Assembly: GCA_029934515.1 (NCBI GenBank)
Contig: JAOZMB010000010.1
Span: 1-44,118, forward strand
Source of the DNA: Bacteroidales bacterium
GTDB lineage: Bacteria; Bacteroidota; Bacteroidia; Bacteroidales; JAADGE01
Direction of reading: 5' to 3'
DNA length: 44,118 nucleotides
The position numbers and the translations under genes were made by a program. This document shows, piece by piece, positions 1 to 44,118 of the stretch (the stretch's first letter is position 1; the number at the start of each line of letters is the position of its first letter). The notes beneath the pieces are model-generated. The model saw only the letters and a list, made by a program, of their open reading frames with translations, was not told the origin of the DNA and did not search any database.

Positions 1-52
1 TAATAAGTATTTTACAAAAAACAAATCAGGAAGTTATTTTTTAACCATTACT
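1..52 (+). repeat. Dispersed intergenic repeat, copy 1 (cut by window edge)
   Basis: The first ~52 bases match the 3' half of longer copies at 6378-6476 (+) and 15604-15709 (-). The shared part runs from TAATAAGTATTTTACAAAAA through a small GTTA...TAAC dyad to ATTAC. The 5' half lies outside the window. It sits upstream of and co-directional with the FKBP lipoprotein gene. Confidence 0.85.
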
Positions 53-62
53 TATAGATATT

Positions 63-70
63 TAACTTTG
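63..70 (+). promoter_or_regulatory. Candidate -7 element before FKBP gene
   Basis: TAACTTTG fits the Bacteroidota -7 consensus TAnnTTTG and lies ~110 bases before the FKBP start. No good TTG -33 element is visible at 19-21 bases upstream, so this is weak. Confidence 0.3.
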
Positions 71-181
71 ATAAAATTCAAAAAAAATGTAATTTACACA
101 AAATGGCATACTCTAAATCTATTATTTACTTAAGTATTTTAGACCAATTGTGTAGTTATAAAAAATAAATATAATAATAAA

Positions 182-637
182 ATGTATAAACAAATTTTAA
201 TTTTATTGATAAGTATTTCGTTCTTGACAATCTCATGCGACAAGGATGATGACAGCAATAATGAAGATGAAGATTTAAAAACATATATTCAGGAGAATGA
301 CATAACAAACATACCTACAGAAAGTGGACTTTATTACATTGAAACAACACAAGGAACTGGAAGTCAAGCTGTTGCAGGTAAAACTGTAAGAGTGAACTAC
401 AAAGGGTATTTCTTAAATGGTGATATATTTGATGAAGGTCTTATAAATTTTGTTCTCGGAGACGGAAAAGTGATCGCGGGATGGGACGAAGGAATCTCTT
501 ATATGAAAGAAAACGGAAAAGCAAAACTGATAATTCCAAGCAAACTTGCATACGGCTCAACAGGAACTAGCAATGGAACAATACCGCCGTATTCTACATT
601 AATTTTTGATATCGAACTAATAACAGTGAGCGATTAG
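182..637 (+). CDS. FKBP-type peptidyl-prolyl cis-trans isomerase lipoprotein
   Basis: A 151-residue secreted lipoprotein: hydrophobic signal, then the lipobox LTISC with Cys19 and an Asp-rich linker, so it is probably anchored in the outer or inner membrane facing the periplasm. Residues ~45-150 are one FKBP domain: VRVNYKGYFLNGDIFDEG, then VIAGWDEGISYM, then the KLIIPSKLAYG and IPPYSTLIFDIELI strands. The family catalyses proline isomerisation during folding of exported proteins. The usual FDSS stretch reads FDEG, a tolerated variation. It appears monocistronic: a dispersed repeat lies before it and a nested AT-rich hairpin after it. Family assignment is firm; the client proteins are unknown. 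Confidence 0.93.
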   Translation: MYKQILILLISISFLTISCDKDDDSNNEDEDLKTYIQENDITNIPTESGLYYIETTQGTGSQAVAGKTVRVNYKGYFLNGDIFDEGLINFVLGDGKVIAGWDEGISYMKENGKAKLIIPSKLAYGSTGTSNGTIPPYSTLIFDIELITVSD

Positions 638-642
638 TGAAA

Positions 643-700
643 ACTTTTGTATGAAAATAAATGTATATTATTTAGTATAAAATAATATAAAAACAAAAGT
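643..700 (+). terminator. Nested AT-rich hairpin after FKBP gene
   Basis: Outer arms ACTTTTGT (643-650) and ACAAAAGT (693-700) are perfectly complementary, and inner arms ATATTATTT (665-673) and AAATAATAT (680-688) form a second perfect stem. It begins 6 bases after the stop codon, so a transcription end or mRNA-stabilising structure is likely. There is no clear T-run. Confidence 0.45.
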
Positions 701-768
701 CCAATAATAATCGTTACAATTTATTATACAATTTTAATAATTTAAATTAAACAAAAAAATATTACAAA

Positions 769-996
769 ATGAAAAAAAAATCAATTCAGGGAAAAGTAAA
801 ATTTCAGAATCTTGATTCTGGTTTTTGGAGTATAGTTGACGATGAAGGTACAATGTGGAGAGTGATTGATATGCCTAAAAATATACAAAAAGAAAATTTG
901 GTGGTTAAAGCTAATGTTAAAGAAATAAACAACGACCTCAATACATATCTTAACGGTACGCCAGTTAGATTAATGAGTTTTTCTTTTTTAGGATAA
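769..996 (+). CDS. Small conserved-looking protein of unknown function
   Basis: A 75-residue soluble protein, no signal peptide or membrane segment. I do not recognise a named family. The composition (KSIQGKVKFQNLDSGFWSI, then VKANVKEINNDL and a hydrophobic end) suggests a small all-beta fold such as an OB-like barrel; this is inference. It is probably real: codon use resembles its neighbours, it ends in a clean stop, and it sits co-directionally 90 bases before the ATP-synthase b gene. No Shine-Dalgarno sequence is seen, as is usual in this phylum. Confidence 0.6.
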   Translation: MKKKSIQGKVKFQNLDSGFWSIVDDEGTMWRVIDMPKNIQKENLVVKANVKEINNDLNTYLNGTPVRLMSFSFLG

Positions 997-1085
997 AAAA
1001 TTTTACAAAACTATATGATGTTTTAGTTTTTTTAATATAGTTTTATTGAATAATCAATTAATAATTAATAATTAAATTTTAAAAA

Positions 1086-1580
1086 ATGGGTTTAGTAACT
1101 CCTGATTTCGGTTTAGTATTTTGGATGGTTCTTTCTTTTTTGATTGTACTTTATATTCTCAAAAAGTTTGCATGGCATCCAATTCTAGGCTCGCTAAAAA
1201 CAAGAGAAGATTCAATAAAAGAAGCATTAGAATCTGCCGAAATGGCAAAAGACGAAATGGCAAAACTGCAAGCTGGAAACGAAAGAATATTACAGGAAAC
1301 AAAAGTTGAAAGAGAAACATTGTTGAGAGATGCAAGAGATGTTAAAGATAAAATAATATCAGATGCAAAAAAAGAAGCATCTATTGAAGCAGAAAAAATA
1401 ATAGAACTAGCATACTTGCAAATTCAAAACGAGAAAAATGTAGCACTAAATGAAGTAAAAGAACAAATAGTTTCATTATCTGTGAATATTGCAGAAAAAA
1501 TATTGCAAAAAAAATTCAAATACGCAAGAGAACAGGTAAAATATGCAGATGATATTTTAAAAAATATCGAACTTAATTAG
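1086..1580 (+). CDS. atpF: ATP synthase F0 subunit b (orphan)
   Basis: A 164-residue protein with the F0 b layout: a short N-terminus MGLVTPDFGLVFW, one membrane helix (about residues 8-27), the signature KKFAWHPILGSLKTREDSIK, then a long charged right-handed coiled coil to the C-terminus, where IAEKIL matches the delta-binding end. The b dimer is the peripheral stalk that links the membrane sector to F1. Length is normal. What is odd is the context: no atpB, atpE, atpH, atpA or other F1F0 gene flanks it, whereas in most Bacteroidota atpF sits inside an atpB-E-F-H-A-G run. It may be a second copy or a relocated single copy. Confidence 0.92.
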   Translation: MGLVTPDFGLVFWMVLSFLIVLYILKKFAWHPILGSLKTREDSIKEALESAEMAKDEMAKLQAGNERILQETKVERETLLRDARDVKDKIISDAKKEASIEAEKIIELAYLQIQNEKNVALNEVKEQIVSLSVNIAEKILQKKFKYAREQVKYADDILKNIELN

Positions 1581-1595
1581 GATACTAAAATTTAC

Positions 1596-1679
1596 AAATC
1601 ATTATAAATCAGGTCGTTCACTTTATTCTTGTAACAAAAAAACAGGAACAGTTGAGCGACATGATTTTATAATAGATTT
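1596..1679. terminator. Long imperfect hairpin between convergent genes
   Basis: Arms AAATC-ATTATAAATCAGGTCG and CGACATGATTTTATAAT-A-GATTT pair with few mismatches over ~20 bases, with further pairing in the loop (CTTGT with ACAGG). It fills the gap between the convergent atpF and DUF4956 genes and could end transcription from both sides. A small CTGAGT/ACTCAG stem (1684-1703) follows, overlapping the DUF4956 stop codon. Confidence 0.5.
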
Positions 1680-1689
1680 TTAACTGAGT

Positions 1690-2388
1690 TTATTCGTACT
1701 CAGATGATGTATAGTCATTTTTGCATTTCTGAAATGTAATTTTTAAAGTATTATTCATTTGTTGTAATTCTTTTTTGGCTTTGTCTATCATCGCAAAACT
1801 GCATGTCGCTACAATAAATGAAACTTCAATAATTTTTTTTGTTTCATATAATCTTCTCAGGCTTACATTATTGAAATTTTTTTTAAGTACAGCAAAAATA
1901 TCATCTGTTGTTATTTTATTATTTATTTTGTATCTAATAGTAAAATACATATTTTGGCTGGTTTTATCTTTTTTTGAAAATTTTTTTATTGATATTATTA
2001 TTATTGATATTATCAAAAAAGAAAGAATCGTAATAATAGGACGGTCAGCACCAAGACCTAAACCTATCGCAACAGAAATGTACAAATAAGTCAATTCTTC
2101 CGGTTCTTTAATAGCTGTACGAAACCTAATAATAGACATCGCGCCAACAAGTCCTAACGATAAAGCCAACGAAGATTTTATAACTGCAATAATCAACATT
2201 GTTGTCGTACTAATAAGTAAAAAATTTTTGCCAAAATGTCGCCTATTAGATAAAGAATTACCATACCTAAGATAAAGCAAACTCAACAAAAAACCCAAAA
2301 ATACTGATAAAATAATATTTAATATAAATGCCGAAATAGGAACATTGGCATTAGAAACAGTTAAGAACTCTTCAAATATTTGTTTCAT
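1690..2388 (-). CDS. DUF4956 family membrane protein
   Basis: A 232-residue protein with about four membrane helices in the first 135 residues and a cytoplasmic alpha/beta tail. The family signature GLVGAMSIIRFRTAIKEPEE is plainly visible near residues 79-98, followed by a glycine-rich helix GLGLGADRP. Members often sit beside a VTC-type polyphosphate polymerase and a CotH-like protein; their biochemical role is not established. Here a CotH-like gene is divergent from it across an 89-base gap, but no VTC gene is in view. Family assignment is sound, function unknown. Confidence 0.88.
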   Translation of the reverse strand: MKQIFEEFLTVSNANVPISAFILNIILSVFLGFLLSLLYLRYGNSLSNRRHFGKNFLLISTTTMLIIAVIKSSLALSLGLVGAMSIIRFRTAIKEPEELTYLYISVAIGLGLGADRPIITILSFLIISIIIISIKKFSKKDKTSQNMYFTIRYKINNKITTDDIFAVLKKNFNNVSLRRLYETKKIIEVSFIVATCSFAMIDKAKKELQQMNNTLKITFQKCKNDYTSSEYE

Positions 2389-2477
2389 TTTATTTATTTG
2401 TTATTAGTTATGAGTTATGAGTTATTTTTTTTCTTGAAAATTTAATAAAATATTAAACTTGTGATAACAAAAAAACT

Positions 2478-3569
2478 ATGAAAAATAAACATATATTATA
2501 TATTTTTTTAATTCTAATAATAGTTAATTTGTGTTGTCAAAGCGATAATAAAAATAATTTATTAGATAAAACAACCAAAAAAAACAAAAATCTATTTGAA
2601 TCAAAAGAAATATTGGAAATAAACTTAGAGACAAATTTTGAAAAATTATTTTCAGATATTGATGAAAGACGCTTTTATCACCCAGCAAAAATTTCGTATG
2701 TAAACGAAAAAGACAGTATTATTTCATTAGATATAGAAATCAAAACAAGAGGAAATTTTCGTCGTGACTCAGACTACTGTAATTTTCCTCCGATTAAATT
2801 AAAATTTGATAAAAAAAAGAAAAAACGCAAAAAAACAATATTCGCAAAAGAAACAAAATTAAAATTAGTAACACACTGTCAAAATGATTCATCTGAATAT
2901 GAACAATATCTTTTGGCAGAATATTTATTGTATAGAGTTTATAATATTCTTACTAATAAAAGTTATCGCGTAAGGCTTGCGAAAATTATGTATATTGATA
3001 CCGATGATACTACTCAACAAAAATCAAAAACAATAACTCATTATGGTTTTTTTATAGAAAGTTCAAAGAAAATGGCAAAAAGAAATGATGCAAAAGTTCT
3101 CAAAAAACCATATTTAGAACAAAATCAGTTGAACTACGATGGAATTACATTATTATCTGTTTTTCAATATATGATAGCAAATGCTGACTGGTCTGTTTGG
3201 TATCTTCATAATATTACATTAATATCTGATAAATCAAAACACCCTCCTTCGCCTGTTCCTTACGATTTTGATTTCTCTGGAATTATTAATGCCTCTTATG
3301 CTGAACCAATTTCTATTTTTGAACTGGACTCCATACGTCAAAGATTGCATCTTGGATATTGTAACGATACGATTCAACTTGATTATATTTTTAGTATTTT
3401 TAATGAGAAAAGAACCGAAATTTATGAACTATATAATAATTTTCCACTTCTAAAAAATAAATACAAAAAGCAAACGCTTGATTTTTTTGATGAATTCTAC
3501 AACATAATAAATAATAAAAAAATGATTGAAAAAGAATTTTTATCATCAGACAAAACAAACGTATTGTAA
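2478..3569 (+). CDS. CotH-like (atypical protein kinase fold) lipoprotein
   Basis: 363 residues. A signal segment ends in LCC (Cys19/20), giving a likely lipoprotein. The body shows features of the CotH/HipA-like kinase superfamily: an early IKTRGNFRR...CNFPPIKLKF segment, a helix with QYMIANADWSVWYLHNI resembling the catalytic-loop region, and PYDFDFSG resembling the metal-binding DFD. CotH proteins phosphorylate secreted proteins, and related Bacteroidota proteins occur with DUF4956 and VTC polyphosphate genes. The kinase assignment rests on these motifs read by eye; activity on any substrate is inference. It converges with the HmuY-like gene, leaving only 4 bases between stops. Confidence 0.68.
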   Translation: MKNKHILYIFLILIIVNLCCQSDNKNNLLDKTTKKNKNLFESKEILEINLETNFEKLFSDIDERRFYHPAKISYVNEKDSIISLDIEIKTRGNFRRDSDYCNFPPIKLKFDKKKKKRKKTIFAKETKLKLVTHCQNDSSEYEQYLLAEYLLYRVYNILTNKSYRVRLAKIMYIDTDDTTQQKSKTITHYGFFIESSKKMAKRNDAKVLKKPYLEQNQLNYDGITLLSVFQYMIANADWSVWYLHNITLISDKSKHPPSPVPYDFDFSGIINASYAEPISIFELDSIRQRLHLGYCNDTIQLDYIFSIFNEKRTEIYELYNNFPLLKNKYKKQTLDFFDEFYNIINNKKMIEKEFLSSDKTNVL

Positions 3570-3573
3570 ATAT

Positions 3574-4575
3574 TTACAGTCTTGCATGTCTAAAAGTAGG
3601 ATATCCTTTTTCGCTTGTTTCATTATAAAAATCAACAAAACTTAACTTGTAATAATAACCGCTATTATTATAAATAATATAATTCTGTCCCGGAACTATT
3701 GTATAAATTCCTGCTTCAAAATTAAAAAACTTCCAATCGTAACCAATAATATCTAAATTCGATTCTAATTCAATATCTGTAATATCATTTACTGTAATAT
3801 TTTCAAAATCAAGCAAAGTATCTCTTTGGGCTTTTACGTTGTACGGATTTAGCAATGCGCCATTAACAAGATAAGGATAATAATCTCCAGCTATGCTTGG
3901 TACCAAAGTTTGATACATAGAGAATAATAATGACCATTCATTTTTTGGCGGCTCTATATCCACAATTCCATCATCAAACGACAAACAAACATAATTTACA
4001 GAAGTATCTTTTTCGATACTAAGAGTTACTTCATTTTGTCCATCTAAATCTGCAAATTTTATTTTATATTTGTTATCTTCTGGAGTTTGAAAAATAATTT
4101 TTTTATATCCATCATTTAGAAAATTCTCATTATAACCTCTATCAATAACATAAACATAATTATTTGAAACAGGTATTTCATTAGATAAATCAATCCAACC
4201 ATTTGTAGCTATACTGTCAGGATTTCCATTTGATTTATCAAAAAACATTTCAATATTATCCATACTTGTAACCTCCTCGAAATTAGTATTAAATGAATTT
4301 CCAGCGTACATTTTTTTTGCGTTGTTAAGTACTATTCTCCAGCTTGTATCTGAGGTTGAGAACCCAAGATCCCAATCAGAAAAAATATTTGTTTTTACTA
4401 CAGCATTAGTTTCCAAATCAAAAAAAACCTGATACATATATGTCTCAGTCATTGCAGCTTGTCCTATCTCGACAGTACTTTCTGTTGGCGGTAATTTTAT
4501 AATATCTTCGTCTTCAAAACAAGATGATATTATTAAAATAAGAAGTAAAAATAAGATTATATTTTGCTTTTTCAT
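3574..4575 (-). CDS. HmuY-family lipoprotein
   Basis: 333 residues with a signal peptide and lipobox IISSC (Cys19). The mature part resembles HmuY-like proteins: an early strand with YMYQVFFDLETNAVV, then NIFSDWDLGFSTSD (the WDLGF motif typical of the family), and near the C-terminus GYYYKLSFVDFYNETSEKG followed by YPTF. HmuY of Porphyromonas is a haem-binding haemophore, but most members are uncharacterised surface lipoproteins, so haem binding should not be assumed; no TonB-dependent receptor is adjacent. It lies 33 bases after lpxB on the same strand and may be co-transcribed with it. Confidence 0.82.
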   Translation of the reverse strand: MKKQNIILFLLLILIISSCFEDEDIIKLPPTESTVEIGQAAMTETYMYQVFFDLETNAVVKTNIFSDWDLGFSTSDTSWRIVLNNAKKMYAGNSFNTNFEEVTSMDNIEMFFDKSNGNPDSIATNGWIDLSNEIPVSNNYVYVIDRGYNENFLNDGYKKIIFQTPEDNKYKIKFADLDGQNEVTLSIEKDTSVNYVCLSFDDGIVDIEPPKNEWSLLFSMYQTLVPSIAGDYYPYLVNGALLNPYNVKAQRDTLLDFENITVNDITDIELESNLDIIGYDWKFFNFEAGIYTIVPGQNYIIYNNSGYYYKLSFVDFYNETSEKGYPTFRHARL

Positions 4576-4608
4576 TATAAGTTTAAGATTTTTAATTATT
4601 ATAATATA

Positions 4609-5724
4609 TTATTGTTTTGTTATTAATTTTGCTGTTCTTTTTGAAGCACCTTTACCTCCGAGTATTTTTCTCATTTTTTCAAAATTATTAATCATATTAT
4701 TTTTATATTCAATATTATTAATAATTTTTTCTAATTCGTTTACAAGATTTTCTATTGTCATATCATATTGAATAAACTCTTTAATTATTAGGCTGTCCAT
4801 TATCAGATTTACGAGTGAAGCATATTTTACTTTCACTAATCTTTTTCCTATTTGATATGAAATATTATCACCTCTGTAACATACCAATTCTGGAACATTA
4901 AATAGAGCGGCTTCTAATGTTGCAGTTCCAGATGTTACTATTGCAACTTCCGATAATTGTAAAATATCATAAGTTCTATTAAATATAATTTTAATATCTG
5001 CTTGCTTTGGTTCTATTTGTTTTTTATAAAATTCCAAATCAATAGATGATACAGCAGCGATAATAAATTGAAAATCAGGAAAAAATTTAACAATTTTAAA
5101 CATTACTGGAAGGTTATATTTTATTTCCTGATTCCTACTACCTGGCAATAATGCAATAATTGGTTTGTCTCCCAATTTATATTCATTACAAAATTTATCT
5201 GGTAAATTATTATTATTAAATTGTTCAATTGCATCAAGAAGCGGATTCCCTACGAACTCAACTTTATAATCATATTTTTTATAAAAGTCAATTTCAAAAG
5301 GAAAAATAACAAAAAGTTTATCAACAAATTTTTTTATTTTATATACTCTTGACTGTTTCCAAGCCCAAACTTTTGGAGAAATATAATAATATACTTTAAA
5401 TTTATTGTTATGAGCATATTCTGCTATTCTTAAATTAAATCCAGGGTAATCGACCAAGATTATTACATCTGGTTTATAATTATTCAAATCTGTTTTACAA
5501 AATTTAATACTTCGTAAAATATCTGGTAAGTGAAGAAAGACTTCCAGAAAACCCATGTATGCAATTTCCTTGTAGTGTTTAACAAGAGTACCTCCTTGTG
5601 CAATCATCATGTCTCCTCCACAAAAACGAAACTCTGCATTTTTATCAAATTTTTTAAGTTCGCTCATCAAATTTGAAGCATGTAAATCACCCGATGCCTC
5701 ACCTGCAATAATGTAATATTTCAT
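4609..5724 (-). CDS. lpxB: Lipid-A-disaccharide synthase
   Basis: 371 residues, normal for the GT19 family. LpxB joins UDP-2,3-diacylglucosamine and lipid X to give the tetra-acyl disaccharide of lipid A at the inner membrane. Signatures: GEASGDLHASNLM at residues 8-20, MGFLEVFLHLPDI, VDYPGFNLRIAEY, the strongly conserved YYISPKVWAWKQSR, and LPGSRNQEI followed by TSGTATLEAAL in the nucleotide-sugar-binding half. Its ATG overlaps the stop of the upstream small membrane protein gene (ATGA), so the pair is translationally coupled and the start is well fixed. Other lpx genes lie at 13.4-17.6 kb. Confidence 0.96.
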   Translation of the reverse strand: MKYYIIAGEASGDLHASNLMSELKKFDKNAEFRFCGGDMMIAQGGTLVKHYKEIAYMGFLEVFLHLPDILRSIKFCKTDLNNYKPDVIILVDYPGFNLRIAEYAHNNKFKVYYYISPKVWAWKQSRVYKIKKFVDKLFVIFPFEIDFYKKYDYKVEFVGNPLLDAIEQFNNNNLPDKFCNEYKLGDKPIIALLPGSRNQEIKYNLPVMFKIVKFFPDFQFIIAAVSSIDLEFYKKQIEPKQADIKIIFNRTYDILQLSEVAIVTSGTATLEAALFNVPELVCYRGDNISYQIGKRLVKVKYASLVNLIMDSLIIKEFIQYDMTIENLVNELEKIINNIEYKNNMINNFEKMRKILGGKGASKRTAKLITKQ

Positions 5725-6020
5725 CTTAAAAATTTTATATAAACAACATAAAGTCCAAGTATAACAGCTGAAATAATAACTCCTTTCACAGCATTATAAA
5801 ATTTTTTATTTAAGAAAAAATAAAAAACAAGCAAATCAGCAACTATACTCATACGCAATATATCAGCAGTTAGTCCAAGTGAATTTAATTGTTTGTAATA
5901 ACCCTGAAAATTTGCACCAGACTGCATCGCAATAATTAGAAACATAACTAAAATAGGAATAATCAGACCCAAGATAACACCAATAAGCATATTATTGTAT
6001 TTTGATTTTTTTTGTATCAT
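5721..6020 (-). CDS. Small three-helix membrane protein coupled to lpxB
   Basis: 99 residues with three predicted membrane helices (about 11-33, 52-69 and 77-96) and a basic N-terminus. I do not recognise a functional family. Its stop overlaps the lpxB start by four bases, so it is the first gene of an lpxB operon; a role at the membrane in lipid A or envelope synthesis is a guess from context only. The start codon lies 18 bases downstream of a near-perfect palindrome. Confidence 0.75.
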   Translation of the reverse strand: MIQKKSKYNNMLIGVILGLIIPILVMFLIIAMQSGANFQGYYKQLNSLGLTADILRMSIVADLLVFYFFLNKKFYNAVKGVIISAVILGLYVVYIKFLR

Positions 6021-6038
6021 AAATTTTTTTTTTTATTA

Positions 6039-6067
6039 AATACTAACATTCATGAATGTTTAGTATT
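6039..6067. promoter_or_regulatory. Near-perfect palindrome upstream of the lpxB operon
   Basis: AATACTA-ACATTC-AT-GAATGT-TTAGTATT is a 29-base dyad with a single one-base slip between arms. It is centred ~33 bases before the start codon of the small membrane protein gene and fits either an operator or an mRNA-leader hairpin. Confidence 0.45.
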
Positions 6068-6377
6068 AAACATATGACAAAGATAGTGAAAAACAGTAAT
6101 AAAAAGCAAATTTTTTTTGTTCTGATTGTGAAAAAACATTTGCCGAGTGCATATTATAACATGTTTGTCAAATATTTAATAGGGCATACGCATCAAAATA
6201 AAAAAAAAATGTTTCAAAACCAATATAATTTTATTGTAACCCCAATATAATTAAAAAATACAAAATAAAAACCAAAAATTTGAACTGCATAAAGGTCTCA
6301 TTTACTCAAAAATATTTTCATAAATTTAATTTAGAAATTTTGACTTTATCAAATTTAAACAAAAAATAATAAGATTG

Positions 6378-6476
6378 GTAAATTACGAATTATAAATTAC
6401 GAATTACGAATTGGTTTACACCTGATAATAAGTATTTTACAAAAAACAAATCAAAAAGTTATTTTTAACAATTACT
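6378..6476 (+). repeat. Dispersed intergenic repeat, copy 2 (full length)
   Basis: It begins GTAAATTACGAATTATAAAT, has tandem ATTACGA units, then ATTGGTTTAC, then TAATAAGTATTTTACAAAAA and ends in ATTAC. The first half is flanked by GTAAA...TTTAC. It matches the reverse complement of 15604-15709 with a handful of differences plus a 7-base unit difference. It lies upstream of and co-directional with the Cache-channel gene. Confidence 0.9.
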
Positions 6477-6498
6477 TGGACATTTTTTTTTATAATTA

Positions 6499-6528
6499 TT
6501 GTGATTTTATTATTTTTTTTTAATTTTG
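6499..6528 (+). promoter_or_regulatory. Candidate Bacteroidota-type promoter
   Basis: TTG (6499-6501), 19 bases, then TAATTTTG (6521-6528) fits the TTG-N19-21-TAnnTTTG consensus and would give a leader of about 35 bases. A second -7-like TATTTTTG lies at 6551-6558, inside a direct repeat of the first. Confidence 0.5.
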
Positions 6529-6569
6529 CATTTTAATTTTTATTTAATTTTATTTTTGCATTTTAATTT

Positions 6570-8603
6570 ATGAAACCTGATGTTACAGATAGGGCTATTG
6601 CCATTACAAAAAGAATCGTATTAGGAATACTAATAGTAAGTTCGTTTGTTAGTCTGCTTTTGGTATTTAATTATATATCATATACAAATTCGACAACAGA
6701 ACAACAAAAGTATGACGTACTTTCGCAAACACAGAAAGCCGCTAAAGAATTTAATAAAAATTTTAGCGAGTCTATGAGTATTGTTGATAAAATAGCAAAC
6801 GATTTATCTTCCGGAGTAATGCAAAAAGAAGATATTATTGCAAAAATAAAATCTTATGTTAACGATACTTCAAAATTAAAATTTTTTGGTATAGGCGTTG
6901 CCTATCTTCCTCATAATGATATCTCCGATATTAGACGTAATTCGCCTTTTTATTTTAAAAGAGAAAAAAATAGATACATATCAAATAACGAAAAATTTGT
7001 TGAAATTTACTATGTTCCGATTTTAAGATACGACAGCATAACAGATGCAAATATAAAAATAGGAAGTGTTTTTTTAGATTTTTTGTTATCAGATATATTG
7101 GATATCATGGATGCACTTGATTTAAAAAAATCTGGATACGGATTTATTTTATCAGAAAAAGGAACATTTGTTGCACATCCAGTAAATGAATATAACGAAA
7201 TAAAAACAATATTTGAAGTAGCTAAAGAGCGTGATAATAAGAATTTTGCAAAACTTGGCAAAGAAGCTCTTAAAGGAAAATCTGGTGTTCTTGAGCATTC
7301 AGACGACCTTACTGGACAATTATCATGGGTCTTCTACGAGCCTATAAAATCGTTAAACTGGGCGCTTATAATTGTCTTCATAAAAGATGACATCCCTATT
7401 GATAGGAATTATCTGAAAAACTTATCTATTTTTATAAGTCTTTCCTTGCTAACTTTTTTTATATTTGGTTTCGGTTTAATAATTCGTATTCATAAATTGA
7501 CAACTATATCTATGGTTGTTTTTACTATATGGACATCATTACTTCTCTTGGGCGAAATAGCTTATGTATTAGACCTTTCTGTTAAATATGGTGATTTTCA
7601 AGAAAATGAAACAGTTAGAGTTATCGACCGTACAGGAGTTGATAATTATCTTAACAAATATAACCGGCGTGTAGAAAAATTGTGTAAAGATACTATTAAT
7701 TATATTCCTACAGGGATTTTCTTTGAGACGATTGAGTTCCCTAATGCAAATAATGTTTTTTTGTCGGGAACAGTATGGCAGAGATATACTACTGGTATCC
7801 ATGATAATATTGTTGACAGAGGAATTATCTTTCCAGAAGCAATATCTGATAATTTTGTAGATTCGTATCATTACAAAGACGGAAATAATGAAGTATTTGG
7901 ATGGTATTTTAGAATAACACTCCGCAAAAATTTTAGTTATAAAAAATATCCCGTTGATAGAAAAAATTTACTAATTAGAATATTGCCAAGAGATTTTAAA
8001 AATTATATTGTCTTACAGCCAGACTTGGATTCATATAATTTTACGAACCCAAATATGTTGCCAGGTATTTCGGAGAAGCTTGAAGTTGGTGGCTGGGCAA
8101 TGTTGAGCAGTAATTTTGCGTATGAGATGAATAGTTATAATTCAAATTTCAGTCTAAAAGGTTTTAACTGTCGGGAAAAGACTCCAGAATTATTTTTTGA
8201 CATCAAAATGTCTCGGAATTTTCTGGGTACAATATTCTCTGGCTCAATGCCTATTGTAGTCATGCTGGCTATTCTTTTTATTTTACAAACTATCACAATG
8301 CCGGGAGATATGGGAACAGTAGCAAGGATACTCGGACCTACGGGGTCTTTTTTCTTTGCTTCTCTTCTCGCTCATGTTGGATTGCGGGAAACACTCGCTA
8401 TAAAAGACATTGTTTATTTTGAATTTTTCTACATACTGTTATATATGATGATACTTTACGTATTCTTCGATTCCGTTTTAGTAGCTCGACAAAAAGGTTA
8501 TTGGCTTACTGAGTTCCGTAATGATATAATTCCTAAACTCTTATATTGGCCATTCTTTTTGAGTGTTTTGTTAATCGTTTCAATTCTTATGTTATTAGTA
8601 TAA
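6570..8603 (+). CDS. Cache sensor domain fused to a pentameric ligand-gated ion channel-like protein
   Basis: 677 residues. Order: membrane helix 15-37; periplasmic Cache-like domain ~38-275 (GYGFILSEKGTFVAHP, then SLNWALIIVF); helix 283-305, short cytoplasmic turn, helix 312-334; a second periplasmic beta-rich domain ~345-548; four C-terminal helices. The last two parts read as a Cys-loop-type channel: YPVDRKNLLIRIL (460-472) at the YPFDxQ position, GGWA before the pre-M1 strand, PELFFDIKMSRN (539-550) with the pre-M1 arginine, M1 with a proline (MPIVVML), M2 ending LLAHVGLRETL (599-609; compare LIAHIAF in the bacterial channel GLIC), then M3 (612-638) and M4 (655-677). The helix count puts both sensor domains in the periplasm, as a channel requires. 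No kinase, phosphatase or HAMP domain is present. Ligand and ion are unknown. The channel assignment is from motif order, not a computed alignment. Confidence 0.78.
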   Translation: MKPDVTDRAIAITKRIVLGILIVSSFVSLLLVFNYISYTNSTTEQQKYDVLSQTQKAAKEFNKNFSESMSIVDKIANDLSSGVMQKEDIIAKIKSYVNDTSKLKFFGIGVAYLPHNDISDIRRNSPFYFKREKNRYISNNEKFVEIYYVPILRYDSITDANIKIGSVFLDFLLSDILDIMDALDLKKSGYGFILSEKGTFVAHPVNEYNEIKTIFEVAKERDNKNFAKLGKEALKGKSGVLEHSDDLTGQLSWVFYEPIKSLNWALIIVFIKDDIPIDRNYLKNLSIFISLSLLTFFIFGFGLIIRIHKLTTISMVVFTIWTSLLLLGEIAYVLDLSVKYGDFQENETVRVIDRTGVDNYLNKYNRRVEKLCKDTINYIPTGIFFETIEFPNANNVFLSGTVWQRYTTGIHDNIVDRGIIFPEAISDNFVDSYHYKDGNNEVFGWYFRITLRKNFSYKKYPVDRKNLLIRILPRDFKNYIVLQPDLDSYNFTNPNMLPGISEKLEVGGWAMLSSNFAYEMNSYNSNFSLKGFNCREKTPELFFDIKMSRNFLGTIFSGSMPIVVMLAILFILQTITMPGDMGTVARILGPTGSFFFASLLAHVGLRETLAIKDIVYFEFFYILLYMMILYVFFDSVLVARQKGYWLTEFRNDIIPKLLYWPFFLSVLLIVSILMLLV

Positions 8604-8737
8604 ATTAATAACTCAACGTGATTTGTAAAAATAAGAAGTAGTTATAGAATTATTAACAACAATATAGTAAGAATTTATCTATTAAAATATTATGTTCTAA
8701 AATTAGAAAAATCAAATTTATATAAAGTTAATTTTAA

Positions 8738-8773
8738 AACTTTGACAAAAATCAAAAAATTTTTGATAAAGTT
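8738..8773. terminator. Hairpin between the two sensor genes
   Basis: AACTTT (8738-8743) pairs with AAAGTT (8768-8773), and inside it CAAAAAT pairs with ATTTTTG after a G-T pair and one mismatch. There is no T-run, so termination is uncertain. Confidence 0.3.
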
Positions 8774-8809
8774 GAGTTTATGTAACTGTTCACAAAAATC
8801 TGAAAATAA

Positions 8810-10339
8810 ATGATAATATTTGGCAAACGAAGTGTAAAATCAAAAATTGTTATTATCATAACTTTGTTATTTGCTTTCTTTATAGTAACATCGTTGATAT
8901 ATACAATTATAAAACTTGATGTACAAGAAAAAAAAGAAATTAAAGAATACAGAGAAACACAAAAGAACGATACAGAAGAGGAGCTGAAAAGTTTTGTATA
9001 TATGGCGTACACGGTTGTTGAAAATAATTATAAAAATGCAACCGATACATCTTACTTGAAGAGTTTTTATGGTCCGCGATTAAAGAATTTTATAAATATT
9101 GTAGAAGAAATACTGAAAGACAAAGCCAATGCGGTTAGTAACGGAAAGTTAAATTTGGCACAGGCACAGGCACAGGCTCTCGAATTGATTGGAAAAATAA
9201 AATATGATAAAGGAGCTGGTTATATATGGGTTATTGACAGTGTGTTGCCAAATCCTACAATGATTTTAGAACCAACAATGCCTGAACTTAAAGATAAAGT
9301 ACTTACAAACGAAAAATTTAATTATGTCTCTGGAACAAAAAAAAATGTATTTACTGAGATAGCAAAAAAATGTAAGAATGACGGTGAAGGTTTTGTTGAT
9401 TATGTATGGTCGCACCCACTGGGTGACAGTACGCAGGCTGAAATTCCTAAATTTGCTTATTCAAGGTTATTCGAAGAATGGGGCTGGATAATATGCACAG
9501 GAATTTATATTGACAATGCAATAAAAGACAGCATGGAGAAAACAAAATCAGACCTCAGAAGATTAAGATATGCAAACGGGACTGGTTATTTCTGGTTAAA
9601 CGATGACACAGAACCTATACCAAAATTGATTATGAACCCTTTTATTCCAGACTTGGAAGGAAAAGTATTAACAGGAAAAAAATATAACCGTGCCTTTGAT
9701 AAAGATTATAATTTATATAAGGCTTTTCATGATGCATGCAAAAAAACAGGTGAAGGCTTTGTTGAATATAAATGGGATAAACCAGCTAAAAATGAACTAA
9801 TCGAAGACGCACAAAAAACATCTTTTGTTAAATTTTTCGAACCATTTGGGTGGGTAATAGGAAGCGGAGTATATATTGACGATATAGAAAAAGAAATTAA
9901 TAAGAAAGTAGAAAAAATGAGAGCAAGGAGAATTAATCTTATTATAAGTTATTTATCTATTTTTACAGGACTCGGAACAGCTTCGATAGGTTTTTTGATT
10001 TATATACTAAACCGTTTATTTAAAAAAACAAAAGAAGAAGAAAATATTATAAAAAAGGAAAATAAAATCACAGAAGATTTACCTCCAGATATTGTAACAG
10101 AGAAAATTGAAAACGAAGAAAGTACAAAACAAGTAAACGACCCTATTGAACCATTTGAAAAATTGTTAAAAATTTTTATGACAGAACATACAAAACTGCT
10201 CGCCGTTCAAAAAACAATCGATAATAATAATTATCATAATATTACAAAAGAAGTTCAGAAACTGGTAAAAGATTTTGAAATATTAAACGAGAAAATGATG
10301 AACGAAGAGAACCATAAGAAAAAGAAAGAAGAAAAATAA
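8810..10339 (+). CDS. Membrane protein with two Cache modules and no output domain
   Basis: 509 residues: membrane helix ~12-36, a helical linker to ~130, two tandem Cache modules, a second membrane helix ~375-400, then ~105 cytoplasmic residues. The modules are recognisable by repeated motifs: GAGYIWVIDS with FEEWGWIICTGIYIDNA (about 136-237), and GTGYFWLNDD with FEPFGWVIGSGVYIDDI (about 257-359). Such modules bind small molecules, often organic acids, in the periplasm of chemoreceptors and kinases. The cytoplasmic tail is charged, coiled-coil-like and has no HAMP, kinase, GGDEF or methyl-accepting domain, so a signal would need a partner protein. A short (GGCACA)3 tract encodes AQAQAQA near residue 117. 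It is convergent with the chemoreceptor gene, 29 bases away. Confidence 0.85.
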   Translation: MIIFGKRSVKSKIVIIITLLFAFFIVTSLIYTIIKLDVQEKKEIKEYRETQKNDTEEELKSFVYMAYTVVENNYKNATDTSYLKSFYGPRLKNFINIVEEILKDKANAVSNGKLNLAQAQAQALELIGKIKYDKGAGYIWVIDSVLPNPTMILEPTMPELKDKVLTNEKFNYVSGTKKNVFTEIAKKCKNDGEGFVDYVWSHPLGDSTQAEIPKFAYSRLFEEWGWIICTGIYIDNAIKDSMEKTKSDLRRLRYANGTGYFWLNDDTEPIPKLIMNPFIPDLEGKVLTGKKYNRAFDKDYNLYKAFHDACKKTGEGFVEYKWDKPAKNELIEDAQKTSFVKFFEPFGWVIGSGVYIDDIEKEINKKVEKMRARRINLIISYLSIFTGLGTASIGFLIYILNRLFKKTKEEENIIKKENKITEDLPPDIVTEKIENEESTKQVNDPIEPFEKLLKIFMTEHTKLLAVQKTIDNNNYHNITKEVQKLVKDFEILNEKMMNEENHKKKKEEK

Positions 10340-10368
10340 TGGACTCATTATTTTAAAATTATTTCTTG

Positions 10369-12270
10369 TTATAAATCTCTAATTTTAAACACAGAAATCA
10401 ATTCTTTTAACTGTTGTGCTTGTGCCGATAACTCTTCGGCAGATGCAGACATCTCTTCGGCAGATGCTGAGTTTTCGTTTGTTATTTCTGTTAGTTGTTG
10501 GACTGAAATATTTACACTTTCGGCTCCGATTTGTTGTTCTTTTCCTGCTGAAACGATTTTATTTACAAGCTCGGCACTTTTTATTATCTCTGGAATTACA
10601 TTTTTTAATTTTTCGCCTGCAATTTTTGAAATATTTTGTCCATCTTGTGATAATTTGTTTATCTCGTTTGATGCAATTTTTGTTTTATCGGCAAGTCTTC
10701 TTATTTCATTTGCTACAACAGAAAAACCTTTACCTACTTCGCCAGCATGAGCCGCTTCAATAGCCGCATTTATTGACAGAATATCTATTTTATTTGCAAT
10801 CTCTGTAATTATTAATATTTTTTTGCTTATAGTAATAACAGAGTTTATAGCTTTTACAAAAAATTCATTGCTCAGCTTCATTTCATTTGCAGATTTTTCA
10901 GAACTTTGTCCAGTTATTTCGGCATTTTGAGAATTTAAATTTATCATTGCCAACATTTCCTCAATTGAAGTTGCAACTTCTTCTGTTGTTGCGGCTTGTT
11001 CGTTTGCCCTATCTGCTATATTCTGCGAAGCAGAACTTAGCTGGTCACTGGCATTTGAAACAGCTATTGCTGTGTTATTTATATTTAAAATTATATCTCT
11101 GAAATTTGTATTGATTTCGTTTATTGAGTTGTAAAGTGTACCAATTTCATCCTTCCTTTTTTCTTTTATTTGAAAATTTATTTCTTTGTTAGATATTTTT
11201 TTTATTGCATTTACAACATTTTCTATCGGCTTAGAAATTGACCTTGATAATAAATAAGCTGAAATTATTATAAATAAGATAGAAATAATAGAAACAATTA
11301 ATATAATCCTTGCTTGTAATTTTACTGGTTTAAGAACTTCGTCAATGTTCACTGTTGAAAAAATCCTCCAATCTAAACCATTTATATTCAATGCAGAGTA
11401 AAAAAGATAATCCTTTTTATTCGTAGTTAATGTTTTAATTACTTCTGTTGTTTTCTTTTTATTCATACAATCTATTATAGTTTCATCTTTTATTTGGTCT
11501 CCAATAGTTTCGTTTGTAAGACGTTTATCTGATTTAAGATTATACTCTGTATTTTCTTTGCCAACAATGTAGATTTCGGAACTTTCATATAATTTATTGT
11601 TATTGTAAATGACTTTATTTATTTTTTTAGATGAAATTTGCATCACAAGAACCCCAATTATTTTTTTATCTCTATAAACTGGCGTGCCAACAAATAATGC
11701 TTGCTCATTGTTTGAAGGTGCATAAGGCTGATAATCAGTTATTATTGTTTTTTGTTTCGTTACGACATCTTTCCAAAGTTTTGCAAGATGTGTATTTTTA
11801 TATTTTCCTACGGATAAATTTGCTCCGAGATCGTCTTCTTTTGATACCGAAAACATTACATGCCCGTGTTCTGCACAAATAAAAAAAGCATCGTAATAAT
11901 TATTTATTCTTATGTATTTTGAAAAATAATTATAATGTTTTTCTGTTAATAGTTTGTAGTCTTCTGTATTTACAGGAAAAGTATCATTTTTATTTGCACC
12001 TGTTTCTTTGTGATAATTCTCTAATATTCTAAACAAATCTTGTATTGCATAAAAATTGCTTTCCATTTTCATTTTAGTTTTTATATCTTTAAAATATTTT
12101 TCTATTTCATGTTTTTTTCTTTTTAAATCGTTAAAAAATATTTTATCTGTATTTTCAGTTATTGTTTTTCTGAAAATATAATCAGCAATTAGACTATCTG
12201 CTACAATTGCTGTTAATCCTACTGTTATAAAAACTATTAGTATTTTTTTGAAAATTGATATATTTTTCAT
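10369..12270 (-). CDS. Methyl-accepting chemotaxis protein with Cache sensor
   Basis: 633 residues with a full chemoreceptor layout: membrane helix ~9-28, periplasmic double-Cache domain ~35-310 (ALFVGTPVYRDKKIIGVLVM, then SALNINGLDWRIFSTV), membrane helix ~320-342, HAMP ~343-395 ending in RKDEIGTLYNSINEI, and a signalling helical hairpin from ~400 to the end. The CheA/CheW-contacting tip is intact: DILSINAAIEAAHAGEVGKG followed by FSVVANEIRRLADKT. Glutamate/alanine-rich helices (TEEVATSIEEM, SASAEEMSASAEEL) are likely methylation segments. No che genes are in the window. It starts 11 bases after the polysaccharide deacetylase gene on the same strand, so the two may be co-transcribed. Confidence 0.95.
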   Translation of the reverse strand: MKNISIFKKILIVFITVGLTAIVADSLIADYIFRKTITENTDKIFFNDLKRKKHEIEKYFKDIKTKMKMESNFYAIQDLFRILENYHKETGANKNDTFPVNTEDYKLLTEKHYNYFSKYIRINNYYDAFFICAEHGHVMFSVSKEDDLGANLSVGKYKNTHLAKLWKDVVTKQKTIITDYQPYAPSNNEQALFVGTPVYRDKKIIGVLVMQISSKKINKVIYNNNKLYESSEIYIVGKENTEYNLKSDKRLTNETIGDQIKDETIIDCMNKKKTTEVIKTLTTNKKDYLFYSALNINGLDWRIFSTVNIDEVLKPVKLQARIILIVSIISILFIIISAYLLSRSISKPIENVVNAIKKISNKEINFQIKEKRKDEIGTLYNSINEINTNFRDIILNINNTAIAVSNASDQLSSASQNIADRANEQAATTEEVATSIEEMLAMINLNSQNAEITGQSSEKSANEMKLSNEFFVKAINSVITISKKILIITEIANKIDILSINAAIEAAHAGEVGKGFSVVANEIRRLADKTKIASNEINKLSQDGQNISKIAGEKLKNVIPEIIKSAELVNKIVSAGKEQQIGAESVNISVQQLTEITNENSASAEEMSASAEELSAQAQQLKELISVFKIRDL

Positions 12271-12281
12271 TTTATTTTTTT

Positions 12282-13319
12282 TTACTGTTTAAATTTATTA
12301 TTTTTTCTTATTTCTATTTTTGCCATTTCACCGGCATCTTTTAAATTTTTAAATTCAATATATTGTCTTTCTTGGTCAGTTATTGATTTAAAAAAATCGG
12401 CAATTGGTCTTTTGTAAATATAGTCTCCTTCTTGATGACATCCAATATTAATAAAAAAATGTTTATTACTACCATTTTTAATTTTATTTATTGCATGTTC
12501 TAAAACAGGTCGCATCGTTTTTCTTCCAGATGCGTAATCAGATACTCCGCAATTATTTGGCATTTCAATCAAAGAATTTATTTTATACGGTTGAGTGAGT
12601 TTTCTTATTGCTTTGTCTGGGCAATTTTTAAGGCTGAATGAATTTCTCAAAAAATATTCTTCTTGTTCTTTGTATCCCCACAATTTTATAATAAATTCTG
12701 TCCAGCTTCTGTTATTGTTATTATAGTCGTCTAAAAAATTACCGTTGTTTTCAAAAGAATATCCCTGAGATAAAATTTCTGGTGGTGCCGCAGATGAGTC
12801 AAATTTAAAACCAGTTTTCTCTAATGCCGTAAAAACATTGTCTGATGCCATCCAACCTCCTGCTCTGAAACTTGTTAATTCCGAAATATTAAGGTTTGAC
12901 AATAATATTTCCTTTGATTTATTTAATATTTTTATTATTTCATCAGGCTCGTAGGCAGATAGCGGAATTCCTCTTCCTGTGTTTGGCGATCTCAAAAACT
13001 TTGGTAATTTATTAATAAGTTTTTGAATTTTTTTACTATACGGTTCATAGAAATCTGGTTCTGTTCGGAATGTAAGTCCACAATAATCTATTAAACTTCG
13101 GTAGTTATGTATGTGTAAAGCAATCTCATCGTTCGGCATTGTAGCTTTATTTATATTTTCTGATACATGTTGAATACCTTTTGTGAAATATGCTGGACAG
13201 ATAAAATATGTTGCTGGGACATTTTTTCCTATATATTTACGAAGTTCAATCAGATCGTCAATAGATTCAAAATCATCGCCTTCCCAGTCAACAGTAAATG
13301 TTATAATTACTTTTTTCAT
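12282..13319 (-). CDS. Polysaccharide deacetylase-like (NodB-fold) protein
   Basis: 345 residues, no signal peptide. NodB-family motifs: TFTVDWEGDD with the catalytic-base aspartate (Asp11), EIALHIHNY (His69, His71) at the metal-binding histidine position, and SFRAGGWMASDNVF (Arg152) as motif 3. Enzymes of this fold remove N- or O-acetyl groups from polysaccharides or peptidoglycan-like substrates; this one resembles cytoplasmic members associated with lipopolysaccharide or exopolysaccharide loci, which suits its position 66 bases after lpxA. The second motif is HxH rather than the usual H(S/T)xxH, so activity is not guaranteed. Confidence 0.75.
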   Translation of the reverse strand: MKKVIITFTVDWEGDDFESIDDLIELRKYIGKNVPATYFICPAYFTKGIQHVSENINKATMPNDEIALHIHNYRSLIDYCGLTFRTEPDFYEPYSKKIQKLINKLPKFLRSPNTGRGIPLSAYEPDEIIKILNKSKEILLSNLNISELTSFRAGGWMASDNVFTALEKTGFKFDSSAAPPEILSQGYSFENNGNFLDDYNNNNRSWTEFIIKLWGYKEQEEYFLRNSFSLKNCPDKAIRKLTQPYKINSLIEMPNNCGVSDYASGRKTMRPVLEHAINKIKNGSNKHFFINIGCHQEGDYIYKRPIADFFKSITDQERQYIEFKNLKDAGEMAKIEIRKNNKFKQ

Positions 13320-13342
13320 AAAAAAAATTTAATCAGTTGTAA

Positions 13343-13375
13343 ACTGTCGGCGCGGCTTGAAGCTATACCGACAGT
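13343..13375 (-). terminator. GC-rich hairpin between lpxA and the deacetylase gene
   Basis: ACTGTCGG (13343-13350) and CCGACAGT (13368-13375) are perfectly complementary, with a smaller GCTT/AAGC stem inside. On the minus strand an AT-rich stretch ending in a T7 run follows after ~13 bases. Its GC content stands out in this AT-rich DNA, suggesting a degenerate palindromic repeat; it may attenuate transcription into the deacetylase gene. Confidence 0.5.
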
Positions 13376-13385
13376 AATTTAACTG

Positions 13386-14165
13386 TTATTTTTTGGGAGC
13401 TGGAATAATTCCTCTTTTTGTTTGTTTCATAAAATCAGTTATTTGTTTCTTTATATCAGATTCTGGTATTTCTTCCATAATTTTAGCAAAAGCATTTGTA
13501 AAATTATAACCTCTGCTATAAAGTATTCTGTAAATATCTTGAATTTCGTATATCTGTTCATTTGAGAAGCCTCTTCTTTTTAGTCCTACTGAGTTTATAC
13601 CTGCAAAACTTGCTGGGAACCTTGCCGCTTTTGCATAAGGCGGGATGTCTTTTCCGAGCAATAATCCGCCTTGTGTAAAAGCGTGCTGACCTATTCTTGT
13701 GAACTGATGTACGTTTGTAGAGCCTCCGAGTATTGCGAAATCATTTATCTCAACTTCACCTGCAATTTGAACATTATTTGCCAAGATAACATTTTTTCCT
13801 ATTGTGCAATCATGTGCAACATGACTGTATGCCATTAATATACAATTCTTTCCAAGAACTGTTTTTTCTTTCGCAATAGTTGCTCTATTTACTGTTGCAC
13901 ATTCACGTATAACAGTATTATCTCCAATTTCAGCTGTTGTTATTTCACCTTTAAACTTTAAATCCTGAGGCGGACCCGCTACAACTGCACCTGGGAATAC
14001 TGTTACATTTTTCCCGATTCTTGCTCCGTCCATTATAACGGCATTCGCATATATCTTAGAATTTTCTCCAATAATAACATCCTCATGGATTGTTGCAAAT
14101 GGTTCTATTATAACATTTTTTGCAATTTTTGCATTCGGATGCACATTAACAAATTTTTGTATCAT
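13386..14165 (-). CDS. lpxA: UDP-N-acetylglucosamine O-acyltransferase
   Basis: 259 residues, the normal length. LpxA adds the first 3-hydroxyacyl chain to UDP-GlcNAc, opening lipid A synthesis in the cytoplasm. Hexapeptide repeats forming a left-handed beta helix cover residues 1-190, starting VHPNAKIAKNVIIEPFATIH. The catalytic-histidine region MAYSHVAHDCTIG is present, followed by NNVQIAGEVEINDFAILGG and VHQFTRIGQHAFTQGG; the C-terminal helical part starts near GLKRRGFSNEQI. It begins 3 bases after the lpxC-fabZ stop, giving an operon order lpxC-fabZ, lpxA that is characteristic of Bacteroidota. Confidence 0.97.
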   Translation of the reverse strand: MIQKFVNVHPNAKIAKNVIIEPFATIHEDVIIGENSKIYANAVIMDGARIGKNVTVFPGAVVAGPPQDLKFKGEITTAEIGDNTVIRECATVNRATIAKEKTVLGKNCILMAYSHVAHDCTIGKNVILANNVQIAGEVEINDFAILGGSTNVHQFTRIGQHAFTQGGLLLGKDIPPYAKAARFPASFAGINSVGLKRRGFSNEQIYEIQDIYRILYSRGYNFTNAFAKIMEEIPESDIKKQITDFMKQTKRGIIPAPKK

Positions 14166-14168
14166 ATT

Positions 14169-15563
14169 TTATTTTTCTTTTACAATTTGAGCCATTAATT
14201 GACCTTCGGTAACAAGATTTTCTCCGACAAATGCCTGAGCTTTCATATTTGCAATTCCTCGTCGAACAGGTGCAATAAGTTCTAATTTAAAAATTATTGT
14301 ATCGCCAGGAAAAACCATTCTCTTAAATTTTACTTTGTCAATTTTAAGAAAATAAGTAAGATAATTTTCTGGGTCTTTTACTGTATTTAACACAAGAACA
14401 CCGCCTGTTTGTGCCATTGCTTCAACAATTAATACACCTGGCATAACTGGTTTTCCGGGAAAATGTCCTCTAAAAAAAGGTTCATTTATAGTAACGTTTT
14501 TCAAACCAATAACTACTTTATCAGTTTGTTTCAGGATTTTATCTATTAACAGAAAAGGAGGACGGTGTGGTAGTCCTTTCATTATTCCGTTAATATCAAC
14601 CACAGGAACAGCATTTATATCAATATCAGGAGCGTTTTTTCTTTTTCGTCTTTTTTTTATCTCCTGTCTTATTTTTTTTGCAAACATAACATTTGAATAA
14701 TGACCGGGACGTGTTGCCAGGATTTTACCTTTTATTGGCATAGCTGTCAGTGCAAGGTCTCCGATTAAATCGAGCAGTTTGTGTCTTGCTGGTTCGTTTT
14801 GAAATATTAAATCTTGTTCATTTAATATTCCTTGACCTATATATTTTCTGCGTGGTTTGTTAAATAGGTCTGCAATTCTGTCTAGTTCTTTCTGTGTTGT
14901 TTCTTTTTCTATAATTACAAGAGCGTTCTGTAAATCGCCTCCTTTTATCAAATTATTTTTTAGAAGTAGTTCTAATTCTTTTAGAAATACAAATGTTTTA
15001 CATGTAGAAATTTCATTTACGTAATTTTTCAACGATTTCAGGACAGCAAATTGATTTCCAAGAACACTTGAATTATAATCAATCATAACATTAATATTCA
15101 ACTCGTTATCTGGAAATACCTCTATTTCAATTCCAGATTTTTCATCTATATATTTTATATTATTTTTAATAACAAAATATTTTTTGTCTGCATTTTGCTC
15201 AACAATACCAGCTTCTTTTATCGCCTCTACGTACAAACCAGCTGATCCGTCAAGAATTGGTATTTCAGGTCCTGTAACATCAATTAAAATATTATCTATT
15301 CCCAATCCGTAAACAGCAGACAACACATGCTCGACTGTTGCTATTCTTGCTTTTCCTTCACACAAAACCGTACTCCTAGATGTATCCACAACATTCTCTG
15401 CAACGGCATTAATAATTGGTTTTTCTTTAAGGTCTGTTCTACGAAATTTATATCCGTGATTTTCTGGTGCTGGATTAAAAGTTATTTCTGCTTCTGCTGC
15501 TGTATGCAGACCTTTGCCTTTTAAACTTATAACTCTATTTATCGTTTTTTGTTTTTCTGACAT
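14169..15563 (-). CDS. lpxC-fabZ: Bifunctional LpxC deacetylase / FabZ dehydratase
   Basis: 464 residues made of two enzymes. Residues 1-300 are LpxC, the zinc deacetylase and committed step of lipid A synthesis: KGKGLHTAAEAEITFNPAPE, zinc ligands His79 (ATVEHVLSA), His261 and Asp265 (HKLLDLIGDLAL). Residues ~328-464 are FabZ, the 3-hydroxyacyl-ACP dehydratase: LPHRPPFLLIDK, the catalytic His367 in FFRGHFPGKPVMPG, and Glu381 in VEAMAQTGG. A basic linker KKRRKRKN separates them. This fusion is a hallmark of Bacteroidota and couples lipid A to fatty acid supply. The dispersed repeat lies 40 bases upstream, in the same orientation. Confidence 0.97.
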   Translation of the reverse strand: MSEKQKTINRVISLKGKGLHTAAEAEITFNPAPENHGYKFRRTDLKEKPIINAVAENVVDTSRSTVLCEGKARIATVEHVLSAVYGLGIDNILIDVTGPEIPILDGSAGLYVEAIKEAGIVEQNADKKYFVIKNNIKYIDEKSGIEIEVFPDNELNINVMIDYNSSVLGNQFAVLKSLKNYVNEISTCKTFVFLKELELLLKNNLIKGGDLQNALVIIEKETTQKELDRIADLFNKPRRKYIGQGILNEQDLIFQNEPARHKLLDLIGDLALTAMPIKGKILATRPGHYSNVMFAKKIRQEIKKRRKRKNAPDIDINAVPVVDINGIMKGLPHRPPFLLIDKILKQTDKVVIGLKNVTINEPFFRGHFPGKPVMPGVLIVEAMAQTGGVLVLNTVKDPENYLTYFLKIDKVKFKRMVFPGDTIIFKLELIAPVRRGIANMKAQAFVGENLVTEGQLMAQIVKEK

Positions 15564-15603
15564 TTCTTGTTCTAATTGATTTATTTTATTAAAAAAATAT
15601 TTA

Positions 15604-15709
15604 GTAATGGTTAAAAAATAACTTCATGATTTGTTTTTTGTAAAATACTTATTATCAGTTGTAAACCAATTCGTAATTCGTAATTCATAATTTATAATTC
15701 GTAATTTAC
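15604..15709 (-). repeat. Dispersed intergenic repeat, copy 3 (full length)
   Basis: On the minus strand this reads GTAAATTACGAATTATAAAT, several ATTACGA-like units, ATTGGTTTACAACTGATAATAAG and ends in AACCATTACT. It matches copy 2 over its whole length with a few substitutions and one extra 7-base unit, and copy 1 over its 3' half. It lies just before, and points toward, lpxC-fabZ. Confidence 0.9.
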
Positions 15710-15727
15710 TTATTGGTTTATTCTCCA

Positions 15728-16450
15728 TTATTTTCTGTCAAATATATTATATTTCAATATACAATATATTGCTCTAAAACCATCTTTAAAGTTTATTTTT
15801 TTCCCTTCTTTGTAAGTTCTTCCGTAATATGATATTCCTACTTCATATATTCTAATATTTTGAATTCTTGAAATTTTTGCTGTAATTTCTGGTTCGAATC
15901 CGAATCGTTTTTCTTTTAATTTTATATTTTTAATAATATCTGCTTTGAACATTTTGTAGCATGTTTCCATATCAGACAGGTTAAGATTTGTAAAACAATT
16001 TGATAAGAATGTTAATAAATTATTTCCTACTGAATGCCAAAAGAATAAAATTCTATGTGGCATTGCTCCTTTGAATATAGAACCATAAACGACATCTGCA
16101 AAACCATCTATAAAATGGCTTTAATAACAAGTTGTATTCTTCGGGATTATATTCTAAATCTGCATCTTGTATTACTATCAAATCTCCTGTTGCATCTTTT
16201 ATTCCGGTATGTATTGCTGCTCCTTTTCCTTTATTTTTTTTATGTTCGAAATATTTTATGTTGGATTTTTATTTTCAGATATATATTTTAGTATAATATT
16301 TTTTGTTTTATCTTTTGAAAAATCATTTACTATAATTATTTCCTTTGAAATATTATTAATTAATTCTACTGAATTAATTTTTGTAAGAATTTTAACAATA
16401 GTGTTTTCTTCGTTATAAGTTGGTATTACAATTGTTAATTTTTTCATCAA
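15728..16450 (-). pseudogene. Family 2 glycosyltransferase with two compensating frameshifts
   Basis: The reading starts MMKKLTIVIPTYNEENTIVK (GT-A fold, DPM1-like) and stops at NPT. Translating on in another frame gives [20 protein letters not shown], then [21 protein letters not shown] with the metal-binding DAD; after a second shift the first frame returns with [20 protein letters not shown] and the C-terminal METCYKMF...[11 protein letters not shown] part. The first shift behaves as one missing base near the T5 run at 16266-16270, the second as one extra base in the A4 run at 16112-16115. Corrected, it is ~240 residues, full length for polyprenyl-phosphate-sugar synthases of this family. 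Both shifts are at homopolymers, so sequencing error is as likely as true decay. It sits between lpxD and lpxC-fabZ. Confidence 0.88.
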
Positions 16451-16491
16451 ATGGAAATTTGTTTATTAATTTTATGTTGTATTTTAATGAT

Positions 16492-16522
16492 ATTGATAAT
16501 TAATATTGTTTCGATTATCAAT
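16492..16522 (-). terminator. Hairpin between lpxD and glycosyltransferase genes
   Basis: ATTGATAAT (16492-16500) and ATTATCAAT (16514-16522) are perfectly complementary with a 13-base loop, and T6 follows on the plus strand. Both flanking genes are on the minus strand, so its function as a terminator is uncertain. Confidence 0.35.
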
Positions 16523-16577
16523 TTTTTGATTGTAAATAATAAAAAATTGAACAAAGTCTGGCAGTTATAAAACATAT

Positions 16578-17600
16578 TTATTTATCGTATAATATTTTAT
16601 CAATTTTTCTTTTCAAATCAGGAAGCATATTTATAATTGCAAATGTTCTGTACCAGTTTCTCATTCCCGTGACTGGTGTTCCTTGCATCACTGCATTTTT
16701 CTTTTTTATACTTTTATGAACTCCAGATTGTGCGCCTATTTTTACGCCGTCTGCAATTACGAGATGCCCGGCAAAACCAACCTGACCTCCAATCATACAA
16801 TTTTTTCCTATTTTAGTTGAACCAGAGATAGCTGTTTGTGCTGCGATTACTGTATTTTCACCGACCTCAACATTGTGAGCAATTTGTATAAGATTATCTA
16901 ATTTAACTCCTGCACGTATTATTGTTGAGCCAATTGTTGCTCTGTCAATAGTTGTGTTTGCTCCGACCTCGACATTATCTTCGATTATAACATTTCCCAA
17001 TTGGGGTATTTTTTTGAACTCTGTATCCATTTGTGGTACAAAACCAAAACCATCGCTACCAATAATAGTTCCAGAATGTATTACACAGTTCTTTCCTATT
17101 TTTGTATCTTTGTATATATTAACTCCAGAATATATTTCTGTATTATCGTCAATTTTAACTTTCTCGCTAATGTGAGTATTTGAAAGAATAGTAACATTAT
17201 TACCAATTATTGTATCTTTATCTATAAAAACAAAAGGCTCAATATAAACATTTTCACCTATTTTTGCTGTTTTGTGTATATGTGTATTTTCAGAAATACC
17301 AGTTCTGTTTTTTTTATTTAAATTGTTATACAGTTCAAGTATTGAGGCAAAAGCTTTATAGGCATCAGGTACTCTTATCAATGTAGCGTTAATTTGTCGT
17401 TCTGCGACAAAATCATTATTTACAATAACAACTGAGGCTGTTGTTTCGTAAATATATTTTGTATATTTTGGATTTGCAAGGAACGAGAGTGTTGCTTCGC
17501 CTCCGTCTTCTATCTTCGAGATATTTGAAACAAATACTTTTTTGTCTCCTTCAACATTTCCGTTCAAAAATTCGGCAATTTTTTCTGCAGTAAATTTCAT
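16578..17600 (-). CDS. lpxD: UDP-3-O-acylglucosamine N-acyltransferase
   Basis: 340 residues from the chosen start. LpxD adds the second hydroxyacyl chain to the deacetylated UDP-glucosamine derivative made by LpxC. Residues 1-95 form the N-terminal uridine-binding domain (FTAEKIAEFLNGNVEG, ATLSFLANPKYTKYIY), then hexapeptide repeats of the left-handed beta helix, with the catalytic-histidine region IQIAHNVEVGENTVIAAQTA followed by GGQVGFAGHLVIADGVKIGA. An ATG six codons earlier (17618) is possible, but MKFTAEKIAEF matches the usual family N-terminus, and a TAAATTTG -7-like element lies at 17616-17623, which would put the earlier start at or before the transcript start. Confidence 0.95.
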   Translation of the reverse strand: MKFTAEKIAEFLNGNVEGDKKVFVSNISKIEDGGEATLSFLANPKYTKYIYETTASVVIVNNDFVAERQINATLIRVPDAYKAFASILELYNNLNKKNRTGISENTHIHKTAKIGENVYIEPFVFIDKDTIIGNNVTILSNTHISEKVKIDDNTEIYSGVNIYKDTKIGKNCVIHSGTIIGSDGFGFVPQMDTEFKKIPQLGNVIIEDNVEVGANTTIDRATIGSTIIRAGVKLDNLIQIAHNVEVGENTVIAAQTAISGSTKIGKNCMIGGQVGFAGHLVIADGVKIGAQSGVHKSIKKKNAVMQGTPVTGMRNWYRTFAIINMLPDLKRKIDKILYDK

Positions 17601-17666
17601 GTATATTTTTTTTTGCAAATTTAATTAAATAAACTAAATTTTTATGATTTTTTATAAAAATAATAT

Positions 17667-17728
17667 AGGAATTAAAGTTGTTAGTTGTTAGTTATATGAT
17701 ATATTATGTTTTTAAAATATTAATTCCT
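17667..17728. repeat. Small element: dispersed repeat flanked by 9-bp inverted repeats
   Basis: AGGAATTAA (17667-17675) and TTAATTCCT (17720-17728) are perfect inverted repeats. Between them, GTTAGTTGTTAGTTATATGA continuing to TTATGTTTTTA (17680-17717) matches the reverse complement of 38413-38450 with one insertion and about two substitutions. Confidence 0.6.
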
Positions 17729-17911
17729 TGATTTTCAGCACTTAAATATTTTGATGCGTCTACCTATGAAGTAATAAATAATAAACAAAAAAAGTTGTAG
17801 CAAACAAATTATGTGATGTTATTATAAAGAAATAAGTTTTGAATTGAATTATAATTTGACGAATTATATATTGTTTTCAGATATTTTGTCTTTTTTTAGA
17901 TGGAAAGATGA

Positions 17912-17953
17912 GTAAGATTCAAATATTAAAAATCATTAATTTTTGAGTCTTAC
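17912..17953 (-). terminator. 18-bp hairpin downstream of the capsule operon
   Basis: GTAAGATTCAAATATTAA (17912-17929) pairs with TTAATTTTTGAGTCTTAC (17936-17953), with one G-T pair, one mismatch and a six-base loop. It lies ~105 bases past the last minus-strand gene of the operon and is the best candidate for its transcription end. Confidence 0.5.
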
Positions 17954-18058
17954 AAGGAGGCTGAAAATTAGTAATAAAAAAAATATCCAATGCTGATATT
18001 ACTATAATTAAGTCAATTATAGTTTTTAATTTACCGAATATGAATTTTATATTGTTTG

Positions 18059-19069
18059 TTATGAATGGAATTTAACATACCAATCCACAAATTTTTTAAT
18101 TCCTTTTTCAATATTTATTTTTGGTTTGTATTGAAAATCTTTTTGAAGTTCCGAAATATCAGAGAATGTTTTTAAAACATCACCTTGTCTTGTTGGCAGA
18201 TATTCTATTTTAGCAGTTTTTTTAAGTGTATTTTCTATTGTTTTAATAAAATATTTAAGATTTACTGGCTTTGAATTTCCGATATTATAAATTTTATAAT
18301 TATATAATTTTTTACTATTAATCACACAAATAACTCCAGCAGTAATATCGTCAATATACGTAAAATCTCGTTCCATATTACCATTGTTAAAAACTTTTAT
18401 TTTCTTTCCATTGCTTATATTTTTAACAAATATGTAAGGTGCCATATCTGGTCGTCCCCAAGGTCCGTAAACAGTAAAAAACCTTAATCCAGTAGTTTTT
18501 AATTTGTATAGATGGCTGTATGAATATGCTATCAATTCGTTTGTTTTTTTTGATGCAGCATATAAACTTATAGGTTTATCAACATTATCAGTTTCCTTAA
18601 ATGGAACATTTTCTCTGTTACCGTAAACGCTGGAGCTGCTTGCGTATGCAAAATGTTTTACATTATAATTTCGACAGGCATCAATAATATTTATAAATCC
18701 GGTAATATTATTTTTGATGTAAGTATGCGGCGCATTTATACTGTATTGAACACCTGCTTGTGCGGCAAGATTACAAACTGTTTCAAATTGCTGATTTTGA
18801 AACAGTTTTTCGATATTATATCTGTCTGTAATATCAATTTTTGCAAATTCAAATTTTTTGTATTTTTTACTTTTATATAAAATATTAGGCCAAATACTAT
18901 CTTCTTCAATACCCAGTAATGGTAATTTTGCATATTTTTGTTTAACATTATAATAGCTGTTAATGTTATCAATTCCTACGACATTGTGTCCTTCGTCTAC
19001 TAATTTTTTGGCGATATGATAACCTATAAATCCAAGTACTCCGGTTATTAGAATTTTATTATTATTCAA
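18059..19069 (-). CDS. UDP-glucuronate 4-epimerase family protein
   Basis: 336 residues, an extended short-chain dehydrogenase. NAD-binding GVLGFIG (10-16), YASSSSVYG with the catalytic serine/threonine region, and the YxxxK pair Tyr170/Lys174 in SLYAASKKTNE are present. LRFFTVYGPWGRPDMAPYIF is typical of the UDP-GlcA 4-epimerases (CapI/LspL type), which make UDP-galacturonate for capsule or LPS; an insertion after IDNINSYYNVKQKYAKL also fits that group. It is the last gene of the wza-wzc operon, 13 bases after the preceding epimerase. Substrate specificity is inferred from family resemblance. Confidence 0.87.
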   Translation of the reverse strand: MNNNKILITGVLGFIGYHIAKKLVDEGHNVVGIDNINSYYNVKQKYAKLPLLGIEEDSIWPNILYKSKKYKKFEFAKIDITDRYNIEKLFQNQQFETVCNLAAQAGVQYSINAPHTYIKNNITGFINIIDACRNYNVKHFAYASSSSVYGNRENVPFKETDNVDKPISLYAASKKTNELIAYSYSHLYKLKTTGLRFFTVYGPWGRPDMAPYIFVKNISNGKKIKVFNNGNMERDFTYIDDITAGVICVINSKKLYNYKIYNIGNSKPVNLKYFIKTIENTLKKTAKIEYLPTRQGDVLKTFSDISELQKDFQYKPKINIEKGIKKFVDWYVKFHS

Positions 19070-19082
19070 TTTTGTTATTTTT

Positions 19083-20210
19083 TTAAGTTTTTAAAGAATT
19101 CAAAAAATCGTTATAATACCATTCACATGCTTTTTTAAATCCTTTTTCGGCATTGTATTTTGGTTTATATCCAAGTACAGTCTTAGCTTTTTCTATAGAA
19201 GCGAGCGAATGTGGAATATCTCCTTGTCGTTTGGCACCGATTTTACAATTTATGTGTAAAATTTTTGAATCAAATTTAGATAAATTTGATTTTAAAGCAT
19301 CAAACAACTCAAATAAAGTTGTATTTTTGCCGTATGCAACATTAAATACATCGTATATTATTGAGTTTTTTTGATTTTTGATTTTTGATTTGTCTGTTTT
19401 AAAATATTTATTTAGTCCGTTTATAATATTTTCTTTTGAGCTTATTGCGGCAAGTTCGTTTGCCTGTATTACATTATCAATATAAGTAAAATCTCTGCTG
19501 TATGTTCCGTCACCATTTATAATAGGCGATTCGTGATTTAAAAGTTTTTTTACCCATAAAGGAATCACGGCAGCATAAGCTCCGCTATGATCCTGATTTT
19601 TACCAAAAACATTAAAGTATCTCAGTCCGATTGTTTCTATTCCGTAAAGTTCGCTGTAAACTTTTGCAAAATATTCATTTACCACTTTTGTAATTGCATA
19701 AGGGCTGAGTGGTCTTCCTATATTTTCTTCTACTTTGGGTAATTTTTTAGAATCTCCGTATGTTGACGAGCTTGCAGCATAAATGAAACGTTTTACTTTT
19801 TCATCTCTTGCCGCAGTTAATACATTAAGGAAACCGTCAATGTTAACAGAATTTGTTATTTCTGGATATTTTATTGAACGCGGTACACTTCCAAGAGCTG
19901 CCTGATGAAAAACATATTCACAATCTTTGATTGCTTTTCTACAAATATTTATATCACGAATATCTCCTTCAATAAATTTAAAGTTCGTATTAAATAAAAA
20001 TTCGTTTATATTTTTTCTGTGTCCAGTAGCCAAATTATCAAGACATACGACTTCATTGCCAGCATGCAAAAAATATTCAATTAAGTTAGAACCTATAAAA
20101 CCAGCTCCTCCAGTAATAAGTATTTTTGAATTTTTTAATTGTTTTTTCACTATTGAATAATTATTTTTAATATTATATAATAAAAAAATTTTGAAATTAC
20201 TTCTATACAA
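19083..20210 (-). CDS. wbpP: UDP-N-acetylglucosamine 4-epimerase (WbpP/TviC type)
   Basis: 375 residues, an extended short-chain dehydrogenase. GGAGFIG (34-40) binds NAD; Tyr171 and Lys175 in LSPYAITKVVNE are catalytic. The N-terminal extension before the Rossmann fold and segments FHQAALGSVPRSIKYPE, RFIYAASSSTYGD and LRYFNVFGKNQDHSGAYAA match the WbpP/TviC group, which interconverts UDP-GlcNAc and UDP-GalNAc. This would feed the WbpO/TviB-type dehydrogenase at 40.8-42.1 kb. A stretch KTDKSKIKNQKNS near residue 280 is encoded by a tandem TTTTGAT-like repeat, a likely recent slippage insertion between strands. The precise start within the N-terminal extension is uncertain. Confidence 0.9.
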   Translation of the reverse strand: MYRSNFKIFLLYNIKNNYSIVKKQLKNSKILITGGAGFIGSNLIEYFLHAGNEVVCLDNLATGHRKNINEFLFNTNFKFIEGDIRDINICRKAIKDCEYVFHQAALGSVPRSIKYPEITNSVNIDGFLNVLTAARDEKVKRFIYAASSSTYGDSKKLPKVEENIGRPLSPYAITKVVNEYFAKVYSELYGIETIGLRYFNVFGKNQDHSGAYAAVIPLWVKKLLNHESPIINGDGTYSRDFTYIDNVIQANELAAISSKENIINGLNKYFKTDKSKIKNQKNSIIYDVFNVAYGKNTTLFELFDALKSNLSKFDSKILHINCKIGAKRQGDIPHSLASIEKAKTVLGYKPKYNAEKGFKKACEWYYNDFLNSLKT

Positions 20211-20263
20211 TTCAAACCAATTTTATATCTGGTTTTTATTTTACTAAAAAATATCTTCTTTTT

Positions 20264-20770
20264 TTAAACAGTTTTCAGCATTTTCGGTGATATTTTAACC
20301 ATTAATGAGTATCCAATATTTTCAATTCGCAACAACAAGTATTTTTTTCCTAAATAAGAAATTATTTCTCCTTTTGTACCACGTAGTTGTCCGTGTTCAA
20401 TTTCAACATGTTGTCCGATGTCAAACCGTTTTGAACTAATATTAAAATCGAGTTTATTCTGTAGAACCTTTTTTATGTTTTCGATTTGTTCGTCTCTAAT
20501 AGGGGCTGCTTTTCCGCCAAAACTTACATATCTAACAGCTCCTTTTGTATTTATTGCATTGTAATATTCTTTTTCACTCACACGAACGAAAAGATATGAC
20601 CTAAAAAGCGGTTCTTTAACTTTTTTTTTTCTATCGCTCCACTGTTTAATTTTTTCTATAATAGGACAATAATTTTCTATTTTTTTTTCTGTAAGTGCCA
20701 GCGAAAGTTTTTTTTCATGTCTTGGTCTTGTATAAACTGCATACCATTTATATTGCAACTTATTTTTCAT
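20264..20770 (-). CDS. UpxY/NusG-like transcription antiterminator
   Basis: 168 residues from the chosen start. The NGN domain starts KWYAVYTRPRHEKKLSLALT, continues with ENYCPIIEKIKQWSDRKKKV and EPLFRSYLFVRVSEKEY, and a KOW-like end FDIGQHVEIEHGQLRGTKGE follows. NusG paralogues of this kind (UpxY in Bacteroides, RfaH elsewhere) keep RNA polymerase elongating through long capsule operons. The ATG at 20770 overlaps the wzc stop as ATGA, so I prefer it to an upstream ATG at 20797 that would overlap wzc further. It sits mid-operon, after wza and wzc, whereas UpxY usually comes first. Confidence 0.9.
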   Translation of the reverse strand: MKNKLQYKWYAVYTRPRHEKKLSLALTEKKIENYCPIIEKIKQWSDRKKKVKEPLFRSYLFVRVSEKEYYNAINTKGAVRYVSFGGKAAPIRDEQIENIKKVLQNKLDFNISSKRFDIGQHVEIEHGQLRGTKGEIISYLGKKYLLLRIENIGYSLMVKISPKMLKTV

Positions 20771-23238
20771 TTTTTTTTCTTTAATTTTTTTTTCCAAAAA
20801 TTCAGTCCTTTTTCTTTTTTATTCTCGTCTTTAAAATATTCATTTTCGTATCCACCGTATCCGTATCCGTATCCGTATCCGTATCCGTATCCGTATCCGT
20901 AAATTTTAGATTGCTTAATACCGTTGAATAGTATTCCTGTTTTCTTTTTCTCTGATTCTTTAAGTTCTTGTATAACTCCCGATAAGGCTCTTTTTGTTGT
21001 ATGATTATAACGTGTAACAAATACGTTTACATCGCTGTATTTTGCAAGCATAAGTGCATCTGCAACAACTCCAACAGGTGGCGAATCAACTATTACTATA
21101 TCATATTTTGATTTCAAAAATTCAAATAGTTTCTCAGCCTGTTCAGATGCAATTAACTCAATGGGATTAGGCGGAACTGGACCTGAAAAAATTATATCAA
21201 GGTTTTCAATATCAGATTTATACAAAATATCATCAATGCTTGATTGTTTTATCAAATATGTTGACAAACCTATATCATTTTCAACATCAAAAGCATTCTG
21301 AACCTTAGGTAATCTAATGTCAAAACTCAATAAACATGTTTTTTTGTTGAAAGAAGCAAAAACAGAAGCAAGATTAATTGAATTAAATGTTTTGCCTTCC
21401 TTAGGCATAGTTGAAGTTAATAGTATAATTTTCTTTTCTTTTCCTTGTAGTAAATATTGCAAATTTGTATAAACAGAGCGGAATAATTCTGCAATTGTTG
21501 ATTTTGGATATTCTGCAAAAACTTTTACTACTGGTTTTTTGTATTGGATTATTCCGCCAAGAAAAGGTAAACCTGTAATACTTTCAATAACCTTTCTATC
21601 AATAATTTTATCATTAAGTAGATCTCTTAAATAAATTATAATGGCTGGTATTATAAAACCGAGCATAAAAGCTACCATGTAAATATATCTGTGTTTTATT
21701 GACTTCTTTTCAGACCTATCATTTCTTGCTTCATCTATCACTTCTGCATCAGGAACACTTGCTGCTTCTGCAATTTGTGATTCTGCTCGTTTCTGTAACA
21801 GGAATGTATAAATAGCATCATTTAACTTGAATTTTCGTTCAAATCCGAATAACATTTGTTGTGTTTTCGGCAATTTCCTTGCTTCTCTTTCAAGTTTTAT
21901 TATTCTGTTATCAATTTCTTTAATCGAGATGTCTGTTGCATTTATAATATTGCCTACATTTGTTGATATAAGTTTTTTTGTATTTTTTATTTTATTCTCG
22001 ATACCAATAATAATTGGAGATTTTTTGGTTGTATTTGCCGAAAGTGCAATTCTTTGTGTTGTAAGTTTTATAAATTCACCAACAAGTTTATTTAACAGCG
22101 GGTCTTGGATTCCTATTGTCGATGGAGCCATTAATTCATCGTACTCTGAGCTCTCTTTTATAGTTTTAAAAAGGTATTGATAATATTTATTATGCGATAG
22201 TAACTCTGCTTTTTCTTTTTGTAGGTCGGAGAGTCTGCTAAACAAATTCTCTGCCTGAGAACCAACGTCCATTACTTTATGCACACTTTTAAAATCCTGT
22301 AAACTATTTTCTGCAAATTTTAAAGAATCTGTTATTTCATCTAATTGACTGTCAATAAAATGAATTGTATTTTTAGCGGTTTTATTTTTTGTATCAAGAC
22401 TTCTATTTATATATACTTCCGTAAGTTTATTTAAAAAATCTGTTATTTTATTAATACTGTTGCCCTGTAAAGATAAAATAAGCACATCAATATCTTTTTC
22501 AAGAAATTCCACTTTTATACTGTTCTTATATTTTAATACAAGCGAACTCATATCATTAAAAAGAAAATTATACTCGTTATCATTTTCTTTGTCTTCTGGA
22601 AAAATGTCTTCTTCATAATCTGGGTTCCTTTCTATTCTGAAACTATAATTTTCGCTTTTAATTTCATCACCAAAACTGGCAATTAGTTCCAACGAAATAT
22701 TTTCAACATTTCCTACACTTATATCATCATTAAAAGAATATAATGTAACATCTTCGGCTTCAAAATTTATTCTGAATTTGTCTTCTGAAATAAATTTTAA
22801 TTTAATAGGTAAGTTTATTGGTTGTTGTACAAGCGAATCGTATTTTACAATGAACGGACTTGATTTATACAATTCGTTTTGTGAATAACCAGATTTAATA
22901 AAATAAGAAACCGAAAAATTAAGTTGTCTTATTGTTTCTTTTATCAATGAATATGATTGAATAATAATTTTTTCATCTCCTGCATCTCTTTTTTTACCTA
23001 AAAAACTTAGACCACTGAACGCATTATCTCCAAGTAATGACGATTTTTCTTCTTTTATCAGAAGAGTAGTATTTACTTCGTAAATAGACATTATAAATTG
23101 AGAATATAAATATGCTCCTCCAATTGCGAGAATCCCACAGACAATAAAAATATACCAATATCTTAATAATTTAAAGAAAAAATGTATAAAATCAAAGCTG
23201 TCTTCCGATATTTCTGTTTGTGTTTGTGTTTGTTCCAA
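20767..23238 (-). CDS. wzc: Wzc-like polysaccharide co-polymerase / tyrosine autokinase
   Basis: 823 residues, typical of Bacteroidota Wzc. A Wzz domain spans two membrane helices (about 26-46 and 518-536) with a long periplasmic coiled-coil region between. The cytoplasmic BY-kinase follows: Walker A STMPKEGKT (609-617), Walker A' LLSFDIRLP (636-644), Walker B DIVIVDSPP (713-721). The C-terminus has the tyrosine cluster that is autophosphorylated in this family: ten tyrosines between residues 780 and 801, mostly GY dipeptides encoded by a hexanucleotide tandem repeat. The kinase cycle controls polymer length and export with the outer-membrane protein Wza, whose gene ends 4 bases upstream. The Walker A' has Ser-Phe-Asp where proteobacterial versions have Asp-x-Asp. 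Confidence 0.95.
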   Translation of the reverse strand: MEQTQTQTEISEDSFDFIHFFFKLLRYWYIFIVCGILAIGGAYLYSQFIMSIYEVNTTLLIKEEKSSLLGDNAFSGLSFLGKKRDAGDEKIIIQSYSLIKETIRQLNFSVSYFIKSGYSQNELYKSSPFIVKYDSLVQQPINLPIKLKFISEDKFRINFEAEDVTLYSFNDDISVGNVENISLELIASFGDEIKSENYSFRIERNPDYEEDIFPEDKENDNEYNFLFNDMSSLVLKYKNSIKVEFLEKDIDVLILSLQGNSINKITDFLNKLTEVYINRSLDTKNKTAKNTIHFIDSQLDEITDSLKFAENSLQDFKSVHKVMDVGSQAENLFSRLSDLQKEKAELLSHNKYYQYLFKTIKESSEYDELMAPSTIGIQDPLLNKLVGEFIKLTTQRIALSANTTKKSPIIIGIENKIKNTKKLISTNVGNIINATDISIKEIDNRIIKLEREARKLPKTQQMLFGFERKFKLNDAIYTFLLQKRAESQIAEAASVPDAEVIDEARNDRSEKKSIKHRYIYMVAFMLGFIIPAIIIYLRDLLNDKIIDRKVIESITGLPFLGGIIQYKKPVVKVFAEYPKSTIAELFRSVYTNLQYLLQGKEKKIILLTSTMPKEGKTFNSINLASVFASFNKKTCLLSFDIRLPKVQNAFDVENDIGLSTYLIKQSSIDDILYKSDIENLDIIFSGPVPPNPIELIASEQAEKLFEFLKSKYDIVIVDSPPVGVVADALMLAKYSDVNVFVTRYNHTTKRALSGVIQELKESEKKKTGILFNGIKQSKIYGYGYGYGYGYGYGYGGYENEYFKDENKKEKGLNFWKKKLKKKK
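20855..20901 (-). repeat. Hexanucleotide tandem repeat (CCGTAT)7.8 in wzc
   Basis: Seven full CCGTAT units plus five bases, perfect throughout, encoding the GY run of the Wzc tyrosine tail on the minus strand. Because the unit is six bases, slippage would add or remove one Gly-Tyr pair without shifting frame. Confidence 0.97.
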
Positions 23239-23242
23239 TTTA

Positions 23243-24040
23243 TTATCTGCTTAAATATGTTAATATTACGAGTATTGATGTTGTTGTTGATAAAATAACT
23301 GATAATGAAGAAAAGAATGGAAACGATTTTTTATCCAAAAAAACAGCATCTAACTGTTCTACATAAATAATATCGTTTGGCATTAAGTAAAAATGTTCCT
23401 TCCCAAGAATATTTTTATCTGTTAAATTAATATGATGTATCTTTGTATTTTTTCCATCTCGTCTGACAAGTTTTATTTCTGTTCGGTTTGCATGAATTGT
23501 GAGGTCTCCAGCTGTTCCGACTAAGTCGAACACTGTTATTTTATCATCAAATTCAATTTTATACCTACCTGGTCTATTTACTTCTCCAATTATTGTAATA
23601 TAAGCATCAGCGAGCCTGACCTGAACATTTATTTGTTTAAAATACTTACTTATAGAATAATCTATTGTGTCTGTAATTTCTTCGAGGTTTAAATCATTTA
23701 TGTAAACCTTTCCTATTTGTGGAATATCAACATATCCTTTTGAGTCAACAATATAAATATCTTTATACTTCCGTCCTCCTTCATTTTGTACATTATTTGT
23801 CTTTCCTGGTTCTAAGATTAATGCTGTCTCAGGGTCTAAACTTGAAAAACTTATGTATAAATTATCACCTGACTGAACTTTATACTGTTGTAATTCTGGA
23901 GAAAATATTGTTTCTCCTGTTCTTCCAGATTTTTCCTGAAGATAATTAATTTTTTTTGCTGGAATACACGAAACCATACATGATAAAATAATTAATATCA
24001 AAAAAATACTTAAATTAAAACTATTTTTTTTATAATACAT
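23243..24040 (-). CDS. wza: Wza-like outer-membrane polysaccharide export lipoprotein
   Basis: 265 residues. The signal peptide has two possible lipidation cysteines (LSC, Cys21, or MVSC, Cys25). The polysaccharide-export domain begins YKVQSGDNLYISFSSLDPE and continues DIYIVDSKGYVDIPQIGKVY; an SLBB domain (VRLADAYITIIGEVNRPGRY, then ITVFDLVGTAGDLT) follows. The last ~20 residues are hydrophobic (SVILSTTTSILVILTYL), a membrane segment common in the shorter Bacteroidota Wza relatives. Wza oligomers form the outer-membrane exit channel working with Wzc. It is the first gene of the operon, with a candidate promoter just upstream. Confidence 0.93.
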   Translation of the reverse strand: MYYKKNSFNLSIFLILIILSCMVSCIPAKKINYLQEKSGRTGETIFSPELQQYKVQSGDNLYISFSSLDPETALILEPGKTNNVQNEGGRKYKDIYIVDSKGYVDIPQIGKVYINDLNLEEITDTIDYSISKYFKQINVQVRLADAYITIIGEVNRPGRYKIEFDDKITVFDLVGTAGDLTIHANRTEIKLVRRDGKNTKIHHINLTDKNILGKEHFYLMPNDIIYVEQLDAVFLDKKSFPFFSSLSVILSTTTSILVILTYLSR

Positions 24041-24060
24041 TTTTAAATTTTATTATTATT

Positions 24061-24092
24061 CAAAATATAAATATTTGTAAATTTTATAACAA
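24061..24092 (-). promoter_or_regulatory. Candidate promoter of the wza operon
   Basis: On the minus strand, TTG (24092-24090), 20 bases, then TATATTTTG (24069-24061), one base longer than the TAnnTTTG consensus. It would give a leader of about 15 bases before wza. Confidence 0.35.
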
Positions 24093-24168
24093 AAGCAAGG
24101 TAAATCTTTGATAAAAGTACAAATATTTTATTGGCACAAATATAGTAATCAATTTAATTTTAATCAAA

Positions 24169-24184
24169 TTTTTTTTTTTTTTTT
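24169..24184. repeat. T16 homopolymer tract
   Basis: Sixteen consecutive T on the plus strand between the divergent wza and prs genes, 129 bases from the wza start. Confidence 0.95.
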
Positions 24185-24354
24185 GATAAAACATAAGAAA
24201 TTTATGATATATCAAATATATTTATATAGATAATAAAGGTCTTTTTTGATTATATATGAACCTTAATTTTATATAATAAATTTTTTATTTGCTTTATTTT
24301 TAGTAATTATATTGTCAATTATTAAAAAAAATTTATCTGCACGAAGTATATTTT

Positions 24355-24362
24355 TATATTTG
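24355..24362 (+). promoter_or_regulatory. Candidate -7 element for prs
   Basis: TATATTTG fits TAnnTTTG and lies 37 bases before the prs ATG. No convincing TTG is found at the matching -33 distance. Confidence 0.35.
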
Positions 24363-24399
24363 CCAAAAAATAATTAAATATATAATTTAAAAATTATCT

Positions 24400-25341
24400 A
24401 TGAATTCAAGATTAAAAATTTTTTCTGGTAGTGCTTCGCTATATTTAGCTAAAAATATTGTTAAAAGTTGTGGAATTAAACTTGGACTTTCCGATATACA
24501 AAGATTTAGTGACGGCGAATATCAACCTAGTTATAATGAAACAGTAAGAGGCGATTTTGTTTTTATAATTCAATCAACATTTCAACCTTCCGATAATTTG
24601 TTTGAATTATTAATGATGATTGATGCCGCAAAAAGAGCTTCTGCTTATAAAATTGTTGCTGTTATTCCATATATGGGATTTGCTAGACAAGATAGAAAGG
24701 ATAAACCACGTGTCGCCATAGGTGCAAAACTTGTTGCCGATTTACTTACAGTTGCTGGAGTATCAAGAATTATTACAATGGATTTGCATGCAGACCAGAT
24801 ACAAGGTTTTTTTAATGTTCCAGTGGATCATCTTTTTGCATCTACGATATTTGTTCCTTATTTATTAAAAAATGTCAATCTTGATAATTTATTAATTGCA
24901 TCGCCTGACACGGGTGGTACAAAAAGGGCAAATGCTTATGCAAAGTTCTTGAAAGTAGGAATGGTTATTTGTTATAAAGTTCGAGCTGCTGCAAATGTTA
25001 TAAGCAAAATAAAAGTTATTGGAAAGGTTAAAGATAAAGATATTATTCTTATTGATGATATTGTAGATACAGCTGGTACAATTACAATTGCAGCAAACAT
25101 GTTGATTAAAAAAGGAGCAAAAAGCGTCAAAGTAATTGCAACACACGGAGTTCTATCTGGTCCAGCATACGAAAGAATCGAGAACTCTAAAATTTCAGAA
25201 CTAATTATTACAGACACTATACCACTAAAAAGAAAATCAAAAAAAATAAAAGTTATTTCAATTGCTGAGTTATTTGGAGATATTATACAAAAGGTATGTA
25301 ATTATAAATCAATAAGTTCAAGTTTTATTGATTATGATTAA
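24400..25341 (+). CDS. prs: Ribose-phosphate pyrophosphokinase
   Basis: 313 residues, the class I length. The enzyme makes PRPP from ribose-5-phosphate and ATP for purine, pyrimidine, histidine and NAD synthesis. Motifs: IQRFSDGEYQPSYNETVRG, the ATP-binding flexible region PYMGFARQDRKDKPRVAIGA, the divalent-metal/ATP-binding MDLHADQIQGFF, and the PRPP-binding loop DIILIDDIVDTAGTI. It is a single plus-strand gene between minus-strand units, convergent with zapA. Cytoplasmic housekeeping function; assignment secure. Confidence 0.97.
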   Translation: MNSRLKIFSGSASLYLAKNIVKSCGIKLGLSDIQRFSDGEYQPSYNETVRGDFVFIIQSTFQPSDNLFELLMMIDAAKRASAYKIVAVIPYMGFARQDRKDKPRVAIGAKLVADLLTVAGVSRIITMDLHADQIQGFFNVPVDHLFASTIFVPYLLKNVNLDNLLIASPDTGGTKRANAYAKFLKVGMVICYKVRAAANVISKIKVIGKVKDKDIILIDDIVDTAGTITIAANMLIKKGAKSVKVIATHGVLSGPAYERIENSKISELIITDTIPLKRKSKKIKVISIAELFGDIIQKVCNYKSISSSFIDYD

Positions 25342-25360
25342 ATAATAAATATTAAGAAAT

Positions 25361-25423
25361 ATACATCTTTATAATAGTCAGAGTCTCGAAAGAAAACTCT
25401 GAATAGAATAAACAAAATGTATC
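25361..25423. terminator. Stem-loop between convergent prs and zapA
   Basis: An inner stem CAGAGT (25379-25384) with ACTCTG (25396-25401) sits inside outer arms ATACAT (25361-25366) and ATGTAT (25418-25423). In a 92-base gap between convergent genes a bidirectional terminator is likeliest. Confidence 0.45.
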
Positions 25424-25433
25424 TTCTTCTGTA

Positions 25434-25733
25434 TTAAATTTTTAAAGTAGAGTTAATATATTTTTCTAAATCTTTATTGATTTGTTTAACTTCTTCTTTT
25501 AACACTTTATAATTTATCTCTGAATCTATCTCTATATATTTTACAGCAAATTGTAGAGCAGTCATTGCCATAAAATCGAAAGTATCTTTATTAGAATATT
25601 TGTATTTATACTGCGAAATTTTATCGTTAATCATCTGTGCAGATTTTCTAATTTTTTCCTCATCACTACGTTCTATATTCAAAGGATAAAAACGGTCTGC
25701 AATATTTATTTTTATTGAAAGTTTGTTGTCCAC
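25434..25733 (-). CDS. zapA: Cell division protein ZapA
   Basis: 99 residues, the usual ZapA length. The N-terminal beta part KLSIKINIADRFYPLNIERS, then EEKIRKSAQMINDKISQYK, and a long coiled-coil helix with DFMAMTALQFAVKYIE match the family. ZapA binds FtsZ and promotes protofilament bundling at mid-cell. It lies 7 bases after a small coiled-coil gene on the same strand, an arrangement also common next to pheT in Bacteroidota; pheT is not visible here. Confidence 0.92.
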   Translation of the reverse strand: MDNKLSIKINIADRFYPLNIERSDEEKIRKSAQMINDKISQYKYKYSNKDTFDFMAMTALQFAVKYIEIDSEINYKVLKEEVKQINKDLEKYINSTLKI

Positions 25734-25740
25734 CTATTTT

Positions 25741-26031
25741 TTATTTATTTAATAAACTAATACAATTATCAATTTCACGCACTATTTCAACTATTTTTAA
25801 TTTTACATTACCAATATCTTTACTTGACGTTGTCAATGTTTTTGCGAACTTTAAAGTTTCATATTTTTGAGTTAATTCAGATATTTTATTTTCTTTTAAT
25901 TTAATTTTTTTTAATAATTTGTTATTATCTTCTTTTAACTTTTCGTTTAAGCGTATTTGAGCTTCATAAATTGAAATAATTTTTAAAATATTATCTTTAA
26001 GTTCTGATATTTCAACAAATTCATCATGCAT
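25741..26031 (-). CDS. Small coiled-coil protein partnered with zapA
   Basis: 96 residues, nearly all predicted coiled coil (about residues 5-65, with ELKDNILKIISIYEAQIRLN and a lysine/glutamate-rich run). No catalytic motif or membrane segment. In many Bacteroidota a similar short coiled-coil gene precedes zapA, so a ZapB-like role in the division ring is a reasonable inference from size, structure and neighbour, but I see no direct sequence signature of ZapB. Confidence 0.75.
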   Translation of the reverse strand: MHDEFVEISELKDNILKIISIYEAQIRLNEKLKEDNNKLLKKIKLKENKISELTQKYETLKFAKTLTTSSKDIGNVKLKIVEIVREIDNCISLLNK

Positions 26032-26219
26032 GAGTTCTTAAATTTATATGGCAAATATAATAATGCTTGTTTAAATATACAATTTTTTTTTTATAAATCA
26101 AATTACAAGCATATTAGAAAAAAATATGTAAAAAAAAAATTACAGAATTATTTTAATATTAAAAAATATTTTTTTAATTTTATAAAATATTTTTTAATGT
26201 ATTTTTATTACAATAAAAT

Positions 26220-26714
26220 ATGAAAACACACATCTTGAATCTTCTATCTATTTCTTTTTTGTTTATAATATTTACAGTAAATATCTCTGCACAACACAAT
26301 TTTCTTGGCAAAGATAAATCTTTTATAATTAACTATTACAAAATTGACCCTGAATTTGATGTATTTATTGATACTATTAATTCTGATAAAATATTAATAA
26401 GTTGTAAACCATCAGGTGTTTATCCTTATCATACTTATGGAATTGATTTGATTGCAGATGTTTGTATTTCTTATGGTTTTATTTCAAAAAACAGAAAAGT
26501 TTTAGACACTTACATAGAAAATTTGGATTATCTGGGAAAAATTATTAAAAAAGATAGCACTTTTACAAATTTTGTTTATGCCGTAGAACTGGTAAATAAG
26601 ATAATTTATTATTCAATAAATCAACCGTATGCAGACAGTAAAATCAAAACAAAAAAAAATCTATTTTACATATTGATAAGAGAAGAAAAGAAAAAAAACG
26701 ATATTATAAAATAA
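26220..26714 (+). CDS. Secreted protein of unknown function
   Basis: 164 residues with a clear signal peptide (hydrophobic core SISFLFIIFTVN, cleavage likely after SAQ near residue 25). The mature region is mixed alpha/beta and has two cysteines; the sequence SGVYPYHTYGIDLIADVCIS is its most distinctive stretch. I do not recognise a family. Codon use and length indicate a real gene. It stands 102 bases ahead of the first possible start of the SUMF1-domain gene on the same strand. Confidence 0.65.
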   Translation: MKTHILNLLSISFLFIIFTVNISAQHNFLGKDKSFIINYYKIDPEFDVFIDTINSDKILISCKPSGVYPYHTYGIDLIADVCISYGFISKNRKVLDTYIENLDYLGKIIKKDSTFTNFVYAVELVNKIIYYSINQPYADSKIKTKKNLFYILIREEKKKNDIIK

Positions 26715-26870
26715 ATTATTTGCTTGATGTATTGGATTTGTATTTAAATAAATGTGAATTGAATACTGTCAATAAAAAAAAATGGTATAATTATTGAAAA
26801 TATAAAATTTAGAATTTTGTTACTAAACTTGCAACAAAAGACAATATTTTATATTTATAAATTAAAAATA

Positions 26871-27899
26871 ATGATTTCACCTGTGATAAACGAAAAAGAA
26901 ATAAAATTATTAAAAAATAGACTTTCTTTATTAGAAAAAGAAAATAAAGAGCTAAAAAAAGTCTTAAATAGAAAAAAAAATAATAAGTTTGTTTATTTAT
27001 ATTGTTCTCTTCCAGTGACATTATTTGTTTTTGTAATATCATTTTTTTATATCTTTGCAGATAAAGAAGAGTATCTTAAAGTAAAAAAAACGAAAGAGTT
27101 AATTTCTTCTGGCACAAATATTGAAAAGATAAAAATAAAAAAAGTAAATGCCGATATGATACTAATAAGCAGTGGTTCTTTTTTGATGGGAAGTAATAAA
27201 GGAGGTAAAGATGAAAAACCTATACACAAGGTTACTATAAGTGATTTTTATATAGGAAAATATGAAGTAACAAACTTAGAGTATGCAAATTTTTTGAATG
27301 AATATGGCTCGGATGTTGTGAATGAAGGAAAATATAAAGGCAAACCTATGATTTTTGAAAGTGATTGGGGTTTAAAAAAAATTGATGAAAAGTGGATACC
27401 GCAAAAAAATCATGAAAAATATCCAGTTATTTGTGTAACATGGTATGGAGCTTTTGAATATTGTAGATTTTACGGAGGACGTTTACCTTCGGAGGCTGAA
27501 TGGGAATATGCCGCAAAAGCTGGAAATAAAATGGAAAAAAATAAAAATATATTTGCTGGAAGTAATGATATAAATGAAGTTGCATGGTTTGATGAAAATA
27601 CAAATTACAAACCTCATAAGGTAGGTCTAAAAAAAGCAAATAAAGCAAATTTATATGATATGAGTGGAAGTGTAAGAGAGTGGTGTCGAGATTGGTACGA
27701 TAAAAACTTCTACAAGACAAGCTCTCAAAATAATCCAGTAAATAACAATAAAACAAATATTAGAGTCCTGCGCGGAGGCTCATGGGATCTAAGAGCTTTT
27801 AGTTGTCGTTCGGCAAATAGAGACTGGGATTATCCAGGTGATTGGAACAGTAGTATTGGATTTCGCTTTTCGCAGGATTATTTAAGTTATGTATTATAA
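26871..27899 (+). CDS. Membrane-anchored SUMF1/formylglycine-generating-enzyme-like protein
   Basis: 342 residues from the ATG chosen here; a TTG 18 codons earlier would only add an AT-rich-derived segment. N-terminal coiled coil (~6-36), one membrane helix (~43-62), then a SUMF1 domain: MILISSGSFLMGSNKGGKDE, FYIGKYEVTNLEYANFLN, YPVICVTWYGAFEYCRFYGG, RLPSEAEWEYAA, NLYDMSGSVREWCRDWY and VLRGGSWDLRAFSCRSANRD. True formylglycine enzymes have two copper-binding cysteines five residues apart near RGGS; here only one cysteine is visible, so oxidase activity is unlikely and a binding or signalling role is more plausible. It precedes the SiaB-type gene by 83 bases on the same strand. Confidence 0.88.
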   Translation: MISPVINEKEIKLLKNRLSLLEKENKELKKVLNRKKNNKFVYLYCSLPVTLFVFVISFFYIFADKEEYLKVKKTKELISSGTNIEKIKIKKVNADMILISSGSFLMGSNKGGKDEKPIHKVTISDFYIGKYEVTNLEYANFLNEYGSDVVNEGKYKGKPMIFESDWGLKKIDEKWIPQKNHEKYPVICVTWYGAFEYCRFYGGRLPSEAEWEYAAKAGNKMEKNKNIFAGSNDINEVAWFDENTNYKPHKVGLKKANKANLYDMSGSVREWCRDWYDKNFYKTSSQNNPVNNNKTNIRVLRGGSWDLRAFSCRSANRDWDYPGDWNSSIGFRFSQDYLSYVL

Positions 27900-27910
27900 A
27901 ATTTTTTTTA

Positions 27911-27918
27911 TAACTTTG
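27911..27918 (+). promoter_or_regulatory. Candidate -7 element before the SiaB-type gene
   Basis: TAACTTTG fits TAnnTTTG and lies 64 bases before the start codon, just after the SUMF1 stop. The -33 region has TTATG rather than TTG at roughly the right spacing. Confidence 0.35.
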
Positions 27919-27982
27919 CAGTTTTTTGAAACACTTTTAATAAAAATAGAATTGTTATCAATTTTTAAAAAGCATCATTCTT

Positions 27983-28519
27983 ATGCACGGAAAAAAAGAA
28001 CTATTAGAAAAAATGACAACCGGTAATGTAAATATTACTTACACAGGACCATTCGATGCTCAGGTATTGTCTGTACTTGCTAAGAGTATTGAATATTCGC
28101 TTTCAGAGAATCCAAGAGTGAATAAAAAAATGTTCAAAATACTTCTTGAACTCGCACAAAATATTTCATATTACTCAGCCGAACAGAGTATTAGTAAACA
28201 TGGAATTAAATCTGGAATAGGTATTTTGGTAATTCAAGAACTTAATGACCATTTTATATTCGCAACAGGAAACCTTATTGAGAGTAGCTCTGCTTATAAA
28301 ATAAATAAAAAATGTGAAAAAATAAACTCACTTAGCCGGGAACAATTAAGAGCTTATAAAAGAAGTCAAAGAAAACTCCCACCCGGAAAAAAAGGAGGTG
28401 GAAATATCGGACTTATACAAGTAGCACTTACAGCAGAAAATACTCTTAATTACAAATTAGTACCAGTTGACGAAATGTCATATTTTTTTATTGTTAGTAC
28501 AAAAATTGATAAAGAATAA
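27983..28519 (+). CDS. siaB: SiaB-family protein kinase (DUF6272)
   Basis: 178 residues, cytoplasmic, with a GHKL (HATPase) layout: an N-box-like helix FKILLELAQNISYYSAEQS, then HGIKSGIGILVIQELND, and a glycine-rich ATP-lid region PPGKKGGGNIGLIQVALTAE. SiaB of Pseudomonas phosphorylates SiaC, and the phosphatase SiaA reverses this; in that system unphosphorylated SiaC activates the diguanylate cyclase SiaD. Here the SiaC-type gene follows after 68 bases and a PP2C phosphatase gene lies 1.5 kb further on, which supports a phosphorelay role. The family match is strong; the output is not known. Confidence 0.88.
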   Translation: MHGKKELLEKMTTGNVNITYTGPFDAQVLSVLAKSIEYSLSENPRVNKKMFKILLELAQNISYYSAEQSISKHGIKSGIGILVIQELNDHFIFATGNLIESSSAYKINKKCEKINSLSREQLRAYKRSQRKLPPGKKGGGNIGLIQVALTAENTLNYKLVPVDEMSYFFIVSTKIDKE

Positions 28520-28587
28520 ATTGATAATTTGAAATTAAAAATATAAAATTGATAAATAATTAAATAAGATTTAAAATATAATTTTTT

Positions 28588-28992
28588 ATGGAAGATTTAA
28601 TAATAAAAGGAACTCATAAAGATTACTTCATTCCATCGGTTAATTTTTATTTAAAAACCGGCATTTGTGAACTAGCAGGAGAATCATTTCTGGAAGACAC
28701 AGTTGATTTTTATAAACCACTGACAACATGGCTTGATGAATATATAACAACAATAAGAAAACCTATTGCTTTTATCGTAAAACTTACTTATTTTAATACA
28801 AGTACATCAAGATGCATATTAGATATATTAAATATTCTTAAAGATTACGAGGACGAAGGAGGAGAAGTTGTTATTAATTGGCATTACGATGAAAATGATA
28901 TTGATATGGAAGAAGATATCGAAGACTATATGATAGATACAGGTCTGGAAATAAATCTCATCCCTTTCAATAATTCGTTAGAAGATTTTTAG
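28588..28992 (+). CDS. siaC: SiaC-family regulatory phosphoprotein (DUF1987)
   Basis: 134 residues with the family pattern: an N-terminal beta sheet (GTHKDYFIPSVNFYLKTG), GESFLEDTVDFYKPL, and the phosphosite region KLTYFNTSTSRCILDILNIL, where Thr71-Ser74 lie at the position phosphorylated in Pseudomonas SiaC. The acidic segment DEGGEVVINWHYDENDIDME and the end GLEINLIPF are also typical. It would be the switch protein toggled by the upstream kinase and the downstream phosphatase. No GGDEF cyclase is in view, so its target must be elsewhere or different. Confidence 0.9.
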   Translation: MEDLIIKGTHKDYFIPSVNFYLKTGICELAGESFLEDTVDFYKPLTTWLDEYITTIRKPIAFIVKLTYFNTSTSRCILDILNILKDYEDEGGEVVINWHYDENDIDMEEDIEDYMIDTGLEINLIPFNNSLEDF

Positions 28993-29051
28993 AAATTATA
29001 ATTATATGTTTTTAATATTTGTTATGTTAAAAACTACAAAAATTACAAAAT

Positions 29052-29474
29052 ATGAATAAAGATATTAGATGGATCCAAAGGTTTGAAAATTATAAAAAAG
29101 CTTTCAGACAATTGGAAATAGGTGTTAATTTTGCAAAAAAAAATGAACTATCCAATTTGGAAAAAGAAGGATTAATTCAACGTTTTGAATATACACAAGA
29201 ATTAGCTTGGAAAACAATTAAGAATTTTTACGAATACATTGGAGAAACAGGAATACAAGGTAGCAGAGATGCTTTTAGGCTCGCCTTTAATAGAGGACTA
29301 ATTTTTGACGGAAAGGTTTTTATGAATAGTATTAAAAGCCGAAATAAGACAGTGCATACTTATAACGAAGAAACTGCTGATGAAATATTTCACGAAATAA
29401 TATACAATTATTATATCGCTTTTTTAGAGCTAAAAAAATCTTTTGAAAAAGAAATAATTAAAAGAAAACTATAA
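29052..29474 (+). CDS. HEPN-domain protein (HI0074-like, nucleotidyltransferase partner)
   Basis: 140 residues, all alpha. Segments FENYKKAFRQLEIGV, RFEYTQELAWKTIKNFYEY and SRDAFRLAFNRGLI match the HI0074/nucleotidyltransferase substrate-binding family; the HEPN catalytic-type motif Rx4H is present as RNKTVHTY (Arg97, His102). In characterised HEPN/MNT modules the HEPN protein is an RNase toxin that the MNT partner inactivates by adding nucleotides near this motif. The MNT gene follows after 2 bases. Whether this pair is an active toxin system is inferred from intact motifs only. Confidence 0.88.
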   Translation: MNKDIRWIQRFENYKKAFRQLEIGVNFAKKNELSNLEKEGLIQRFEYTQELAWKTIKNFYEYIGETGIQGSRDAFRLAFNRGLIFDGKVFMNSIKSRNKTVHTYNEETADEIFHEIIYNYYIAFLELKKSFEKEIIKRKL

Positions 29475-29476
29475 AT

Positions 29477-29797
29477 ATGTTTGGATTAGATAAAGATATT
29501 ATCGAAAATATAAAAAATGTTTTTTTTAAATTTGAAAATATAGAAAAAGTAATACTTTACGGTTCACGTGCAAAAGGAAATCATAAACAAGGTTCAGATA
29601 TTGATATAAGTTTACTTGGAAAAAATTTAACTCTTAATAATTCAGTTTATCCTATTATGGACGAATTAGAAGAGCTTTATTTACCTTATATTTTTGACAT
29701 TTCAATTTTTAAGAACATTGACAATAAAAATCTGAGAGAACACATAAAAAGGGTTGGAAAAATTTTTTACGAAAAAACTCAATATTATGTAGATTAA
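29477..29797 (+). CDS. MNT-type minimal nucleotidyltransferase (HI0073-like)
   Basis: 106 residues. The nucleotidyltransferase signature YGSRAKGNHKQGSDIDIS has Gly29-Ser30 and the metal-binding Asp41 and Asp43; a third carboxylate, Asp74 in YIFDISIF, is at the expected distance, so the active site looks complete. Partner of the preceding HEPN gene: in related modules it modifies the HEPN RNase with nucleotides and acts as antitoxin. The pair sits between siaC and the phosphatase gene. Confidence 0.9.
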   Translation: MFGLDKDIIENIKNVFFKFENIEKVILYGSRAKGNHKQGSDIDISLLGKNLTLNNSVYPIMDELEELYLPYIFDISIFKNIDNKNLREHIKRVGKIFYEKTQYYVD

Positions 29798-29895
29798 AAA
29801 TTAGTCTCAAACAATAAAAATCTTGTTTATACAAAATAATCTAAAAAATTCAATAATAAAATTATTTATGTCCAAAAAAATTACCTATAACTATG

Positions 29896-29943
29896 CCGAC
29901 TCAGAAAAATAAAATATTTTATTTTATTTTTTGGTAACGTCGG
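29896..29943. terminator. Hairpin between the HEPN/MNT pair and the phosphatase gene
   Basis: CCGAC (29896-29900) and GTCGG (29939-29943) enclose a self-complementary AAAATAAAATA/TATTTTATTTT core. This lies ~100 bases after the MNT stop and ~120 before the phosphatase gene, suggesting separate transcription units. Confidence 0.45.
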
Positions 29944-30060
29944 TAAAGTACATTCACTAATTAAAATATGCAAGAATAAAATTGCATAAACAGGAAAATA
30001 AACTGAAAAAATCTTTAGTGAAATAACAACGGTATAAAAATTGTTATATTTATACAGTTT

Positions 30061-33000
30061 ATGAAAAAAAGATTTACTACAATAATACTGCTCATTTTGC
30101 CTTTATTCTTATATTCTCAAACATTAGAGGACATAAAAAATAAAGGTGTTATTAAGGTAGCATTTACAGAAAGTGGAAAAGAAACAGTAAATAGATTGGC
30201 AGCCAAAGAATTTGCAAAGTTTCTTGATGTAAAATATAAAGAAGTTCCAATAACGTGGGAAGATGTTTTTACTCAAGACGGTAAACGTCCTGATGACTAC
30301 ATCACAAACCCTAATGTTTCTTATGTTCCCGATGCGCTTAAAGAAGCAGATATTATCTGCGGAACAATTTATTTGCTCGAATGGAGAAAAAAGTTTTTTG
30401 ATTATGCTGGAATAGTTCAAATCAGTGACCTAATAATCGTAAGAAAAGATATTGAAAGAGAAGTAAAAACAGAAAAAGATTTAAAAGGACTTAGAATTGC
30501 ATTTCTTGAAAATTCTACATACGAAACAGAAATAAATGAAATAAATAAAAGAATAGGAAACAAAATAGAACTTGTAAGAACACGTTCAGAAGAAGAGTCA
30601 TTAAGATTATTGAAAAATAAAAAAGTCGATGGACTTATTGCTGTTTCTTATCTTGCATTGTCGTACGTCAGTAATAGTAAATTATTTAAACTTGCATTTC
30701 CTGTTGTCAAACCGAGTAATGTCGGCTGGGCTGTAAGAACTGGAAGTAAAGAACTAAAAACGGAAATTAATAATTTCTTTGAAACAATAAAAGGAAACGG
30801 AAAATTAGACGAGCTTTTTCGTGAAAAATATAAAACAAACTACTCAACTTATATTAAAATTATTAATTCATACTCGCAGTCGCAAGGCTCAGTTAAAACA
30901 AGAGACCTTGATGATATTCAGAGTTCAGGAAAACTTATTGTAGCATTTCACAATCGTGAAATGGTATATCATAAATACGGAAAAAAACAATTTAACCACT
31001 ATCTTGCCGAAGAATTTGCTAAATTTATTGGAGTCCAACTTGAAATAAAAGTAACAGATAAATTATCTGATTATTTTGAAAATGAAAACGGCGAAATAAT
31101 AGAAGACGGCTCTTACACTCCTAAATCTTTCTACAAATTCGATGTAGCTTGCGATTTGCTCGCACCTATCGAACAGAGACTTAATAAAATAGATATTATT
31201 GATTTTATGCCTGATGCAAAAGTTGTAATAGGCAAAAAAAATACAAAAATTAATTCTGTTGCAGACCTTAAAAAATTGAAAGGTGTTACTTCGGAAAGCT
31301 CATCCTACGAACACGCACTCCTGCAACATGATATTAAAAATTTCTTCTACAACAAAGGAGATAACTTTTTTCAAGACGTTATCTCTGGAAAAGCAGACTA
31401 TACAATATCAAATATTGCTGTATTTAATCTTGCGGACTTCCCAGAATTAGAATCTAAATTTATTCTTGGTGAACTATCAAAAATGGGCTGGGCAATAAAG
31501 AAAAACCATCCAAGACTAAGACAAAAGATTTTGGAATTTTTTGAATATGCCGAAAAAAATGGTATCTTAGATAAATATTTCAAAAAACAGACTGGAATGA
31601 CAATGCAGGCAGCACAAAATTATCTTACTGCACTTCACGAAACTTACAAAGAAGGAAATTATCCGTTTGTTTATTATGGAACAGAAACAGACGAAGGATT
31701 ACCGCAAGAAGATATATTGTCGATTTTTCAGGACAGAGACGGATACATGTGGTTTGGAAGTCATAACGGAGCCGCAAAATACAACGGCAGAAGTATGAAA
31801 ATATATAATACGAAAAATAAACTTGTAAATAATTCTGTTTACGGAATAAAACAAGATAAAGAAGGAAATATATATTTTGCAACAAAAAAAGGTATATCCA
31901 TATTGAACAGACTAACAGATTCGATAACAAGTTATTTTAAGGATATATCATTTAAAAATATATTCATTAATTCTAATAATGAAAAATGGTTTTACGGTGA
32001 TAAAGGTGTATTTATTATTAAAGGAAAAAAAGAAATCCATCTGAACCCAAAAATTAAAAATTTACCAGAAAATGTCCATTCTATTTCAGAAAAATCAGTT
32101 GCAGACGGTGAAAATAAATCTATTATTGCAATTGCAAGCGGAAGTGGTTTATATATTTTAGACAATGAAAAAACAGTCAGGCATATTCTTAAAGAATATT
32201 GTCATTATGCTTTTTTCGACTCCGACGGAAACCTCTGGACATCAACACAATCTGGTTTATATTTTGCAAATAAACACGACCTAAAAAAATCTAAACCGGG
32301 TATTTGTATCAACGATAATAAAATTATAAATTTGCCTGATAATATTATTATTCGGGAAATTATGCAAACAAAAGACGGCGCTATATGGCTTATTTCCGAT
32401 TATAAAGTTTTTCAAATATTAACTCTCAGACAGAAACCTATTGTTTACGATAAAAATGTAGGTCTTAAAAAATATAAAATTTTATCTTTCTGTCTTGATA
32501 ACGAAAAAATATTATGGTTTGGGTTCTCAGGTGGTGTTCAAAAACTTACAAACAAAAGTCTGCGAACACTTTATCCTGAAAGTCTTGGTGGATATATTAA
32601 TTCTATTTTTACCGATAAGCGAGAACGTATATGGTTTGGAATGAGCGAAGAAATTTTTTATTTTAAAAATAAACTTGTAAATTTTTCTGAACGACTCGGC
32701 TCACAAAACAAATCTTTCACTGTTGCAGAACTACCAAATAAAGATATTGTAATAGCAAATCTTGAAGGTATTTACCTGATAGATGCTGAGACAGTTAATG
32801 TAAAAAAAAGTTACAAATTCAAAAAATTGCTTTTTTCATTTTCAGATATTTTTATATCAAATGATAATAAAATATTTTTACCATCAGGAGAAAAAGGAAT
32901 AATATATGTTCTTAATAGTATTGATTCAGAACCTATTATGATAGATAATTATGCTACTCGACATATATTTCAATTAGAAAATTTTGGAGATAAAATAATA

Positions 33001-34794
33001 GGAGGTAATAGTTCGGGCTTAATAATATTCGAAGATGAAACATTTAAAATATATAAAAACTTAAAAACACAGGTCTGGTCTTTAAAAAAAGATGAAACAA
33101 TTAATCATATAACTCTCGAAAAAGAAATATTTTTGTGGGTAGGAACTCAAAAAGGTCTTGGTATTTACAAAAATGAACAGTTTGAATTTATTGCACCTGA
33201 GTTATTTAATAATATTTCAATTAGTGCCATCGAGCTTGCTAAAGATAAAAATAAACTTTGGTTGGGAACGAATAAAGGTGTTATGTATTACAATATAAAA
33301 GAGAAGGAAATTGAATTTATTATTGATGCGAAAGATGGACTTCTCGGTGATGAAATAACTATTGACGGTTTGCAGTTAGACGGAAAAGGTTTACTGTGGA
33401 TAGGGACGTTTCATGGCGTTTCTACTTTTGATATTACAAATAAAAAAACCGAAAAAAGCGCGCCTGTATGTCGAATTGAATCTATTGTTTTGAACGGTGA
33501 AAAAATAAATATAAATAAATTTTTAAAATTAAAAAGAACATTAAAATCGAATCAGGGAAATTTAGTATTTGAGATATCTGGTTTGTCGTTTAAAGATGAA
33601 AACTCAGTAGAATATGAGTTCTATATGCAGGGACTTGAAAATGATTACGCAGCATCGCGCGGTTCAAAAAATATTGCTGAATATACCAATTTGCCACCGG
33701 GAAAATATAGTTTTAAATATCGTGCAAAAGGCAAAGACGGTATTTGGAGTTATTATCAAAGTGTTGATTTTACAATATTAAAACCGTTCTATCTTGAATT
33801 ATTGTTTCTAATTCCTTCAATAATTCTTGCTGTTCTTTTTGTTTGGTTTTTGTTTAAGTGGAGGATTAGAATACTAAAAAAAAGGAACGAACAATTGGAA
33901 GAAATGGTAGATGATAGGACAATTGAAATAACAGAAAAAAATGTAAAATTAAAATCACAAAAAGAAGAAATACAGAAACAAAGAGACCTTGCTACGAATC
34001 AAAGAGATGAAATTATACAGCAAAAAAAAGAAATAGAAGACAGTATATTATATGCAAAGACAATACAAAATGCAATTTTGCCGCCTGATAAACTTATCAA
34101 TAATTTATTGCTGGATAATTTTATATTATTCAAGCCACGTGATATTGTAAGTGGCGATTTTTATTGGGTCGCCCAAAAAAATAATTCTATTTATTTTGCT
34201 GTTGCCGACTGCACAGGACATGGTGTTCCAGGGGCTTTTATGAGTATGCTTGGCGTATCTTTTCTTAATGAAATTGTAAATGCAGCAGATTATGAAATCG
34301 AAGCAGCGGTAGTACTCAACAACTTGCGCGATGCAGTAATAAAAGCACTTCATCAAACAGGTGATATACATGAGGCAAAAGACGGAATGGATATTTCGCT
34401 TTGCAAGGTTAATCTCGAAAAAACAGAAATGGAATTTGCAGGCGCTTTTAATCCTTTGTATATGATAAGAGAAGGTGAGTTGATAGTTATTACTGGTGAC
34501 AGAATGCCAATTGGTATTTACGAACACGAAACCAATAAAAAACTTTTTACCAATAAAAAATTAGAACTCAAAAAAGGCGATATACTTTATTTGTTCTCAG
34601 ACGGATATCCAGACCAGTTTGGTGGTAGTAGAGGTAAAAAATTTATGATAGGAAGATTTAAAAAAGTTCTGCTTAAAATTTATCCAATGCCAATGCAGGA
34701 ACAAAAAAAATTCCTCGACGAAACAATAGAAAGATGGAGAGACGGAGTAAGCGAACAAATTGATGATATACTTGTGATGGGTGTAAAAATATGA
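30061..34794 (+). CDS. Giant sensor phosphatase: two solute-binding domains, propeller, Y_Y_Y, SpoIIE/PP2C
   Basis: 1577 residues. Signal peptide (1-20); two family-3 solute-binding domains (~22-265 beginning LEDIKNKGVIKVAF, and ~283-520 beginning LDDIQSSGKLIVAF); regulator-propeller repeats ~545-1130 (FQDRDGYMWFGSHNGAAKY is the first); Y_Y_Y beta-sandwich ~1165-1240; membrane helix ~1244-1265; coiled coil ~1268-1330; cytoplasmic SpoIIE/PP2C phosphatase ~1345-1577 with metal-binding motifs VSGDFYW, DCTGHGVPGAFMSM, FSDGYPDQFGG and the final DDILVMGV. The likely reading is that a periplasmic amino-acid-like ligand controls dephosphorylation of the SiaC-type protein, in the role of SiaA. No histidine kinase or DNA-binding domain is present, unlike hybrid propeller sensors. 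Ligand and target are inference. Confidence 0.92.
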   Translation: MKKRFTTIILLILPLFLYSQTLEDIKNKGVIKVAFTESGKETVNRLAAKEFAKFLDVKYKEVPITWEDVFTQDGKRPDDYITNPNVSYVPDALKEADIICGTIYLLEWRKKFFDYAGIVQISDLIIVRKDIEREVKTEKDLKGLRIAFLENSTYETEINEINKRIGNKIELVRTRSEEESLRLLKNKKVDGLIAVSYLALSYVSNSKLFKLAFPVVKPSNVGWAVRTGSKELKTEINNFFETIKGNGKLDELFREKYKTNYSTYIKIINSYSQSQGSVKTRDLDDIQSSGKLIVAFHNREMVYHKYGKKQFNHYLAEEFAKFIGVQLEIKVTDKLSDYFENENGEIIEDGSYTPKSFYKFDVACDLLAPIEQRLNKIDIIDFMPDAKVVIGKKNTKINSVADLKKLKGVTSESSSYEHALLQHDIKNFFYNKGDNFFQDVISGKADYTISNIAVFNLADFPELESKFILGELSKMGWAIKKNHPRLRQKILEFFEYAEKNGILDKYFKKQTGMTMQAAQNYLTALHETYKEGNYPFVYYGTETDEGLPQEDILSIFQDRDGYMWFGSHNGAAKYNGRSMKIYNTKNKLVNNSVYGIKQDKEGNIYFATKKGISILNRLTDSITSYFKDISFKNIFINSNNEKWFYGDKGVFIIKGKKEIHLNPKIKNLPENVHSISEKSVADGENKSIIAIASGSGLYILDNEKTVRHILKEYCHYAFFDSDGNLWTSTQSGLYFANKHDLKKSKPGICINDNKIINLPDNIIIREIMQTKDGAIWLISDYKVFQILTLRQKPIVYDKNVGLKKYKILSFCLDNEKILWFGFSGGVQKLTNKSLRTLYPESLGGYINSIFTDKRERIWFGMSEEIFYFKNKLVNFSERLGSQNKSFTVAELPNKDIVIANLEGIYLIDAETVNVKKSYKFKKLLFSFSDIFISNDNKIFLPSGEKGIIYVLNSIDSEPIMIDNYATRHIFQLENFGDKIIGGNSSGLIIFEDETFKIYKNLKTQVWSLKKDETINHITLEKEIFLWVGTQKGLGIYKNEQFEFIAPELFNNISISAIELAKDKNKLWLGTNKGVMYYNIKEKEIEFIIDAKDGLLGDEITIDGLQLDGKGLLWIGTFHGVSTFDITNKKTEKSAPVCRIESIVLNGEKININKFLKLKRTLKSNQGNLVFEISGLSFKDENSVEYEFYMQGLENDYAASRGSKNIAEYTNLPPGKYSFKYRAKGKDGIWSYYQSVDFTILKPFYLELLFLIPSIILAVLFVWFLFKWRIRILKKRNEQLEEMVDDRTIEITEKNVKLKSQKEEIQKQRDLATNQRDEIIQQKKEIEDSILYAKTIQNAILPPDKLINNLLLDNFILFKPRDIVSGDFYWVAQKNNSIYFAVADCTGHGVPGAFMSMLGVSFLNEIVNAADYEIEAAVVLNNLRDAVIKALHQTGDIHEAKDGMDISLCKVNLEKTEMEFAGAFNPLYMIREGELIVITGDRMPIGIYEHETNKKLFTNKKLELKKGDILYLFSDGYPDQFGGSRGKKFMIGRFKKVLLKIYPMPMQEQKKFLDETIERWRDGVSEQIDDILVMGVKI

Positions 34795-34844
34795 TTAGTT
34801 CGTCAAATCCAAATGTTATAGATATTAAATAGGAACACAGACGA

Positions 34845-34874
34845 ACACGGATTATGCTGATTTTCACAGATTTA
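34845..34874 (+). repeat. 30-bp dispersed repeat, copy A
   Basis: ACACGGATTATGCTGATTTTC continuing to ACAGATTTA matches 37636-37665 with one substitution. Its end overlaps the stop codon of the ankyrin gene on the other strand. Confidence 0.85.
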
Positions 34875-36236
34875 TAAATCGTTGATTGTAAATTTCCTAA
34901 AATCAAATTTATTTTTTGTTGTTATGAAAAAGAATAATATTGTAAAATTTATTCTGTGCGGATTGGTATTATATGGTTTATAATTAGCATATTCATAACC
35001 CAGATTACAACCAAAATTTGAACCGTGCAGATAAAAACCTGTTGATGGAATAAATAAAAATTCATTAAAAGATTTATTGCTTCCTCTGTAATTGCCAAAA
35101 GTATAAGCTCCTCCTGTTGCTATATATAATCCAGTTTTACTGAGACCTTGCGAGTTGAGAACAAAGCGTTTTTTAAGATTTATCTTAAAAACAGACCTAT
35201 GTTCTCTGTACTGATAATAAAAATTTTCTCTCTCTTTTATTCTAATATATTTACGAAAAGGACGAATAATAAATTCTCCAGACATATCAAAATTATATTT
35301 ATCTTCGTGAATATTAAATTGAATACCTGGCATATAATCTTTGTTATTAAAATTTTGAACAATGCCTATCGACTTTTTTCTTATATTAAGTTGAGATTTT
35401 TTTTCGGTATTTCCAATTATTAATTTTTCAATATCATCGTGACCGTAAGCTTTTGCGATGTCGTATGTAGTGATTGTTTTTGATATTTGATTATTTGGAT
35501 TTGCACCTTTTGAGATTAAAAACTTAATGATAGCCTCGTGTTTATTATTAACAGCAATATCAAGTGCAGTTAAGTTATCATAGTTTTTTTTGTCTATCAA
35601 AGCACCTTTATTTATAAGATATTTTACTGTTTCCAAATGCCCATTTTGAGATGCTATCATAAGTGGTGTAAATCCAGAGAAGTTTTTTGAATTTATATTA
35701 GCTTTGTATTCAAGCAATACATCAATAATTTCATTATCACCGTAGTAAGCTGCAATCATTATCGCATCAGTATCTTCATTTTTTTCATTAATATCAGCTC
35801 CGTAAAAACATAAAATATCTGCAGTTTGTGGATATCCGTACGCCACCGCATACATAAGTGCTGTGTAGCCTTTGTTGTCTTTAATATTCGGAATTGCTCC
35901 ATTCTGTAGCAAAAGTTCAACTATCTCAACATTATTTGTTTTCGTTGCCGCAGTAAGTGCCGATGTTTCATTTATTGGTAAAGTATTTATATTGGCATCG
36001 TATTTCAATAACAATTTTATGATATATATATTACCAATTTCTGCTGCATACATAAGCGGAGTTACTCCATCATCTGTTTCCGAATTAGCATCACTTCCTG
36101 TTTTTAACAAAATAAAAACTTTTCTATCATCTTGGTCTTCAATAGCTTTAAATAGTTCAAAATCATAGTCTTGTGAAAATACGAAAGTATTACTAAGTAA
36201 TACAAAAAATACTATTGTAAATATTATCTTTTTCAA
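34872..36236 (-). CDS. Exported ankyrin-repeat protein with a beta-rich, barrel-like C-terminus
   Basis: 454 residues with a signal peptide cleaved after VFSQ (~22). Residues ~25-275 are about seven or eight ankyrin repeats, each with the TPLMYAAEIGN / VELLLQNGA pattern (for example GYTALMYAVAYG, GFTPLMIASQNGH, LTALDIAVNNKH). The remaining ~165 residues are different: alternating polar/aromatic strands (YNFDMSGEFIIRPF, TGLYIATGGAYTFGNY, NFGCNLGYEYANY, RINFTILFFF) that resemble a small outer-membrane beta barrel. That gives a periplasmic binding scaffold possibly tethered to the outer membrane. The ankyrin assignment is firm; the barrel is inference from strand pattern. Confidence 0.85.
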   Translation of the reverse strand: MKKIIFTIVFFVLLSNTFVFSQDYDFELFKAIEDQDDRKVFILLKTGSDANSETDDGVTPLMYAAEIGNIYIIKLLLKYDANINTLPINETSALTAATKTNNVEIVELLLQNGAIPNIKDNKGYTALMYAVAYGYPQTADILCFYGADINEKNEDTDAIMIAAYYGDNEIIDVLLEYKANINSKNFSGFTPLMIASQNGHLETVKYLINKGALIDKKNYDNLTALDIAVNNKHEAIIKFLISKGANPNNQISKTITTYDIAKAYGHDDIEKLIIGNTEKKSQLNIRKKSIGIVQNFNNKDYMPGIQFNIHEDKYNFDMSGEFIIRPFRKYIRIKERENFYYQYREHRSVFKINLKKRFVLNSQGLSKTGLYIATGGAYTFGNYRGSNKSFNEFLFIPSTGFYLHGSNFGCNLGYEYANYKPYNTNPHRINFTILFFFITTKNKFDFRKFTINDL

Positions 36237-36265
36237 AATCCGATATTATTAGTTGTTTGTTTAAA

Positions 36266-36925
36266 TTAATTATTAATTATTTCATCATTGTTTGATTTAA
36301 CTAATATTTTTGGTGTCTGCCACTTACCAAGATATTCTTCTTGAGGAATTATTTTTCCTGTTTTCGACAAAAAATTTCCTTCTTCGTTTCTCTTTATTAT
36401 ATACATTTTTCCTGAAAGAACATATTTTATTACAAGTTTAATAATTTTTTCTTCCGATAAATCCTTGTTCTCAAGACCTATTTTTATACCTATTTCATTA
36501 TTTAGCAAATCCATTTTACTGCTAATATAATCTGGTAGCGATTTTTTTCCAATTTTTTTCCCTTTCCTATAATCTGCTTTATTATGATTTTCATAAGCTA
36601 TGCCAAGACTTCTTGCTCGTCTTTCGCCTATTTCACGTGTCAGCAAAGCCATCCAGAATCCGTGTCGAAAAGCATCAGTTTGTCCTCCAGAAATTTGTCC
36701 GTCAAGTTTTGATACAAAATCAGATTTATTTGCCGTCCATTTTGCTTTATTACTAATACCAAATGTTTTATTAACAATAAAAGGATGTGTAATTGCCCAC
36801 AGTTTGACGGAAAAATTTAATTTGCGGAACTGTTGGGATTTCGATTTCTGTGCCATAGAATGAAAGTTTAATAAAATTATGAATAATAATAAAATATTTT
36901 TAATCATTTTTTTTAGTATATACAT
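36266..36925 (-). CDS. Secreted protein, DUF6973-like
   Basis: 219 residues with a signal peptide ending SMAQ; an ATG six codons in (36907) is an equally good start. The central motif GGQTDAFRHGFWMALLTREIG followed by ARSLGIAYENHNKADYRKG is typical of a family of uncharacterised Bacteroidota proteins (DUF6973), with conserved Asp, Arg, His and Glu-Asn-His residues that could form a metal or catalytic site. Function unknown. It lies 29 bases after the ankyrin start region on the same strand, and the ankyrin gene follows it in transcription order. Confidence 0.7.
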   Translation of the reverse strand: MYILKKMIKNILLLFIILLNFHSMAQKSKSQQFRKLNFSVKLWAITHPFIVNKTFGISNKAKWTANKSDFVSKLDGQISGGQTDAFRHGFWMALLTREIGERRARSLGIAYENHNKADYRKGKKIGKKSLPDYISSKMDLLNNEIGIKIGLENKDLSEEKIIKLVIKYVLSGKMYIIKRNEEGNFLSKTGKIIPQEEYLGKWQTPKILVKSNNDEIINN

Positions 36926-36950
36926 TTATTGAAAAACTCTAATATCTGGT

Positions 36951-37595
36951 TCATTTACAGTATTTATGTTTTACAATTTGCAGGTTTTTGTATATTTTTT
37001 TTAAGTCTTCAATTTTTAAACAATCAAAACTTTCAGATTCGTAATATTGATATTTATCTTCGGACAGTTTTTTTAATATAACAAAAGTCCACCATTTACC
37101 TATGTTATAAGCTCCTGTCATTTCTTTTTTTTTGTTAATCTCTATTGCTGTTGCCATTTGTGCGAGAACTTGTCGTAGTGGGTCTGAATTTGTTTTCTGT
37201 CTTTTAAATTTTTGGATAAAGAAAAAAGGAATTTCTGGTTCTGTTATTCCTGAGGCTACCATAAAATCTGGTCTTCCGTATAATTTTTTTCCGTTTACTG
37301 TTCCTGATATTTCTGGTTGATACCATTCCCTAAAATTATTTCCCAAAAAATATACACGATTTAAAAGTGGACTTATAAAATGTGCAAGTAATTGATATTC
37401 ATCATAATCAGAGATATTATATTCATTTAATTTGATTAATTTTATTAAATATTTTTCATCAGAACTATTTACATCAAATTCAAAATCAAACCATTTAATA
37501 AAAATAGTTCTGTCGGGAACAAGTTGAAAATTAGCTATTTCCTTTAATTTGCGATAAGTAATTTCTGAAAATTTGTAACTCTTTTGTAATTCCAT
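36951..37595 (-). CDS. PD-(D/E)XK nuclease-like protein, paralogue A (altered active site)
   Basis: 214 residues from MELQKSYKFSEITYRKLKE, the start that aligns with paralogue B; a longer frame to 37658 would begin inside a dispersed repeat, so I reject it. The core resembles a PD-(D/E)XK fold: LYGRPDFMVASG, then FFFIQKFKRQ. Compared with paralogue B, the Glu of the ExK motif is Lys (QKFK against QEFK), so catalysis is probably lost. The C-terminal ~55 residues (GAYNIGKWWTFVILKKLSED onward) are almost identical to paralogue B at protein and DNA level while the N-terminal half has diverged. Function unknown. Confidence 0.72.
   Translation of the reverse strand: MELQKSYKFSEITYRKLKEIANFQLVPDRTIFIKWFDFEFDVNSSDEKYLIKLIKLNEYNISDYDEYQLLAHFISPLLNRVYFLGNNFREWYQPEISGTVNGKKLYGRPDFMVASGITEPEIPFFFIQKFKRQKTNSDPLRQVLAQMATAIEINKKKEMTGAYNIGKWWTFVILKKLSEDKYQYYESESFDCLKIEDLKKIYKNLQIVKHKYCK
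36957..37115 (-). repeat. 159-bp direct repeat unit 1 (3' end of paralogue A)
   Basis: Matches 37706-37864 over equal length with about seven differences by eye (~96%), while DNA on the 5' side of both genes is clearly diverged. The pattern suggests recent gene conversion. Confidence 0.9.
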
Positions 37596-37635
37596 TTTTT
37601 TTAATTTATTGATTACTTGTAATAGAATAATAGGG

Positions 37636-37665
37636 ACACGGATTATACTGATTTTCACAGATTTA
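37636..37665 (+). repeat. 30-bp dispersed repeat, copy B
   Basis: Same sequence as 34845-34874 apart from one base. It lies in the 92-base gap between the two nuclease-like paralogues and creates the false N-terminal extension of paralogue A. Confidence 0.85.
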
Positions 37666-37687
37666 AATTAGTAAAAATCAAATAATC

Positions 37688-38338
37688 CTAATAACTAAAC
37701 TCTTGACAGTATTTATGTTTTACGGCTTGCAGGTTTTTGTATATATTTTTTAAGTCTTCAATTTTTAAACAATCAAAACTTTCAGATTCGTAATATTGAT
37801 ATTTATCTTCGGACAGTTTTTTTAGTATAACAAAAGTCCACCATTTACCTATATTGTAAGCTCCGCACATTTTATTTGTTTTATTTATTACAGTAGCTAC
37901 TGACATCTCTGCAATAAGTTGGAACAAAGGGTGTTTTGAAGTTGTTATTGACCTTTTGAACTCCTGTATAAAAAAATATGGCTGTTCTGGTTCTATTTTT
38001 CCGCTTGCTACCATAAAATCTGGTTTCCCTGATAATATGTAACCGTTTACAATGCTTTTTATTTCATATTCATACCAATCCCTAAAATTGTCTGTTCTGA
38101 AATCTACTTTATTTAATAAAGGAATAATAAATCTTGCTTTTAATAATTCTTCATTATAAAATTGCAAATACATCTTTTCGTCTTTAATTAACTTTTTTAA
38201 AAACTCAATCTCTTCATGTTCTATTTTGTAAGGATATTTAAACCATTCTTCGAATATTTTTTCTTCTGGTTTTTTTACAATACCAGTAATTTTTCGTAAA
38301 TTTTTATACGAAATACTGGAAAAATAATAAATTTTCAT
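37688..38338 (-). CDS. PD-(D/E)XK nuclease-like protein, paralogue B
   Basis: 216 residues, cytoplasmic. SGKPDFMVASG (Asp107) followed after 18 residues by FFIQEFKRS (Glu126, Lys128) gives the PD...ExK arrangement of restriction-type nucleases; helices before it (EELLKARFIIPLLNKVDF) could carry the first acidic residue. The end is nearly identical to paralogue A. I do not recognise a named family, and a nuclease fold is inferred from the motif and its spacing. It lies 137 bases after the Roc-COR GTPase gene on the same strand, which, with that protein's own nuclease-like tail, hints at a shared role. Confidence 0.72.
   Translation of the reverse strand: MKIYYFSSISYKNLRKITGIVKKPEEKIFEEWFKYPYKIEHEEIEFLKKLIKDEKMYLQFYNEELLKARFIIPLLNKVDFRTDNFRDWYEYEIKSIVNGYILSGKPDFMVASGKIEPEQPYFFIQEFKRSITTSKHPLFQLIAEMSVATVINKTNKMCGAYNIGKWWTFVILKKLSEDKYQYYESESFDCLKIEDLKNIYKNLQAVKHKYCQEFSY
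37706..37864 (-). repeat. 159-bp direct repeat unit 2 (3' end of paralogue B)
   Basis: Partner of the 36957-37115 unit, 749 bases apart, same orientation. Confidence 0.9.
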
Positions 38339-38412
38339 AATTATAATTAATTAAATGATTTTAAATTTGTTCTACTTTGCCAAAGTTAAACAAAATAATA
38401 AATTTTAATCGT

Positions 38413-38450
38413 TCTAAAAACATAAGATATCATATAAACTAACAACTAAC
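38413..38450 (-). repeat. 38-bp dispersed repeat, second copy
   Basis: On the minus strand GTTAGTTGTTAGTTTATATG continuing to TTATGTTTTTAGAA matches 17680-17717 with one indel and about two substitutions. It lies between the Roco gene and paralogue B. Confidence 0.6.
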
Positions 38451-38475
38451 ATGTGTATATAGCCACTTCTTTTTT

Positions 38476-40539
38476 TCATTCTGTTGTTTGTAATTCTACA
38501 AAAATATGATAAATTTTTATTTGTCTATCATTTCTTTCATGTTTTGCTATTCCAATTTTAATATTTGTAGGAATATTAACATTATTTGAAATATCTGTAA
38601 AATCTATCATTTTATGTTTGTAATCAATATCTGGTAAATATTTATAGTATTTTTTCCAATTTATCATAAAATTATTATTGCAATAAATAATCATATAATT
38701 TTCTGGCAATCCATTTGCATTGTAATCAAATATTTTTGTTATATGACTTTTAATTACACTTTTATTAAAGTTTTTTAAATTAAATGCTTCATAAATTGCA
38801 ATTGTTTCTCCATTTTCATCTTCTATTTTAATATCAATTTCTCCGGGTTGGATTTTTGCTTTTCCCCATTTTGTTTGGTCTTTAATTCTAAAATTCTTAT
38901 TTGTCAAAACGTTGGCAATAAAACTATTTCTGCTGTCTTCATATTTTTGAATATTTAATGACAATCCTTGAAGTTGTTTTAATGCAAGAAGTATGTTATC
39001 AAAAAGAGATTGCTGTTTTCCGTTTCCGTTTACTTTTCCAAGTAGCATATTAATTGAAACTTCATCTACGCTTTTAGGACATGTAACTGTTGTTTTTCCT
39101 TTATCAAAGTATTTGTTTAGTTGCTCAAATGTATAAAATTCAGGAGAATTTCCGTCAATACATTCATTACAAATACAATGAGTCATTAATTTTACAACAG
39201 GTTCTTTTAGTGTTTTGTGAATATTTTCTATTTCGTATTTAATAATACTAAATAAATCTTGTCTATTCTTTCCTTTTATTTTTATGCTAATAAATCGTTC
39301 AAATGTGTTGCTTGTTATCAATGCTGTTGCTTGTTCTCGTTCTATTACAACTCCTTGCGACCAAAATAAGTTATTTTTTATATAATCGTGCATTCTCACA
39401 ATCATTCTTGTTACAATTCCAGCAGCCATAAATTTGTATCTAAACTCAAATTGTAGATTGTCTTTATTATCCCAATTATCAACACTGTCGGGCTGATTTG
39501 GTTGAAGCATTCCAGGAACAATATAATCTGTTTGATTTGGCAAAAGAAAACATAGTTCAAATTTTTTCATCAATTCTATTAAAAAAGCAAATTTGTCATC
39601 GGGATAATCTTTCCATATATTTCTTAGTTGCGAATAATTAAATTTTCCTTGATTTAAAATAACTTCTTTTGTATCAATTATTTTATAAACTGCTTTTGTT
39701 GCCCATTCGGGGTTAAGAAAAATAATATTTCGTAAAATATCATTATCTTGAAAATGCAGAAAAGTACCAAGGTCGTGAAAATAATTACTTAAATAAAGAG
39801 CTTGTTCGAAGTCAATTCCAAAAGTTTTACAAATTACGATATAATCATCAAGTTTTATAAAATTTTGTTGAGTTTCTTTTAAATTATCTCTTATATCAAT
39901 CCAAACTTTTGGTAATTTTTCTCCTATATGTGGTAATTTTATTATTTCTTTTATAATAGAATTTTTTAATTCTTTGATACCAATTTTTTCTTTTGCACTA
40001 ACTTTGTGAAAACCAACAATATTAGGAAAATAATCTTTCATATATTTTTCAGCTACAATGCTTGCTCGTTGGTCTATTTTGTTTTGAACCACAAGTATTG
40101 GTGAATTTTTACTAAGCAAACTAACAATTCGCAACCAATAATCAAAACTTGCCAGATTAGGCATCATTCTATCTATTCTTGCATCCCAAACGAGCAGATA
40201 AATAGAGCGCTTACTAAGAAAAAACTGATGTGTAGAATGATATATTTCCTGACCGCCGAAGTCCCAAATATTTATTTTTAAGTTGGTATTGCTTTCTATT
40301 TTTAAGTCCCAATTCTTTATATCAATTCCTTCTGTTGAAGATTCATTTTCATTATATTCATTAAATACTAATCGTTTCATTAGTGAAGTTTTCCCAACAA
40401 GTCCGTAACCAACGAGTAATAATTTTGTTTCGTAAAGATTTACTGTTTCTTTTTCAAGCTCTGTAAAATAATTTATAATTGCTTTTTTGCCTTGCTTAAT
40501 TATTTCTATTGGTGGTTTTTCTATTATTTTGGGTTTCAT
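38476..40539 (-). CDS. Roc-COR GTPase (Roco) lacking LRRs, with nuclease-like C-terminal domain
   Basis: 687 residues. The start PPIEIIKQGKKAIINYF resembles the linker that normally follows leucine-rich repeats in bacterial Roco proteins; no repeats are present. Roc GTPase ~36-200: P-loop GYGLVGKTS (44-52), DFGGQE (93-98), NKID (153-156), SAK (181-183). COR domain ~205-450, including FLNPEWATKAVYKIID and YIVPGMLQP. A cysteine pair CICNEC (455-460) and a later Cys may bind metal. The last ~180 residues contain RNSFIANVL, PGEIDIKIEDENGETIAIYE and AFNLK, then HITKIFDYNANGLPENYMII; this resembles the restriction-endonuclease-like tail of NACHT/STAND-type conflict proteins, with GEID and EAF as the acidic positions. 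GTPase and COR are certain; the effector assignment is from memory of the family. Confidence 0.85.
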   Translation of the reverse strand: MKPKIIEKPPIEIIKQGKKAIINYFTELEKETVNLYETKLLLVGYGLVGKTSLMKRLVFNEYNENESSTEGIDIKNWDLKIESNTNLKINIWDFGGQEIYHSTHQFFLSKRSIYLLVWDARIDRMMPNLASFDYWLRIVSLLSKNSPILVVQNKIDQRASIVAEKYMKDYFPNIVGFHKVSAKEKIGIKELKNSIIKEIIKLPHIGEKLPKVWIDIRDNLKETQQNFIKLDDYIVICKTFGIDFEQALYLSNYFHDLGTFLHFQDNDILRNIIFLNPEWATKAVYKIIDTKEVILNQGKFNYSQLRNIWKDYPDDKFAFLIELMKKFELCFLLPNQTDYIVPGMLQPNQPDSVDNWDNKDNLQFEFRYKFMAAGIVTRMIVRMHDYIKNNLFWSQGVVIEREQATALITSNTFERFISIKIKGKNRQDLFSIIKYEIENIHKTLKEPVVKLMTHCICNECIDGNSPEFYTFEQLNKYFDKGKTTVTCPKSVDEVSINMLLGKVNGNGKQQSLFDNILLALKQLQGLSLNIQKYEDSRNSFIANVLTNKNFRIKDQTKWGKAKIQPGEIDIKIEDENGETIAIYEAFNLKNFNKSVIKSHITKIFDYNANGLPENYMIIYCNNNFMINWKKYYKYLPDIDYKHKMIDFTDISNNVNIPTNIKIGIAKHERNDRQIKIYHIFVELQTTE

Positions 40540-40724
40540 ATAATTAAAATTAAATTATTGTTATCTTTATTTTTTAATTGTCGCTATTGTCTGTGTTTTA
40601 AAATCAAATTGCTTAAAAAAATTTCAATATTTTTATACCATTTAGTAAATTTATTATTAATAATATCAGAATAAAGATTTACAAAAAGTATCTCATATTT
40701 AAGGAAATTATAAAGCCAACAACA

Positions 40725-40764
40725 AAAATGACAACAAACACAATGTTATAGCAGTTGTCATTTT
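40725..40764 (-). terminator. Intrinsic-type terminator after the dehydrogenase gene
   Basis: AAAATGACAAC (40725-40735) and GTTGTCATTTT (40754-40764) form a perfect 11-bp stem with an 18-base loop, 27 bases past the WbpO-type stop on the minus strand; the stem ends in TTTTTG in that direction. Confidence 0.65.
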
Positions 40765-40790
40765 ACAAATATACAAATAAATTTTATTTT

Positions 40791-42080
40791 CTATAAACTC
40801 CAATATATTAAGTTCTTAATTTTATTTCTGTAAATTCCTTTAATATCAATAATAATTCCATTTTTTGATGTATGTTTTTTGAAAAAGTCTTCTTCCAAGT
40901 TGATGTATTGATTGTGATTTACAGCCACAATAATTGCATCATAATTATTATTAATTTTTTCGTTTAATTTTATTCCGTATTCTTTGTTCATTTCGTGAGT
41001 TGATGCGTATGGGTCTACAATATCGACATTAACTTTATATGATTTAAGTTCTCTAATAATATCAATAATTTTTGTATTACGAATATCGCTGACGTTCTCT
41101 TTAAATGTTACTCCCATTATAAGAACATTTGAATTTCTAATATTTTTTTCTTGCGATGCAATTTTCTTTACCGTTTGTTTTGCTACATATCCTCCCATCG
41201 AGTCGTTCACAAATCTTCCTGAATTGATTATATGTGGGTGATATCCAAGTTCTTTAGCTTTGTGTACCAAATAATAAGGGTCAACACCGATACAATGTCC
41301 TCCTACAAGTCCGGGTGTAAATTTCAGGAAGTTCCATTTTGTTCCTGCTGCTTCAAGGACTTCGAAAGTATTTATTCCTATTCTGTTAAAAATTATTGAA
41401 AGCTCGTTCATAAGAGCAATATTTACGTCTCTTTGCGTATTTTCAATAATTTTTGCTGCCTCAGCGACCTTAATAGAACTAGCCTTGTGTAGTCCGGCAT
41501 TTATAATTATTTCATAAACTTTTGCAATATTATCAAGAGATTCTTTTCCACATCCGGAAACAACTTTTACGATAGAAGTTAATGTATTAACTTTATCTCC
41601 TGGATTGATTCGTTCTGGAGAATATCCTACTTTAAAATCATTTCTAAATTTTAGTCCTGAAATTTTTTCTATCATAGGGATACAATCGTCTTCTGTACAA
41701 CCGGGATATACTGTTGATTCAAATACAACATAATCACCTTTTTTGATGACTTTACCAATAGTTTTACATGCCGATAATAGTGGTGTTAAATCTGGTTGTT
41801 TATGTTCATTAATAGGAGTCGGCACAGCAACAATATAAAAATTTGCTTCTTTTATATCTTCAATATCAGCAGTATAAGTTATATCTGTATTTTTAAAATC
41901 ATCATGTATAAGTTCGTTACTTGGGTCAATACCTTTTTTCATCATCTCAATTCTCTTTTTATTGATATCAAAACCAATAACAGTTACCTGTTTTGCAAAT
42001 TCAATTGCAATAGGCAAGCCTACATAACCAAGTCCTACTACTGCAATTTTGCTTTTTTTGTTTATTATATTTTCGTACAT
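40791..42080 (-). CDS. wbpO: UDP-N-acetylhexosamine 6-dehydrogenase (WbpO/TviB type)
   Basis: 429 residues, the UDP-sugar dehydrogenase length. It oxidises C6 of a UDP-HexNAc twice with NAD to give the uronic acid. N-terminal Rossmann motif GLGYVG (16-21); VAVPTPINEHKQPDLTPL; GYSPERINPGDK; catalytic Cys263 in GLVGGHCIGVDPYYL; AGTKWNFLKFTPG. These segments fit WbpO/TviB, which act on UDP-GalNAc or UDP-GlcNAc, better than WbpA. The UDP-GlcNAc 4-epimerase gene at 19-20 kb could supply UDP-GalNAc. It starts 9 bases after the WbpB-type gene in the same operon. Confidence 0.92.
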   Translation of the reverse strand: MYENIINKKSKIAVVGLGYVGLPIAIEFAKQVTVIGFDINKKRIEMMKKGIDPSNELIHDDFKNTDITYTADIEDIKEANFYIVAVPTPINEHKQPDLTPLLSACKTIGKVIKKGDYVVFESTVYPGCTEDDCIPMIEKISGLKFRNDFKVGYSPERINPGDKVNTLTSIVKVVSGCGKESLDNIAKVYEIIINAGLHKASSIKVAEAAKIIENTQRDVNIALMNELSIIFNRIGINTFEVLEAAGTKWNFLKFTPGLVGGHCIGVDPYYLVHKAKELGYHPHIINSGRFVNDSMGGYVAKQTVKKIASQEKNIRNSNVLIMGVTFKENVSDIRNTKIIDIIRELKSYKVNVDIVDPYASTHEMNKEYGIKLNEKINNNYDAIIVAVNHNQYINLEEDFFKKHTSKNGIIIDIKGIYRNKIKNLIYWSL

Positions 42081-42089
42081 AAATATATT

Positions 42090-43040
42090 TTAATTGATTG
42101 TTTTAATTAACAAAGGGTGGAAATCTCCTTTTGGAGTTGTAGGTTTTGAATTTCTTATATCATAAACAGTTTTTATTACTCCTCTTATATCGTTTACCCC
42201 AAAACCGTTTCCTTTAATAATTTGTTGATAACTCAATGTATGTAAATCAGTAAAGCCTCCGCTAAATTCAATTTCTTTATTATCAATAGTTATTGAGCGG
42301 TATGTTCTTTGTTTTGTTTTCTTAATATTTTCAGGAATATCATTATAATCAACACTCATAAACCATCTTACATTTGCTCTTTCCAGTTCTAATAATCCTG
42401 CTGCTTTTTCTTCTTCTAACAAATGAACAGTGTTCTTCTTTGTTTCACCAAAAATCCATGATAACATATCAAAAAAGTGAACACCTATATTTGTTGCAAT
42501 TCCACCTGATTTTTGAATATCTCCTTTCCAACTTGTGAAGTACCATTTTCCTCGTGATGTTAAATATGTCAGGTCAATATCAAAAATTTTATCTTTCGGA
42601 GCTTCTTCGACTTCTTTTTTCAATTTTATTATATTCGGGTGTAATCTCAATTGCAATATATTGTTTATTTTTTTTCCTGTTTCTTCTTCTATCTTCTGCA
42701 AAGCATCAACATTCCAAGGATTTAACACCATCGGTTTTTCACAGATAGCTTCTGCATTTTGTTTTAATGCAAAACGTATGTGTGCGTCATGTAAATAATT
42801 TGGCGTACAAATACTTACATAGTCTATTTTTGGTTCTTTGTTATGTCTTAGCTTATCAATATGTCTATCGAATCTCTCAAACTCAGTAAAGAAATCTGCA
42901 TTAGGAAAATAACTGTCAATAATTCCGACACTGTCAAATTTATCAAGCGCAGCAACAAGATTATTATTAGTATTTTTTATAGCCTCCATGTGCCGCACAG
43001 CAATATAACCAGCTGCACCTATCAAAGCAAAATTTTTCAT
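42090..43040 (-). CDS. wbpB: Gfo/Idh/MocA oxidoreductase, WbpB/WlbA type
   Basis: 316 residues. GAAGYIAVRHMEAIKNT is the NAD-binding start; VSICTPNYLHDAHIRFAL, then AICEKPMVLNPWNVDAL carries the EKP motif with the catalytic lysine; GGIATNIGVHFFDMLSWIFG contains the conserved DxxxH-like pair region. WbpB and WlbA oxidise C3 of UDP-N-acetylglucosaminuronate ahead of amination, on the route to 2,3-diacetamido uronic acids of O-antigens. The match over the whole length is good. It lies between the dehydrogenase and acetyltransferase genes, the expected partners of the pathway. Confidence 0.9.
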   Translation of the reverse strand: MKNFALIGAAGYIAVRHMEAIKNTNNNLVAALDKFDSVGIIDSYFPNADFFTEFERFDRHIDKLRHNKEPKIDYVSICTPNYLHDAHIRFALKQNAEAICEKPMVLNPWNVDALQKIEEETGKKINNILQLRLHPNIIKLKKEVEEAPKDKIFDIDLTYLTSRGKWYFTSWKGDIQKSGGIATNIGVHFFDMLSWIFGETKKNTVHLLEEEKAAGLLELERANVRWFMSVDYNDIPENIKKTKQRTYRSITIDNKEIEFSGGFTDLHTLSYQQIIKGNGFGVNDIRGVIKTVYDIRNSKPTTPKGDFHPLLIKTIN

Positions 43041-43082
43041 AAAATTATAAATTATTATATTAATATTATTTATTTTCAGAAA

Positions 43083-43664
43083 TTAAATAGCTGTAACATT
43101 GTTATTTTCAAGTTTATATCTTTCGTCGCTTTCTGGACAAACAGCATATCCATTTTCATCAAAATTTAATCGATGTCCATATTTACTCATCCAGCCTATT
43201 TGTTTTGCTGGATTCCCAACCACAAGAGCATAAGGTTTAATGTATTTCGTAACAACAGCACCTGCGCCAATAAAAGCAAATTCACCAATATTATTTCCGC
43301 ATACGATTGTAGCATTTGCGCCTATCGAAGCGCCTTTTTTTACAAGAGTTGTTTCATATTCTCCGCGCCTAACAATAGCACTTCGTGGGTTTGTAACATT
43401 TGTAAAAACCATAGAAGGACCAAGAAAAACATTGTCTTCGCAAATAACTCCAGTATAAATTGAAACATTATTTTGAACTTTAACATTTTTTCCAAGTTTT
43501 ACATCAGGCGAGACGACAACATTTTGTCCGATGTTACAATTATCTCCAATTTCACAATTTGACATAATATGTGAAAAATGCCATATTTTAGTTCCGTCCC
43601 CTATTTTGCAATTATCATCTATAACTGCCGTACTGTGAGCGAAATATTTTTTGTTTGTTTGCAT
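43083..43664 (-). CDS. wbpD: UDP-diamino-uronate N-acetyltransferase, WbpD/WlbB type
   Basis: 193 residues of left-handed beta-helix hexapeptide repeats: [88 protein letters not shown]. The start and the [10 protein letters not shown] loop are typical of WbpD/WlbB, which acetylates the 3-amino group of UDP-2-acetamido-3-amino-glucuronate. The C-terminal [11 protein letters not shown] is also characteristic. First gene of the three-gene sugar set in this window; the aminotransferase that should act before it (WbpE) is not seen. Confidence 0.92.
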
Positions 43665-43693
43665 TAAATTTATTATTTAAATTTGATTACCTA

Positions 43694-44118
43694 TTATTTA
43701 TTCCACAATTGAAAGTCTTTGATTTGTTTTCGTAATTCTTTTATCAGCTCATGCTGTTGTTGTTGCTCTCTTTGTTGCTGTTCTATTTTCCTATCTTTTT
43801 CTTTTATCTTCCTATCTTTTTCTTTCATTTTCCTACCATCTTGTTCTATTTTTCTATCCTTTTGTAACAACTCTTTTTTCTGTTGTTCTATTTTCTTATC
43901 TTTAATTTTTAATTCTTCTGCGTGTTTTTCTATTCTTTTTTCTAATGTTCCGAACAAAAAATTATCTAATGCATCATAGAAAAAAACAGCATTTACAGGT
44001 GCCTGAAATCCTTCAATAACAAAACTTTTTATGGTCTCGTACATACCATAAGTTTTGTTATGTGTATATATTCCAGTAGATTTCAGACAATATTGCTCTA
44101 TTTCATATCTATCTGTAT
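43694..44118 (-). CDS. Partial coiled-coil protein running off the window
   Basis: At least 140 residues. The frame stays open to the window edge (upstream codons read DRYEIEQYCLKSTGIYTHNK before the first internal Met at 44044), so the true start lies outside. About residues 1-55 of the visible part look globular (TIKSFVIEGFQAPVNAVFFY, then DALDNFLFGTLEKR); the rest is a highly charged coiled coil built on a seven-residue unit KDRKIEQ, encoded by imperfect 21-base DNA repeats (about 43790-43900). I recognise no family. Only 30 bases separate it from the WbpD-type gene, so it may be co-transcribed. Confidence 0.65.
   Translation of the reverse strand, partial: TDRYEIEQYCLKSTGIYTHNKTYGMYETIKSFVIEGFQAPVNAVFFYDALDNFLFGTLEKRIEKHAEELKIKDKKIEQQKKELLQKDRKIEQDGRKMKEKDRKIKEKDRKIEQQQREQQQQHELIKELRKQIKDFQLWNK

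Follow-up and report, generated by a model that had tools for sequence, protein, structure and literature searches.

What does a bacterial gene do that places a recognizable sensor in front of an ion channel? The question is raised by an open reading frame on the plus strand (positions 6570-8603, ATG to TAA, 677 codons, 677 amino acids) of the 44,118-nucleotide stretch of Bacteroidales DNA analyzed here, which we call the window. Little is known of what prokaryotic pentameric ligand-gated ion channels (pLGICs), which are related to the nicotinic, glycine, and GABA receptors, do in their native hosts. In this gene, a sensor is joined to such a channel, and the fusion has been kept in three distant lineages, including cultured Vibrio and green sulfur bacteria.

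Our findings confirm, as far as sequence comparison goes, that the gene encodes a Cache sensor fused to a pLGIC-type channel half. Hydropathy marks six helices in the protein (residues 16-34, 287-305, 316-334, 554-572, 620-638, and 659-677). The first, TM1 (6615-6671), is an N-terminal anchor, followed by the Cache domain (residues 35-286; 6672-7427), the distal half of which is shortened; TM2 (residues 287-305) and TM3 (residues 316-334) form a two-helix hairpin (7428-7571), recognized also by conservation among the Cache-channels. Behind them come the pLGIC extracellular domain (residues 374-548; 7689-8213), delimited by hhalign to plain pLGICs and by HMMER to GLIC, then M1 (residues 554-572; 8229-8285), M2, the predicted pore helix (about residues 583-605; 8316-8384), M3 (residues 611-638; 8400-8483; hydropathy and hhalign), and M4 (residues 659-677; 8544-8600; hydropathy and conservation). 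M2 is less hydrophobic and was placed by homology, in a gap-free hhalign register to plain pLGICs; hydropathy does detect it in several homologues. Net positive charge at the N-terminus, in the hairpin loop, and in the M3-M4 loop fits a cytoplasmic location of all three and a periplasmic one of both large domains. Thus, the three membrane helices ahead of the channel ectodomain and the hairpin topology, both claimed in a preliminary description of the gene, are borne out by hydropathy and loop charge. The antisense frame at 7569-7871 spans 100 amino acids only.

The Cache-like front domain of that description also holds: in Pfam, sCache_2 matches above its cut-off (E 7.5e-6) and dCache_1 significantly, though below its own (E 4.4e-9), the PDB matches of this half are sensors of dCache histidine kinases (3li8/3lib) and of methyl-accepting chemotaxis proteins (MCPs), and the Cache profile match sits between two transmembrane helices. 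Built from 13 full-length members of the family, a profile spans a complete dCache domain (3lib, E 1.7e-16). The MCP signaling domain (MCPsignal) has no Pfam match in the protein.

As a single sequence, the channel half has no match in Pfam or NCBIfam, so such genes can stand in databases as hypothetical proteins; its best PDB match is the GABA-A delta subunit, at E 0.23 and in the expected register. A profile of ten Bacteroidales homologues (A2) matches GLIC in the PDB at E 1.9e-9, from the Pro-loop region through M4, and hhalign against nine plain bacterial pLGICs (A4) gives a probability of 99.4 and E 6.8e-22 over 249 columns, the match beginning close to the ectodomain start. Reciprocally, the A4 profile finds a single match in the whole genome of the window, this gene (E 1.7e-12), and one plain pLGIC that acts as a bridge (L036) reaches, as a single sequence, E values as low as 1.6e-14 against GLIC chimeras and ELIC. 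Profile E values of this order, to GLIC and to plain pLGICs, exclude chance; the comparison with known pLGICs that the preliminary description had proposed returns GLIC as the best PDB match by profile. PF02931 had no match in the own genome and none in the controls, and is uninformative here.

The landmarks follow in the order first read from the sequence: a P-x-D Pro-loop (YPVD, residues 460-463; 7947-7958), which aligns with YPMDKQ of the bridging plain pLGIC, the basic pre-M1 residue R549 (8214-8216), the M1 proline P561, LLAHVGL at the end of M2 (residues 599-605), and then M3 and M4, so that four transmembrane helices lie behind the ectodomain by both hydropathy and profile alignment. 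In 23 homologues with Cache and channel, invariance reaches 95% or more at P461, D463, R549, P561, R606, E618, Y621, and Y625. There is no Cys near YPVD to form the Cys-loop disulfide pair, and the protein therefore groups with the Pro-loop prokaryotic forms, not with animal Cys-loop receptors. The protein lacks the proline of the M2-M3 loop, which is frequent in the superfamily but not taken as defining; in hhalign, L609 stands opposite the proline of the plain pLGIC. M2 itself is atypical (GPTGSFFF, with G589, P590, G592, and three Phe). The loop between M1 and M2 is of variable length, and M2 has no charged ring that is conserved among the Cache-channels. In the gap-free hhalign register, the 9' gate position coincides with or adjoins one of the Phe residues F594-F596, with F595 or F596 as the nearest candidates; the HMMER register to GLIC is shifted by about one helical turn, and since the registers differ by up to that much, the pore residues are not to be over-read. 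An AF2 model of the window protein with its closest relative (L026, 69% identical), from a two-row alignment, had a pLDDT of 32.

How widely is the fusion distributed? Clear channel-half homologues occur in nine of 393 genomes of the order, including the window's own, one genome holding two. Wider in the phylum they were found in 14 genomes, all of one family; the FMO bacteriochlorophyll protein is present in 13 of these carriers, which are therefore green sulfur bacteria. Ten of the 14 are at least 90% complete with at most 5% contamination; many of the searched genomes are drafts, and absences are approximate. In a plasmid collection, three Vibrio isolates, Vibrio sp. THAF191d among the Vibrio carriers, have a 692-aa homologue of the same architecture, and Acaryochloris marina a Cache-less one annotated as "hypothetical protein" (WP_012166950.1, P0002). 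The A. marina member (L068, 4818-6278) lies on the conjugative plasmid pREC1 and has about 100 extra C-terminal residues. A scan of genome contigs with the window protein alone returned one relative, and no relatives were found among viral contigs or phages. Three other, weak candidates from the order were rejected as homologues: L037, which is GAPDH-like and preceded by a brief stretch of chance similarity, an unrelated protein (L038), and a 73-aa fragment (L039).

In the tree, 26 proteins of the Cache-channel type form one clade (support 100/100), separate from plain pLGICs. Long branches, those of Vibrio among them, make the inner order uncertain. One Cache-less protein (L031) and the Acaryochloris member pair inside the Cache clade (99/94), each keeping one leading helix, which suggests secondary loss of the Cache domain. 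At the threshold used, three helices ahead of the channel ectodomain are present in almost every one of the 23 members with Cache, which makes the hairpin a trait of the family; a survey of the fusion, another step the preliminary description had suggested, finds one seven-helix layout shared by Bacteroidales, green sulfur bacteria, and Vibrio.

The preliminary description had held a Cache module joined to such a channel through a two-helix hairpin to be functionally undescribed. The fusion architecture was in fact already reported in 2004 and is thus a known one; the literature yielded neither functional data nor any experimental test of Cache-channel fusions. In Methanosarcina, Cytophaga, and Microbulbifer, Tasneem et al. 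(2004; PMC549065) described prokaryotic pLGICs that bear MCP-N and Cache domains at the N-terminus; they also noted channel operons with PBP-II genes and, in Rhodopseudomonas, a free-standing Cache gene that shares an operon with a channel, and they proposed that such channels are chemotactic receptors. No other paper joining Cache or dCache with a pLGIC was found, in a search that left subscription journals and preprints mostly outside; Jaiteh et al. (2016; PMC4795631) left flanking domains out of consideration, remarking that the evidence for such associations came from genomes alone. The Cache/MCP-N-fused ART-LGICs of Tasneem et al. resemble the window protein in bearing a Cache-type sensor N-terminal to a complete pLGIC, and the present family in their sporadic distribution and in operons with solute-binding or Cache genes; they likely belong to the same clade. 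No hairpin is named in the text consulted, whereas the window protein has a hairpin, a shortened distal Cache, and a dual-Cache neighbor. New here are one strongly supported seven-helix clade in Bacteroidales, green sulfur bacteria, and Vibrio, green sulfur channels in genomes without CheW, and a shortened Cache and companion gene particular to the subclade of the window.

Among better-known systems, GLIC shares with the window protein the extracellular domain with M1-M4, the Pro-loop, the pre-M1 Arg, and the M1 Pro, but has neither Cache nor hairpin, whereas the window protein diverges in M2 and in its M2-M3 loop. DeCLIC, described in 2022 as the only member of known structure with an N-terminal extra domain, is likewise a prokaryotic pLGIC with additional N-terminal periplasmic domains; these are two jelly-roll lobes packed on the extracellular domain, in contrast to a Cache attached via a membrane hairpin (PMC9897478). 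The dCache receptors (Methanosarcina-type kinases 3li8/3lib; PctA-type MCPs) have the same TM-Cache-TM front half, yet their output is a kinase or MCP module and not a channel.

Within the clade, the window protein stands out by its Cache. The membrane-distal segment counts 62 residues in it and in its closest relative, against 81-102 in 21 other Cache-channels, and the absent piece holds the W...W stretch of the distal module; the third gene of the subclade, in genome G200, also has a short distal segment as judged by eye. The distal ligand pocket of the window Cache may be reduced or lost. Downstream on the same strand, after a gap of 206 nt, lies a companion gene (8810-10339). Its product, a membrane protein of 509 aa, consists of a double Cache region (dCache_2, E 4.2e-85) and a cytoplasmic part of about 100 residues in which no known output domain was found. 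No terminator-like site was found in the gap, and promoter matches are close to shuffle level. Homologues that equal the companion in size and architecture are confined to three of 393 genomes, the window's own, G036, and G200, each directly downstream of a channel gene, and the channels of these three genomes form one 100/100 subclade; elsewhere, three weaker matches lie within longer frames. The channel gene of G200 (L028, G200:C121 3690-5647) is broken, a 195-aa Cache fragment stopping before the channel frame, through either decay or an assembly error. The companion is possibly a partner of the channel in this subclade. A bolder reading, which we regard as doubtful, is that the subclade channel has lost its own Cache pocket and that the adjacent, output-less dual-Cache protein would sense in its stead as an auxiliary subunit, the two genes making up a Che-independent electrical system.

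What, then, might the fusion do? A sensory channel with ion flux or membrane potential as output is the most economical model, and one we hold to be moderately probable. Starting from the observed domain content, the topology given by hydropathy and charge, and the conservation of gating-related residues, the gene product would be one subunit of an inner-membrane channel of the pentameric ligand-gated type. In the architecture that the sequence shows, the periplasmic Cache sensor has a TM1/TM2 pair to itself and is linked through the short cytoplasmic TM2-TM3 turn to the β-sandwich ectodomain and M1-M4. The Cache domains, perhaps aided in this subclade by the dual-Cache companion, would sense a periplasmic chemical signal; the hairpin helices might then shift against the channel helices or the ectodomain and so bias opening of the M2 pore, which would conduct and change ion flux and membrane potential. 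Besides the homology of both halves, the adjacent companion gene, the shortened distal Cache, and the lack of CheW domains in the green sulfur carriers, two observations count for this sensory channel model: the Cache fusion falls within one 100/100 clade with the same front helices, and the gene context points to solute sensing in Vibrio, where the channel gene, in a series of overlapping genes, comes after an SBP_bac_3 gene and overlaps a permease-like one, and in one green sulfur genome, with SBP/ABC, STAS, HATPase, and permease genes upstream. The atypical M2, the absent M2-M3 proline, and a companion conserved in three genomes only count against it. Cache sensors of known receptors, moreover, usually act as dimers, an awkward fit to a pentamer. 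Overall, the term bacterial ionotropic chemoreceptor, offered in the preliminary description, is plausible for a sensory channel; the shortened distal half of this Cache domain and the occurrence of the family in green sulfur bacteria without CheW domains keep it tentative.

GLIC is proton-gated at its ectodomain and provides the model for the alternative that survives best, though we think it unlikely: the channel would be gated directly at the pLGIC ectodomain, with Cache and hairpin as a module for modulation, assembly, or anchoring. The nested Cache-less pair and the shortened distal half of the window Cache agree with such gating, as does DeCLIC, whose N-terminal domain affects gating kinetics and is not known to drive gating (PMC9897478); however, Cache and hairpin have been kept together over three distant lineages, which suggests functional weight. 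Less probable still is that, as Tasneem et al. proposed, the protein is a sensory channel in chemotaxis, its ion flux altering motility through the Che system or the motors. The own genome does hold four CheW-domain matches, two of which fall in frames the size of CheA, MCPsignal matches it 16 times in 15 frames, an MCP gene lies two genes away, and CheW domains occur in seven of the eight other Bacteroidales carriers. Yet no CheW domain was found in any of the 14 green sulfur carriers, nor in G113, with a profile whose control was positive in seven well-known genomes, and the window protein itself lacks an MCP signaling domain. The Che phosphorelay thus cannot be the general route of the family, and the absence of CheW from green sulfur carriers speaks against the 2004 proposal as a general function; an electrical or ionic output with no need of this phosphorelay is supported for the family and may be extended to the present genome. 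Finally, a non-conducting receptor, in which an inactive pore leaves the pLGIC scaffold to relay conformation to partners such as the companion, could explain the G, P, and Phe residues of M2, the variable M1-M2 loop, and the want of a conserved charged ring, but is very improbable. Against it stands the invariance, in 23 sequences, of the Pro-loop, the pre-M1 Arg, the M1 Pro, and residues of M3, which selection on gating would predict.

If the sensory channel model is true, a Cache-gated channel would make the coupling of sensor to gate approachable with swappable sensor domains, and the relatives, many of them in bacteria without chemotaxis genes, make Cache-channel function newly testable.

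The remaining observations concern the neighborhoods. The MCP gene of the window (10369-12270, minus strand), at most a possible member of the same system, encodes HAMP and signaling domains that match Pfam, and a periplasmic sensor region without match at the threshold used. Lipid A genes surround the sensory genes (4609-5724, 13386-15563, and 16578-17618, minus strand), with LpxB, an LpxA-type protein, an LpxC-FabZ fusion, and LpxD represented. Four nt upstream of the G483 channel lies a gene for a TM-periplasmic-TM protein (L077, 5148-6092), Cache-like by eye but without match in Pfam and PDB, and not counted as Cache. Across the green sulfur channels, the only recurring neighbors, seen in four of seven genomes, are a gene for a ShlB-like transporter and one for a very large protein; near the channels, at L078, L079, L080, and L083, these two resemble a two-partner secretion pair. 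Four green sulfur genomes (G491, G502, G690, and G662) also hold a second pLGIC-type gene (L060-L063), apparently of the plain form, L063 being short.
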